Below are positions 1 to 64,000 of a stretch of DNA of 64,000 nucleotides, piece by piece. The notes beneath the pieces are model-generated. The model worked only from the letters and a program-made list of their open reading frames with translations, did not search any database and had not been told where the DNA came from. How positions within the stretch are numbered: the first letter of the stretch is position 1; every line of letters starts with the position of its first letter. A program made the position numbers and the translations under genes. Source of the DNA: Owenia fusiformis (Eukaryota; Annelida; Polychaeta; Sabellida; Oweniidae); NCBI GenBank assembly GCA_903813345.2, contig CAIIXF020000004.1, positions 5,101,525 to 5,165,524 on the forward strand, given 5' to 3'.

Positions 1-19
1 CAGGCACTCATATTCCAAA

Positions 20-3000
20 ATGTTAGTCTACATTCTTCTAGGCTGTTTTGCTTTTTTGGTGTATGTCTTTATCAAAAAATACACGGATGGGAAATCAAAG
101 ATTATCGCAAAGATCCCAGGACCTAAAGGAATACCAATATTTGGGAATGCACTTCAAGTTGACCTGGAACGTATTCACAAAGATTTACTAAAATGGACTG
201 AGGAGTATGGGCCGATCTTTAAGTTGAATTTTGCCGGGGAATTGATAGTTGTACTTAACAGCTTTGATGCCATCTACGAAGCTCTTGTCACAAAATCAGC
301 AGATTTTGCAGGTCAGTTCACCATTATACCACCTATTGATGTTTCAAATAGTACCTTTTATTCAAATTCACAATTGTAAACGGAGGTATGCAATCAATGC
401 TCGACGACAGTCCAATCCTAGATAATGTTTTGCATTGTTTGCAAAACAAAAATGTTTTGGAACGTATGTATATAACACAATCTTACTAACTCAACTATCA
501 GGAGACATAGGATATGTTTAGAGGGGTTGTATCATACAATATGAAACAAGTCTCATCCCCTCGGCCCTCTTAGTAATCTGCTTCCATATTATCCCACGCC
601 AAAGTAAGCATTAAATATACATCGGATCTTGTGGATTCAATTCGTATGAATTAGATCGGGAATTTTTGAAAATCATTCATATAGAACCGTTTAAGGTGCC
701 ATGATACTTAACAGGAAATGACAAAACAGTAAATGACAAAAAAATCTTGCATTTTTAGACATTTTTTGATCAAAGATAACAGAGTTCTGTTTTGACCTCC
801 AGACAATTTAATTATTTCCACACATCATTTACATGACCAGGATCACAATGTGCATGGTCAGAATGACCCTAAGCATGATGAAATAATCTTTTCAGCCCTT
901 TGAAAATGTGACTGAAAAGTAGGAACTAGGGAAGGTCACTGAACAGAATCCTATGAATTTTTCAGAGAATGTGCCCAGTATAATGCTATAACTGATACAA
1001 TCTTTGAAATTTTAGAAAATTGTCTTAAACAAAAATGGCGGTCATAAAAAGGAAAATAGATTGCTTTTCAAATCAGTTTTTCATTTTTTCTTTTTCTATG
1101 AATGATATCAAATTTTCAAAGATTGTATCATTTAGAGCAATATATTGGGCACATTTCCTGAAAAATTCGAAAGATTCTGTTCAGTGATCTTTCCTACCTC
1201 CTACTTTTAGTTATTTTTCAGTAAAATATTCAGAGGGCTGAATAGGTTATTACATAATTTTTATGATCATTCTGACCATGGACATTGTGATCCTGGACCT
1301 GCAAATGGTATGTGGAACTAGTTAAATTGACTGGAGGTCAAAACAGAACTCTGTTTGTTCAAAACATGTCTCAAAATGCAAAAGTTTTTGTCACTTCCTG
1401 TTTTGTCATTTCCTGTTAAGTATCATGGCACCTTCCCCATGATCTCTTTACTTTTATGTTTACGATAGCTAGTTCAAAAGAATAAAACTGCATTATTTTT
1501 GGGTGGCTGCTCTTATACCTACCAATAATGTGCAATGCTGTTTGCTTACTTTCAAAGGCATAGGTCTCGCATCCTTGTAGAGGTTGACACATAAAGAAAC
1601 TTTTTCATATGAAGGAATGGTGTGTGGAAAGAGGGTTATTACATGAAATAGTGTGGTATACCTAGAATAATAAAATTGTTGACATTTTTCCGTCTAGACA
1701 TACTCTCCTATAAAACTGTTTATGGTTTCTACAGTATATGTCATTGATGCTATGTTAGTCTGACAGGCAGTGAGTAACACTGGCGGATCCAGAATCTAAC
1801 AAGCTAAGGGGGTCCCAAATTTTGGGTCAGGAAAAATATCGGGGCCCTAAAACCAAAACTTGGGCCTGAAGTTTTGATAATTTGGCCTAAAAATCCTCCA
1901 AAGGCCCATTTTTCTGAGGCCCAAAAACTTTTGGGCCCAAAAATCTTTGGGGCCATAAAAAATTGTCTCGATGTTTACATATTTATTTGCTTTTTCGACT
2001 CTTTACGCGCTAGGAACAGTTGGAATGCATGTTTTGTAAGGTCCAACTGAATATCGAATGAACTGATACAAAATCAAGTCCTTATAAGAAGTGATTGCCA
2101 GATGTACATCGCACAGGGTGACACAAAATACCATTCACTAAATGTAGAACCTTTTTCTCAATAATAAAAGAATCTTCGTGATTTTTTGTGTAGTAAGTTT
2201 AAGTGGTAGAAAGATTTTTGTACTTGTATAGCATCAACAACTCTGAGATTAAGAGGTATCACATTTCCCGTCCAGGTGTGCTCATGGTGAAATTGTCAAA
2301 AAAATGTTCAAAAAAACAATTTTCTGAAATTAGGATTTCTGTCTTAACCATTATTTGAGTCATTGCCGGATTGCTCTCATATATATTATTATCAATACCC
2401 ATTTTCACTCGATGAACTGACTCGCTTACTGGGTTAATGTTAAGAAGATATTTCTTAATTTCCAAGCTGTTGATGCTATGCAAGTATACCAATTTTTCTG
2501 ATATTAAATACTTTACTCTACTCTACTCATAAAAGATCATGAAAATTGGTTTATTATTGAGAAGTTATTCCAAAATTAGTGGTTGGCATTTTTGTCTCAC
2601 AAAACGATATGCATATTGATGCCCTGGTCCCATGCGCTCCGATTTTCCATACTGGCGGCCAGCGGATGAGTATTTTGTTCAAAATTGCATTCAGTTTTGA
2701 ACAAAATACTCATCAGCCTGGCGCCGGTGTTGAAGATGGGAGAAAATCTGGCCACGGCATAATTAAAGAATCGACGAGTATAGAAATAGGGTTATATTGT
2801 GATTATGTTTTCACTTGACTATTTTAGGTAGTTCTAGAGTATTTCAAACTAATTTTTGTTTCTCTAGGTCGAGCAAATGATACCTTCAGAGTTCAAGCAC
2901 TAGCAGAAGGCGCCGACGTCCTTTTTCAGGACTACACAGACAAAGTTAAATACATGAAGAAACTAATGCTCCAAGGACTCAAGATGTACGGCGAGGAACG

Positions 3001-6000
3001 TTCGAATATAGTCAAGATCACCCAAAGTGAAGTCAACTTGTGTATGGATAAATTTGCCGCTAAAAACAACGAGCCGTTCTATTATGACGACGCTGTTGAA
3101 ACGATGATTTTGAAAATCCTTGCAGAAGTAGTAAGTCGCCAGCTTTCTTCCAAAATGATTTCTTATTTGATTCATTATAAAAAGTGCATACATTTTACGT
3201 CATTTTTGGAAGGGAATGCGTAGAATAAGCTATTATAAATAGATCATAGATAATCTAATAAGGCGACGGGAGTGTTAATATTAATACATTATTATTTCAA
3301 ACAAAGACAGTAGCATTATGATCCTCTTGTAATAATAATAATTTATATCGTCCTCACTGGCGGATCCAGGGGTCATGCTGCTAGGGTTGTCCCTGAAAAA
3401 AATTATGGTCCCAAGACTTTTGTTGGGACTCAAAAATGGGTCTTTTGGCCATAATTTGGGCCTTTTTAGGCCAAATTATCCAAAGAGGGGCTTAATTTTT
3501 CAAAAGTTTGGTCCAATATTTGGTTTCAGGGTCTTCAGCGCAAGCACGTACATTTTTCGTGACTTTCCTGTGGACCCCCTCCTTGTTAGCTTCTGGATCC
3601 GCCAGTAGTCCTGACCGAACCATAACAATTGGATAATAGTTCTTAGTTTCACGAGAAGGTGAATAAACTAATTGACTGATAAAACAGAAATTTAGTTTTT
3701 ATATTATTAGATAGCTGGAGTTCAGTTTAAGGACGAGCACCCTTACATCAAACTAATTGCTGAGAGGCAAGCTAAGGCTGGAAGAGTAATGTCAGCAGGC
3801 AATGGAGTAGAACTTGACATGTTTCCATGGCTACGCTTTTTCGGAAATCAAAACTATAAAATACTGACGGAGGTGTGTAGAACAAGAAACATTGTTTTGG
3901 CGGATATGCGGAAAGAATGTGAGGTAATAATGAAATTGATATTTGATAATTTATTTATTCATTCATTTATTTATTTATTTAGCCTCCAATACTGAAGAAT
4001 AGTTTGACAATTAAAACAATCTTACACTATACCTTATGCTAATTAGACAATTACAATATCATGAATTATACATGTATACATGAGCAAAATTTAGACCCAA
4101 AATAACAATGGATACATTGGTAAATCAGCCAAAAAATCTTCTTTGGTACATAATTGAGACATTCTTACATGAAATAATCAAAATATTATCCCAATTTTTC
4201 ATTGGAAACCCCATGCCTAAAATAATGTTATATAAAACCTCACATGAAAGTTTCTTAAATGTAAGATTTTCCTTAATCAAATTTTCAATCATAATCTTTC
4301 TGATATCAACATAATTATCACAACCCATAATAAAATGATAAAGAATATCCAGGTGCTTAAGGGAAAAGACGAAAAAAGTTAACCAAACACAGTTAAGAAA
4401 ATGAAACATCTAAGAAATATTTGATTTGTAACATTGTATACCTTACAGTGCTGATCCAGGACACAATTGTATTCTTTACTATACATTTTGATTTTTGCAA
4501 ACTTCAATTTCTTCAACATTCGATACATTATTTACCATAAATAAAGTTTTTTTATCGTACATACCATCTTTTCCCAAACTTTACGACATGAATTTTTAGA
4601 ATTTTCACCCTCTTTATAGACAATATAATAAACACGATTATTCATTATTTATTAATTCTTCACCATCCATTACACTATGTACAGTGCATTACATTCTTCA
4701 CCATCCATTACACTATGTACAGTGCATTACATTCTTCACCATCCATTACACAATGTACATTGCATTACATTCTTCACCATCCATTATAATATGTACAGTG
4801 CATTACATGCTTCACCACACATTACTTCTCTACAGTCGGATGAAGTGTAAGTCACTCGTTATTTCTTGTGACTGAAATTCCCTACAAACGAGGACTATTA
4901 CGCGCGTACATACCGATCAACTGAACATAAAACTACGCGAGAATTTTTTCCTAGCTCACTCCAGTCACCATTTATTTCACCTAACATCACTTAATCTCAA
5001 ATAATTTCATATAAATGTATTTATTATTCGTGTTTATTGATAAATGCGTGTCCTTTAAAGTGCTTAAGTTAGAGCAAATTGCTCGCGTAGTTTTATCTTC
5101 AATTGATCGCCCGTAGTAATGCATTACGTTTTGTTTTAATTTTAAACCCTTTGTTGGTCAATTAGATAAAAACAGTATACTAAGTTATTTTTACCACTCA
5201 ACATCATCAAAGCTATGTTATAAATCGTGCCACATTATCCCTCCGTTCTCAGAGATCAATGGGCCTCCCAAGGTCGGATCATATATCATTGAAAACTTCT
5301 TGCATATATGCCAAGATAGTGACATAACCTCTAATTACAATCTTTACGACATTTTACACTCTTAACCATATATTACATTATTGACCATGCGTTGCGTAAT
5401 ATTCTTTACCACAGTAATTCTGACCTATACTTAACACTCGTATTATAAATAATATTCTCTATATCGAGCATAGTATTCATTACACTGTCATGTATATTTT
5501 GTATTTTGCCCCATGTGTATTTTGAGTGTGAAGTAATATTGTGTATGTTCGGAATGCCTTTAACTTTATCCTGTAAAAAATCTTATTTAACATTACTGAG
5601 AATTGAAAAAGTCATCAGGACAAAACAGGGGATGAATTATTCCGTCCCGCCTACTAAGTACTTAATTCTAAAATATTGTAGAAATCCATTGAATCCAACC
5701 ACAGCGTCATGGGAGTATTAATAAAAGCCCAAAGAGACCCCTTGACACCGCACCAAATATCAGATTCTAACATCATGATGGTGTCGGTGAATCTTATTGG
5801 TGCGGGATTTACCACGACAAAAGGCACAATCTCTGGGTTATTTCTGCTACTAATGAGACATCCAGATATACAGGCAAAGCTTCAAGAAGAGGTAGACCAA
5901 ATTGTCGGTAAAGACCGGAATCCGAGTGTTGACGATAAAGAAAACATGCCGTACCTTCAAGCGACGCTTATCGAAGTGTTACGTTATTTGACGCATGTGC

Positions 6001-8118
6001 CAATTTCGGTACCCCATAAAACTTTGGTAGACACGAGTGTTGCAGGATATGATGTTCCAAAGGGAATACAGGTAATACTCACACACTAACTAAAAGATGA
6101 ACTGTGTAACCATTTAGATTAAACATAGTTCTCCCTTTGGAATAGAAACCAAGCAATCGTTTTTTAGTTTTAATGATTTCATAGAAATGTATTTCAAATC
6201 AAAAGGATTAAGCTTTACCCACAGTTAGTATTTAATAATTTCATGTTCTTATCTTTTCGAATTCGATGGTTTGGACGAACATATTTGCGATGCACCACGA
6301 TCCCTCATTGTTTCCTGATCCTTGGCAGTTTAAGCCAGAACGTTGGTTGGATGATGATGGTAATCTGGTATCTCTGGAGGAACGAAATAAGTGAGTAATT
6401 ACCTACCTATTGTATTGTTCTAGATTGTATTGATCCTTTTTTCAAAGTTTATCTGTGACTTTTTGTGCAACAGAATTGACAGTGCAATTGCACTATCTAA
6501 ATAACACACGTCGACGACTAAGTCATCACTGGAGAGGTTAAGCTACCGTATAAAATCCAAAACGCAACTTAAAGGGTTCCGATTAGCATCCCGTATAAAA
6601 ACAATATGGCGGCTCCAGGCGAATCAACTGGATCAGTCCATTTTTAAGAAATAAGGGGAGTTCTGTAAAATCCAGTTTATTGAAATTGTCTTTGAGATAA
6701 AGTAATCCGTTTATAATGATTTTGAAAACGTTATCCAAAGAGTGATTGCGTTCAAAGAATACAAGTACAACAGCCAATATAAATCCTTGTATTAGAAACC
6801 GGTTTGTCTTGCTTTGTTTCATTTGTAGGATATTTCATATGCCAAGCTGTGTGCTATTACGTTATGGGGAAATTTAGATGCCAATTTTTCCTTATTATAC
6901 ACAAATAGAAGATCCTGAAACTTCACCCATAAATGTGGAATTGATTTGTCAAAATAAAAATCACCCTTTTATAAATGTGTGACGATCTATAATATACTTA
7001 TGCTATATAACAGTTAGAGGTGTTGACACAACGACCTCGAACCTGTGAACCCTTGAGTATTATTCCGGGATCGGGCCTTTTATACTAAACGGTGAGCAAC
7101 ACCAGAAACGAGCGTTCGATTTGCTAAACGATATGCGTCACCCTTTAAACGTATCAATCGGTCCTATACAAATACATGTAGAGTTCACACATAAATAGCC
7201 GTTCAGCTCTAGTGTTTGTTTAGACTACACCATAGCTTGTAATGATTACATAGTATCCCATTGATGAAGTTCAATAGCTGGTTTTCTAATACATATTTTA
7301 AACGAGCTCGTTTCGTAAGATTATTGGAGTTAAATCATGCGTAACATACATCATCTTCTTCAGAAAGAATTATACTCTGCATCGAAATCAAAATTGCAAG
7401 GATAGTATTCAACAGACATGAGTATAATGATTCCCGTTGATAGCAACGTGAAATTTTAAAACCTCCCGTTCTAAACACGCAACATTGAAGTTGAACGGGT
7501 ATCTGAAGTAGACTAAAGCGATACAATCCTATATTGATTCAATGTACTTTGCGTTTACGTATACGTTTTGAAAAACCGCATTTGCTTAACCTCTCCACTT
7601 TCTGTTGAACAAACTTGGAAAAATCATAGTTACCCAACCTCAATATCATAAATATAAATAATAACGTTATTCTATGATTCTTAACATTTGGGATTTTAAG
7701 CTTGCAATATTTTACACAACCTAAACGTGAATGGAAAATATTAAAGTGATGCATATGTATGGGCGATCCGTCGTACCTTAGTTTGTTTTTTGATTTTATA
7801 TGCAAGCTTAGATTCCCTGATATACAGAAATGACAAGAACGTAAAAGTTTGTACATGTTTGTACTCGAATCATTGAATGAGAAGAATTTTATTCATATTT
7901 ATTTTAGAGCTATCTCATTTGGAGCTGGTCGACGTGTTTGTGTCGGGGAACAGTTTGCAAGAACCAGATTATTCCTGTTCTGTGCTACATTGTTGCAGAA
8001 ATTTACGATCAGTCCACCAGATGGCTCTCAAAGTCCGTCACCTGATCCACGTGACTTTCCTCTTGGAATTGTACTCCACCCTGTGCCATTTCAAATCAAG
8101 GCAATAGCGAGACAATAA
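20..8118 (+). CDS. Cytochrome P450, CYP2 clan, multi-exon
   Basis: Haem-thiolate monooxygenase expected on the endoplasmic reticulum membrane. Exons read: 20-311, 2868-3130, 3711-3923, 5705-6071, 6266-6390 and 7908-8118 (stop TAA). The N-terminus is a hydrophobic anchor followed by a basic stretch and the proline hinge KIPGPKGIPIFGN. Later hallmarks are the I-helix GAGFTTT, the K-helix ExxR in EVLRY, FKPERW, and the haem loop FGAGRRVCVGE with its cysteine ligand. About 490 residues is normal for the family. Phases show that a short exon (length 3n+2) is missing between 3923 and 5705. Micro-exons 4835-4845 and 5253-5272 both fit the frame and have AG/GT borders, but neither is proven. The exon at 6266 has no AG before it (the sequence reads ttcg). 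The gene may be functional or just starting to decay. Substrate is not predictable; CYP1/CYP17-like relatives are likely from general resemblance. Confidence 0.88.
693..1434. repeat. 742-bp long inverted repeat (foldback or MITE) in P450 intron 1
   Basis: The left arm starts AAGGTGCCATGATACTTAAC and the right arm ends with its reverse complement. Arms of about 340 bp match with scattered differences and meet near position 1062. No coding capacity is visible. A clear target-site duplication was not found. Confidence 0.85.
1778..1960. mobile_element. Truncated copy of the CACTGGCGGATCC element family
   Basis: Begins CACTGGCGGATCCAGAA and continues with G-runs and 'ggcccaaaa' motifs as in the intact element at 3355. 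No matching right terminus was found, so it is a fragment. Confidence 0.55.
2664..2717. repeat. Perfect short hairpin
   Basis: GATGAGTATTTTGTTCAAAA is followed by its reverse complement after about 10 bases. It lies in P450 intron 1, within a stretch flanked by diverged 'actggcggcc' and 'ggcgccggt' sequence, and so may be the core of a small MITE. Confidence 0.65.
3355..3607. mobile_element. 253-bp MITE, ACTGGCGGATCCAG termini, 5-bp TSD
   Basis: Terminal inverted repeats [C/T]ACTGGCGGATCCAG and CTGGATCCGCCAGT[A/G] enclose a G-rich, 'ggcccaaa'-type body. The direct repeat GTCCT flanks it at 3350-3354 and 3608-3612. It is non-autonomous and lies in P450 intron 2. Confidence 0.75.
4650..4830. 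repeat. 38-bp minisatellite, about 4.5 copies
   Basis: The motif ttcttcaccatccattac recurs at 4656, 4694, 4732, 4770 and, diverged, near 4808, a constant 38-bp step. It lies in P450 intron 3. The short open frame across it is just the repeat read through. Confidence 0.85.
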
Positions 8119-8826
8119 AACAAAGCGTGGGATCTAAGTATATGGAGATACTACATCCTTGACACAGACGATATTTCAGGGCCTCTCTAGTTTTGGACGA
8201 TATACTCAAAACTCTCAATTTTTTAAACCCCACTTAAGTTAGACGTTTTTCTATGAAAACGTTAAAAACAGTGATATTTCGCCTCTAAGCATGTAACACC
8301 ATTACTAGAACATATCGTTCCAGAAGTTGTATGTTTTTAATACGACGTATTTGTTTTTTTGGCACTTGTATATCACTTTGACCTGGAAATTCACGAGATA
8401 ACGTTAATGTAAGCAGAATTTATTACAGCATATATGAGTCTGTTAAAAGGGGTTACTATAACCTTTTCACGAACCTAGTCACTGCATTGTGGAGATGTAG
8501 AATTTACGAATAAAAGCTAAAATGTTAACCTACATTCTTCTGGGGTGTTTTGCTTTTTTAGTGTGTTTGTTTATCAAAAACATATAGTACAAATGAGAAA
8601 TCAAGAATTATCGCAAAGATCCGGGACCTAAAGGGATACCAATATTTGGAAATGCTCTTCAAGTTAATTTTGAACATGTTCACAAAGATTTACTGAAATG
8701 GACTGGGGAGTATGGACCAATCTTCAAATTGAACTTTGCAGGGGGCTTGGTTGTTGTACTCAACAGTTATGATGCCATCTACGAAGCTCTTGTCACAAAA
8801 TCAGCAGATTTTGCAGGTCAGATCTA

Positions 8827-9253
8827 AAGTTACATCATCGTGAAATCAATGGTTCAAAATCCGTATCTGAGTTTTGTATGAAATAAAACCAGACCATATA
8901 ATATTATTTAGCCAACAAATTATGACATTTCGGAATATAGAAAAAATATTTTATAACATAATTAAACCCATCAACATCAGAAATTTGAACAATACATACT
9001 AAAAACATATTATTACTAAAGTAACGGCACATCGGGCCAATCGTTCTATTTTGTATTGACCATTTTTCAAACGCGACTTTTTAAGCTACAGAGAATTGAC
9101 AGTACACTGACGCCATCCAAATTACACACGTTGACGACTATTAAAGTCATCACTTTCTGTTGCATAAACATGTTAAAAACACAGTAACACATCAACCCAA
9201 TATATGTAAACAATAACGTTATTCTCTGATCAATTCTTAAACTAGATATAGTA
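8827..9253. other. Residual P450-copy intron
   Basis: AT-rich sequence after the decayed first exon. I see no exon, RNA gene or clear repeat before the transposon starts at 9254. Confidence 0.5.
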
Positions 9254-12200
9254 CTCTGTGGCTAGTCGATCTATGTGGATGCAGTCAGGCACATGTAATG
9301 TTTCGTGAGTTCCCGCCTCTGTACTTTTCAATGGAAGAATTTTGCACTTCTGTTTAAATAATCTATATTTACTCATCCGTGTATATCATACTTCATTGAT
9401 TTAGAAAACCAAAGCTACGCTATAAACACACATTCTCTGATATTTTTACGGAGAATAGATAACTCAAACGAGTTCACTCGAACAGTTTTATCATCTCGCT
9501 CATAGCTGTGAGAAGGTATGTATAATTTGCCATAGGTTTACCTTGTAATGGGGAATACAAAAATCAAGTGATATAATTATTTCACATACACAAATATGTC
9601 TGTGTGAAGTAAAATACAAATACAATGCGTTCTATAATATTTTTGGGGTTATGGTATGAAATATCCGCTTTAAAAAGGCAATTTAATTATGATGTATCGT
9701 GTGGATTAGTAGCCGTTCTGATTGGATTCATTGAACAGACTGGCTAGGTTTCAATTGAATCATTTTGAATGTGTGTATTTTTAATATTTTAATCCACAGT
9801 GTCCAAAAACAATAATAATGCTATATTGGTAATTGGAAAGATTCCACTTACCACGATTTCAAAAAATTGTAAATAGATAATATTATTCTTCAATTATGGT
9901 CATTTGTTTCAAGGAATCTGGAGGCTCGTTCAGCTGAGCTGACAAAATCATCAAGAATTACGGATGGTCCATCTGTTGGCTGCTCATTGTCACTTTCAAG
10001 GAATGTTAATGGCTCTGAAACTTGTAGCCTTGCCCAAGTCGGTATTTATTTACTTATCTGATCTTGAATTATTACCACCTTGTACAATCCAATGTATCAT
10101 CGCTGATATTATGCTAAGTTATTCAGCGGTTCCAAGATTCCCATAATACCTAGGCTACCTAAGGGTATCGCAAAACCATATTGATTGACAATATGGACAT
10201 GGACACAACGTGTGACTTCAGGCTGATTGACCAATCAAAACGTTATCAGGTTGACCTGCATAAAAAAAGCAAACTACCCGTCTAGGACTTGAAATTCAAT
10301 GATTTGATCGAGTGTTTCTTGAGAGTTACAATATATTATGTTATTAAATGTACATTGGAATGTAAGCAGTCATTAATACTCGTCTAAATGAAATCATGCA
10401 ATTCAATGTTGATTCAAAATCAAAACTGAATTTGCGATGGAAATGCACGAAGACCTAGTCCGGTATGATTTGTCAAATTTTACCGACAAAAACATTGGGT
10501 CGGTAAAGCACGTGGCTCTCTCTTGGGTACAAGGCGGTCATAATAGAAATCAAGATAAGTAAAAGAGACCGACTTGGGCAAGGTTATGAAACTTGATTTG
10601 TGGGTATTCTAGTGGGTCGATGGGTCTTTTGCTCTGAATTCACTTCATTGGCGTACCTAATTTCAACATTTTCATTGTCATCATTACATGTTATGGACCC
10701 GTTTTTCAAATTAACAGTATTAGCGATAAAACCATAGTTTTTGGCTCACACAGTGAGCCTATGGGATCGACCAGGCGTCCGTCCGTTGGTCCGGACGGTT
10801 GGTCCGTCCGTTTGTCCGTCCGTCCATTGGTCCGTCCGTCTGTCAACATTGGCTGCAAAAATTAAAACTGCTATTCGGATTGAGTCATTTTCACATTCAT
10901 TTTATGCATATCCATAATGTCTATTTGACCTATCATCGCCATTTCCCAAGTTCGCCCGGTTTCCGAGAAATTGCTGATTTTTAAATTTCGAGAAAAATCG
11001 ATCTGATGATAGCCTTATAGAAAGTCAAGAGAAGTGAAGAAAATATTGAAAAATTACCAGTCCAGTCCATTTCCAGGTCCAAGTCCAGGTCCAGGTCCAA
11101 GTCAAGGTCCAGTTTAGGTCCAAGTTCAGATCTAGGTCTAATAAGGTTTAATCTAGGTCAAAGGTCAAGAACTAGGTCAAATCCAGTACTTTGTCATTTT
11201 TTTCAATTTTCTCAGTCGTCCTTCAATATTTTTGCTCCGTTTTTTAAATCATGTTCCTTGGAAAAAAGCTAATCCCTACAGGCAAGTTATTTTTGATCAC
11301 TCTTACCGTTTTTGAGATATGGCATCCGAAAAGTAGGTCACAATAAAAAGTTCTTGGAATTCAATGTATAAGTTATGAAATATGTGTAGAATTGTCCAAG
11401 AAATCCGAATCTGCAAACCAGATTTTGATCCGACTTCCGGTTCGGAAGATATGGTATTTTGAAATCTCAAAAATTGCTATTTTGGTATCCCATGTTAAGT
11501 CAATGGGGCTTGAGAAAATTATCAATTGTAACAACACAACACTAGATACAGCTTGGATGCAGCCAACTTAATAAGAATCTACAATAGAAGCCATCCTCAA
11601 AATCTACTTTCCTTCAAAATTTGGACACTAAAAGGCCTAGGTCAAAATCTAGGTCAAATTCATAGTTTTTCCTTTGACTACAACAAATCATATCTGAACC
11701 AACAACAAAGGACTCATCTTTTATTGATCTCATATTTACCAATACTTTTGTTTGAAAATCAGGATATACATTCCTCTGAAGGTTCTACACTGTGTGAGCA
11801 CAGGACCGTGGGTCCTTTATTTCATCTGTAATGGCATTTTCCAGTTGATGGGTTTATATATAGTATATTCAATTTTTCATGAGGGTGTCTTTAGACTACT
11901 TGTAATGGGGTGGCTAATTACTTTACTGAATGAGGAATGTTTATCCAAACAATGGATACAAAGAAAATCTGGCCAGTTGTCCATCAGTAAAAAAATCATC
12001 ATGATAAAAGTATAATATATTAAAGCATCCATTTGTTACCGTTCTGAATCCAAATGATACATAGGTGCATCCATTTTATACGTATATGTTGACGTTTACG
12101 AAATGTTTTTCAAATATCTTCCCTATAACAGAAATATGGTAGCTGAAACTTTCACACATTGTCATACTATGTATATTGAATATGTATGCAAGATTTCAAG

Positions 12201-12347
12201 TCACAATGTTAAGTAGAAACTCTGAAATCATGTACCTCGATTTGCTGTCATATTTTTGCAATGATCCCATTTCCTATAATGTACGCGTGTACCCACGATA
12301 CATTACATATAAATGACTGCATCCACATAGATCGACTAGCCACAGTG
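9254..12347. mobile_element. 3.1-kb non-autonomous DNA transposon with CACTGTG terminus and 5-bp TSD
   Basis: The left terminus is CTCTGTGGCTAGTCGATC and the right terminus, read inward, is CACTGTGGCTAGTCGATC. The inverted match runs for 34 bp with one mismatch. The direct repeat TAGTA flanks it exactly (9249-9253 and 12348-12352). The interior holds short open frames I cannot assign, a CCGTCCGT-rich stretch at 10770-10850 next to 'ggctcacacagtgagcc', and degenerate 'aggtccaagtcc' repeats at 11050-11170. No transposase motif was recognised. CAC termini and a 5-bp duplication are typical of Transib and RAG-like elements; some hAT elements also make 5-bp duplications. Family is uncertain. Confidence 0.8.
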
Positions 12348-12743
12348 TAGTATACAGAAATACCGATAAGGTAAAAGTTTCTTATTTAGAAACTCAAATC
12401 ATTGAATGAGTAACAAATTGTATCCATATTTATTTTAGAGCTATTTCATTTGGAGCTGGCCGACGTGTTTGTGTCGGGGAACAATTTGCAAGAACCAGAT
12501 TATTCCTGTTCTGTGCTACATTGTTGCAGAAAGTCACGATCAGTCCACCAGATGGCTCTCAAAGTCCGTCACCTGATCCACGTGACTTTCCTCTCGGAAT
12601 TGTACTCCATCCTGTGCCATTCCGAATCAAGGCAATAGCGAGACAAAAAACAAATCGTGAGGTCTAAGTAATGGATATAAGTGGTTCACATGGAAATTTA
12701 AAACATCCTTGGTGTATTTTTGTATCAAAATTCGATACTATAA

Positions 12744-12880
12744 GTTATTCAACGATTCGAGTGAAATACAGAAAATATTCTTCCCGAGAAGGTTGTATTT
12801 CACGATGCGCTAGCAGAGTGAAATACAGACGTTCAGGGGAAGAATATTTTCTGTATTTCACGAGAAATCATTGAATAACG
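12744..12880. mobile_element. 137-bp palindromic MITE
   Basis: Starts GTTATTCAACGATTC and ends with the diverged complement GAAATCATTGAATAAC. Both arms carry GTGAAATACAGAAAATATTC. No coding potential. Confidence 0.75.
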
Positions 12881-15399
12881 TTTTTATTCCATGATTACCC
12901 ATATAAAACTCGCCTAAATCAAGTCCATTGGCTTGGGGTCGGAGAAACAGATCAACCTTCTCACCTCAGAGATATTTTACATCGATATTCCTTCAAAATC
13001 TTTATGGCCTAGTTGTTTGCTTTTTATTGTATTATACGAGACGTTTGATTTTCTTTCTTTTTTCTTATTTCATCAGCTGGAAGTGCAGTGAAGCGAAACG
13101 TTTTTTCGACTTTCGTCTGCCATATTGGATTTTAATTAGTTCATGAAAACAATGTGTATGTTTTAAATTGATTTCTTATATTTACAAAATTGCGCTTTTT
13201 ATCCTAAAATTATTGATTGTGGTGATCACAGTATACGTTTCTGATATTTGAATCAGATATTTATGGCAAAATTCAAAGATAAGCCTGCGTTGGTGTAAGG
13301 TAATCGCCATTGATTTTTTTAGTAACAGTCATATCCTGAATGGAAATCTGGGGCGTTGGGATACTGAGCCGTATCCCAACGGTGACGTCATTTTCACTCT
13401 GTATCCCACGTTAAAGCAAACTGAATTAGTTTGTTTTCTTTCAACATGGTTATATTAGCATTGTAGGCATTATCCCGATCACAATGGTATATAACAATGC
13501 TATATTTGAGAAAATGCACGGGGGAAGATTCAATCCTTAAAGACACAGGTCCTTTTAGCAAAATTCAGTAAATTTGATTTTGAGATTTCTTGAAATTTCT
13601 TTGGGGTAGGGGTGCACCTTACAGTTTGCATCACAGATTGAGTACACCCAACTGAGGGGAACATGGCCATATGGGGTATCATTGGAAAGCGATTTCTACT
13701 ATCTTTCGAGTGATATCCATGTCAAGGCGTTCAATAGCATATTATGACGTCATAACGTTAGGGAGAAACAAAGGTTCATTCAAAACTGCCCAGAAGACAA
13801 TTGAATGGCACGGGAGAATGGAATTCGGGGTACTTGGCACAATGGCCTCGCCCCCAAAACACTAAAGTTGCTTCAAAATGTCACGATTTTGGTACCATTG
13901 TTCAGCTAAGATACAGTCCTTTAATATAATATGCGCTATTAGGCTTCTTAATGAACTTAAAAACCTCAAAAGGGGACAAAACCTACAAAATACCCCAAAA
14001 ATGCGCCTTCTAATAGGTTGAAGACCACAGTAGAGTTTCCCATAGGTGGCCATTATAACATTTTACCCTGTATCTTATTAACGATTAGTATCCAAGCCTA
14101 GTGCAACATACCACAGTGTTCGGGAGAGACTCGCCTAGACTGCTATAACAATCTTACCATGGGTTGTCCACCGAATTTTTGAGATAAATAAACTTGAAGA
14201 CACTAACCCCCTCTATCGTCAGATTTCTCAGAGAATTCTGGTAAAATCACCAAGGTCAAAATCACTCCGCCGCCAGCTTAAAATGAGATTTCCCACTGAA
14301 CTTTGGCATGTTTTCAGATAAATCAGGACCTACCTTATAAATATTTAGTCCCAATTCACTTCCCAAACGCCAAATGGCGCTCCAATGGGGTAGGAAAGGA
14401 GAAAAATGACTTTTTATACAGAAAACCAAATCACTAACGGTAACCGCTAGTGTCCTTACTCAGGACTATATCCTAAGTGGAAAGTGCGTGTAAATACAAT
14501 ACATATTTAAGTCACATGGACCAATCAGGTTCCAGGGAATTTCTCCATCGTGGAATAAAATATCATATGCGAAATCTCTTGAAAGCCCATGGCTTAAATC
14601 GCATGAATATTTTCAAAAAATCACAAAAATGCCAAAAATTTTAAATCAAATACATGCACTAAATCGAAAAAAATAGAAATATTAAATCGAATTTTGAATC
14701 AAACATATGCTGTATGTGCATCGCATATATACTTTCGATTTGCAAACTTTTACATACGATACGGAATTGTTAATATTCGCATGCGCTGATGTATTCTTGC
14801 TCCTTGCGCCAAAATTCAGAGTTCCTGTTCCATTTGATTTGCGTTAATCATGGTTTTACGCGTCTCCATAAAGACCAATCAAACAACTACCGGTGTGAAA
14901 GAAATTATGGTCCCCCAGGGATTATGGTCCCCCTTCTGAACGGCCCTTACTGGCTCTAATTGTGTAAAATAAGAGAAAGAGGTCACCATATAATTCAATG
15001 GAGAGTAGGGCCATAAATTGATAGGACCTCCTACCCTTTTACACCGGCAAGGTAAGTTAAAAGATCTACGTAAATAATCGTGAACAGATACGCCGTCATT
15101 GTGAAATATACGTATGCCCAGATGCATGTAGCTACAGCCAATCAAAATCGATAGAAAGTTTCCAAATAAGAATGGATAAGAATGAGTATGGATCGAATAT
15201 AAATACTGATATCAAACATAAATTGAGTTTATTAATAAGTTTTTCGATTTTGCATCCATAAAATATGTGCAATATCGCATAATTTTGATGAAAAAACAAA
15301 CGGTATCTCACATAAAGGAAAAAATCGAATTTTGATACAAAACCAGGTATATCCAGATCTCGGGTAAAGTCAAAAATATAAAAAATCAAAAATATAAAA

Positions 15400-16300
15400 A
15401 AAGTGAATTTAACCCTAATCATAAGACCATGAATTTGTCTGTAGAAAAATGAATTCCATAAATACGATGTGTGTAAAAAAAGGAATTCTATAAACACAAT
15501 AGAATTGTGTGTCAAAAAATGAATTTGACCCTAACCTACCCGCTGAGGATACAGGACACGTACCATACCCAACTTGGCAAGAGCGGTGTTCGTGTACCAA
15601 AGGGGTCTGGTACTCGATCGCCGGTCCTGCCAAGTGGACCCTGCATTATTAGGGTCTGGTACGCGATCGCCGCTCCTGCCAAGTGGACCCTGCATCATTA
15701 GGGTCTGGTACTCGATCGCCGCTCCTTCCAAGTGGACCCCGCATCATTAGGGTCTGGTACTCGATCGCCGCTCCTGCCAAGTGGACCCCGCATCATTAGG
15801 GTCTGGAACTCGATCGCCGCTCCTGCCAAGTGGACCCTGCATCATTAGGGTCTGGTACGCGATCGCCGCTCCTGCCAAGTGGACCCTGCATCATTAGGGT
15901 CTGGTACGCGATCGCCGCTCCTGCCAAGTGGACCCTGCATCATTAGGTTCTGGTACTCGATCGCCGCTCCTGCAAAGTGGACCCCGCATCATTAGGGTCT
16001 GGTACTCGATCGCCGCTCCTGCCAAGTGGACCCTGCATCATTAGGGTCTGGTACTCGTCCTGTCTTCAGCGGGTAAGTCAGGGTAAGGTAATCTGGTTTA
16101 ATAGGGTTATGGTTAGGGTTAAGGTTAGGGTTAAACTTTTTTTTGATTTTTTACACACATATTCATGTATGGTCTTAGGGTTAAGGTTAAATTCTTTCTT
16201 GACACACAAGTTTATTGTATTTATGGAATTCATTTTTTAATTTTTTGACACACATATTCATGGTCATTTTTGGATGTTTTGACACAGTTTCATGGTCTTA
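15400..16300. mobile_element. Foldback-type element with minisatellite core
   Basis: Imperfect inverted arms flank a tandem array. Left motifs 'cataagaccatgaat', 'aatgaattccataaatac', 'gtgtgtcaaaaaatgaa' and 'acccgctgag.. caggac' recur as complements on the right ('gtcctgtcttcagcgggt', 'gtatttatggaattcatt', 'attcatggtc'). The right arm contains imperfect TTAGGG-like runs at about 16100-16190. Exact ends are uncertain and no target duplication was found. Confidence 0.65.
15597..16057. repeat. 49-bp minisatellite, about 9 copies
   Basis: CCTGCCAAGTGGACCC starts units at 15626, 15675, 15724, 15773, 15822, 15871, 15920, 15969 and 16018, an exact 49-bp step with few substitutions. Each unit carries CGATCGC, often GCGATCGC. 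High identity points to recent expansion. Confidence 0.95.
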
Positions 16301-16332
16301 ATGGTATTCGTGTTTGGATTGTTTTGATATAT

Positions 16333-16392
16333 TTGACACAAACGATATTTCTAAGACCCTCTTCAGTTTTGGACGATATACTCAAAACAATA
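16333..16392 (+). other. P450 3' UTR remnant
   Basis: 'ttgacacaaacgatatttct' followed by 'agttttggacgatatactc' matches the 3' flank of the intact P450 at about 8160-8203 in the same order and spacing. It is the displaced tail of the 8521-12667 pseudogene copy. Confidence 0.7.
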
Positions 16393-16399
16393 AATCATT

Positions 16400-17200
16400 C
16401 TTACAAAGTAGCTCGCAAATTTATCAATTATTTTATGAAAAGTCAAGATAGCCATAATTACTAGACAAGAACACGGGAAAACATTCATCGAATAAAATCA
16501 CACAACAAAAAAGAATAAAAGTCGAGGGAGTAAAACTTGGGATGAATTACTCATTGATTTAAAACAAATAGAAGAATAAAAAAGTTTAAAACAGTTTAGG
16601 TTATACCTTATTCAGAACTACCAATTTTTACTCGTCAGTAATGATATATAATCTTAAAATTTAGATTCCCATAATGCATACTGTACTTTGAAATGGCTCG
16701 CTTTGTCTTTCTCTATTCTGTTACCAATCAATTAAAAATATTGTGTAATTTGGTAAACAAATGGAGTCAAACAAAGGTTGTTACATTAATCTCTGTACGT
16801 CTTGCCCTTTTTCAGGACGACCTTGTGTGCTGGGACATTATCCCAGAGAAGACTGTTCTGGGTTTCATATTGATAAGGTTGATCAAGTGGAGTAGAGTTC
16901 TATGTATCTTGCAAAATTTAGTTTGCACCTGGTGACGTCATATAAAATGACCCAATCAAATAGCAGGCAGTGTTCTTGGGAAATTGACTCAATAATGTTG
17001 TGGGCACATATGTACCAACAAGTTTCAAGAAAATTAGTTCATTCGTACAGAAATGGCCATATCTTTGGCGTTATTCCTGGATCACCCTGTATGTAATGCT
17101 GCGTCTGCGGGAAAAGGGCAACAAATTCAAACGCCCTGAACGCAGGCGGTGACGTCACACAAATATTGGTGGACTGGAATGCACACATTGGATAATTTGC
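16400..17200. other. Intergenic, no gene seen
   Basis: AT-rich sequence between the P450 remnant and the stop codon of the channel gene. It may contain the channel's 3' UTR (minus strand). Short open frames here have no recognisable features. Confidence 0.5.
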
Positions 17201-20200
17201 TTATGCAGAACTTGCATTCACCATGTTGTGTCTTCTGGATATCTTTCTACGAAGTAACATTATCATTTCCCATATCAGTTCAAGGAATTCTCCTAATGTA
17301 CATATAGAGAGACCAACGAACATACCCATGGTGCCACCAATGTTACTTAAAAGGCTGATCACCTGGAAGAGGAAGAAAATACTCGGTAACTCAAAGTCAA
17401 CAAACTAGTTCTCGATCTCAAAACGTCCTAAAATAATCGAGGCTTTATGTGTCACCCTGTAGAAATCTTAAGATCTAGAAATTGAATCAAAATGCTTACA
17501 GAATATGCCGGCACCTCTTTAATTGTTTCCACATTGAAATCTTCAAAGTAGATATGCACCCTTAGGATGTTGTCTCTGTAAATAGGAAAACTATAGTTAA
17601 AGAAATAAAAATTGATAGAGAGTGAAATGTTTTTAAAGATAACACCAATATGTTTTCTTGCAGTCCTAATTTTATAATTTATTTTTTGAAAATATACAAG
17701 ACATATTTGATCAAATAATGTTATTAGCGATATAAGGTACAGAAATGGCTAAATTCATTAGAATTGAAAATGTATGTTATGCGGTAAACACGATACCAAT
17801 ATAGCCTGTTGCATATTCCGCGGGTGGTATCGGATAATCACTGAAATCAATGTATCACATATTCACTGCGGAATATACCATACTAACCTGTGGAATATCC
17901 CATATACTACAGGTGAGGATGACATATTCATCCGCATCACAAATACCGCGTGATCATGAAATCATGAATATATGCCATATTCCGCGTAAGACACCCTTTT
18001 TAATTTTTAAAGGAACAAAATGCGTAAATCAAGTCTCACTTTTGATCTTCATAGTATTCCCAATGGATTAATAAGTATCTGATCTTTCAAAATCAGCTCA
18101 AACAGACCACAACAGAGTTGACACGAGATCATGAAAAATATTTTCGATCTATCAATTTATATATGTCAAGTTTTTAGCAATGCCATTGAGAGATGGCATT
18201 GTTGTTTGCATAAATTATCCATTCATTTTTGATAGGATTTTCAACCATACGCCATCTTTTAATCAAAGAGTTATTTAAAAACATACACTTTATGTGAACT
18301 TCAAATGCTGTTTTCTATGCGAGTAATTTTTTTTTCACTTCAGTATTGACCCAAATTAAAGTTTTTTCATATTGATAGAGTGTGTGAGTAACATGTCTCA
18401 AATAATATTTTGTCCTTTTTTCAAAAATAGGCGCATTTTGCCTGTTTAAAATACAACCACTGTATCAATGTCTGATTGAATACGGATGGTTTACATCATA
18501 TAACGTGGCTGATAATGCTAATACCCAGCCACAAGCACATGTGCACTTGTTATAAAGTATTCTTTGTATAAATGAATAAATAAATAAATAAAAATAATAA
18601 TAAAATTACCCTGAAATAAACACAGAAATGTTTGATTTTTAAGAAAAAAAACATGACATACTGCTCCATTTTGTACTTACTCGATTTCTTCTAGTGTCTG
18701 AATACCCCTTTCCTTTAGTCGATTCAGCAAATAATAATCATGGTGTTTGCTCGGCCAAGTAGACACGGTCGTTGAGATATCATACTTATTCTCTCTGAAA
18801 TCAAAAATGTTCATATACAAGACAAGGAGGATTGGCTACCAGAATGCAATCTCAATATTTTCCAATAATGTATCCGATCTTGAAGGATGTCGTGATTTTC
18901 ACTTCAAATCATGAATCGTGAGTTTTGGGTCTTGTTGCATCACATAATTCAAACAAGAATACAAATGTGTCACAAAATGTCCCCACCAATGGGTGATCCC
19001 GGCAAATGGTTATCCTGAAAATGAGCAGACAAGACTTAACCGACACAATTTGAGGACGGAAAATCCAAAATAGCTGCCTTAAAATGTATCCAGAATGCCC
19101 AAAAATAAGTTTTCAAACTAAGAACCAGCCCTGAAAATTTGAAATTGAACTACCAAACGGTTCACCTGAAACGCGTAGACAAGACTTTCCAGACAAGATT
19201 TTAGGACGGAAAATCCAAAATGGATGCCTTGACATTAGCCCAGAATGCCAAAAAACTATTAAAATATAGATTTTTATACTGAGAATCATCCCTGAAAATT
19301 CGAAATTGATCTACCAAACGGTTCACCTAAAAACGCGTAGACAAGACTTTACAGGCAAGATAATCCAAAATGGCTGCCTTGACATTTATCCAAAAGGCCA
19401 AAAAACTAATTGGATCTAGATTTTCATACTACGAATCATCCCTGAAAATTTGAAATTGATGTACTAAACGGTTCACCTGGAAATGCGTAGACAAGACTTT
19501 ACAGACAAGATTTTAGGACGGAAAATCCAAAATGGCTGCCTTGACATTTACCCAGAATGCCAAAAAACTAATCAGATCTAGATTTTCGTACTAAGAATCA
19601 TCCCTGAAACTTTGAAATTGATCTACCAAAATGGTTCACCTGAAAACGCGTAGACAAGACTTTACAGACAAGATTTTAGGACGGAAAAATCCAAAATGGC
19701 CGACAATAAAAAAGTGATTATGAGTTTTTGCTGATTTCCTTTTACAAAATTATCACATATAACTACTGTTAACAGTAACATAGGCTTTTACTACAAAGTA
19801 CACCTGAAATTATTTATATAGCTACTAAATAGTTAGAGTATGGAAACTCAAAAACACCATTCAATATGATACAAAGTATTATCGCGCGCTAACTTTTCTT
19901 TCGACATTCAAAATGGCTGACATGACTGAGATAACAGGTCCAAAACCTAATCAGATGTAGAATGAAGTGAGCTGAACAAGATATTAGACTTTAAAAAGCA
20001 ACTGTGAAGCCGTTTTTCTTAAAGTTTGCAGACAAGGATTTTAGCATTCGACTTCAAAATGGCCGACAGGAAGTAGGTATCGAGTTATATTGGATTGGAA
20101 TGTGAGAAGATCTAAACTAGTGTAGCATACCTGCATCTTGCCCGACATTTACAGCCAAGTTTCCCACTATTGTAAGCGTAGTATACTCTCTGACGGCATA

Positions 20201-23200
20201 ACTCTATAATTAAAATCATCACTAAAACTTAATTAAGTAATCACTAATGAATAAACACAAGGAGCACACGCGTCTCGAACTCGCAACATCGTGGCTACGG
20301 CACCTACTCGCCTAGTTTGAACATTCAATCGATTAACTGCAGTATTTTGAATATGAAATACATATTGCTAATTCCAAAACCTATGGATTTTACCTTCAGT
20401 TCTATTGAAATAGCTACACCTGTGCTCGTCTTTCTCCACTATTCTGTCCAAGCATTTGCATCTTTTAACGAGCCTCTCCTCTAAACATTCCCGCATACAG
20501 CCCTGGAAAAGTTACATAATTACAAATCTTACAAGTTTATATTAGTGACATATTGTTCAATGTTCGGCGGTTTGTGTTTGGCATTCGGTGTCCGGTGGTG
20601 ACATATTGCATTGTTCTAAATTGGGCTGCTACTGCTTTCACTTCATTGGGCTAATACATATTTTGGCTGTGCTATATTTTAGTACGAGGGTTGTCCATAA
20701 ACCTTTAAAATATACATTTGAAATCAGAATCGTGTGACCTGACTTCTCATCCTACGGATTTATGACATTATAGGTAGACACTTCCTTTACAAATATTGTT
20801 TGAATAACAACGTGTGTAAAATGAAACCGTAGTTCATTCTACTATACCTAACCCCTAGAAATGCATAAGATACTCTGTTTGTCTAATTGTATTGTTTAGT
20901 ATATTTTTGAAAGTGCCTTTAGTAACATCTAACATTCAACTGATAAACCATTAATAAGGAACAGACAAATATAAACAAATACATAATCATTACTAAAACG
21001 CCAAAAGGGTTGCTCATGAACACCAAATGCAATGTATAGTAGAGTGTAGTTATATCGGACATACTGAATTGAAAAAAACATGCATGGCCACAGAAAAATA
21101 CATTTCTGGTTATGATACGTGTAGCATATTCACTGGGGATGAACTGGAAACGAGGGAGGTTTTGCCTCGTATCAAAATGGCGGCGCGTGAAAAAATTTCA
21201 TTCGGTAAGATTTTTGTTTTTTACAATTTTCGTGCTTTTATCCTTCAAATTAAAACTTAATATTTGGCAAGTAAATAGTTCATAAGTTCCGGTTTTATAA
21301 TATGATTACAAATTAGAAATCAATACTGGCATTGCTGAGATATTTACATATCAATTCTCTCACTTAGGAAACGAGGCATGTTTCTCAAGGAAACGAGGCA
21401 GCTATATAGCATTCTTAAGAATGAAACGAGGCAACCATATTTAATTAAAAATGTTTTGTTTTTATTACAATACGGGGCCTACAAAAAGAAGCGTCCCTGT
21501 TCAAATGACATTTCTGTAACACAGGAAACGACAACATTGCTGATATTGTATTCCATATGATGCAACAGCATGATGGTAATCTCTCTGTACGGAAACGAAC
21601 GTTAGATGAGAAAACAGGTTCATTTGTATACACGTCTCATCATTTTGGCGTATTTCATTAAAGAATACAAACAGTAAAATCCAATGTACACCAATGAGAC
21701 AATGCCAGTGTGCTCCTTGACTTTGCTATTTTTGTAATATAGGCGAGTCATTTAATTATTACCATGGTCATTCGTTTTTTATCGTATCTGGAATTATATT
21801 CTATCAAATATAGCCATCTCGAGCAACAACAATGCCCCATTTGCGTACGATTAGTAGGGAGGTTTAACGACACATGTTTTAAAGAGAAGTGTACGTAAAC
21901 GTGTAAAATTGCAATCTTCAGAGAACTAGTTCTTGTCTTCAACGTCTTATGAATGATTACAATTGGGTCTTTGTACAAGTCAATCCAGAACGGAACTATA
22001 GATCCCAGGGGTCATTTCACGTTTACGTTCGCCATTTCTAAAATACGTGTAGCTTAAGCTCCCTATTAAAATAGCACTTCTTTGAACGAGATTTTTCTTA
22101 TTTGAGAGAACATTTTGACGATATATGCGCTACCATTGATAGCTCGGATAGCTGGCTCGTTTATTGGAATTGACACTCAAAGCAATGCTATTTAACGTTT
22201 TCGAAATATTTAAAAAATAAAACAGTATAACTCCTTAGCATAAATTTTAAGCTGCAGCAAAGAATGAATCGAGTGAAGTGCTTTGCTTGCATTCGACGCT
22301 CGCCAGAACACCCCCCCCCCCCCCCGCTACCCAATCAAAAGCTGGCTACACAACCCTGTAATACGCATGGCCCACATTTGAATTCAACCACGGAAATTAA
22401 GCTTAGATTAGATCAATATTCCTATATAAAATAGACACTCACTTGGTTTATTTCTTGTTTTATATCCAAAGAACATGTGTAAGTTTCTATAGATATATTA
22501 TATATAACATATTTTTGGCATGGGGAGACGGCTATCTATCGATAAAAGGGTTGCGTAATTGTATACAAAAGAAACGATTACGTAACCATTGTATAATATT
22601 ACGCAATAATATTACGCAATGAAAGCGCAAAATCCTGATAATGCAAACTTATATAATCGAAATCTTTGGGACAAGACTGAAGAACATGTTGTCTTGCTCT
22701 GAAAGATAAATGACCAGTGTAGCGCTTTATGAACAATATGGTTATTCTTTTTAACTCTTACATATATAATCATGTATATCGTGTAAAACGTAATCGGTCG
22801 TATGTGACCAGAACGGTGGAAATAAGATCATTAAATGTAGACACTATCACAGAAAGAATAGTTGCCTCGTTGCAAGTCAAACATTGCCTCGTTTCATTGT
22901 TACAAAATGTAGACAGGTGCCTCGTTTCCTAAGTGAGAGAATTGAAATGTAAATATCTCAGCAATGTCTGTATTGATTTCTAATTTGCAATCATATTATA
23001 AAACCGGAACTTATAAACTATTTACTTGCCAAATATCAAGTTTGAATTTGAAGGATAAAAGCACGAAAATTGTAAAAAACAAAAATCTTACCGAATGAAA
23101 TTTTTTCACCCGCCGCCATTTTGATACGAGGCAAAACCTCCCTCGTTTCCAGTTCATCCCCAGTGATATTGTTTGACAAGAATTTTGCACACAATTGTAC

Positions 23201-26200
23201 AAATAATGTAAAAGGGGGATAACTTACAATCACAGTATATCCTCCGAATTGTTTCACAAGATCATCATCTTTTACACAATCTGAGGGGTATGGTTCAGTT
23301 TCACGTTCGTATTTTTTCTGCAAAATGAGGTCACGTATTGAAGAAAGTACTGCTTATAAAAAGCGTAAAAGTGAAAAAGCAATTGCAATCCGGAGTATTT
23401 GAATTCAATTTGATTTACCATGCAAACCTGAAATTAACTTTTACACCTGCTCTCATATATTGAACGAATGAAATACCTGTACATTACAATAATCCATATC
23501 ACGCAAATGGTGATCAACAAGAAATGGGCGCTCTTCACTTATTTTTGATCAACCCTCGTATAAACTGAAACGTAATTAAAAACTGTTTGATTGGCGTCAC
23601 TTACTAAGCGCAAACGTATGACCATCTCGTTTCCAACAGAGGCAGTTATGCCATCGTTCTCGGGGTACGAGATGATAGAGCTATCGTGAATAGCTACCCT
23701 GGTGCCATACGTGGGGGAAAACAATCCAGTGTACTCGTCTCGCTCAACGTTAAGCGTCAGTCTAAGACCTGAAATGCATATTTATACGAACAACGTTTCA
23801 TTAAAAATACATGTTTATAAAAGTTTGACAAACTAATCGGAGCTCATATTAAATGAAACGCGTCTCTTGATCAGATGATTAATATCATTTTGCGAGCAAT
23901 GTTGCTTATCCTATGCGGGCTCCTGTGCAGTGAAAGGTACAAGTAGTCTAAAGGTTCATTTGGAAGGTCTATATTCCATACAAGCAAAGGTGAATGCGAA
24001 ACGAGCATCGTATTAATAATGTTATGACTGTCAAATACCATAACGGGATCCAAAATTGGTTGTTACAAGGGGTCTTTCTCCCCTCGGTTTGTTAATCACA
24101 CTATTCCAGGTGTAGCATTTGCCATAGTACTTGTTGTAAGTTTCCAACCAATGATCACTGCTCCTTTGAACAAAAGAACACACGGAATGAGTACATATGA
24201 TCTACAGATTATATTTATCATACGGCGAATTAATCAATCAAATTGAATCAATAAAGGCACCGGCGGAGCCGGGGGGTCCAGCACCCACCCCCCCCCCCCC
24301 CCCCCCCTGGGTGCCAGAAAAATGTTTGGGCCCAAAAATTGTTTAGGGGTAATTCATCAAGAAAATTGCCCTTAACTTTTCAAAATTTGGGTCCAAATTT
24401 GGGCCCAAAATTTTTTTCGCGGAATTTGTTTTTCAGATTTCAGTTATGGGCTTGTTGCTTCTCAGATCCACCCCTGAAAAGAGTTTCTATATAGCTTTGA
24501 AATCTCGCTAATTCTCGTTTTTCTTGTGGTTTTAAGAGATTTCACTAAAAGTAGATGTCGTTGCTTAAAATCTTATACGCTACTACAATTCTAATATTGG
24601 GTAGCTGAATTTTGAGTTTGTTGAAAACTCGACCTCTTATTCAGAGAGTAGATGAGGGTCTCCTTTAAAGCCGCATTCATTAATCAACGTGGATAGGTGA
24701 TCGCATTATAGTAATTGCACAGGGTGATCAAGCTTTTTTGGCTCACCGCGTATTTATTTGCGCGGCATTGCTGTCGTAAAAACTGGATGAAATAACGGTG
24801 TTAAATGATTGCCATTCTGGTAATTCTAGTAATTCATTAAATATTCATTAATGTCTGTTTAGGGAATAGTATGGCTCTATAAAAGTAAATTAGAAAACAG
24901 TTAGCATATGTTTCCTAAACAATTGATTCATTGTTACCATAAAAGGATTTATTATAAAGTTTGCACCAAAAAACATGACCTGTGAGTGAAACGTGGTGCG
25001 CCGGGTATATATGGATCTTATATTTTATACTCCAGTTTCGTTCTACTATGTCGACAAATAAACGATTTTTGCATTGCATAACTTTATTTTGTTATAATTA
25101 TCTATTTACTTTTCCCAGAACTTTATTTTTGCGTTGGATCTCATAACAATTGACACCATAATTATCTCTCCCGCGTACCTCTTTTGTTTCGTACTGGTTC
25201 CATCATCCTTTATCTGAACTATTATACATAGATGTAAGAGGAGGAAAAAACCCAGAGCCTAGAGACGACAGATATAATTACGTCTCTTGCTTACCACGTT
25301 TGTTTGAATTTTCACCGGCTCGTTAGTATTTCCTTACATTTTTCTTTATTTTGATGTGAAATAACAATACAAGCTATAATATTGATTAACACGGCAGAAA
25401 TCGAAGCGTATTTAGAAAATTTTGAAACCCCCATTAAATGACGTCATTTGTCTGTCGATTTAACCTGAGACTAACATAAAAATTATGTTAGCCTCAGATT
25501 TAACCAATCAGCGACGATGACTTCTCAATACAGATTTACATTAGAGACACATGTCTTCTCTAACCCTGGGGTTTCCCTCCCTATTCATGAATGTGATCTT
25601 TTACGCCAGAAACAAAAATTCAAAACATATTCATTTTGTTTCTTTCACATTTTTAGGAAATATCAGGGGGCTCGAGCCCACCCAGGCCAGTGGCCTGAGA
25701 GGGAGGTCAATTTCCCTCTCTTTGTATGCAGTCCGAATCCAATTATAAAAGTGCATAGTGATCAGGTGATATGTCGTATGAAAACATATTTGTTCAAATA
25801 ACAATTAAAAGCTATCAATAATTATCAAATCAAATTTTATGACATTAGAAATTAATCTGATCAAATCATAAATATTTCACATGGTATCTCAAAATAAAAG
25901 ACAATATAGAAAATTCAGGGCATTAGTCACAAAAGGGGATGTGTTGAGGCTACTTCAGGTCAAATAGTGAAAAGATGCTATGCATTATTAATTGCACGTC
26001 AATATTTATTTTGGCAAATAACATTAGCTGCCATTTTCTCTTACTATTACACTGCCTGAAAACGTAACATTATTTATGTTTCTCATTATAAAGACATCAG
26101 GTTCATCCTCACCAAAAATATCTTTCTATGCGTTTCTTTTATTAGTTTTGATTGTTATTCCATACATGTAATACTATGTAAGCGAGTCAAGAAAAGACAA

Positions 26201-29200
26201 TTTAGAAACTAACCTGTTACAGTTCTCTCCATCAAATGTACAGAGAGCCACCAAGTCTGATAAATTGTGTCCATATTCGTCTAGCTGCTCCACAGTCGGC
26301 GAGGCTAAACCAAATATATCGCTCAAATCCTCCGCTTCGGCTAGTCTCAGTATTTCAGCATAGTTATTTGGGTCTTTGATCCCCATTAATTTCGACTGTT
26401 CAAATTGGAAAGGGACGTCATACCCTGGATCTTCTCCGGATTCCTGGTCCATTTCCTGTTCCGAAGACTCATATTCACTGTATTCATAAGATTCATAATA
26501 GTCGGAGCTTTGAAAATTTGGATCGGTGTAACTCTCAGTTGGGTAGGTGTCGAAGTCCATTGGATCGGCGTTTGGGTCAGTTGGATAGCTATCTGTGTAG
26601 ATTGGGTAAGTATTTGTGCTAACTGGATCAGTATTGGTGTCAAATGAGTCTTCGATGGTGTCTGTTGGATCAGTATTGGTGTCATACGAATCGGTGGTGG
26701 TGTCTGTTGGATCAGTATTGGTGTCATACGAGTCAGTTGTGGTGTCTGTTGGATCAGTATTGGTGTCATACGAGTCAATGGTGGTGTCTGTTGGATTAGT
26801 ATTGGTGTCAAACGAGTCAGTGGTGGTGTCTGTTGGATCAGTATTGGTGTCATACGAGTCAGTGGTGGTGTCTGTTGGATCAGTATTGGTGTCATACGAG
26901 TCAGTGGTGGTGTCTGTTGGATCAGTATAGGTGTCATACGAGTCAGTTGTGGTGTCTGTTGGATCGGATACATATGAATCGGTGGCTTCACCACCACTAC
27001 CACCAGCCACTTCACGTCTCACTCTCCTGCCATTGTCATTCGTATCGTCGATTGGCTCAACAGAATGGCCATCTTCAAGTGCAATATATTCATCATTTAA
27101 TGAATGAGGGTCGTCTGCTTCATTTTCCGGGAGTGATCCATCGAAAAATGTGTGTTCAATTTTAGTAGAACCAGAACCCTCATGTTCAAAAGCCAGTATA
27201 TTGTTGACGGATTCCATTGATTTGGTTTTGACTCGAGAGATTTCGAATTTGTTCTCGTGCCCCTTCAAAGCATTATTTTCTTTAGACATTGGACGCTGAA
27301 TTGATTTCTGTATCATATTTATATTTCTTTTCTTCCTAGATGTCTTGTCTGAATTCTGGATCTGGTTCTGGTTATTAATTTCATTTTCCGTCGTATCTTG
27401 TTTCTCAATGATTTCGTTTGCTGCAACAATGAACGGAACAGCATTCAAGTAATAATAACATGTTAAGTTTAATTCACTATCAAATTACTGTACATGCTAG
27501 ATTTTGAAATAAAATATAAGTATCAGGCCGGTAACCCCCCCCCCTCCCCCCGGCAAAAATTGTTTCAAAATCATGCAGTTTCGCCGCCAACGTAGTCAAA
27601 TGTCTCCTCCTGTCCCAATTGGCAAAAGCTGGCTACGGGCCTGACAAATTCCCTTTTTGTACTAAAACTTCACATCATGTTCACATGATAAGTCTTACCA
27701 GTGTCATTGTCTAGTTCTACGAGGCTGTTGAACATGGTTCCTTCTATTTTACTTCTTCGCAACATATTCATGTTGCATATAGTCACTGCAGGAACCTCCA
27801 TGAATGTCCTGAAATTATTCAACTCAATATACACCATGTTTACGAACAAAATTGAACTACATTTTTTCAACCTTAATTTGCATGAAATATCATATTGTAA
27901 AAATGTTACGTTTTATTAAATATAAATTTCAATCAAGACTATATAGTAGCCCGTTCAATGGTCACTTTTTCTTTAATAACTTTTTTAATTTTCAGTATTA
28001 TCAAAATCTGATTACATATTTGAAAACTAGAGTAAAATTCTGACATACAATAAAATTATTTAAGGAATGTCTCTTAATTTATTGATATTATAGGCATTCA
28101 TAGTATGAGTGACGCAAATACATAATTCACCATTTTGTCTCATATTTTGTTCAAAAATGGCGGCATGTTTTGTGGTTTGAATGTTCAGTTGAAAGTTAAT
28201 ATCTAAAATGTCATAGGCTTATGAAGTCATGTGGACTGCTGCTTTGGTATGAGGTAATGACTGCAGTTATAACATTTTGTTTTAAATTGACTTGTATGTA
28301 TACCAGTACTTAAAAAGGTTTGTACATTGTATGTACAGCATATTGGTAAGGTCGCAGGACTTAAATTTTTTGACCATTCCATTGTTACTCGAAGTGGATT
28401 AGCAACCCTAGTTCGTTTAACCTGTGCAACTATAGGGTCATATTGCCACAGGTTGCAGTGTCTTTCCCAGTCACTCGCCTCTTAACCCATCCTTGGCATG
28501 CATGTGAATTGTTCTTCAGCTTTTCAATGGCCTCTGAGATGGCTGTTTGGAGCTCTTGAAAAGATTGAGGACCTACTCCTATCACACCCCGCACATTGGG
28601 GCGCCACCTTTTCACATCCTCTTGAACACAACCCAGAACATTTCAATATAGTTGATTTCATATACCCTTGAAGGGAGTTGACTTCTTGTATTTGATGATT
28701 GGTCAGTTGCTGCATTACATCAGGATTGTAACGGTGGCAGCATGGCCCTATAAGTCCTATGACAATCTTTAAATATTAACTTTCAACTGAACATTCAAAT
28801 TCACAAAATATACCGCCATTTTGAACAAATATGAGGCAAAATGATGAATTATGTATTTGCGTCAGTCATACTATGAACGCCTATGATATCAATAAATTAT
28901 GAGATGTTCCTTAAATATTTTTTTTGCATGTCAGAATTTCACTCTAGTTTCCAAATACTTTTCCAAATACAGACTTTGATAATACTGAAAATTAAAAAAG
29001 TTATTAAAGAAAAAGTGACCATTGAACAATTCTGTCCGGGCTACTATATTATTTTATATCTTTTTATAATTAAAAATATCAAATCCATTTCCCAATGTAG
29101 TATTAAACAATCCTGTATTTATTTATTTATTTCAAATGATCACGATATGGAATACGACAGTGTCATGTCTAGTCCAGCTACAGGCCTCCTTGACCCCCCC

Positions 29201-30625
29201 CCCCTCTACTTGACTAAATACCTTTTCGCACACTTGTGTGAAAGGGCTTGTGGCTAGATTACTTATTTCATGTGGATATATTTTTGTAAAAATGGTCATT
29301 GGTTATCTAAATAGAAATATGCTATCTGTAAATCAGAAACAAATTTAAATAAAGGAATATAAAACTTTGGAATTTCAAAGAAAAAGTAAAAGATCGAGTG
29401 AACGAAGATGATCTACATAATTCTTTCATAGGATAACATGTTTCTATATAAACATGACACAATGTCACAACCTAGTTGCTCACAATATTGAATTCAATCT
29501 TAAGTAAGATTTGAATTTCTGAGAATTTGTAGATGATTATGAAAAAATTAATGGGTCAATTTGAAGCAAGTTGAAAAAGACCTTTGAAGGTGATTGAATC
29601 TCAAATCTAGTCAGATGTGAACTTCTAAGAGCTTGTAGATGATTTTGAAAAAAATTGGTCAATTTGAAGCCAGATGAAAAACGACCTTTTTGATCTTGAG
29701 AAAATCATTGAAGGTCAATCTTTTTTGACTTGGAGAATATCATTTAAGGTCAAATCTGTAGCCAGATTTCAACTTTTGAGAACTTGTAGATGATTTTGAA
29801 AAAGAAAATTGGTTAATTTGAAGCAAGATTCCTTTTTGACCTTGAGAAGCTTATTGAAGGTCAAATCTTTTTTGAGCTTGAGAATGTCAAATCTATAGCA
29901 AGCTTTGAACTTGTAGATGATTTTGTAAAAATGGTCAATTTGAAGCAAGTTGAAAAATACCTTTTTGACCCTTTTTGACCTTGAAAAGGTCATTTAGGTC
30001 AATTCTCAAATCTAAAGTCAGATTTAAATTTCTGATAATTTGAAGATAATTTTGAAATAAAAATTGTCAATTTGAAGCTGAAAAAGACCTTTTTAATTTT
30101 TTTGACTTTGAAAAGGCCATTGAGGTCAAATCTTAAATATAAAGTCAAATTTGAACTTCAGAAAACTTGTAGATGATTTTGAAAGAAATTGAAATCAATC
30201 TAAACAGTACATTTATATGTTTAGTTATTGGAAGTTGTAAGAATTTGTTAGAGACGCCGATCACCAACCTCCAACCGCCTTAAACACCGGAGATCATAAA
30301 AATATGTCACCACTTTTTGGTGGTGACATAACAAAGTAAACACAAATAAAAGGAACACATACCGTAATTTCATCTCACTCCGTATCAGTACAGGCCACTT
30401 GTAGTAATCGTTTATTAGCTCTGCAACTTGAAAGCTGAAGTAACCAAAACTTCCGAAAAATATACAAAACCACACGAACTTACGGATCAATTGGGCGCTA
30501 GTTATGACCCTTGGGAGACCATGTAGAGTGGTATTGTTTGCAAAATCAGTTAATAGACCTTTAAAAGTAGTCGGTTCGTTTTCTTGCTGGATTTTAATAT
30601 CGTTTGTACTTATTTTAGTTTCCAT
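17201..30625 (-). CDS. DEG/ENaC-family amiloride-sensitive sodium channel subunit
   Basis: Plasma-membrane cation channel subunit, normally acting as a trimer. Ten coding exons, all in phase: 30363-30625, 27699-27808, 26214-27420, 24039-24157, 23605-23768, 23228-23317, 20420-20502, 18681-18794, 17500-17575, 17201-17362; 2388 nt, 795 residues. The cytosolic N-terminus has the gating HG motif (TLHGLPRV). TM1 is at about residues 49-75. Extracellular hallmarks follow: VPAVTICNMN, YYGKCYTWN, GLRLTLNVE, EPYPSDC, GCMRECLEERLVKRCKC and YDISTTVSTWPS. TM2 is LLSNIGGTMGMFVGLSICTLGEFLE, where GLS fits the G-x-S selectivity filter. The third exon adds an unusual acidic insertion of about 400 residues with RVRR and PTDTTTDSYDTNTD repeats. 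Gating ligand cannot be told; ENaC, FMRFamide-gated and degenerin branches are all possible. Confidence 0.94.
19010..19700. repeat. About five copies of a 150-163-bp tandem repeat in a channel intron
   Basis: 'gcgtagacaagactt' recurs at 19173, 19335, 19485 and 19648, with a diverged first copy near 19020. Units share 'ggacggaaaatccaaaatgg' and 'atccctgaaaatttgaaatt'. It lies between coding exons 7 and 8. Related 'aaaatggctgacatg' pieces trail to about 20070. Confidence 0.85.
21131..23165. mobile_element. 2.0-kb inverted-repeat element with CACTGG termini and TSD ATATT
   Basis: The left end CACTGGGGATGAACTGG and its complement at the right end begin arms of about 250 bp with high identity (21131-21385 and 22918-23165). 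ATATT is duplicated at 21126-21130 and 23166-23170. The arms contain 'gaaacgagg' motifs that also recur in the interior. The interior (21390-22910) has no recognisable transposase. It sits in the intron between channel exons 6 and 7, starting 62 bp past the exon 6 donor. Confidence 0.85.
24258..24476. mobile_element. Diverged small element related to the GGATCC MITE family
   Basis: Left end CACCGGCGGAGCC, right end CAGATCCACCCCTG, body with poly-C and 'ttgggcccaaaatt' motifs like those at 1778, 3355 and 34234. Flanks AAAGG and AAAAG are a possible imperfect 5-bp duplication. Lies in a channel intron. Confidence 0.5.
26585..26960 (-). repeat. 42-bp coding tandem repeat, eight copies
   Basis: Encodes the 14-residue unit DPTDTTTDSYDTNT, with Y/F, N/Y and D/N variants, in the extracellular insertion of the DEG/ENaC subunit. 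The 42-bp period preserves frame. The unit is acidic and Thr-rich, so it is likely an extended and possibly O-glycosylated stalk (inference). Confidence 0.95.
27524..27643. mobile_element. 120-bp CAGGCC..GGCTACGGGCCTG MITE
   Basis: The left end CAGGCCGGTAACC is diverged; the right end GGCTACGGGCCTG is intact. The body contains 'tttcaaaatcatgcagttt', shared with the copy at 53481. No clear target duplication. In channel intron 2. Confidence 0.65.
27942..29048. mobile_element. 1.1-kb foldback element in channel intron 1
   Basis: TATAGTAGCCCG at the left is mirrored by CGGGCTACTATA at the right. Arms of about 290 bp (27942-28225 and 28745-29048) match well. The interior holds a transposase remnant on the minus strand. 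TA at both edges fits a TA target duplication as in Tc1/mariner-like elements, but the flank is AT-rich, so this is weak. Confidence 0.8.
28430..28745 (-). pseudogene. Remnant of a DDE-type transposase C-terminus
   Basis: The minus strand reads, across at least one frameshift, NYIEMFWVVFKR then RWRPNVRGVIGVGPQSFQELQ. The pattern N-x-I-E-x-x-W-x-x-x-K-R is typical of the last catalytic region of IS630/Tc1/mariner-like DDE transposases. Stops and frameshifts exclude a functional protein. Its place between the inverted arms of 27942-29048 indicates the element's former transposase. Confidence 0.55.
29520..30220. repeat. Degenerate 107-150-bp tandem repeat near channel exon 1
   Basis: 'gaacttgtagatgattttga' recurs near 29523, 29630, 29780, 29907, 30039 and 30163, alternating with 'ggtcaatttgaagcaagttg' and 'tttttgaccttgagaa'. 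A related unit lies outside the gene at about 32160-32400. Confidence 0.8.
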
Positions 30626-31686
30626 TATCCTTATTCACGTGTAATCGTCCTGTGTGCCAGAACTATGCACCAGTTGCAAAGACTAAAATATATAATGTCT
30701 ACATATATTTATAATTACTATCTATATGTCTTCGGTGTTTTTAATTCGTAAGTTCCATGGGTATTTAATCCAAAGTGAAGTCCAAAAAGTCCCCTAATCC
30801 GTTGTCATGGTAAAAAGTATTCTAAAAAACATAAAAACTCACAATATGTTTGTAGCGTTTATTGTCCGAGTTCGTTGTCTTAAATTCGAATGTGTTCAGT
30901 TGTCATTCTGATGCTCATAGCATCTCTCTCTCTCTGTTGCATCGCACACGGATTGAAACGGAAAAGGCGTGGCTTGCCGCATTGTTGAATGGCGAGCTGT
31001 TTTATTCAGAGAATATTTTAGTGAATACACTCCGCTTTAAAAGTTTCGCAACCCTGCTTTCACATCTGAAAGCATTTTAAAGTACCCTATCTATGTTTGA
31101 AATAACATTTATCCTCACTTTAAATCGGGAATTTATGATAACTTTGATGATTTAAAAAGTCGCCATATATATGTAGGTTTATGTCTTCAAATGAAAGCAA
31201 TTCTGCGAATTCTACAATTAGGCTTGATGTCGTCGAACTTTTGGAGAGCAGCGTATCATTGAGGTTTATGTCATAAATAATGCACTATTAATGCGGTTAT
31301 CCACTTAATAACAAAAGAAATTATATAGTTAGGCTACCTTTGAGGGGTACTCCGTTCCTTCAAGTATGATCATTTGTATGTTGTTCACGTTGGATGAATG
31401 TTTGATCATTCTTTTTTCAAAGACTATAACAATCGGGCCCGTAGCCAGTTTAAGTCAAGGGGGGGGGGGTCATTTTTAATTTGATAATTTTGGCCCAAAA
31501 TCACTGGAAAGTGCTAAAAATGTTGAAGATCGCATCAATTAAAAATAAGTTTTTGCCAGTGGTTCCAATTTCTTAATTAGTCACATTTTTCATCGAGTAT
31601 TCCATATTGGGCGCGTGTCGGCTTTTAAAGTATTTGTCAAAAAACGGCTTGGCTTATTAATTATTGATACTGATCTGTTGTTAGCA

Positions 31687-31801
31687 GTTATGTCCCTATC
31701 ATTGAATATATGCCTCAGGTCTGTCACCAATATAGCCCGAGCTTGCGAGGGTTATATTACGACAGACCGAAGGCATATATTCAATGATACGGACATAACT
31801 G
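31687..31801. repeat. Long hairpin, about 50-bp arms
   Basis: 'gttatgtccctatcattgaa' and 'gcatatattcaatgatacgg' are arms of one imperfect inverted repeat running through 'ggtctgtc' and 'gacagacc'. Probably the core of a MITE. Confidence 0.75.
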
Positions 31802-33297
31802 TTGTATTACATACTTGTATTACATACCCAGCGAAGCATTTGTATTGAAGTCAATGGAGCTGAAGGTCGGCTATATATTCCTGTATAGCCGCCAAACCAT
31901 TTACCATGACAATCTTATGACGTCATCGGGACGTCATGTTTCATTTCTTCCTAATTTCACTCGCACACCGACACGTGGCGTCATTGATGTAACGTAGCCA
32001 TGATATAAAAGTATGTAATACATGTGTATATTTCATCTCAGATACTAGTAATAGGATTGTGACGATGATGCTCTATTTTGCTTGCACTCTATCAATTGTT
32101 TACACACTCGCTCCAGAGTTTGGAAATAGGAATAAAATGACAAAATGTCACCACGTAGTTGGTCACAATTTTATGTTCAAATCTCAGAACCTTCAGATGG
32201 TTTTGAAAAATGATAAATTTGAGAGAGCATTGAAGGTGATCTCATATCTAAAGCCAGATTTGATTCTCTGAGAACTTGTAGTTGATTTTGAAAAAAATGG
32301 GCAATTTGAAGCAAGTTAAAAATAACTTTTTTGGCTTTTTGACTTTGAAAAGGTCATTGAAGGTCAATTCTCACATTTAAAGTCAGTGTAAACAGTTTGA
32401 GTTAAGTTGTAAGAATTTGTTACAGACGCTGATGATGACATAAAAATGCAGACCTAAACAAGTTCCAAGTTATCCATTTGGGGGATTTCCAGTTGGCAAA
32501 GTCGTAGGAGACTGACTAGCCCATCTTGAGATGACAACCTTATATCAGTACCTTTCTAGAAGAAACCGTTCTTAGCAATTAAGGCTATTAAGGCAGTCTT
32601 TAGTATCAAAATGGAGCTAGCCCGTTAATACCCAATCAAATGATAGTGAAATCTTACGAGGTCTGGGACTTTATCTGATAGAGTTTTGAAATGTTCTGTA
32701 ATATTAAAGGAAGGACGGATCAACGGATTGAGGCCTAATCAATCCCATAGGCCAAAAACGTTTCAACTTTATTCTGTTATTTTTTTCAAATATACGACCA
32801 GGGGCGTTTAAATATGGGGGGGGGGGGGGTGTCGTGGTTATTCCCTGGTAACGGCCATGGTCAGTAACTACAACTATAAATTGCAACCTAAGTTTGTTTT
32901 ATTCGATATGACCTGACAACGGCCATGATAAGTAACAACAATTAGGCATTAACATGACAAAATGTCGCCAGCATTTAATGAGTTTTATTGAATTTGTTCC
33001 AGACGCCGAACACCCTCCCCAGTCGTTTTTGTGGATATTTTTCAGCGTTGGTGGATTTCGATAATTGGCGGATATCTAATTAATGGGCAATTCGGGCTAA
33101 ATTCAGTCTCTGCATTTTCATTTATTTTCTACTATTATCTATAATTTTGGCCATAATATGCATGGACGAATTGTTCAAAACGCCAAAATGAAGCAATGGG
33201 CTACATATACCAAGTTACATTACTGCAAATGAGTGCAGGCACAGTTCAGCTGGACAAGAGAAAAGTAACTAAAAAAACAATGTTCAATAAATAAAAC

Positions 33298-33462
33298 AAT
33301 ATCCTGGCATTTCTTTTGTCCAGTATTTAAACTAGTTTTATAATTCATAATATATGAATAAAGAAAAGGAAAAACAAAATAATATCCTGGCATTTACTTT
33401 GTCCAGTATTTAAACTAGTTTTATAATTCATAATATCAGAATAAAGAAAAGGAAAAACACAA
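33298..33462. repeat. Tandem duplication of an 84-bp unit
   Basis: 'atatcctggcatttcttttg' to 'aaagaaaaggaaaaaca' occurs twice in direct succession with few differences. Confidence 0.85.
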
Positions 33463-34233
33463 TTGAATTTTATATTATTTATTTAGCTGATACTTTTTCA
33501 TTTTGAACAGGAGTGCTCCATCATATTTTAATATCTTACATTTGTACAATTTCATTTACCCTCCCATCCCTTATAAATAACAACATAGACTAGTCCAAAA
33601 TGGTAAGTCTTGTATAAAATGGAACAACCCTGTGTTAAAAGGGATTCAAATATTTACAAGTAGGGGTGGCAGGTTCCAGGAATCTTTAGACCTTGTATAC
33701 AGTGTATAAAACACACTGATGGACTTGAATTCCATTTAATGATACATTACATTTATTTCAGATTCCTTTTTAAAATATCAATCAGACCACAATTTAATTG
33801 AAAATATACAAAGAGTAAAACATTTATAAAATAGTTCAAAACGTGCAATCCTGGAAAGAAAACACTAAAAATATTAGAAGTAACCTATTTGCTTCTTAAA
33901 AGAGAGTTTCCTTTTTGGAGCTTCCAACTAGGCTCTGCGTGCAGGGTACCAAATAAGCCGAGTTGCATTAATATTATGAGTCAATTTTAAAGCTAACTAA
34001 ATTATCGCCTGAATAATATTTAATGTAGGAATATTTCACAGATTTGTCTTAGATTCCTGAAATATGACTACCTGCCCCAATATACTGCAATCAGTGACAT
34101 AGTATACAATCAGTATATATGTACTGTACACATAGCAACAAAGTTTTATCATCAGGACATCAGGACCAGGTCAACAATCAATGAGACACCTTATCTCAGA
34201 AAGAATATATTGAAGGAATCCAAGGTTTTGTTT

Positions 34234-34378
34234 CAGTGGCGGATCTAGGGGGGGCCAAAATTTTGTAGGATCTCAAAAAAATGGGACGTTTTGGACATAA
34301 TTTGGCCTTTTTTGACCAATATATCAAAAATTGGGCCTTAATTTTTCAAAATTTGGGCCCAAAATTTTTTTTCAGACT
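34234..34378. mobile_element. Fragment of GGATC-type MITE
   Basis: Begins CAGTGGCGGATCTAGGGG and has the 'ttgggcccaaaatttttttt' body seen at 24258. The right terminus is not recognisable. Confidence 0.5.
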
Positions 34379-37099
34379 CAAAAGTTTATCAACCAGCAAT
34401 TTTGTAACTTAAGTGTTCCATAAAGTTTAACTTTAATGAGTTACCAAATAAGGAAAAAACATTGATAGTTCGGCCTGGTCCCTACCATCAAGTTAAAAAC
34501 TTCATGCAATCCAATACCATATAATTACATAAATCTACCATTTTGAAGGTTTTCAGATGCATAAAGTTACATTCGTAGGGGGAGCAAGGTATATCTAAAT
34601 TCTGTATCATCTCAAACCACAAATGACAAAATTGAAAAAACGGGGAAAAAACATGATAATTTAGATGAAAAAAATTATTAAATTTTGTTTTGAATGACAA
34701 AGTCATGAAAATTCTTTTCTTTGAATGACAAAATTGTGAAAATTATAACACCTTTAGATGACAAATTCTTAAATCTTATTTTGTAGGATGGTAAACCACT
34801 CTTGTGGTTCAACAGATTTTAAGTTTGACTATAAAGTGAAAATAACACCCGGAAAACCCCAAATGCCTAATTTCCCTTTTGAAAGCTAAATCGCAAAATC
34901 CAGAGTCAAGCATTTCTTCAGCAAAAAAAACTAATCAGAAATTCATCGCGTTTAAGACCTAATGACATCAGAACAATATGCTCCATGGGGAAATACTTAA
35001 ATGTACCAAGGAAAATTCACTTTCTTTAGAGTCACAAGTTCAGCTTTAGAATATTCCCTTTTCTCATTGAACCCTTCATGCCCTGTCTCATAGTATTTTT
35101 TATCTGTACAAATATCATTTAAACATCAGCGGCATAAAGGGTTAACTACTTTAACTGTAACATTTTAAAAGCTGTTTCAATAAAATTAACGTCCCTCATG
35201 TTCTTCTGAATAAAGATTTATCCAGATACACACATTTGATCAATAAAGGCCAATGATTTCAATGAATGTAGGTTTCAAAGCCATAAACAACCTTATTTCC
35301 CATAAGAAATTTTCATAGATTTGACTGAAACAGCATGTTAAAACACAACAGTGAAAGTACAGCTTTTTTATAATATACATCACATATATACAAAAATGTA
35401 CATAAGGCCAGCACTAAATACTATTTGTTTAATTTAGACCCATACAATAATTTTTTATAAGGATCTTATCATTTTAGAGCAGGACACTGTGTACATCATA
35501 TTTGGTGCTGTCCTTTTACTTTCCTAAGATGTCCAATTTATCATAAGCTTTAACTTATTTCTGTTTGCCTATATCTGATAAATAATGTACAGGGTGTTCC
35601 ATAAGTAGTGAACTTTTGTATGACATTATTCCATTTAATTATGGGACATCCCTTTTATCATGTTTTTCAATTGAACAAAATTGATTATAAAAACTTCAAA
35701 TAATATATGGCCTATAAACTTGATAAAAATTAAAAAGGTATGGCATAAGTTTATCAGTTATCAGTTAAAGCTATTTATTCAGTAAGTGTCAAGTGGAGAT
35801 ATCTTTTAATAAGCAAAAAGAGATGAGCCACCCAAAATATATTTTCAGATTGACAATGATGAAAAAGATTATTAGAAATGGACATGTGGTAGATATTAAT
35901 TAGTTAATTTTGGTGACATTGGTGTGTTGCTTCATGTCAATCAAAATCTTTGGAGACTTCACAAATAATTTTGCAATTAACTTCTCATGTAGTTTTGTAC
36001 AGTATTCAGTGATCTCCCAAGTTTTTTTTCAACAGTCCTAAATCCTGTCTGATTTTACCTGTTTCTGCAAAATATTTTGTACTTTTGCTCTGGCCAGGGA
36101 GATCACTGGTATGGTTATCACATAATGGATAATTAATTCAATTTAATATCATTTGAATTTGATTTGAATTCTGCATTTAAGCGAGTGACCACTAAGTGGT
36201 TTTCTCTTTAAGAGTTAATACACAAAAGGATCAGTCGTTATGTTTTATATCTGTATCTCATTCATTAAATAAGTTATAATCTTTAACATAATGACTGGTT
36301 CCTTTGAAAAATAATAAATGCACTACTGCACAAAAATAGTTCCATCACCCCTCTATGAACAAACATTAAACTCTTCCAATAAATTCAGCTGTGCTTGGAA
36401 GAGTTTAAGTTGTAATTTAAGGGGTGGGTCAGACCACATATACAGGTAACATTAACCCTTTGACCACTTCTCAAAATATTGCATAATTGCCCATTCAGTA
36501 TAAGCAGAAGTGATCCTTAGAGGGTTAAACTAAAACAAAATACATCACTAAAAGTGCAAGACATTTGAAATACATATATATCAGCAAACAATTTGAATGA
36601 AATTTGAATCAATAAATCACAATAATTAAAACTTTGAGCATTGTGGAGTTCATTCCAATTTAGTATGTCAATCTAGCATTTTTAGTGACATGTTAAATAT
36701 TAATACATACAGTACAGCGATTACAAACCAAAATAAACTCTCCTGTAATTTGTACATTTATCTTATCAATGCAGCTAGCTCAAGATGAAATTCTGTGTTG
36801 TATAAGGGCAGAAACACAAAAAACAATGTGAATATACAATTATCAAAAACAGTGTATTTGCATGAAATTTATATTGATGCCGATTTTTTGCTTAAAAATA
36901 CTGGCCTAAGACTCTTGACCCAGCAAAGATGTATATCAAGGTTTCAAATAGATCTAATCAAAATATTACAATGATTTCTTCATGAAATGTAGGCCAATTT
37001 CTCTTTTATTTTTTATATTTGTCGCAATGTTGTATCCCTGTTTGTGTCCATGCGTGAGTTTAAAATTCTTTATAATATGAGACCAATACTTACTTGGAG

Positions 37100-37310
37100 A
37101 AAAATCCAGCGATATTTATCCCTATTCTGAGAAATATCCAGTATTTTCTTTCCCATTCTGAGAAATATCCAGTATTTTCTTTCCCATTCTGAGAAATATC
37201 CAGAATTTTCCCTCCCATTCTGAGAAATATCCAGTATTTTCTTTCCCATTCAGAGAAATATCCAGTATTTTCCCTCCCACTCTGGGTGCTATCTAGTGTT
37301 TTCTCAGTTT
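37100..37310. repeat. 31-bp minisatellite, about 6 copies
   Basis: 'attctgagaaatatccag' recurs at 37124, 37155, 37186, 37217 and 37248 in 31-bp steps, with a diverged copy near 37279. It lies about 600 bp past the importin stop codon and trails into degenerate copies to about 37530. Confidence 0.9.
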
Positions 37311-37589
37311 TGTGAAATATGAAGTTTATTTTCATTCTGGAATATACTTAACAAGAGTTTTTCCAGAAATATCCATTGTTTTTTTCTAGAAAAATTCAGT
37401 GTTTTTCCAGATATGGTAAAATATCCAGCACTTCACAAGATTCCCAGTGTCTATTCCAAATTTGGAGGTAACAAGTATTTCAACAGATTTTGAGAAATAT
37501 CCAGCATTTTCCCAGATTCTGAGAAACATTCAGTGTATTCTAAGCAATCACTTGTAGATGTGCATATACAGTAACCTTTGTATCTCAGT

Positions 37590-37850
37590 TGTATGCCACA
37601 TGGTAGCCATTCTTGTATGTGATTGGTCTATCTATGGTCACATGATAGAATTCATGGTCACATGATAGCCATTCTTGTATGTGATTGGTGTATCTGTGGT
37701 CACATGATAGAATTCATGGTCATATGATAGCCATTCTAGGTATGTTGGCCTATACATTGTCACATGATATCCATTCATGTGTAGGGTCACATGATATCCA
37801 TTCTCGCCTATGATTGGTCAATTCACAGTCACAAGATAGCCATTCATGTA
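37590..37850. repeat. Degenerate tandem repeat of 'cacatgatagccattc' units
   Basis: 'ggtcacatgatagccattct' and 'tatgtgattggt' alternate in units of about 60 bp, four to five copies, just past the importin stop codon (3' UTR side). Confidence 0.7.
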
Positions 37851-37878
37851 CATGATTCGTTTATATAAGGTAAAATGA

Positions 37879-40800
37879 TTAGAATTTGAAGCCTTCAGAT
37901 GGTATTGATGCCTCTGGATCAAACTGATAACCTTCTTGGGTCTCTGATGGCACCAGATTTGGATCACCAACAATCTTGAACAAAACAAATTTCATTTAAA
38001 ACATTGTGTATGCAATGTGGAAATTAAATAATTAAAGTTTTGTGAACGAATTGGATTCAAAAGTTCAATGCATGGAAAAATTATTTATTCTTAAGCTGTA
38101 CACCCCTAATAGGCAGCACCATCGTGCAGCACTATACAGCACTGTAAGATGGTGCTGTTTACAGCTGTTTACAGCGCTATACAGGACTGTAAACAGTACA
38201 GTTTGAGCAATGCGCTGTACTGCAATGTACATTGCTATTCTAGCATCACCTGTTTTGAACAGCGTAGTACAATATGTTTTTTTTACAGCGCTGAACAGTA
38301 TTGTTTTTGAAAACAGCCATGTACAATACTGTTTTTTACAGTGCTGTCAAGCACTGTTTCATAAACAGCGCTGTTAGTTGCTGTTTGAGATTGGCAGTGT
38401 AAAACTTGTGAAAGTTGTAGAATTTATAAGAAATATTTTAGCTGATGAAATTAAATACCATCCAGAAGATAATTTATGAGCTTTAAAATAATATATAACA
38501 ACAGCACTTACATCATCGTTCTCTGAGAAATACTGATCAATGATTTCGTAAGCAAGTTTGTAGATTTCGACATTTTCATGGTTTTGCAAGTATTCAATCT
38601 TGTCTAGTCCTGAAACAAAGAAATAGGTTTCTTCAATTTTACTTTACTCAGAAAATGATATATACATGATCCTGATGCAGCAGTTACGAGTGTACAAAAT
38701 ATTGGTTTTGGCCAAAAGAAGTAAGTAAATCAACAAATATAGAGGGATGGAGAATATAACATATAAACAAAATTAATTAATGTTTCTGTTATAATCAGTA
38801 TGATCATTTTGACAAAACTCTTTGATAAAAAATACCATGTATTCTAACTTAGACTATAATTGTATATGATTGTATGCCGATGCACTACAGTATACTGTGT
38901 GTGTCAACGTTTTAAGTCTTAAATAATAAAAATAATAATAAATACCTCCACATTCTTCAATTTTATTGGTAACAATTTCAATTTCATTTCCTGCCATTTT
39001 TAGAATATTATTTAGTCCATCCAGTACAACTTGCACAACTTGGGCATCTTTAACATTTAACAAAGCACAGAATGGCTCAATCACACCTTGTTCTACTATG
39101 TAAGCAACCTGCAATTAGAATAAATAAATCACACCTTGGTCTTCTTTGTAAGCAATCTGCAATTAGAATAAATAAATCTCATCTTGGTCTACTATGTAAG
39201 CAACCTGCAATAAGAATAAATAAATCACACCTTGGTCTACTATGTAAGCAACCTGCAATTAGAATAAATAAATCACACCTTGGTCTACTATGTAAGCAAC
39301 CTGCAATTAGAATAAATAAATCACACCTTGTTCTACTATGTAAGCAATCTGCAATTAGAATAAATAAATCTCATCTTGGTCTACTATGTAAGCAACATGC
39401 AATTAGAATAAATAAATCACACATTGGTCTACTATGTAAGCAACCTGCAATTAGAATAAATAAATCACACCTTGGTCAACTATGTAAGCAATCTGCAATA
39501 AGAATAAATCACACACGAGTTTACTATGTAAGCAACCTGCAATTAGAATAAATCAATTACACATGAGTATACTATGTAAGCAACCTGCAATTAGAATAAA
39601 TCAATCAAAAATGACTCTACTATGTAAGCAAACTGCACACATAAATCACACATGACTCTACAATGTCATCAACCTGCAAATCTGAATCATAAATATGATG
39701 TTGTTATACTTTTTAAATAGTTAAAAATTAATAAGTCAGTTTTATGAATGAAAAATACAGCATAACCAACTACCATGTTTTTGAACTATTTAATTAGCAA
39801 CAATAACTTTGACAAACATGCAATAAGTTATACGGTTTGTATGTATCTTAATACTGTTACAAGTTCTATCTTTATATAATCATTAATTGTAACGTTGAAT
39901 GAGATATTTATAAGTAATTCAGAAGAATCTGAGAGTATTAAAAATGTAAATAAAAATATTGATGCTATACCTGTTCTTTTTTGCCACTTATGGTTAGATT
40001 ACTGATCGCCCATGCAGCCTCTTTTTGGGTCTGGAACTCTCCCTGAATTAAACATAGAAACATGAATGGTATGTAACATATGTCACAATAACAAAAGAAT
40101 GGTATGTAACATATGTCACAATAACAAAAGAATGGTATGTAACATTTGTCACAATAACAAAAGAATGGTATGTAACATATGTCACAATAACAAAAGAATG
40201 GTATGTAACATATGTCACAATAACAAAAGAATGGTGTGTAACATATGTCACAATAACAAAAGAATGGTATATAACATATGTCACAATAACAAAAGCCAGG
40301 TAAAGAAACCCATTTTTTAAAGCTTGTACATAAACACAAGTGTTGAATTATGGTCCTCTATGGATTAGTTCTCCCATTTGCACTGTATACTTGGCTGATT
40401 GAGTATAAAGGTATACAAAAAATAATTGGAATTGGAAAAGTGAATTGATAGCAGGAAAGTAATCCCGAGGGTCGAAATACTGCATGCCCATGTACAGGTT
40501 CTCTTTAAAACTTGTAACTCAACCTCCATATTACTTCATGACTATATATGGAATATCATTTCAATTAGGTCTCTGGCAAAGTGAATTGAGAGCAGGACAG
40601 TAATCCAGGGGGTCAAAATATAACACAATCACAAATAGGTTCTCTTAATAAGTGTAACTTAATCTACCAAGTAGAAAAATTTCCAAAAGTATCAGGAATA
40701 TTTGGAAAATCAACAAAGAAAATATCCTATCCTAATGAAACCCATTTTAGCCAAGCACACAACCCAAGAAAGGCTTTTGTTAAACTGAAGCTTATTCCCT

Positions 40801-43800
40801 AAGGATTTATGATAGAGATGTTTATGATGTGTCTTGCATTTTCGTAGGACATTATAGCTGATATCGTATGAGACAATATCAAGACACACATCAGGCCTGT
40901 AGCCAGGATTTGACAAGGGGGTTCACTTTTTGAAAAATTCCAGGGTTCACTATTAAGCATGATTTTGAAAGAAATTTTAGCCAGGGGAGGTTCACTCAAA
41001 CCCATAGAGCCCCCCCCCCCCCCCTTGCTACGGGCCTGCATATGGGATAAATTAATATCTGGGAAAGTTTCAAAACATTGAATATACATTATTAAACCAT
41101 TTCATAGAACAAAATAAACATATTATTTTGAATACATGTATCTTGATAATCAAAACAATCCTTGTGATTTCCCAAACAGTGAAGCAGGCAGTTGAACTTA
41201 AACAATGTCAGAATTATTTTCCTTACCCTACTGAGATGGTGTATAACCATGGGGATAAGCTTTGCATCAATGACTGCCTGGACTTGCTGTTGGTTTCCTG
41301 CTGTAATATTGGAGAGAAACCAGACAGCTTCCTGCAAAGTATAACATACATAATGTGTATTCTAGTATCTGATTGGTCAATTTAAGGTCACATGACTGCC
41401 TATGGCTTGCTGTTGGTTTCCTGCTGTAATATTGGAGAGAAACCAGACAGCTTACTGCAAAGTATAACATACATAATGTGTATTCTAGTATCTTATTGGT
41501 CAATTTAAGGTCACATGACTGCCTTGACTTGCTGTTGGTTTCCTGCTGTAATATTGGAGAGAAACCAGACAGCCTCCTGCAAAATATAACATACATAATG
41601 TGTATTCTAGTATCTGATTGGTCAATTTAAGGTCACATGACTGCCTATGGTTGGTGTTGGTTTCCTGCTGTAATATTGGAGAGAAACCAGACAGCTTCCT
41701 GCAAAGTATAACATACATAATGTGTATTCTTGTATCTGATTGGTCAATTTAAGGTCACATGACTGCCTATGGCTTGCTGTTGGTTTCCTGCTGTAATATT
41801 GGAGAGAAACCAGACAGCCTCCTGCAAAGTATAACCAACGTAATGTGTATTCTAGTATCTGATTGGTCAGTTGATGGTCAAATGACTTGCAGTGCGTTTC
41901 CTGTTACTATAGCAACAAGCTGACATTATAATACAAAATACCTACCTTATTAATTTTTTCTTTTTGGTGTGACAAAAGTGCTGGGAACTGACTCAGGGCG
42001 TTACAGTCGAGAACAACCTGCGTCTGTTCATCTGTTCCAGTAACTATGTTACCAACAGCACGCAGCGCTGCAGTCTGTAAAACAGCAAGAATATCATACA
42101 TCAAATCATTCATATATTTCTACAGCAAAGAATGGCAGGACAGATAAAATAAATGCCAGCCTATGTAGGCTTGTGTAGTCTTTATAGGCTTGGATAAAGT
42201 GTTTGTATTTTCTGTACACATCATGTCATATTTTGGTATTTGTACCCTTAAAGTTTATGTTCACCGTCTAGTTTCAATGGGTAGTTGTACCAATGCTGAA
42301 TGGTCATCCAACTTGTTCTTGAACTGGTCAACATTTCTTGTTTGGATAACATATGAAGAGCAACAAATATAGTACACAGATATGTTCTTCTTTTTTGTTG
42401 TTATCACTATGCTATAAATACACTCAGGCTCCAAGCTCAATATTACACTTTCTGTATCCAGTGATAAGTGACAATGGAGACTATATTCATCATAAAAGTC
42501 TTATGTGCACTTTTTGAGGAATGTGCACTCTTTAGAGAGAATATGGTAACTAAACAGCCTATTCAACTTACCTGAACTTTGACCTCTGAATGACTTAGTA
42601 GGGGTACCAACATTGGGACTACTCCAGACGCAATGACCATCTGTATCTGATTATTTCCACCATCTGTGAGATATGACAGTGCCCAAACAGTATCTACCAG
42701 AATCTGCAAGATTAATACATGTAGTGCAATATTAATACATCAAGTACAACAAGATTAATACATTAAGTACATGGTTAAAACATTAAGTACAAGAATTATG
42801 CATTAAGCTTTTGTAATGGTAAATTCTAAAAAAAGTTGCATTTACAAAGTGTGACAATTTTGTTATGACACTGATTATGCTAATGCTGGTCACAAAAAAT
42901 CCCCGCAAAAAACAAAATCCAACAACCTGGTGACATAAAAAATAATATTCGTAGTGACAGAAGTGTGAGAACAATCTGTAAAAATGCCAATCAGTACACC
43001 TAAGTCCATACAGTTGACCTAAGTTCTAGAACATTATCAATCTATCCTCCATACTGCATATTAAACATTAATCTGTGTTACATTCTGAAATTGGCTACTT
43101 ACATTAGTGTCTGTGTGAAGAATCAGTTTGTTAAGGGCTGGAAGTATTTCTTCTATGGTATTCACTGGGGGTGGGGGTTCCTTGTTCCTACATAGGTTTA
43201 CGATCACCCAAGTTACATTACGTAGAAATGACAGCTGTGTGTCCGGATTGATGAAGTAGAGTAGAGGTTGCACGACACCTAGGCTTATCACGTAGTCTCT
43301 ACATTGGGGGCCATCACCTATAAATCAAGATAACATTAGTTTATGTTGTTAATAGACTTATCACGTAGTCTCTACATTGGGGGCCATCACCTATAAATCA
43401 AGATAACATTAGTTTATGTTGTTAATAGACTTATCACGTAGTCTCTACATTGGGGGCCATCACCTATAAATCAAGATAACATTAGTTTATGTTGTTATTT
43501 TTTTATTATGGCAAAACAACTGATCAGTGTTCAGTGATCATCAAGGGCATGGCATAAAATTCTGTAACAATATGATATGAATATGATTTAAAGAAAAACA
43601 AAAATAATAGCGTCAGGAGATTGACTGTCAGCAGATTATTTTCTGGTTGATTTAAAGGCCCCCTCTAAACATTTTGTAACTGTTTTGGCATCTGAGCCTA
43701 TCCTAATAGAAAACTGAGAATATTTTATTGTGACACAGAACTTGAAATCTCTCATTTCTCTCTCAAAAGTACTTTAAGGCAGCTATTATTGCAGGACCTC

Positions 43801-46800
43801 CACAATCTCAGCATTCAATACTTTAAATGTTATTTATCATTCATGGCATTTCTGCAAAATTGAAAATTCTCTGGAAAAACTTTATTTTCCAGTGTTTTTG
43901 TCAAATTCCATTTTTTCCAAAATTAACATGGCATTAACATGCAAAATGTCAACGCAATTTGTAACAGACATCAACCGTCGATTGACAACCGCTGTCATGA
44001 ATAAATGGAAACCGTAATAATATGTCCCCACATTTTTGTGGTGAAATAAAAACTTGAATTTTTTTACTGTACAAGAAAATTCTAGACCTATGGGAAACCT
44101 GTCACGACATAGCACTTACCTTTTTTTCTCCTTTCTAGATAACATACTAATGTAACATATTAGCTATAACAAATTCTACATAGGAATTATCCAATGTATA
44201 ATGTATAGCACTTACCTATGATGTTTCCAAGTGCCCACACTGCTTGCTCACAAACGTTTGTATGCTCTGACTCTAGGAGTCGTAGAAAGAGTGGCACGGC
44301 ACCAGAGCCTACAACTGCTTGTGTTTGTTGGGATGTACCTGAAGCTATGTTAGTCAGTGCCCATGTTGCTTCAAATTGGAGTGAGGGGCTACAAAATACA
44401 CCATTTTAAAGCTGAATTTTTATTACATGTATTAAGATAGATTGTTGCTTCAAATTAGAGCTGGGGCTACAAAATACACCATTTTAAAGCTGAATTTTTA
44501 TTTCATGTATTAAGATCCAGTGTTGCTTCAAATTAGAGCTGAGGCTACAAAATACGCCATTTTAAAGTTGGATTTTCATTATATACATGTGGTAATCACC
44601 CATGTTGTTTTAGATCGGAGCAAGGCTGCTTAAAACACTAAACTTAATTTTCACTTTATACATATAGCAAGCACTCATACTCATTTTCATAGTTCGTAGT
44701 TTTGAATAGTCACAAAATCCTCCACACTTCTGTGCAGAGCACTGATCTTGCTTGTTGAAACAGAGCATTGATCTTACTTGCTCGTTAAAACAGAGCACTG
44801 ATCTTACTTGCTCGTTGCAACAGAGCATTGATCTTACTTGCTCGTTGAAACAGAGCACTGATCTTACTTGCTCATCGAAGCAGAGCGTTGATCTTACTTG
44901 TTGAAAAAGAGCACTGATCTTACTTACTTGCCATCGCAGCTCAAGCAGTGTACTAATATGGGAAGAATACCAGACGATATCAGATCATCTATAGGAGGGT
45001 TACGATCACTAGACAATAATTTCCTGAAAAACAACAATGGTAAGTTGAAAATTTTAAATTGTTATGAACCTTTTCTCCTCAGTCTTAGTACCCTCAGTTT
45101 CAAGCATACAAATCTATGTAATCTCATTGCTATTGCTTCAATTTTAGACAGTAAAATTGTTTGTATACTGCAACTAGATTTTTGAAAATATCAGAATTAT
45201 GTGGTTTTATTTCAATAGCCCTTAGATATATGGAGGATATGATTCATAAGTGAAATGATTTTTAGCCAAGTATATACAAATATCATATCATTCAAGTAAA
45301 TCATAGGATATTGTTTTTTTCCATAGTTATAGGTGTAATTCACTTTCTTATCCTGTTATCACCTAAACTCATAAATCATAGGATAAATAGTTTTTAATAG
45401 GAGGGACAGAATACGAATTTACTCCAGGGAAAATTTGATATTGGCCAAGGAAAATAAGATATTGACCAAGGGTGACAGCCTAAGTGTCAATATGATATTT
45501 TACGAGCCCAATATCATATTTTCTTGAGGAAAATATTCATATTGCACCACGACCATCAATAACCTACATATTCCATGATATTTTCTCTGAAACTTATTCA
45601 TCTCCAAGTTTGATCAGTCATCACACAATGATGGTGACATATAAATGTAAATTATATTTTTCAGGTAGAGAAACATTTGTCAGAAAGTAGCAATTTTGAC
45701 AACCTTATGTCTCTAATTCTAGGCATAAAATGATACGTCTGAGCTCTAGCCCCGTGTTTAAAAGGCTCAAAACTAACCTAGCCGCTTGAACAGCACTTAG
45801 TTGAATAGCTGGTTCACAACTTGCGGCATTTTGCACAATTGTCTCTAAAGATTGTTGAATCGGTCTATCACTTTCATCAGAATCAAAGTCTGTACTATCT
45901 TGAGCTGGGACATTACGCCTTTTTAATAAAGATTCCTCGCGTTTGTTTTTTCTGAGTTCCACTGTCACTTCCTGTCGACGTCTTCGCATTTCCTGGAAAA
46001 AATCACATGATATAGTCATCATGTTAATGTAGTTCAGATCTTTATACCATGATACATCAATACCAATCTCCTTCATACATGAAAATTACACTAGGTAGCT
46101 ATAGGTCTAGTACATGGGAAACAAAGTGTGATAACGAGCAAAGTTTATGTGTGTAGACAAGTGAAATAGGACACAGGGTGAGGATACAGAATACTACAAA
46201 ATAATATAAAGGTAACTTAAATGTACCATAGATACATAGGTCTGATTTCCTATGTTCAGCTTGAGGAAGTTGCTTAGATATTTTTCTGTAACTTAGCTAA
46301 CCTCTAATTATCATCATAATCAAAGTAAGGTATCCCGTCCCGTATAGTCCTGAGAATGTCCCGATCTGTTGCCTGTACGTTTACAACATGGAAGAAAAAT
46401 CTACGCCTCCCATTTAAAGGACCTATCTCAATAAACTTAAGTATATTTTAGCATTCTTTTTATGTATTTGAAGTCCCTATTGTATGGGTTCATCGGAAGA
46501 ACGAGGACATTTTCCTTTTTCATCGAGAAAAACCGCACCTCTTTTTAAGATGGGGGTAAGTTTTAGAAGGGGAACCCACGTAATAATATCTCAATCTACT
46601 ACTGCAAAGCCCGGATGTACAAATAGATTGAGGCATGTTGATGGTTGAAACAAGTTAAATAACACGCAGAAACTGCAATATTTCTTTCTCCTGCAGATAA
46701 ACCCATACGATCGTGGATTCAAATTTCAAATACATAAAAAAATCTAAAATACTAAGAAATTTATTGAGGTAGGTCATTTAGCGTAGAAGGCGTAAGATTT

Positions 46801-47416
46801 TCTCCCATGTTGTAATCACACAAGCAACAGATTTCTCGAGACTTATTCCTGGCACAGGATAATAAGTCCACTTCGACCTCAGAATTTCAAGACAAGAACT
46901 ATAAGTTACAGAATAAAAAATTGAAAATGGAAGTCTTCATACTGAAGTAACATATTTCATACATATAAAATATAGTACAATGCAAGTTATAACACAGTCC
47001 CAAAATATTCAAGATTCATCACTCAGTGATTCACAAATATTCATGTGAACTGGAACACGATGGCGCCATATTTCGTCAAAATTGTGACCTATTTTTCATA
47101 ACTTTGACGGTCTACATCTAGACTCCTGGCTCTTTTATTGATCATTTCTAGTTTGTAATAAATAAATAAACATATGAACTTTTAGAAATTATCACCCTTC
47201 TACCTTAAGATACTAGTGGGACCGAGGATGTAACATCAGAATTTATCACTGACAATTTTTCTGAAAAACATGCGAATTTTTTCTAGAAAAGTCATTGTTT
47301 CAAAGTAGGGTCAATTTCTTCAAATCCAAACAATATCAAAACAAACTTACATCAGCATCCTTTCCTTTGTTTTTGAAAAGGTGAGTCCGCCCTTTCCCAT
47401 TCGGATCTGTGGCCAT
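37879..47416 (-). CDS. KPNA4-like: Importin subunit alpha, KPNA3/KPNA4 (alpha-3) type
   Basis: Nuclear import adaptor: binds classical nuclear localisation signals through armadillo repeats and importin beta through its N-terminal IBB domain. Twelve exons, all in phase: 47351-47416, 45778-45992, 44928-45023, 44216-44388, 43103-43317, 42572-42703, 41946-42074, 41227-41331, 39971-40042, 38946-39108, 38512-38609, 37879-37974; 1560 nt, 519 residues (vertebrate KPNA3/4 have about 521). Start [20 protein letters not shown]. The basic IBB has [26 protein letters not shown]. Armadillo repeats carry [64 protein letters not shown] and [10 protein letters not shown]. The C-terminus IPSEGFKF matches the subfamily ending. 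The alpha-3 clade is clear; orthology to KPNA3 versus KPNA4 predates this split in invertebrates. Many introns carry minisatellites touching splice sites. Confidence 0.97.
38100..38400. repeat. Degenerate 'acagcgctgta/ctgttt' repeat
   Basis: Short palindromic units such as 'tacagcgctg', 'acagcactgt' and 'gctgtttacagc' recur about 20 times with variable spacing in the last importin intron. Confidence 0.7.
39070..39680. repeat. 48-bp minisatellite carrying exon 10 acceptor and exon start, about 12 copies
   Basis: The array starts inside importin exon 10 and extends into the upstream intron. 'taagcaacct' marks occur at 39101, 39149, 39197, 39245, 39293, 39341, 39389, 39437 and 39485 (48-bp steps), then less regularly to 39667. 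Each unit, on the minus strand, has 'aattgcag' followed by a copy of the first about 30 exon bases ([10 protein letters not shown]), then 'taaat' intron sequence with a stop. Confidence 0.93.
40064..40300. repeat. 33-bp minisatellite, seven copies, upstream of importin exon 9
   Basis: 'atggtatgtaacatatgtca' followed by 'caataacaaaaga' repeats every 33 bp. It starts 22 bp on the intron side of the exon 9 acceptor and contains no exon sequence. Confidence 0.95.
40892..41038. mobile_element. 147-bp CAGGCCTGTAGCC MITE
   Basis: Left CAGGCCTGTAGCCAGG, right GCTACGGGCCTG, body with poly-C and 'gggttcact'. Flanks CACAT and CATAT could be an imperfect 5-bp duplication. In an importin intron. Confidence 0.7.
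41272..41900. repeat. About 122-bp tandem repeat carrying exon 8 acceptor and exon start, five copies
   Basis: The first unit is importin exon 8 itself. 'cctgcaaagtataac'-type junctions recur at 41330, 41453, 41575, 41697 and 41820. Each unit has about 60 bp matching the exon 8 start (minus-strand [16 protein letters not shown]) and about 62 bp of intron ('tgattggtcaatttaaggtc'). Confidence 0.93.
43284..43500. repeat. 73-bp tandem repeat carrying exon 5 acceptor and exon start, three copies
   Basis: 'cttatcacgtagtctctaca' occurs at 43284 (in exon 5), 43357 and 43430. Each unit has the 34 exon bases (minus-strand [12 protein letters not shown]) plus the acceptor 'gatttatag' and 39 intron bases. 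The copies are almost identical, so the event is recent. Confidence 0.95.
44365..44625. repeat. About 79-bp tandem repeat carrying exon 4 acceptor and exon start, four copies
   Basis: 'gttgcttcaaatt' is found at 44365 (in exon 4), 44444, 44522 and, diverged, 44604. Each unit keeps about 24 exon bases (minus-strand PSLQFEAT), the acceptor 'attttgtag' and intron 'ccattttaaagctgaat'. Confidence 0.88.
44735..44930. repeat. 30-bp minisatellite carrying the exon 3 donor, six copies
   Basis: 'gatcttacttg' units occur at 44771, 44801, 44831, 44861, 44891 and 44917. On the minus strand each reads 'gcaagtaagatcagtgctct', that is, the last exon 3 bases plus the GTAAG donor and the first intron bases. 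The copy near 44861 ('cttgctcatcgaagc') also resembles the last about 15 exon bases. Confidence 0.85.
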
Positions 47417-47431
47417 TTTATGTAACAATAT

Positions 47432-47540
47432 CCTAAAACAAAGTGGAACAAATTTTACGAATATTTTTTCAAAATGCCGGCCTTGTAGTGACGTCACTTC
47501 TCTTTCAGCATTTTGTTACAAGAGTTGTGATTGGCTATAT
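47432..47540 (-). promoter_or_regulatory. Probable importin promoter or 5' UTR elements
   Basis: Just upstream of the importin start codon there is a perfect CRE-type palindrome TGACGTCA (47489-47496) and an inverted CCAAT box (ATTGG at 47530-47534). A pyrimidine-rich tract ending 'ttttag' (AG at 47433-47434) lies 16 bases before the ATG, so the start-codon exon could alternatively begin at 47432 after a 5' UTR intron. Motif matches only. Confidence 0.4.
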
Positions 47541-48334
47541 TTTAAGTAGCACTAAACCTTTGACTACAAGTGCGTATTATAGAGCTTGATGAGTGAACAA
47601 TATTTTTCTAAATGACAGAAGCTTCATTTACGTTTGGTGTGGATCATAAAAGCGGATCATAAAATATTTTACTGACTCATTGTCTCTGACTCACACCTCC
47701 AGATGGTTTATTGTTTCATGCGCCTTACCTTCTCCCATCTCGACCCAAGGCACCCTCCCACGGGTGGAAAGTCTACCCGCGTACAGTTGGGGACAAAAAT
47801 AAATGACAGGTCGATTTTCGATCACCATTTCCTAATTATGGTCGTCTGAAAGCCCATTATTTCCAATATTGTCTGGATACATATCCCTTAAAATTTGTAT
47901 ATTTCACATTTTGTATAATCTCATCCACTGATGTATGGCCTCTTGAAAATTCTCTTATTTTTAACATGGGAAATTCTCACTTCAGCAAATCCACCTGTCA
48001 TTTATTTATGTCCCGAACTGTATATACAACCATGGGCTCTATCAGTGGTAGAGCCCATGATACAACCTATAGCTACCGCCGAGCAAAGACCCGAAGATGT
48101 CTGAAAATGTAGGATATAAGTTAATAAACTCCTGTTAATATATTGAAATTCTCAATATGAGAAATAGATAAAACACAGAATTGTTTGCAACAGATATAGT
48201 TGTTGTTCCAGGGCACTCATGTTTACCGGAATAATGAGTAGGTTATGCAATTTTCTATCAAATCACAAAATTCAACTTTCAAATATTAAAATGATGTTTT
48301 ACATCTTAAATAAGTAAGAACCATGGTTTAATTA

Positions 48335-50616
48335 GGGGAGAGCAGGGTAAGACGGAACGATGGCTTTTTAAGAAAAACTATTCAAAAATGGTCGTTGAAG
48401 TTAACTTTTTTGAAAACATATTACGTTATCTTTCTATTAAACTGCCAATTCCTCGTCGGCTGCAACTAATATCTTTAATAAGGGTGGATATATAATTTTT
48501 TATCCATTCTTATATCATTTCATAAGGTTTTGATCGCCTGTAGAATCAAAAACATACGTGTATTAATACATAGAAAATTATCTGAAAATACAATTTAAAA
48601 ACCTCTAATTTAAGAAAAATTATAGCTTTTAGCTGTCTCATTTTGAAAGCAGACGATATTTTGTAGATTCACGTAGTGGTGGGGTAAGACGGAACGATCT
48701 TTCATTTTTAAGGTCAAGGTCATTCAAAGGTCAATATCTAGGTATTTGGTGATTTAATGTCATTTGGGCTGTTGTGAACCTCGGTGACCCATGATTAAGT
48801 GAACTGAGGTCAATTTCATTCCAAGGTCAAAGGGCACTCTAGGTTTTTACTTTTTAATACCTAGGGGGCTGTTGTGACCCTTGGCAACTCATGATTACGT
48901 GACCTGAAGTCAAGGTCATGGTTTTTGAGTCAAGGTCATTTCAAGGTCATCTCAAGGTCAAAGGTCAATATTTAGGTTTTTGGCGTTTCAAGGACCTTGG
49001 AGGCTGCTGTGACCCTTGGTGACCAATGATTAGGTGACTCGACGTCAATTTCACTCCACTGGTTTGGCAACTTTTCATGTGTTAATGCGAAGAAAAGACG
49101 TTTCCCACTTAGTGTTGACCTGTGTACTAGCATAGTCGACAGGTAAATCATTGTCAACTTTTCTTAAACTTAAAACAGATTAAACATTGTACCATCTTTA
49201 CATGGATAGCAAGTGCTTTCTGGAAAATCATTCCATATTGGTTGTGGTACAAAAACATGTATGCTATTGAATTTAAAATAAAACACCCTTGGTATACGCA
49301 GCTAACGAAAATTGACGAAAAATTTCGAACGGAATGCGTGACATATACGTAATTCGCGTGAAAAGTCCGAACGAAATGCGTACATTTTTTTCCCGCGTTC
49401 GTATTTTTGCTGTGTTGACGATCTTTTTTAGAAATTTTTCTTCAGAAATATTTTTGCTTGACAATTACCAGGTAAAATGCGTATTTGCGTGACATTTTCT
49501 GTCACGCAAAAATAACTGGCGTGACTTCAAATTCTTCAGCAAATGCCGCCGTGACAAATACGCAAATTGCGTGACAGTTGACAGGCCTGAGACCGGTACG
49601 GGTTAACGGTTTTATTTGAATTTAAAATAGCTATAACTTGCTCAATATTGACTTCCTCGTGTCTAATTTGAAATATATGATGCCTCCCGATGCTTTTAAG
49701 TACCCCACGTACCACGTCGGTGTGGAACATCGTATAACGCGTCCCTTAGTCTATAAGGTCATCATGACCTGATTACAGAACGGTATGGTCGCCATCGAAT
49801 TTTGAATCATTTCAAAATTCTAAAATCACCTTCCCGTATGAGAACGTTCATGAAGTTCGTAAATAGTCCTTAGAAAGTTGCAGCTACGTTCATTCCGTTC
49901 GCAAACAGTTTAAAACCAGTTTTGAAGAACGCAGTGGCAACTTCTTTGGTGTGATAGCTATATTTTTGCTAATCCGTTCATAAGCAGTCTTTAATACGTT
50001 CTTAATCAGTTTAAACCCGTTTGCAATTAGTTCTACCTCGTTCTCAATACGTCCTCAGACAGTTCATCTCGTTGTAAAAACGTCCCTAGTAGGATTGAAA
50101 TACGACGGTTCCGTTCGTAGTACGTCAAGCTCGTCGTTAGTACGTTGTCATTCGTTCTAATTGTAGAACGTGACGACCATGAGAGCATTTTGAGCATGTT
50201 CTAAGTTCTAGAGGACCTACCCGTTGAAGTACGCTCGATGAAGTTTGTAAATAGACCCCAAACGGTTCCAAGACGTCCAGTCCGTTCGTACACAGTTGAA
50301 GCCTGTTTTCGAGAACGTAGTGAGAACTAGTTTGGTGTGATAGTAGAGTTAGCTATCCTTCAGATAAAATCAACTGTTCCGTCTTACCCCACCTGTTCCG
50401 TCTTACCACACGCCTGGTAAAGTTGCCCTTGTTGACACCATAGACGGTTTTGATATGAAATAGTAGGTATAGATAATATAAATTAATTTTAAAATAATTT
50501 TCAGTAGCTCTGCTTTGTAATATATAATAAACATTTTCAAGGAAACCCATGTTTAATGAACAGTAGCCTATCAAAGAAAGGTGTAGATTTTCGTTCCGTC
50601 TTACCCCGCTCTCCCC
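48335..50616. mobile_element. 2.3-kb element with GGGGAGAGC termini, TA target
   Basis: Left GGGGAGAGCAGGGTAAGACG and right complement CCGTCTTACCCCGCTCTCCCC, both flanked by TA. Sub-terminal copies of 'ggggtaagacggaac' lie near 48680 and inverted at about 50370-50400. The interior has 'aaggtcaaaggtcaat' repeats (48710-49000) and 'cgttc/agtt' rich sequence (49830-50330). No transposase recognised. TA flanks could fit Tc1/mariner-type insertion. Confidence 0.75.
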
Positions 50617-53199
50617 TACTCCATTTGATTCAAAGATACAATATGTGCAAAAAGTCACATTTGTTTAACTGCCATACTTTGCATATCATTGAAATAACCG
50701 GTGAATGTTGAAAATGAAAGACCTGATTATACCACGAGTACGATTCTATAGGACTCGATGCTACCGCCCGAGTATTCCGATTATACCGTGAGTAAAACCC
50801 GATCACCATAATTTTCATTGTAGATTATATCATTACTTCTATCTGACTATGCTCATAATCCAATGACTTCGGTACGTGTTATTTTGAATCTACCAAGACG
50901 GTAAACATATGACAAAAGTTAAATATTTTGATTGGTCTAAAATGTGCAATGTTAAAAGACCCGTTATGCTCATTCACTCTCAATTTTGAATAAGATATCA
51001 GTAGAACGGTTACTAAAACGAAAAAGATTGACCAGTAGAGATTAGGAGCTTGAAACATATTCATTTTTATCCATAAATATGGATAATAATTGATTTAAAT
51101 GCAATTTGCGCTATTCCTGCTCCAGTGTTGATAGCCTAATTTCTGTTGTGTCAGTCTGGGTCAAAATGTTACAATAGTATTAATAACGAGGAACCCTTAA
51201 TAACGGCAATTAAATCAAGGTTCGAAAACTCCCAAGAGTAGCACTAAGACTATTTCATCATCAGCATAAACTCGACGATTTCATCGGATCTCAACAGATT
51301 TTACTCAAGTAATCGGATTCTGAGATCCTTTACTCAAGATATTTTCAGATCTTTATAATATTACTCATCGATCACATCGAGGTCCGATGTCCGATAACAT
51401 CGGATCTTTTAGGACAAAGTTTATGTGAAGATTTTGCTGTTCAAAAGTGCAATTTAGACCTAATAGTTTGACACTTAATATATTATTATGCATATGACAT
51501 GCATTTACCGACCCAGGTATGTCTTATGTATGTCTCGTTATCAATTAAAGCGAATATGAATGAGAAAACAAACCGAAAACCATTATACGTTTTACTTATC
51601 TCTTAATTTGGACATAAAAATATATTTCAACTATAATTCTAGGCCAATTCCGCCTGCTAGAACATTTTAGTAACGATTCTAACCATCCGAGGGAATTGAT
51701 AGTGGTCCAATATTACCTTTATTGTCCATTTTCCTATGAGATGTAGTTTACCAAACATTGGATTGGCGGCATATGCGTGTCCTACTCGGCGGTATATAGT
51801 ACTATATACGCGGGTAGACTTTCCCCCCGTGCCTCCGCTACGACGTCGTGGCTATAGACTTTTGGTAATTATGGACCTAGTATACTGCTTGTAATCTCAT
51901 TTGCATGTCATCTTTCGGAATCCATTCTAGGTACACATACTTTATCATGTACTGTCTTGTTTTAACATCGGTTCTAGCTTGTTTAGGTACTACCTGTACA
52001 GTATTGAGTTCTTCATTCAGTGACTGTGTAATGTTTTTTTGGCCCACCCTGTAGGATGAATTGGGTTTTTTCATGCATTTTGTTTATGCATGAATTACGT
52101 CAATTTCGCGTGCAAACATTGGGAAGACGTTGTCATTACCGGATGCCCAAATGTGTAAGGAACACATAGATACTCGAATGATGTATGGCTCTTACATATT
52201 TTAATAAAAAAACAACATAAAACGTTTTATTGACTATAAGATTATACCATATAATCCCCCAAATAATATTTCTCATTTTCAAAGATAAACCATGGATTAA
52301 CACCCAGTAGTCATTTTTATTTTTCAAACTTAGAGGACTGGGAACCATTGATGATCAGCGCTTTTCAAGACGATACATGCTGTTTAAACAGGTTTCACAT
52401 AAGCCGATAATATCTCAAATTATGTAATGCTCTTCTTTGAGAATATTTATAGAAATCCAATTGTATAACTCAGCTCAGCATATTTTTAGATAACAGGAGG
52501 TGTTCATGCAAACCTTGGTTGTGTTAGATTATACACTCCCCTCCAAAAGTTTGGCAACCTTAGCTCCCTCAATTGACCTACATGTTAACGAGGCGTATAG
52601 CCTTTTTATTTTTTCGTGAAGCCACTCAGTAAAGTTACGATTTCTCTGCAACCTGATGTCCAATCAAGATCATTCAAGTATCTATGTGTTCCTGACACGT
52701 TTGGGCGTCCGGGAATAACAACGTCTACCCAAAGTAACCACGCGAAATTAACGTAATTTATGACTGAAATCGGGAAGACAAAATTTGAGATTCACAAACA
52801 AAATTGCTTGTGAAAACTATTTACAAAAAGTGTTCCAGAGAACATGTTATTACATGTCACATAGGCCAGTGTTTTATATGGGGATTATATGTACTTCACT
52901 TGTTTACATGAACGTAAATCATTACAGTCATGAAAATTCTCTCCTAAAATTGAACTAACAACAATATAATTGAGATCTTTTATGAATGTTTTATTCATAT
53001 TCATCATTAGAAAACATTATAGCACATTGTAGTCATAAGTAAAATACAGCCATAGCAAATAAACTTGAAAATGCTGTTGTCTTACTATTGCACCCTTTAA
53101 ATTCTGTTTCCGCATAAAATGGAAAAGTAGTAAATGTGTAGGTATGAAAAACAGCTATAGTCTGTTAATGTAATCACATGCATATTTAGCTAATATGTA

Positions 53200-53377
53200 C
53201 AGTAAAACTTGTGTATAGTGAACATTTTTTTGCCAAGAAAAAACGTTCACTTTAGGTAGGTGTTCGCTAGAGAGAGGGTAATTTATACAGAAGTCAGTGG
53301 ACTATGTGCGTAGGAAGGGTGTCCACTAGGGACAGGTGTTCACTAGAGAGAGGTGTTCACTAAGACAGGTTTTACTG
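53200..53377. mobile_element. 178-bp Tc1/mariner-like MITE, TA target
   Basis: CAGTAAAACTTGTGTATAGTG at the left and its diverged complement at the right, ending GGTTTTACTG. TA flanks both ends. The interior has several 'ggtgttcactagagag' pieces. Confidence 0.8.
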
Positions 53378-53480
53378 TACTGTTAAAACTAGTCTTACTA
53401 TTCTAATATATAACTGAAAATCACGACTCATGCAAAATGTGACTACTTCCAACTTGTTACAACAGAAGTCGACTGCCAAC

Positions 53481-53667
53481 TGCAGGCCCGTAGCCAGGGG
53501 GGTTTGGGGGGTTCGGGCCAACCCCCCCCCCTGGCCAAAATTTCTTTCAAAATCATGCAGTTTTTCACCATTCTGACTATTTTTTGAGTGATTTTTGGCC
53601 AAATTTGCCCCCCTAGATTTTTTGGGAAAAGTGAACCCCCCTTGGAAAATTCTGGCTACGGGCCTGA
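53481..53667. mobile_element. CAGGCCCGTAGCCAG MITE with 9-bp flanking repeat
   Basis: CAGGCCCGTAGCCAGGGG and CTGGCTACGGGCCTG termini. Exact direct repeat ACTGCCAAC at 53472-53480 and 53668-53676. Alternatively AACTG directly abuts CAGG and CCTG as a 5-bp duplication. Same family as 27524, 40892 and the fragment near 31437. Confidence 0.75.
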
Positions 53668-53959
53668 ACTGCCAACCACTGAACACAAAAAAGTTGGTGA
53701 AAATTGTAACATAGTAGTTACACTTAGGTTGGAATAAAATCACCAAATGATATCTAATATTGACTTTACATAGAGTATATTACACTAATATACAATTTTA
53801 CATATGTACAAAATTTACAGTTATTTACACATCTTTTAACACTTGTTTTACTATAAAACACATTGAACTGAATATATGTGAAAATACAACAGCTGAATAT
53901 GAGTTAGCATTATCATTTGAAAATAAGTCTCAATGAACTACATCATAGGTGTATTTATC

Positions 53960-54195
53960 ATGATTTAATTTTTTTTATTAATCATGATTAAATGTTTTTT
54001 TAGTCCTCTAAATTTGATATTTTTATTAATCATGATTTAATTTTTTTTTATTAATCATGATTAAATGTTTTTTTAGTGCTCTTAATTTGATATTTTTATT
54101 AATCATGATTTAATATTTTTTATTTATCACGGTTAAATGTTTTTTTAGTGATCTTAATTTGTTATTTTTATTAATCATGATTTAATATTTTGTAA
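53960..54195. repeat. 73-bp AT-rich tandem repeat, about three copies
   Basis: 'ttaaatgtttttttagt' recurs at 53988, 54061 and 54133. Units contain the palindrome 'ttaatcatgattaa'. Confidence 0.88.
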
Positions 54196-54428
54196 CAGTG
54201 TATGTAAATTCCCTGATCCACTGTGGGGCTGTGAATTTGTACTAGCCATATATATACGTTATTCAAACAAGTTTTCCAAAGTAATAATGCAATAAGGGAT
54301 AAATCTGGACATTCATCCCGATTCTAATAAAAATTCAAACAATCCTACATAAATTGATTTAATTCTACCCTAAAGCTAACCCCAAACAACAATTTTTCAC
54401 AATTTCAAGGCAACTCTGGTAGAGTATG

Positions 54429-54625
54429 CATGGGCGTAGCGCCTGGTACGCTGGGTACGCACAGGCGTACCAGATGGTTGCAAATTCGCTCCAAAGTAGA
54501 GCCAAATTTCAAAATTTTCATGGGGGAGAACCCCCAGACCCCCCTGAATGCTCGATTTTTGATTCACTCAAAACTTGTTCCCGTGGTGGTGGCGTACTTC
54601 TTAGAAAAATAGCGCTACACCCATG
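54429..54625. mobile_element. 197-bp MITE, CATGGGCGTAGCGC termini, TSD GTATG
   Basis: CATGGGCGTAGCGCC at the left, GCGCTACACCCATG at the right. GTATG is duplicated exactly (54424-54428 and 54626-54630). The body has 'ggggagaacccccagacccc'. Confidence 0.8.
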
Positions 54626-54962
54626 GTATGGAGATAATAAATCAATTTTTCATGCGTCAAAGATAAATTATAAAAATGTACACATCCAAACCCCTTATTA
54701 ACACTTTAAATCAATCAGTTATTGAAAATAAAAATAACATTTGATATACAAATATTCATGTGTTCTTCCAAGGATTTCTCACATCTGCCCAAAGTTGATC
54801 AAAAATTTTAACTTTTCATGAATTCTCTTATTTTTAAGTGGGTACAGATGGATTTTCAGGTGGGTGCCTCTTCATTATCCTAATCTGAATTGAGTGCACC
54901 AACCTCAAACCTGGGGAGAACACTGAACTCTTATATCAAGGGGAATATTAAAGTTACATGAG

Positions 54963-57900
54963 TTATTCTTTAATGTCAGATCTAGGGTTCTTAATAATAG
55001 TGTCAAACAATGATGGTATGGGAGCTCGGGGTCGAGAACCCCTTGGCCCACCAAGTCCCATTTGCCCAGAACCCACTGGACCAGGAGGTCTCATAGAACC
55101 CATTGGCCTGTTGAAACCTCTACCTCCCATATGACCCCTCAGGCCACCTCTCGGACCAGTGGGTCTCACGGAACCGATAGGATTAGGACCCCTTGGGCCA
55201 AAATGACCCATCGGCGGAGCAGTTCTCATTTGACCAATTGGACCTCTGTGAATTCCTCTCCTTAAATGCAATGAATGGTCAATCACATTTGCTACATTCC
55301 TTACTGGCTTATTTTGATTTCCTTGATGTGCATCATCGGCTCCACTTTGACGTAAAATCATATGATGAGGACCAGTTTGACTGGAGTCATAGCCAAAATT
55401 TTGGCGAGTACTCTTGGGTGCTGCTACAGATGAAGAAGCAGATCGAGGAATTGAAATCTGCTTTTTTGAAATTGGAGGAGAAAATGGCATCTTAAATTCC
55501 CCATCAGTTGAATTTGGTTCTTTGAAAGGTTGAGGTGCATCTTCTATTCCTACAACACCAGGTCTCTTGCTTTGAATATTCGTTGAATGCGCTCCTCTAT
55601 TTACAGAGCACCTATTTTGCACCTGTTGAGATTTCTGGCTACTATAATGGTGCTTGTGAACATTTAATGGTCCTTCATTGTTCATTCGTCCTAATTCAGG
55701 TCCAGAAATACCAGGACCAAGAAATCTGGTAGGACGAGGTGGCTCAAAATCTTGTTGTGGCATATTTCCATGTTGTGCTTTGTCAGTGTCATGTTGTCCT
55801 GGTAACAGAGCACCATGTTGTGTCTCAATAGCACCATGTTGTCTTGGTAACAGAGCACCTTGTTGTATCTTAATAGCAGCATGTTGTCTTGGTAACAGAG
55901 CACCTTGTTGTGTCTCAATAGCATCATGTTGTCCTGGTAACACAGCACCATGTGCTTCAGTAGCACTATGATGAGGCTCTGAATACTGTAGCATATCAGA
56001 CTGCTGAGATTCATGCGGTTGTGGTTGCGGGTGAGATGGGCCCACCATTTCCCTAGGCTGTTGTAGTATAAACTCTCTTTCATAACTTCTATAATGATTC
56101 TCAGACATTTCAAAGTGTTCCTGCAGAGACTGAGGCACAACGCATACACCGTCATCCGTTCGCAAACATTTGATTGGTGGTTTCAATAGATCTAAGAGCA
56201 CAGACCTAATCCTCTCTTGGACCGCTTCTTTACGTGTATCTGTACTCAACATTGGACTATTCTCTGTGAGTCTATCCTTACTCTGCATTATATTGATATT
56301 CACTTGGAAATCGGAAACATTAAGCTTCCGTCCCGCATCGCATTTAGCATGTAAACCTGAGTAGAGTCTCGCAAGTCCTTCTTCTATCATATAATACATT
56401 TCCTGCCTAAGGTGGCCGCAGTTGACAACGATTGTCTTTGTGTTCAAAATATTACCAACTGATTTCATATATACACCTTCCTTGACCGACATCAAAAACC
56501 AGATTCGTCCATTTTTGATGTTTTTATCAGCAATAAGTGTTACTAAGATACGGTTCATCCATTTTTGCATAGGGATTTTAACACCGATGCTGGACTGAAG
56601 TCGGAATATTCCCAAAAAGTTTTCTGTGTCACCAATTTTTAGACTTGTGTTGAGGATTGTTTCATAGATTTCGTGAACCTTCAGAGGATATGCCGCAATG
56701 CTTGGTACAGCTTCATCTGAAATGTGAATGATGTAAAACTTAAAGTTCTCAGACTTAATATTCGATAAAAGTATGTGGAGTTATTTTGGGACAGATGTAA
56801 TTTTAAGGAATTTTAGTCACTCTAATTTGAATCCTTTATTTACTTTATATTATATCTGAAAAACCTGGAATCATTTTGAACAACAAAATATGGATTTCAG
56901 ACAAAATGGAGCAGAAATCCACTAGATTTCAATATTCATTATGTGGTTCAACATATATAAAAGCAAGGATATGTATTACAAGGCATTAACATGCAAAATG
57001 TCAATACCTGCCATTTGTTACAGACACCGACCGCCATTTAGTCGAACCATTGACACTACCCATGCTATAGATACATACCTTCTTTCCGTGTGTCAAGTAA
57101 TTTGCTGAAGATCTTCACACTGGTGGAGAGCTTCTTCTGAGACATCATACTCTCAAGGAGTGATGTCAAGACAGTATAGCGGAGCGCACGGGACTCAGCT
57201 GTTGGTGACGGCCAGTTAAATTCTGAATAAAAATATATTAGGACTATTATTATGTTGATTTACTTGTTTTTCCATTTTTATTGTGGCCAATTAAGTCTAA
57301 AATGGCCCAGTCAAAAATATATATATATTTAAAGCTATGTTAGGTTTTGGTAATTCATTTACTGGAATACTCTTAGTTCTCATATAAATATTTTGTAGAC
57401 TTCAAGTAATGAGCCATTTTCAACAGTCCTTTATATAATGTGTATTACCACTCATTTCATGCACTTCAGATCATTAACAACGGTTACATACGCAATGTAT
57501 TTCCACCAATTTCATACACCAGTGATCTCCCCAGCATTAAACCAAGTGGGTGCAGCACCCACCTGAGATTTTGAAAATAGGCCTGAACTCACCTGAAAAT
57601 CCATTTGCACCCACTTGAAAATGAGAAAATCATAAAAATGGGCATATTTTGACCAATTTTGGTTTGAATTGTGAAAATGAGAATTTTGCACCCACTTGAG
57701 AAAAAATCTTGTGGAGATCATTGTACACAATGCATTACCACCTTTTACCATATAATTCATGCACTGTACATCATCACAATTTCTTACAATGTGCATTAAA
57801 CTGTCTCATACATTGCATTATCACACAAAACATAGAGTCTGCATGACCACCCATTTGAGGTGCTGTGCATTACCAACAATTTAAACCACCATGCATTACC

Positions 57901-60900
57901 AACCATTTCGTATTCTGTGCATCACCACTCATTTCATACACTGTGCTTTACCAATCATTTAAAGCACCATGCATTACCAACCATTTCACATACTGTGGTT
58001 TTAACACTCTATTACATACCATTCAAAATGTCAATTGCCTGCTGTTCATTATTGTCTCTAATGAGTAGGTCAGCGATGACGTATGTGAGGTTGTGTGTGC
58101 TTGACGTTTCCTTCGGCCATACTATATTATGTACTCGGCAAAGCTTTAGTACCTTTAAACCTGCAACAGGAAGAGGATGTATTTCAGTACAGGAATAAGT
58201 ACTTTCTGTACCTGGCAAATATGTCCACATACTCACAGGCTGGTATCGAAAGATTTGTCCGCTGTGACGGAGCATGCTATTTTTCATAAAAACACTAAGA
58301 ATGCTTCACGATTTATTTTTAACTCATATGTTTCGTTATATCAAAGATAATTACTTACTCCATGCAATGGATATATCATTTGCGTGTAACCTTCACTTCT
58401 GTTTGAAGTCTAATAACGCAAGGAGTAAAATCCATTGAAAACGGCGCCAGAGTATCAAACACTAAAATGTACCATTTCTTTTTTAATTTTTTAATGGCAT
58501 GATATAGTGACACGATAATATTAACACATGTTTTCACCATAACTCTGAATGTATTAATGAAATATTAATGTATTGGGTCTTTTTATTAATTTTTTATAAA
58601 AAATAATACTAATATTTTTTGTCCGCTGTGACGGAGCATTTTCACAGTTCACATTTGCAACTGCTCCGTCACAGCGGACAAAAAAATTAAACATTATTTT
58701 TTATAAAAGAAATAAAAAGACCAAATACATCAACATCTCATTTATACCTTCATAGTTATGCTGAAACCATGTGTAAATATTATCGTGTCACTATATCGTG
58801 CCATTAGAAAGTTAAACAAGAAATGGTACATTTTGAAGTATGATACTCCACCGCCATTTTCAATAGCTTTTCTTCCCAGCATAATTGGACTTCAAACAGA
58901 AGTGAAAGTTACCCGCAAATGATATATCCATTGCATGGAGTAAGTAATTTTGTATGGTATAACGAAACATGTGAGTTAAAAAATAAATTGTGAAGTATTC
59001 TTAGAGTTTTTATGAAAAATAGCATGCTCCGTCACAGCGGACAAATATTTCGACACCAGCCTGTGATAATATAAATTGACATACTCTGGAAAAAATACTT
59101 TTTCAGGGCTGCCACATTTTCAAATTGAATTTCGGGGACTTTTTATTGATTCTGTTGTGAAATTTAAGAGTGAAATTTTATTGAACAAAAGGTATAAGGG
59201 AATACAGCACGTTCACTGACTTTGTATGATTTTAGTAGTTTTCATACAGTTTTTTCTCCTTTCATGTACATTTTGGTTTGTGGCCCCATTTTCAACTTTA
59301 CGAAATTCAATTCATAATTCTACTGACAATTCTCAAAATCATTATATTCTCCAACCATTTTGCAATTTTTAAGGAAATCCTGATATCTTTGTTAAATGCG
59401 CTACTGATAACAGCAACTGATAACAGGATAAAGACGAGCACCATTCACCCTAAAATTATTGTACCTTATATGGACCCTTACAACTCAAACTATTCAGCTG
59501 TGGAGAACCTGTGCATGTTAAAAATAGTTGTTCTCTTACCTAACATGTACTGGTGGTGGCTATGTACATGCTGTAATACTGGAGAGAGGATCCGACCCAA
59601 TGTGTAACTTGCATTATTTCTTAGTGCTTCGGGCATGTTATGTGCATCTGAATAAATTAAAGGTATATAGCTGAGAAAATCGTTAATTTCCAAATAAGGT
59701 CATCCATTCACTCACAATATGAGAAGTTCTTTTATGAAATTAATTTTATAAATTGTTAAAGGCAAAATCCATTGATAAACCTAATCAGACTGGGCACTTG
59801 TCTTCTCTTGCACCTGTAAAAATATTCAACATGTTCAAGTTGAATAGATAAGCAGTTTTTCTTGAATTTTATGGACAATATTTTTGTGGGGCATTTCGTG
59901 CCAATGTTACTTACTTTTTTTAACCATCAGTCCCTTTACGAACATCTGGATTTTAACTATCATGGCATTGCCATGACAACCAAGGTTTATAAATCCATCT
60001 GCGTACGCTTTCCTGTAGCATTGCTTCAAAAGACCAGACTTCTCAGCAACCATCTTATACAATCTGAGCAAGTTTGTCGCATTGTGACTATGAAATGAAT
60101 TCTGAAAAATATCAAATTGAGCTTCATGTAATATTTATCATTTGTTAGATATGTACAATAAAAATTTGCAGAGTGCCTCAACTTGGTATAAACATAATAC
60201 ATAATTATTCCTATTTTATTACTGAAATCACTTGTATTGAGGAAATTTGCAACCGTTTCCTAATCCTTGTATAAATTAATTTCAAAAATTTTGCCATTGT
60301 TTTCATTCCATTTGCCTAATATTGGTAATTCTTTTGAAACAACTGTTTTTGCCCTCATGTCACCACCAGAAGTGAACCCCCTTATCCTTCCAATTTTTTT
60401 CTCCACTTTTACTATACACCCTATGCAGACAGAGCCTGTGGGAAATATTGGGTGCGGCGCAAATGAGCGGAGGGTGCGGAGCTAACGGTCATTTTTGAAT
60501 TTAAAATTGGGATATTTCTGAAACTAAGCCGTTTTGGGACTTCAAATATACCAAGATATGTGTATTTGACACCAAATATCAATAAAATTGTGAAAATAGT
60601 AGTGCAATTCATTTTATAGCGACGCAGTATGCCTTTAACATTTCCCAGACCTATATATTTTGAGACTATCCTTTTAATACTGCGTCCCCAGCATTCATAA
60701 AAAATGGTGTTCAAGATACACTACCTATGCAAATTATTTTTGCATCTTGGAAGCCAGGCAGTATCTGTGTGATTTTATAAAAATTCGGAAATGTTCTTCA
60801 GATATGAGCCCCCTCTAAATATTGGGTGCGGAGTTACGTTTATCCCAAATTTAAATTCAAAAATGACCGTTAGCTCCGCACCCTCCGCTCATTTGCTCCG

Positions 60901-62749
60901 CACCCAATATTTCCCACAGGCTCTGTCTGCATAGGGTGCTATATAAGTGCTTTTAATGCCTTTATGATGAAAATACTTTTGGAATAATAGTAAGAGACAA
61001 ATTGAGGACTTACCGATATTTCTTGAATATAGTTTCCGATAGAGGTATTGCCTCTGCCAGTTTGCTCACCCTGGCGCTCCTCCGCCCTATGTCCGTCATT
61101 ATTTCTATTGTCTCCACCCACATGATCTAACATGCACATTTTCGCGACAGCTGGAGTGATCTGGACTTTATGGACCTTACATTGGTTTATCATTCTCCAG
61201 AAATCTGGCCATAGGTTAGCTCTGCAGAATGTTCTGAAAATAGATGGAAATGAAGAGCTTCTTCAATACTGAAAAATATGACTATTAAATACTGAAAATA
61301 GATGCGAAAACAGATGGAGCTTCTTCAATACTGGAAATAGATGGGGCTTCAATACTGAAAATAGATGTAGCTTTATCAATACTAAAAAAGATGCCACTTT
61401 ATCTATACTATCAGTATTTAATTAACAAAAGCGATTAAATTTTATACAAAATAGAAATCTCAATTGAACAATATAACTTACTGTAATAAGAAGTCCATGT
61501 AGACAGCTGACAGCACCTGGTTATGCTTTTGCAATATCTGAATCATATATTTGAATTGTGGCATTGTACGATCCTTGTCATTCTGCCATAACTCTATGAA
61601 TCTTTCACACACTCTGGAAAAACAAATAATTCTTTTTTTCAAAAGTCCAGGTAATACAATGCATAGAGTGAAAAAACTCACTTTTGAAAAAAAAAATTTC
61701 TATAAAGTTGCCAAACAGGAGTAGAATTTGACCATCTGTGGAGCAAAAACTACATACTATTTCAAGAAAAAATATGATTTCTCACATATTCATAAAACAC
61801 ATGTTTTTCACCTGCTGATGTTGGAATTTTGCTAGAGAGGCAAATTGGCATGGTGGATGAGGCAAATTGGCATGGTGGATGAGGCAAATTGGCATGGTGG
61901 ACGAGGCAAATTGGCATGGTGGACGAGGCAAATTGGCATGGTGGACGAGGCAAATTGGCATGGTGGACGAGGCAAATTGGCATGGTGGACGAGGCAAATT
62001 GGCATGGTGGACGAGGCAAATTGGCATGGTGGACGAGGCAAATTGGCATGGTGGACGAGGCAAATTGGCATGGTGGACGAGGCAAATTGGCATGGTGAAA
62101 GAGTAAAGGAATGAAAACAACAACAAAATTGTTTGAAATTATAACAGTCTTGTACATGAAATAGCAAAAAAACATCAACAAATTATAAAGGCAATTTTAG
62201 TCAAAACAACCAGAGAAAATGCCTGCCACCAAATGAACTTGATCCCCCGTTACTTACTTTGTAGGTATTGACTGTAGGCCAAGAGCAATGTTCAGGACCT
62301 CAGTTGATTTATCTAACATCTTGTTTGAAGCGAATACATCCAATAGCGCAATCAAAACCTTGCTGGTGGGCACCACATAGTTACCTTTGGTAAGGGCCTT
62401 GAATCTGAACCAGGCACTGGAATTAAACAAGGCATATGGTTAACAATATTATAGCTAAACTCAGTTCTATATATTCATACCAAGAAAGATCCCGAAAAGT
62501 CAGAAAGATTTGAACGGCTCTTTACGTGGCCTTAAAAATTTGGATGGCCCTTAACTTGGCTCCGAAAATTGGAATGGCTCTAAACTTGACCTTTAAAATT
62601 GGAATGGAACTAAACCTGGACATTTGAATGCGACTTACTTGTTATGGTTCCCTATTTTGCAAAGATCAATTACTGGCTGGAACTTGGCATTCAACCTGTC
62701 TATTTCCAGCTCTTCCCGGGATTTCTCTGGAACATTGTTCTGAGAGTAG
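54963..62749 (-). CDS. 3' part of a large alpha-helical protein, possibly TOPAZ1-like; 5' end beyond window
   Basis: Nine exons splice in one frame: 62639-62749, 62258-62416, 61482-61613, 61014-61233, 59915-60101, 59540-59647, 58020-58160, 57079-57222, 54963-56716 (stop TAA). They encode 984 residues. The first eight exons encode short helical segments of PPR/TPR-like character, such as FKALTKGNYVVPTSKVLIALL, LWPDFWRMINQCKVHKVQI, KVLKLCRVHNIVWPKETSST and NWPSPTAESRALRYTVLTSL. The long last exon continues helical, then becomes low-complexity: four 15-residue QH-rich repeats (GALLPRQHGAIETQH type) and a Gly/Pro/Arg tail with RGG-like motifs, suggesting RNA binding. I do not firmly recognise the family; the germ-cell protein TOPAZ1 is a weak guess. 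The upstream exon must end in phase 2. Confidence 0.72.
55780..55965 (-). repeat. 45-bp coding tandem repeat, four copies
   Basis: Encodes the 15-residue unit GALLPRQHAAIKIQQ with variants in the low-complexity part of the last exon. Frame is preserved. Units carry His/Gln clusters. Confidence 0.92.
58234..59065. mobile_element. 832-bp near-palindromic element with internal repeat of its terminal motif
   Basis: Outer ends CACAGGCTGGTATCGAAA and its complement, then TTTGTCCGCTGTGACGGAGC. That second motif occurs four times: near 58254 and 58620 in one orientation and near 58660 and 59025 inverted. The two halves are each other's complement. Flanks ATACT and ATAAT may be an imperfect 5-bp duplication. 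Lies in an intron 73 bp before exon 58020-58160 in the minus-strand gene. Confidence 0.88.
60417..60938. mobile_element. 522-bp inverted-repeat MITE, CACCCTATGC termini, TSD CTATA
   Basis: CACCCTATGCAGACAGAGCC begins arms of about 90 bp, mirrored at 60845-60938. CTATA is duplicated exactly (60412-60416 and 60939-60943). No coding potential. It is in the intron 75 bp past the donor of exon 61014-61233. Confidence 0.9.
61250..61400. repeat. Degenerate 'aatactgaaaatagatg' repeat
   Basis: Units such as 'gcttcttcaatactgaaaat' recur five to six times just upstream (minus strand) of the exon that starts at 61233. They contain 'ctattttcag', the same as that exon's acceptor. Confidence 0.7.
61843..62098. 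repeat. 22-bp minisatellite, about 11 copies
   Basis: 'ggcaaattggcatggtggac' plus 'ga' repeats every 22 bp with almost no variation. Intronic. The open frames through it in five of six frames are artefacts of the repeat. Confidence 0.97.
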
Positions 62750-62881
62750 CTGGAAATATAAGTGCAGCCGGGTTAGATTTATACTGGCTGCATCGATACA
62801 TTTTTTGGGGCACCATTGACCCTGAGCGGCCCAATGGTGTTGTTGTAGTGGGCATTCCAACTTTCTGGGAATACTTGCACA

Positions 62882-62937
62882 ACAAAATGTGTCAAACAAA
62901 ATGTGTCAAACAAAATGTGTCAAACAAAATGTGTCAT
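62882..62937. repeat. 14-bp microsatellite, four copies
   Basis: 'caaaatgtgtcaaa' repeated four times upstream of the first visible exon (minus strand). Confidence 0.9.
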
Positions 62938-63146
62938 TTCAGAATCATTTCATAAGTGTTTAATGAAGGTTATGTCAGGAAAAAGTTTGTGGAGATCAGT
63001 AATAATCAAACATTATTTATTATATTTTTTCATTAAAATTATATATTCAAAAGAAACTGGGGAAAATCGCCTTTTGTTTTTGAAAACCTTGTCATCAATT
63101 GACTCTAAGAGAGTCCATAATTTTACCTGGAGTCTTGGCCTCTTGA

Positions 63147-64000
63147 CCTTTTAAAGTCAAGATATATCTTACCTTGAGCCTATTGTCTCTTGACTCTATG
63201 TCCAGATATATCTTACCTTGAGTCTGTTGCCTCTTGACTCTATGTCCAGATATATCTTACCTTGAGCCTATTGCCTCTTGACTCTATGTCCAGATATATC
63301 TTACATTGAGTCTTTTGCCTCTTGACTCTATGTCCAGATATATCTTACATTGAGTCTTTTGCCTCTTGACTCTATGTCCAGATATATCTTACATTGAGTC
63401 TTTTGCCTCTTGACTCTATGTCCAGATATATCTTACATTGAGTCTGTTGCCTCTTCGACTCTATGTCCAGATATCTTACATTGAGTCTTTTGCCTCTTGA
63501 CTCTATGTCCAGATATATCTTACATTGAGTCTTTTGCCTCTTGACTCTATGTCCAGATATATCTTACATTGAGTCTTTTGCCTCTTGACTCTATGTCCAG
63601 ATATATCTTACCTTGAGTCTTTTGCCTCTTGACTCTATGTCCAGATATATCTTACCTTGAGCCTATTGCCTCTTGACTCTATGTCCAGATATATCTTACA
63701 TTGAGTCTTTTGCCTCTTGACTCTATGTCCAGATATATCTTACCTTGAGCCTATTGCCTCTTGACTCTATGTCCAGATATATCTTACCTTGAGCCTATTG
63801 CCTCTTGACTCTATGTCCAGATACATCTTACCTTGAGTCTGTTGCCTCTTGACTCTATGTCCAGATATATCTTACATTGAGTCTTTTGCCTCTTGACTCT
63901 ATGTCCAGATATATCTTACATTGAGTCTTTTGCCTCTTGACTCTATGTCCAGATATATCTTACCTTGAGTCTGTTGCCTCTTGACTCTATGTCCAGATAT
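63147..64000. repeat. 44-bp minisatellite with consensus donor, about 19 copies, runs off the window
   Basis: 'tgactctatgtccagatata' recurs at 63191, 63235, 63279, 63323, 63367 and on to the window end in 44-bp steps, with one unit irregular near 63450. On the minus strand several units read 'ggctcaaggtaagatatatc', a strong donor-like site AAG|GTAAGA; others have 'caatgtaaga'. It lies upstream of the first visible exon of the minus-strand gene, so it may be seeded at the next exon's donor. Confidence 0.95.

Follow-up and report, generated by a model that had tools for sequence, protein, structure and literature searches.

The structures closest to those reported here are the mirage minisatellites of amphioxus, which are known from Adh3, the globin genes BflGb6 and BflGb9, troponin C and PGBD5 (PMC3902484, PMC3087553). 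According to the available text of these two reports, RT-PCR indicates normal splicing, and the length of the arrays varies between haplotypes as well as somatically (PMC3902484, PMC3087553). One of the arrays was misassembled in the draft genome, and the globin mirages have been proposed as steps to new introns (PMC3087553). All described mirage cases retrieved in a limited literature search were in cephalochordates. The earthworm metallothionein gene carries intron minisatellites together with duplications of exon 4, the purpose of which is unknown; border-spanning units are not described in the accessible part of that source.

In their sequence organization, the arrays of Owenia fusiformis match the amphioxus mirages as these are described in the available text, and they are thus a known kind of structure; the initial annotation had held that no such system was described (PMC3087553, PMC3902484). 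The gene in question lies in a window of 64,000 nucleotides (the whole stretch of DNA that was analyzed) and encodes importin alpha-3. Its 11 exons (2-12), separated by GT-AG introns, form a single open frame of 497 aa, and the product aligns with PDB importin alpha-3 chains over residues 2-497 (E = 2.5e-247). The conservation of this frame across the real splice sites would indirectly support that normal splicing is undisturbed. The gene model is as follows:

Importin alpha-3 gene, exons 2-12, 37879-45992, minus strand, from open frame and homology
Exon 2, 45992-45778, minus strand
Exon 3, 45023-44928, minus strand
Exon 4, 44388-44216, minus strand
Exon 5, 43317-43103, minus strand
Exon 6, 42703-42572, minus strand
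Exon 7, 42074-41946, minus strand
Exon 8, 41331-41227, minus strand
Exon 9, 40042-39971, minus strand
Exon 10, 39108-38946, minus strand
Exon 11, 38609-38512, minus strand
Exon 12, 37974-37879, minus strand

Arrays in the gene were called by Tandem Repeats Finder (TRF), and their units are arranged head-to-tail, as is usual for minisatellites (units of approximately 10-100 bp or longer). The following arrays were found at or near exon borders:

44364-44581, minus strand, 78 bp x 2.8, straddles the exon 4 acceptor with 25 bp exonic (TRF)
43280-43497, minus strand, 73 bp x 3.0, straddles the exon 5 acceptor with 38 bp exonic (TRF)
41270-41887, minus strand, 122 bp x 5.0, straddles the exon 8 acceptor with 62 bp exonic (TRF)
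39079-39637 (distant, diverged copies extend to 39694), minus strand, 48 bp x 11.7, straddles the exon 10 acceptor with 30 bp exonic (TRF)
44747-44925, minus strand, 30 bp x 6.1, at the exon 3 donor with weak exon content (TRF)
42707-42807, minus strand, 20 bp period (43 bp also fits), abuts the exon 6 acceptor without straddling it, beginning 3 bp into the intron
40064-40295, minus strand, 33 bp x 7.0, separated from the exon 9 acceptor by 21 bp of intron, not straddling

Arrays with a period of at least 10 bp occupy 12.2% of the window. The array regions of exons 5-6 and exon 10 match nothing but themselves in the assembly, which therefore offers no second haplotype for comparison.

The arrays supply the gene with decoy splice sites. 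Twenty decoy acceptor copies were identified by similarity, with AG intact in 19, and a scan for GT identified five decoy donor copies, one more copy in the exon 3 array being without GT. This gives 24 usable decoys:

Exon 3 decoy donors (first intron base), 44897, 44867, 44837, 44807 and 44777, minus strand
Exon 4 decoy acceptors, 44466 and 44544, minus strand
Exon 5 decoy acceptors, 43390 and 43463, minus strand
Exon 8 decoy acceptors, 41454, 41576, 41698 and 41821, minus strand
Exon 10 decoy acceptors, 12 copies with AG intact in 11, minus strand

Of 67 bases compared (30 intron and 37 exon), each of the two exon 5 decoys shares 66 with the real acceptor. The 48 bp copies at exon 10 share 32 to 45 of 46 bases with the real copy. 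Since the exon 5 decoys equal the real site to this extent, whatever selects the real acceptor must lie outside these bases, for example in deeper exon sequence or in how far away the next donor is. By splice-site score, 14 of the 19 intact acceptor decoys were within 0.3 of the real site or higher; the five donor decoys scored below the real donor (3.3 vs. 4.9). Use of any of the 24 usable decoys is predicted to lead to a premature stop and a truncated protein.

Arrays had initially been reported at five junctions of this gene. The four acceptors were confirmed, while the exon 3 donor is a weaker case, because its array starts 2 bp inside the intron (TRF) and the exon match is convincing in only one of five donor-bearing copies. 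That copy has a local score of 9, which none of 2000 random intron stretches reached; the exon similarity of the other four is within chance. The unit lengths originally given (30, 79, 73, 122, and 48 bp) were correct, with 79 being 78 by TRF, and the "about 25" decoys agree with the count above. It was also noted initially that the arrays always grow into the intron and leave the exon intact. This does not support a directed process but follows from geometry, as tandem copying of a border-spanning segment always leaves one copy joined to the remainder of the exon, and this copy is seen as the real one.

Within the importin gene alone the border excess is modest, and the gene was picked because it looked odd. 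Four of 11 arrays straddle a border, where founders placed at random would give 1.16 (P = 0.018), and 4 of 22 borders are affected compared to the 5.0% of borders found in other genes (P = 0.023). The wider sample consists of 52 loci of other genes comprising 179 exons and 279,332 bases of an assembly of 498 Mb in 525 contigs (G+C of 34.9% in the 279 kb sampled). The choice of loci was blind to repeats and fixed ahead of any repeat analysis of them; not drawn on were genes with a single exon, outlying fragments of long genes and a number of Arm, adaptin, chaperonin and myosin matches. Exon borders were predicted by a simple homology-guided model, and model exons of at least 40 bp with a homology match were counted, as were TRF rows with a period of at least 15 bp and a score of at least 60. 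The model called decoy exons in loci L008 and L012, and the one in L008 (7606-7697) was dropped before arrays were counted. The null was random founder placement with exonic and exon-engulfing placements excluded, and this test did not include the one array that is wholly exonic.

In the sample an exon border is straddled by 18 of the 73 arrays, compared to 4.65 expected (P = 6.5e-8), an approximately four-fold excess. They are divided equally between acceptors and donors (nine each) and spread over 15 of the 52 loci, so that 18 of 358 borders (5.0%; 95% CI 3.0-7.8%) carry such an array. For units of at least 45 bp, 15 of 28 arrays straddle compared to 3.96 expected. The excess persisted when any one locus was left out (worst P = 4.2e-6) and when four loci whose exon edge is doubtful were removed (14 straddlers, P = 6.7e-5). 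The initial annotation had proposed a test for enrichment at exon borders, which proved positive for many genes, in this sample and not yet across the genome; its view of the importin gene as a special case did not survive, the local excess being mild. A paralogous importin gene (L016) was without arrays around its five mapped exons.

A genome without any border preference, rich in minisatellites that arise anywhere, are purged from exons and straddle some borders by chance, is an unlikely source of these numbers. It would account for 54 of the 73 sampled arrays being purely intronic and for the 12.2% coverage of the window. The bulk of the straddling signal sits in gene set 1, and neither gene set 2 nor gene set 3 departs from chance on its own at the 5% level (3 of 22 vs. 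1.14 expected, P = 0.095; 3 of 15 vs. 1.17 expected, P = 0.084). A window count in set 1 likewise gave no border excess, as a copy lay nearby for 12 (including two at the decoy exon later removed) of 172 border windows vs. 2062 of 14512 intron windows. This is a result against the naive form of the border-excess claim; we set the count aside because an intron array of n copies occupies n times the length of its founder. Against chance stand the 18 straddlers, obtained with a null from which exonic and exon-engulfing placements were already removed, and sets 2 and 3 when pooled (six vs. 2.30 expected, P = 0.017).

The border excess looks narrow in reach. The distance test covered 51 of the 54 intronic arrays, three that cross a region edge being omitted. 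Nine of the 51 were less than 50 bp from an exon compared to 4.5-5.1 expected, and six were at 50-200 bp compared to approximately 12 expected (significance was not computed for either). The copies of straddling arrays were more alike than those of intronic arrays (median identity 95% vs. 89%; 18 vs. 54 arrays, P = 0.027), a difference that weakens for longer units (P = 0.056 and 0.137). Straddling arrays therefore do not look older, and longer survival at borders was rejected as an account of the excess. Likewise rejected was a G+C preference, which the minisatellites did not show in introns (33.9% in intronic arrays vs. 33.3% in plain intron). The exonic share of the unit ranged from 0.23 to 0.90 with a mean of 0.62, which is above an even spread (n = 19, three uncertain arrays omitted; KS P = 0.011), and unit length was a multiple of 3 in 5 of 22 arrays, i.e., without preference. 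AG or GT was intact in 109 of 111 sampled decoy copies, counted among copies matching at least 23 of 30 bases, a threshold that favors intact ones.

The Owenia arrays thus share with the amphioxus mirages a unit that spans the exon-intron border (four importin acceptors and the 18 sampled arrays), an effect on both 5' and 3' borders, and retention of AG or GT in many copies (19 of 20 at the importin acceptors). They differ in that the amphioxus cases were reported gene by gene with RT-PCR, whereas those of Owenia were counted against a null and are known from genome sequence alone. The sampled DNA itself did not support amphioxus as its source: 12 contigs are of chromosome size (11 with known lengths of 32-62 Mb, contig 2 extending to 23 Mb or more), whereas amphioxus has 19-20 chromosomes and approximately 41% G+C, and no GFP-family gene was matched, although that search was negative in the control genomes as well. 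A muscle myosin was closest to scallop chains. Searches for mitochondrial COX1 and for mollusc haemocyanin, the latter also negative in its controls, yielded no match and carry no weight. Ordinary intronic minisatellites (VNTRs) also have tandem units of 15-500 bp, are partially homogenized and are common in the genome, but unlike border arrays they are without a mapped exon piece or real splice site. In the Rogers model of intron gain, as cited in PMC3087553, tandem duplication also multiplies splice signals. That model concerns AG/GT segments, whereas the Owenia units carry intron and exon of an existing border, and no new intron was seen.

We interpret the arrays as mirage-type minisatellites, in which a border-spanning segment of approximately 20-260 bp was tandemly duplicated and the array then expanded and homogenized in the intron, and give this reading a probability of roughly 0.7. 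The excess at borders does need an explanation. Its likeliest cause would be a higher rate of duplication for exon-edge segments than for the interior of introns, with duplications wholly within exons being removed by selection. Expansion may proceed by ordinary unequal exchange or slippage. The spliceosome would pick, by exon definition or proximity, the copy that adjoins the complete exon and lies nearest its partner site, and decoys would for this reason be tolerated and the arrays be close to neutral.

A transcription- or splicing-linked process, such as R-loops or stalled replication at splice borders, which the initial annotation proposed, is a rather unlikely candidate for the origin of the duplications. 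The apparent restriction of the excess to the border and the first 50 bp would agree with such an origin, as would the effect on both donors and acceptors, but the exonic share of the unit is not fixed and the paralogous importin gene lacks arrays around its mapped exons. Retention of decoys by selection, whether they serve for backup or regulation of splicing or are steps to new introns as suggested for the amphioxus globins (PMC3087553), is very unlikely: the intact AG/GT and the high scores of acceptor decoys would fit, while the lower donor scores, the predicted premature stops and the lack of a multiple-of-3 preference do not, and intact signals are expected anyway in young, homogenized copies. 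That the assembler multiplied or misjoined repeats is highly improbable, since the copies differ among themselves (as at exon 10) and as many as 15 of 52 loci contain straddling arrays, even though the arrays are taken from an assembly and an amphioxus array was misassembled in its draft genome (PMC3087553).

Beyond the mirage-type reading itself, we tentatively suggest, at somewhat less than even odds, that a standing mutational process with a preference for exon-intron borders creates tandem duplications and enlarges them; approximately one border in 20 would thereby carry a string of decoys, some identical to the real site over at least 30 bases on each side. Border arrays caution gene-prediction programs against decoy exons (cf. 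L008 and L012) and represent natural experiments on how splice sites are chosen. Should the excess extend to the whole genome, exon borders would be a mutational hotspot in a second lineage, probably outside the chordates, and mirages would have a measured frequency (18 of 358 borders). If the border-preferring process is true, the spliceosome must distinguish the copies by exon context alone, and mirages would be a recurrent class of genome change shared by distant animals, no longer peculiar to lancelets.

Eleven exons (2-12) of an importin alpha-3 gene lie on the minus strand between positions 45992 and 37879 and form a single frame of 497 residues with GT-AG borders at all introns. Residues 2-497 match importin alpha-3 chains in the PDB (E = 2.5e-247). 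The window gave 66 Tandem Repeats Finder (TRF) rows, with arrays of period 10 or longer covering 12.2% of it (TRF), and is therefore rich in minisatellites. A 436-residue open frame (26174-27484, minus strand) contains an in-frame 42 bp tandem repeat with units resembling DTNTDPTDTTTDSY; this seems to be a coding minisatellite, in contrast to the intronic arrays. Two nearly identical exon-like open frames (7834-8118 and 12410-12667, plus strand), which we take to resemble the end of a cytochrome P450, suggest a tandem gene or exon duplication.

The border arrays that the initial annotation reported in the importin gene are real and were well described there.

Tandem arrays at exon-intron borders of the importin alpha-3 gene (minus strand) and their decoys, i.e., extra copies of a splice site within the intron
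30 bp unit at the exon 3 donor; 5 decoy donors, one further copy without GT
78 bp unit straddling the exon 4 acceptor; 25 bp exonic; 2 decoy acceptors
73 bp unit straddling the exon 5 acceptor; 38 bp exonic; 2 decoy acceptors
122 bp unit straddling the exon 8 acceptor; 62 bp exonic; 4 decoy acceptors
48 bp unit straddling the exon 10 acceptor; 30 bp exonic; 12 decoy acceptors

The AG was kept in 19 of the 20 decoy acceptors, and 14 of these 19 scored within 0.3 of the real site or higher on a simple custom weight matrix. Both decoys of the exon 5 acceptor are identical to the real one at 66 of 67 positions. The decoy donors of exon 3, located by a GT scan, all scored below the real donor (3.3 vs. 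4.9), and only one copy of this array has a convincing exon part. Splicing at any one of the 24 usable decoys would truncate the protein. Two more arrays, at exons 6 and 9, lie 3 and 21 bp inside the introns. In each straddling array the real copy is the one joined to the remaining exon and the others are intronic. This had been read as a sign of directional growth into the intron, but geometry alone gives the same picture: once a border-spanning segment has been duplicated in tandem in a gene that remains functional, the real copy is whichever one adjoins the remaining exon, and all others are intronic by definition. The array after the stop codon (37597-37849) and that of the 122 bp exon 8 unit (41270-41887) have a common motif, TGATTGGTC...GGTCACATGA, which may be a dispersed repeat that each of them incorporated.

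Four of the 11 arrays in the importin gene straddle a border, compared to 1.16 expected (P = 0.018). For the expectation, a single founder unit, as long as the one observed, was placed randomly within the same locus, placements wholly within an exon or covering an exon were rejected, and straddling meant at least 8 bp on either side of the border. Because the importin gene had been chosen for its odd appearance, a sample of further genes was drawn irrespective of their repeat content: chaperonin, adaptin and armadillo genes (set 1, 20 loci), myosins (set 2, 18 loci) and proteasome subunits (set 3, 14 loci). Their exons are predictions built from the family matches and splice-site scores. The assembly comprises 498 Mb in 525 contigs, of which contigs 1-12 are chromosome-size (32-62 Mb for 11 of them and at least 23 Mb for C2), and the sampled loci have 34.9% G+C. 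A published account gives 505.8 Mb and 12 chromosome-scale scaffolds for Owenia fusiformis (PMC9977687).

The enrichment check suggested in the initial annotation, run on the sampled genes, gave 18 straddling arrays out of 73 in sets 1-3 together, compared to 4.65 expected (P = 6.5e-8). Set 1 had 12/36 vs. 2.35 expected (P = 3.2e-7). The follow-up sets are weak when taken individually, with 3/22 vs. 1.14 in set 2 (P = 0.095) and 3/15 vs. 1.17 in set 3 (P = 0.084; one of the 15, wholly exonic, was excluded from the test), and 6/37 vs. 2.30 when pooled (P = 0.017). Among units of at least 45 bp in sets 1-3, 15 of 28 straddle (3.96 expected). No one locus carries the result (worst P on single-locus removal 4.2e-6). 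Each of the 18 straddling arrays overlaps a homology block free of stops, 17 of them by 20 bp or more and the one in L009 by 5 bp. For one array of L008 the listed block is inside the array, but this array also overlaps the real exon's own block (7884-8036). The exon edge is uncertain in L021, L028 and L038; excluding four doubtful loci left 14 straddling arrays (P = 6.7e-5). A window-based count of set 1 found no border excess (12/172 border windows vs. 2062/14512 intron windows), and the excess could be smaller in a full count.

About 18 of 358 sampled borders (5.0%) have an array. The importin gene, taken at first to be peculiar, therefore lies towards the upper end of the range and is not a singular case. 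A paralogous importin gene (L016) has no arrays around its five mapped exons. Two adaptin-family loci have long border arrays, each array containing the donor of an exon: about 34 copies of 82 bp in L012 (3387-6153, gene strand) and about 23 copies of 151 bp in L013 (1489-4952, gene strand). Outside the window, contig C9 of the same genome (37986009-37994334, minus strand) has a row of twelve matches to a single segment of the myosin head (profile positions about 18-84), probably tandem copies of one exon serving as mutually exclusive alternatives in a muscle myosin heavy chain. The chains closest to one muscle myosin of this genome are presumably those of scallop.

Longer survival as the sole cause of straddling arrays is disfavored by their higher copy identity (95% vs. 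89% for intronic arrays, P = 0.027, a difference that is weaker with longer units); as their copies are more alike, they do not look simply longer-lived. The border excess looks narrow: purely intronic arrays numbered 9 within 50 bp of an exon, about twice the 4.5-5.1 expected, and 6 at 50-200 bp, where about 12 were expected (small numbers, significance not computed). The base composition of intronic arrays is that of plain intron, and the exon share of straddling units (mean 0.62, n = 19) is somewhat above the intron share. These observations suggest that exon edges are duplicated frequently, with wholly exonic duplications being purged. The excess might stem from R-loops, nucleosome edges or splicing-linked damage.

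AG or GT was kept in 109 of 111 sampled decoy copies (sought at 23/30 or more matching bases, which favors intact ones), and there is therefore no sign of inactivation under way. In general, duplicated splice sites are resolved through exon context and proximity. On the simplest reading, the spliceosome would pick the site that is joined to a complete exon and nearest its partner.

The same kind of structure as in the importin border arrays is known from amphioxus, contrary to the initial view that no such system had been described. Border-spanning minisatellites occur in amphioxus globin genes, the name mirage goes back to work on amphioxus Adh, and their genomic mechanism is given as unclear (PMC3087553); PGBD5 was added as a further amphioxus case, with troponin C cited (PMC3902484). 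No border enrichment test was found in the available parts of either paper, and no report of mirages outside lancelets was found in the literature searched, a limited collection beyond which others may exist. As far as that literature goes, both the taxonomic reach of these arrays and the measured border excess appear to be new.
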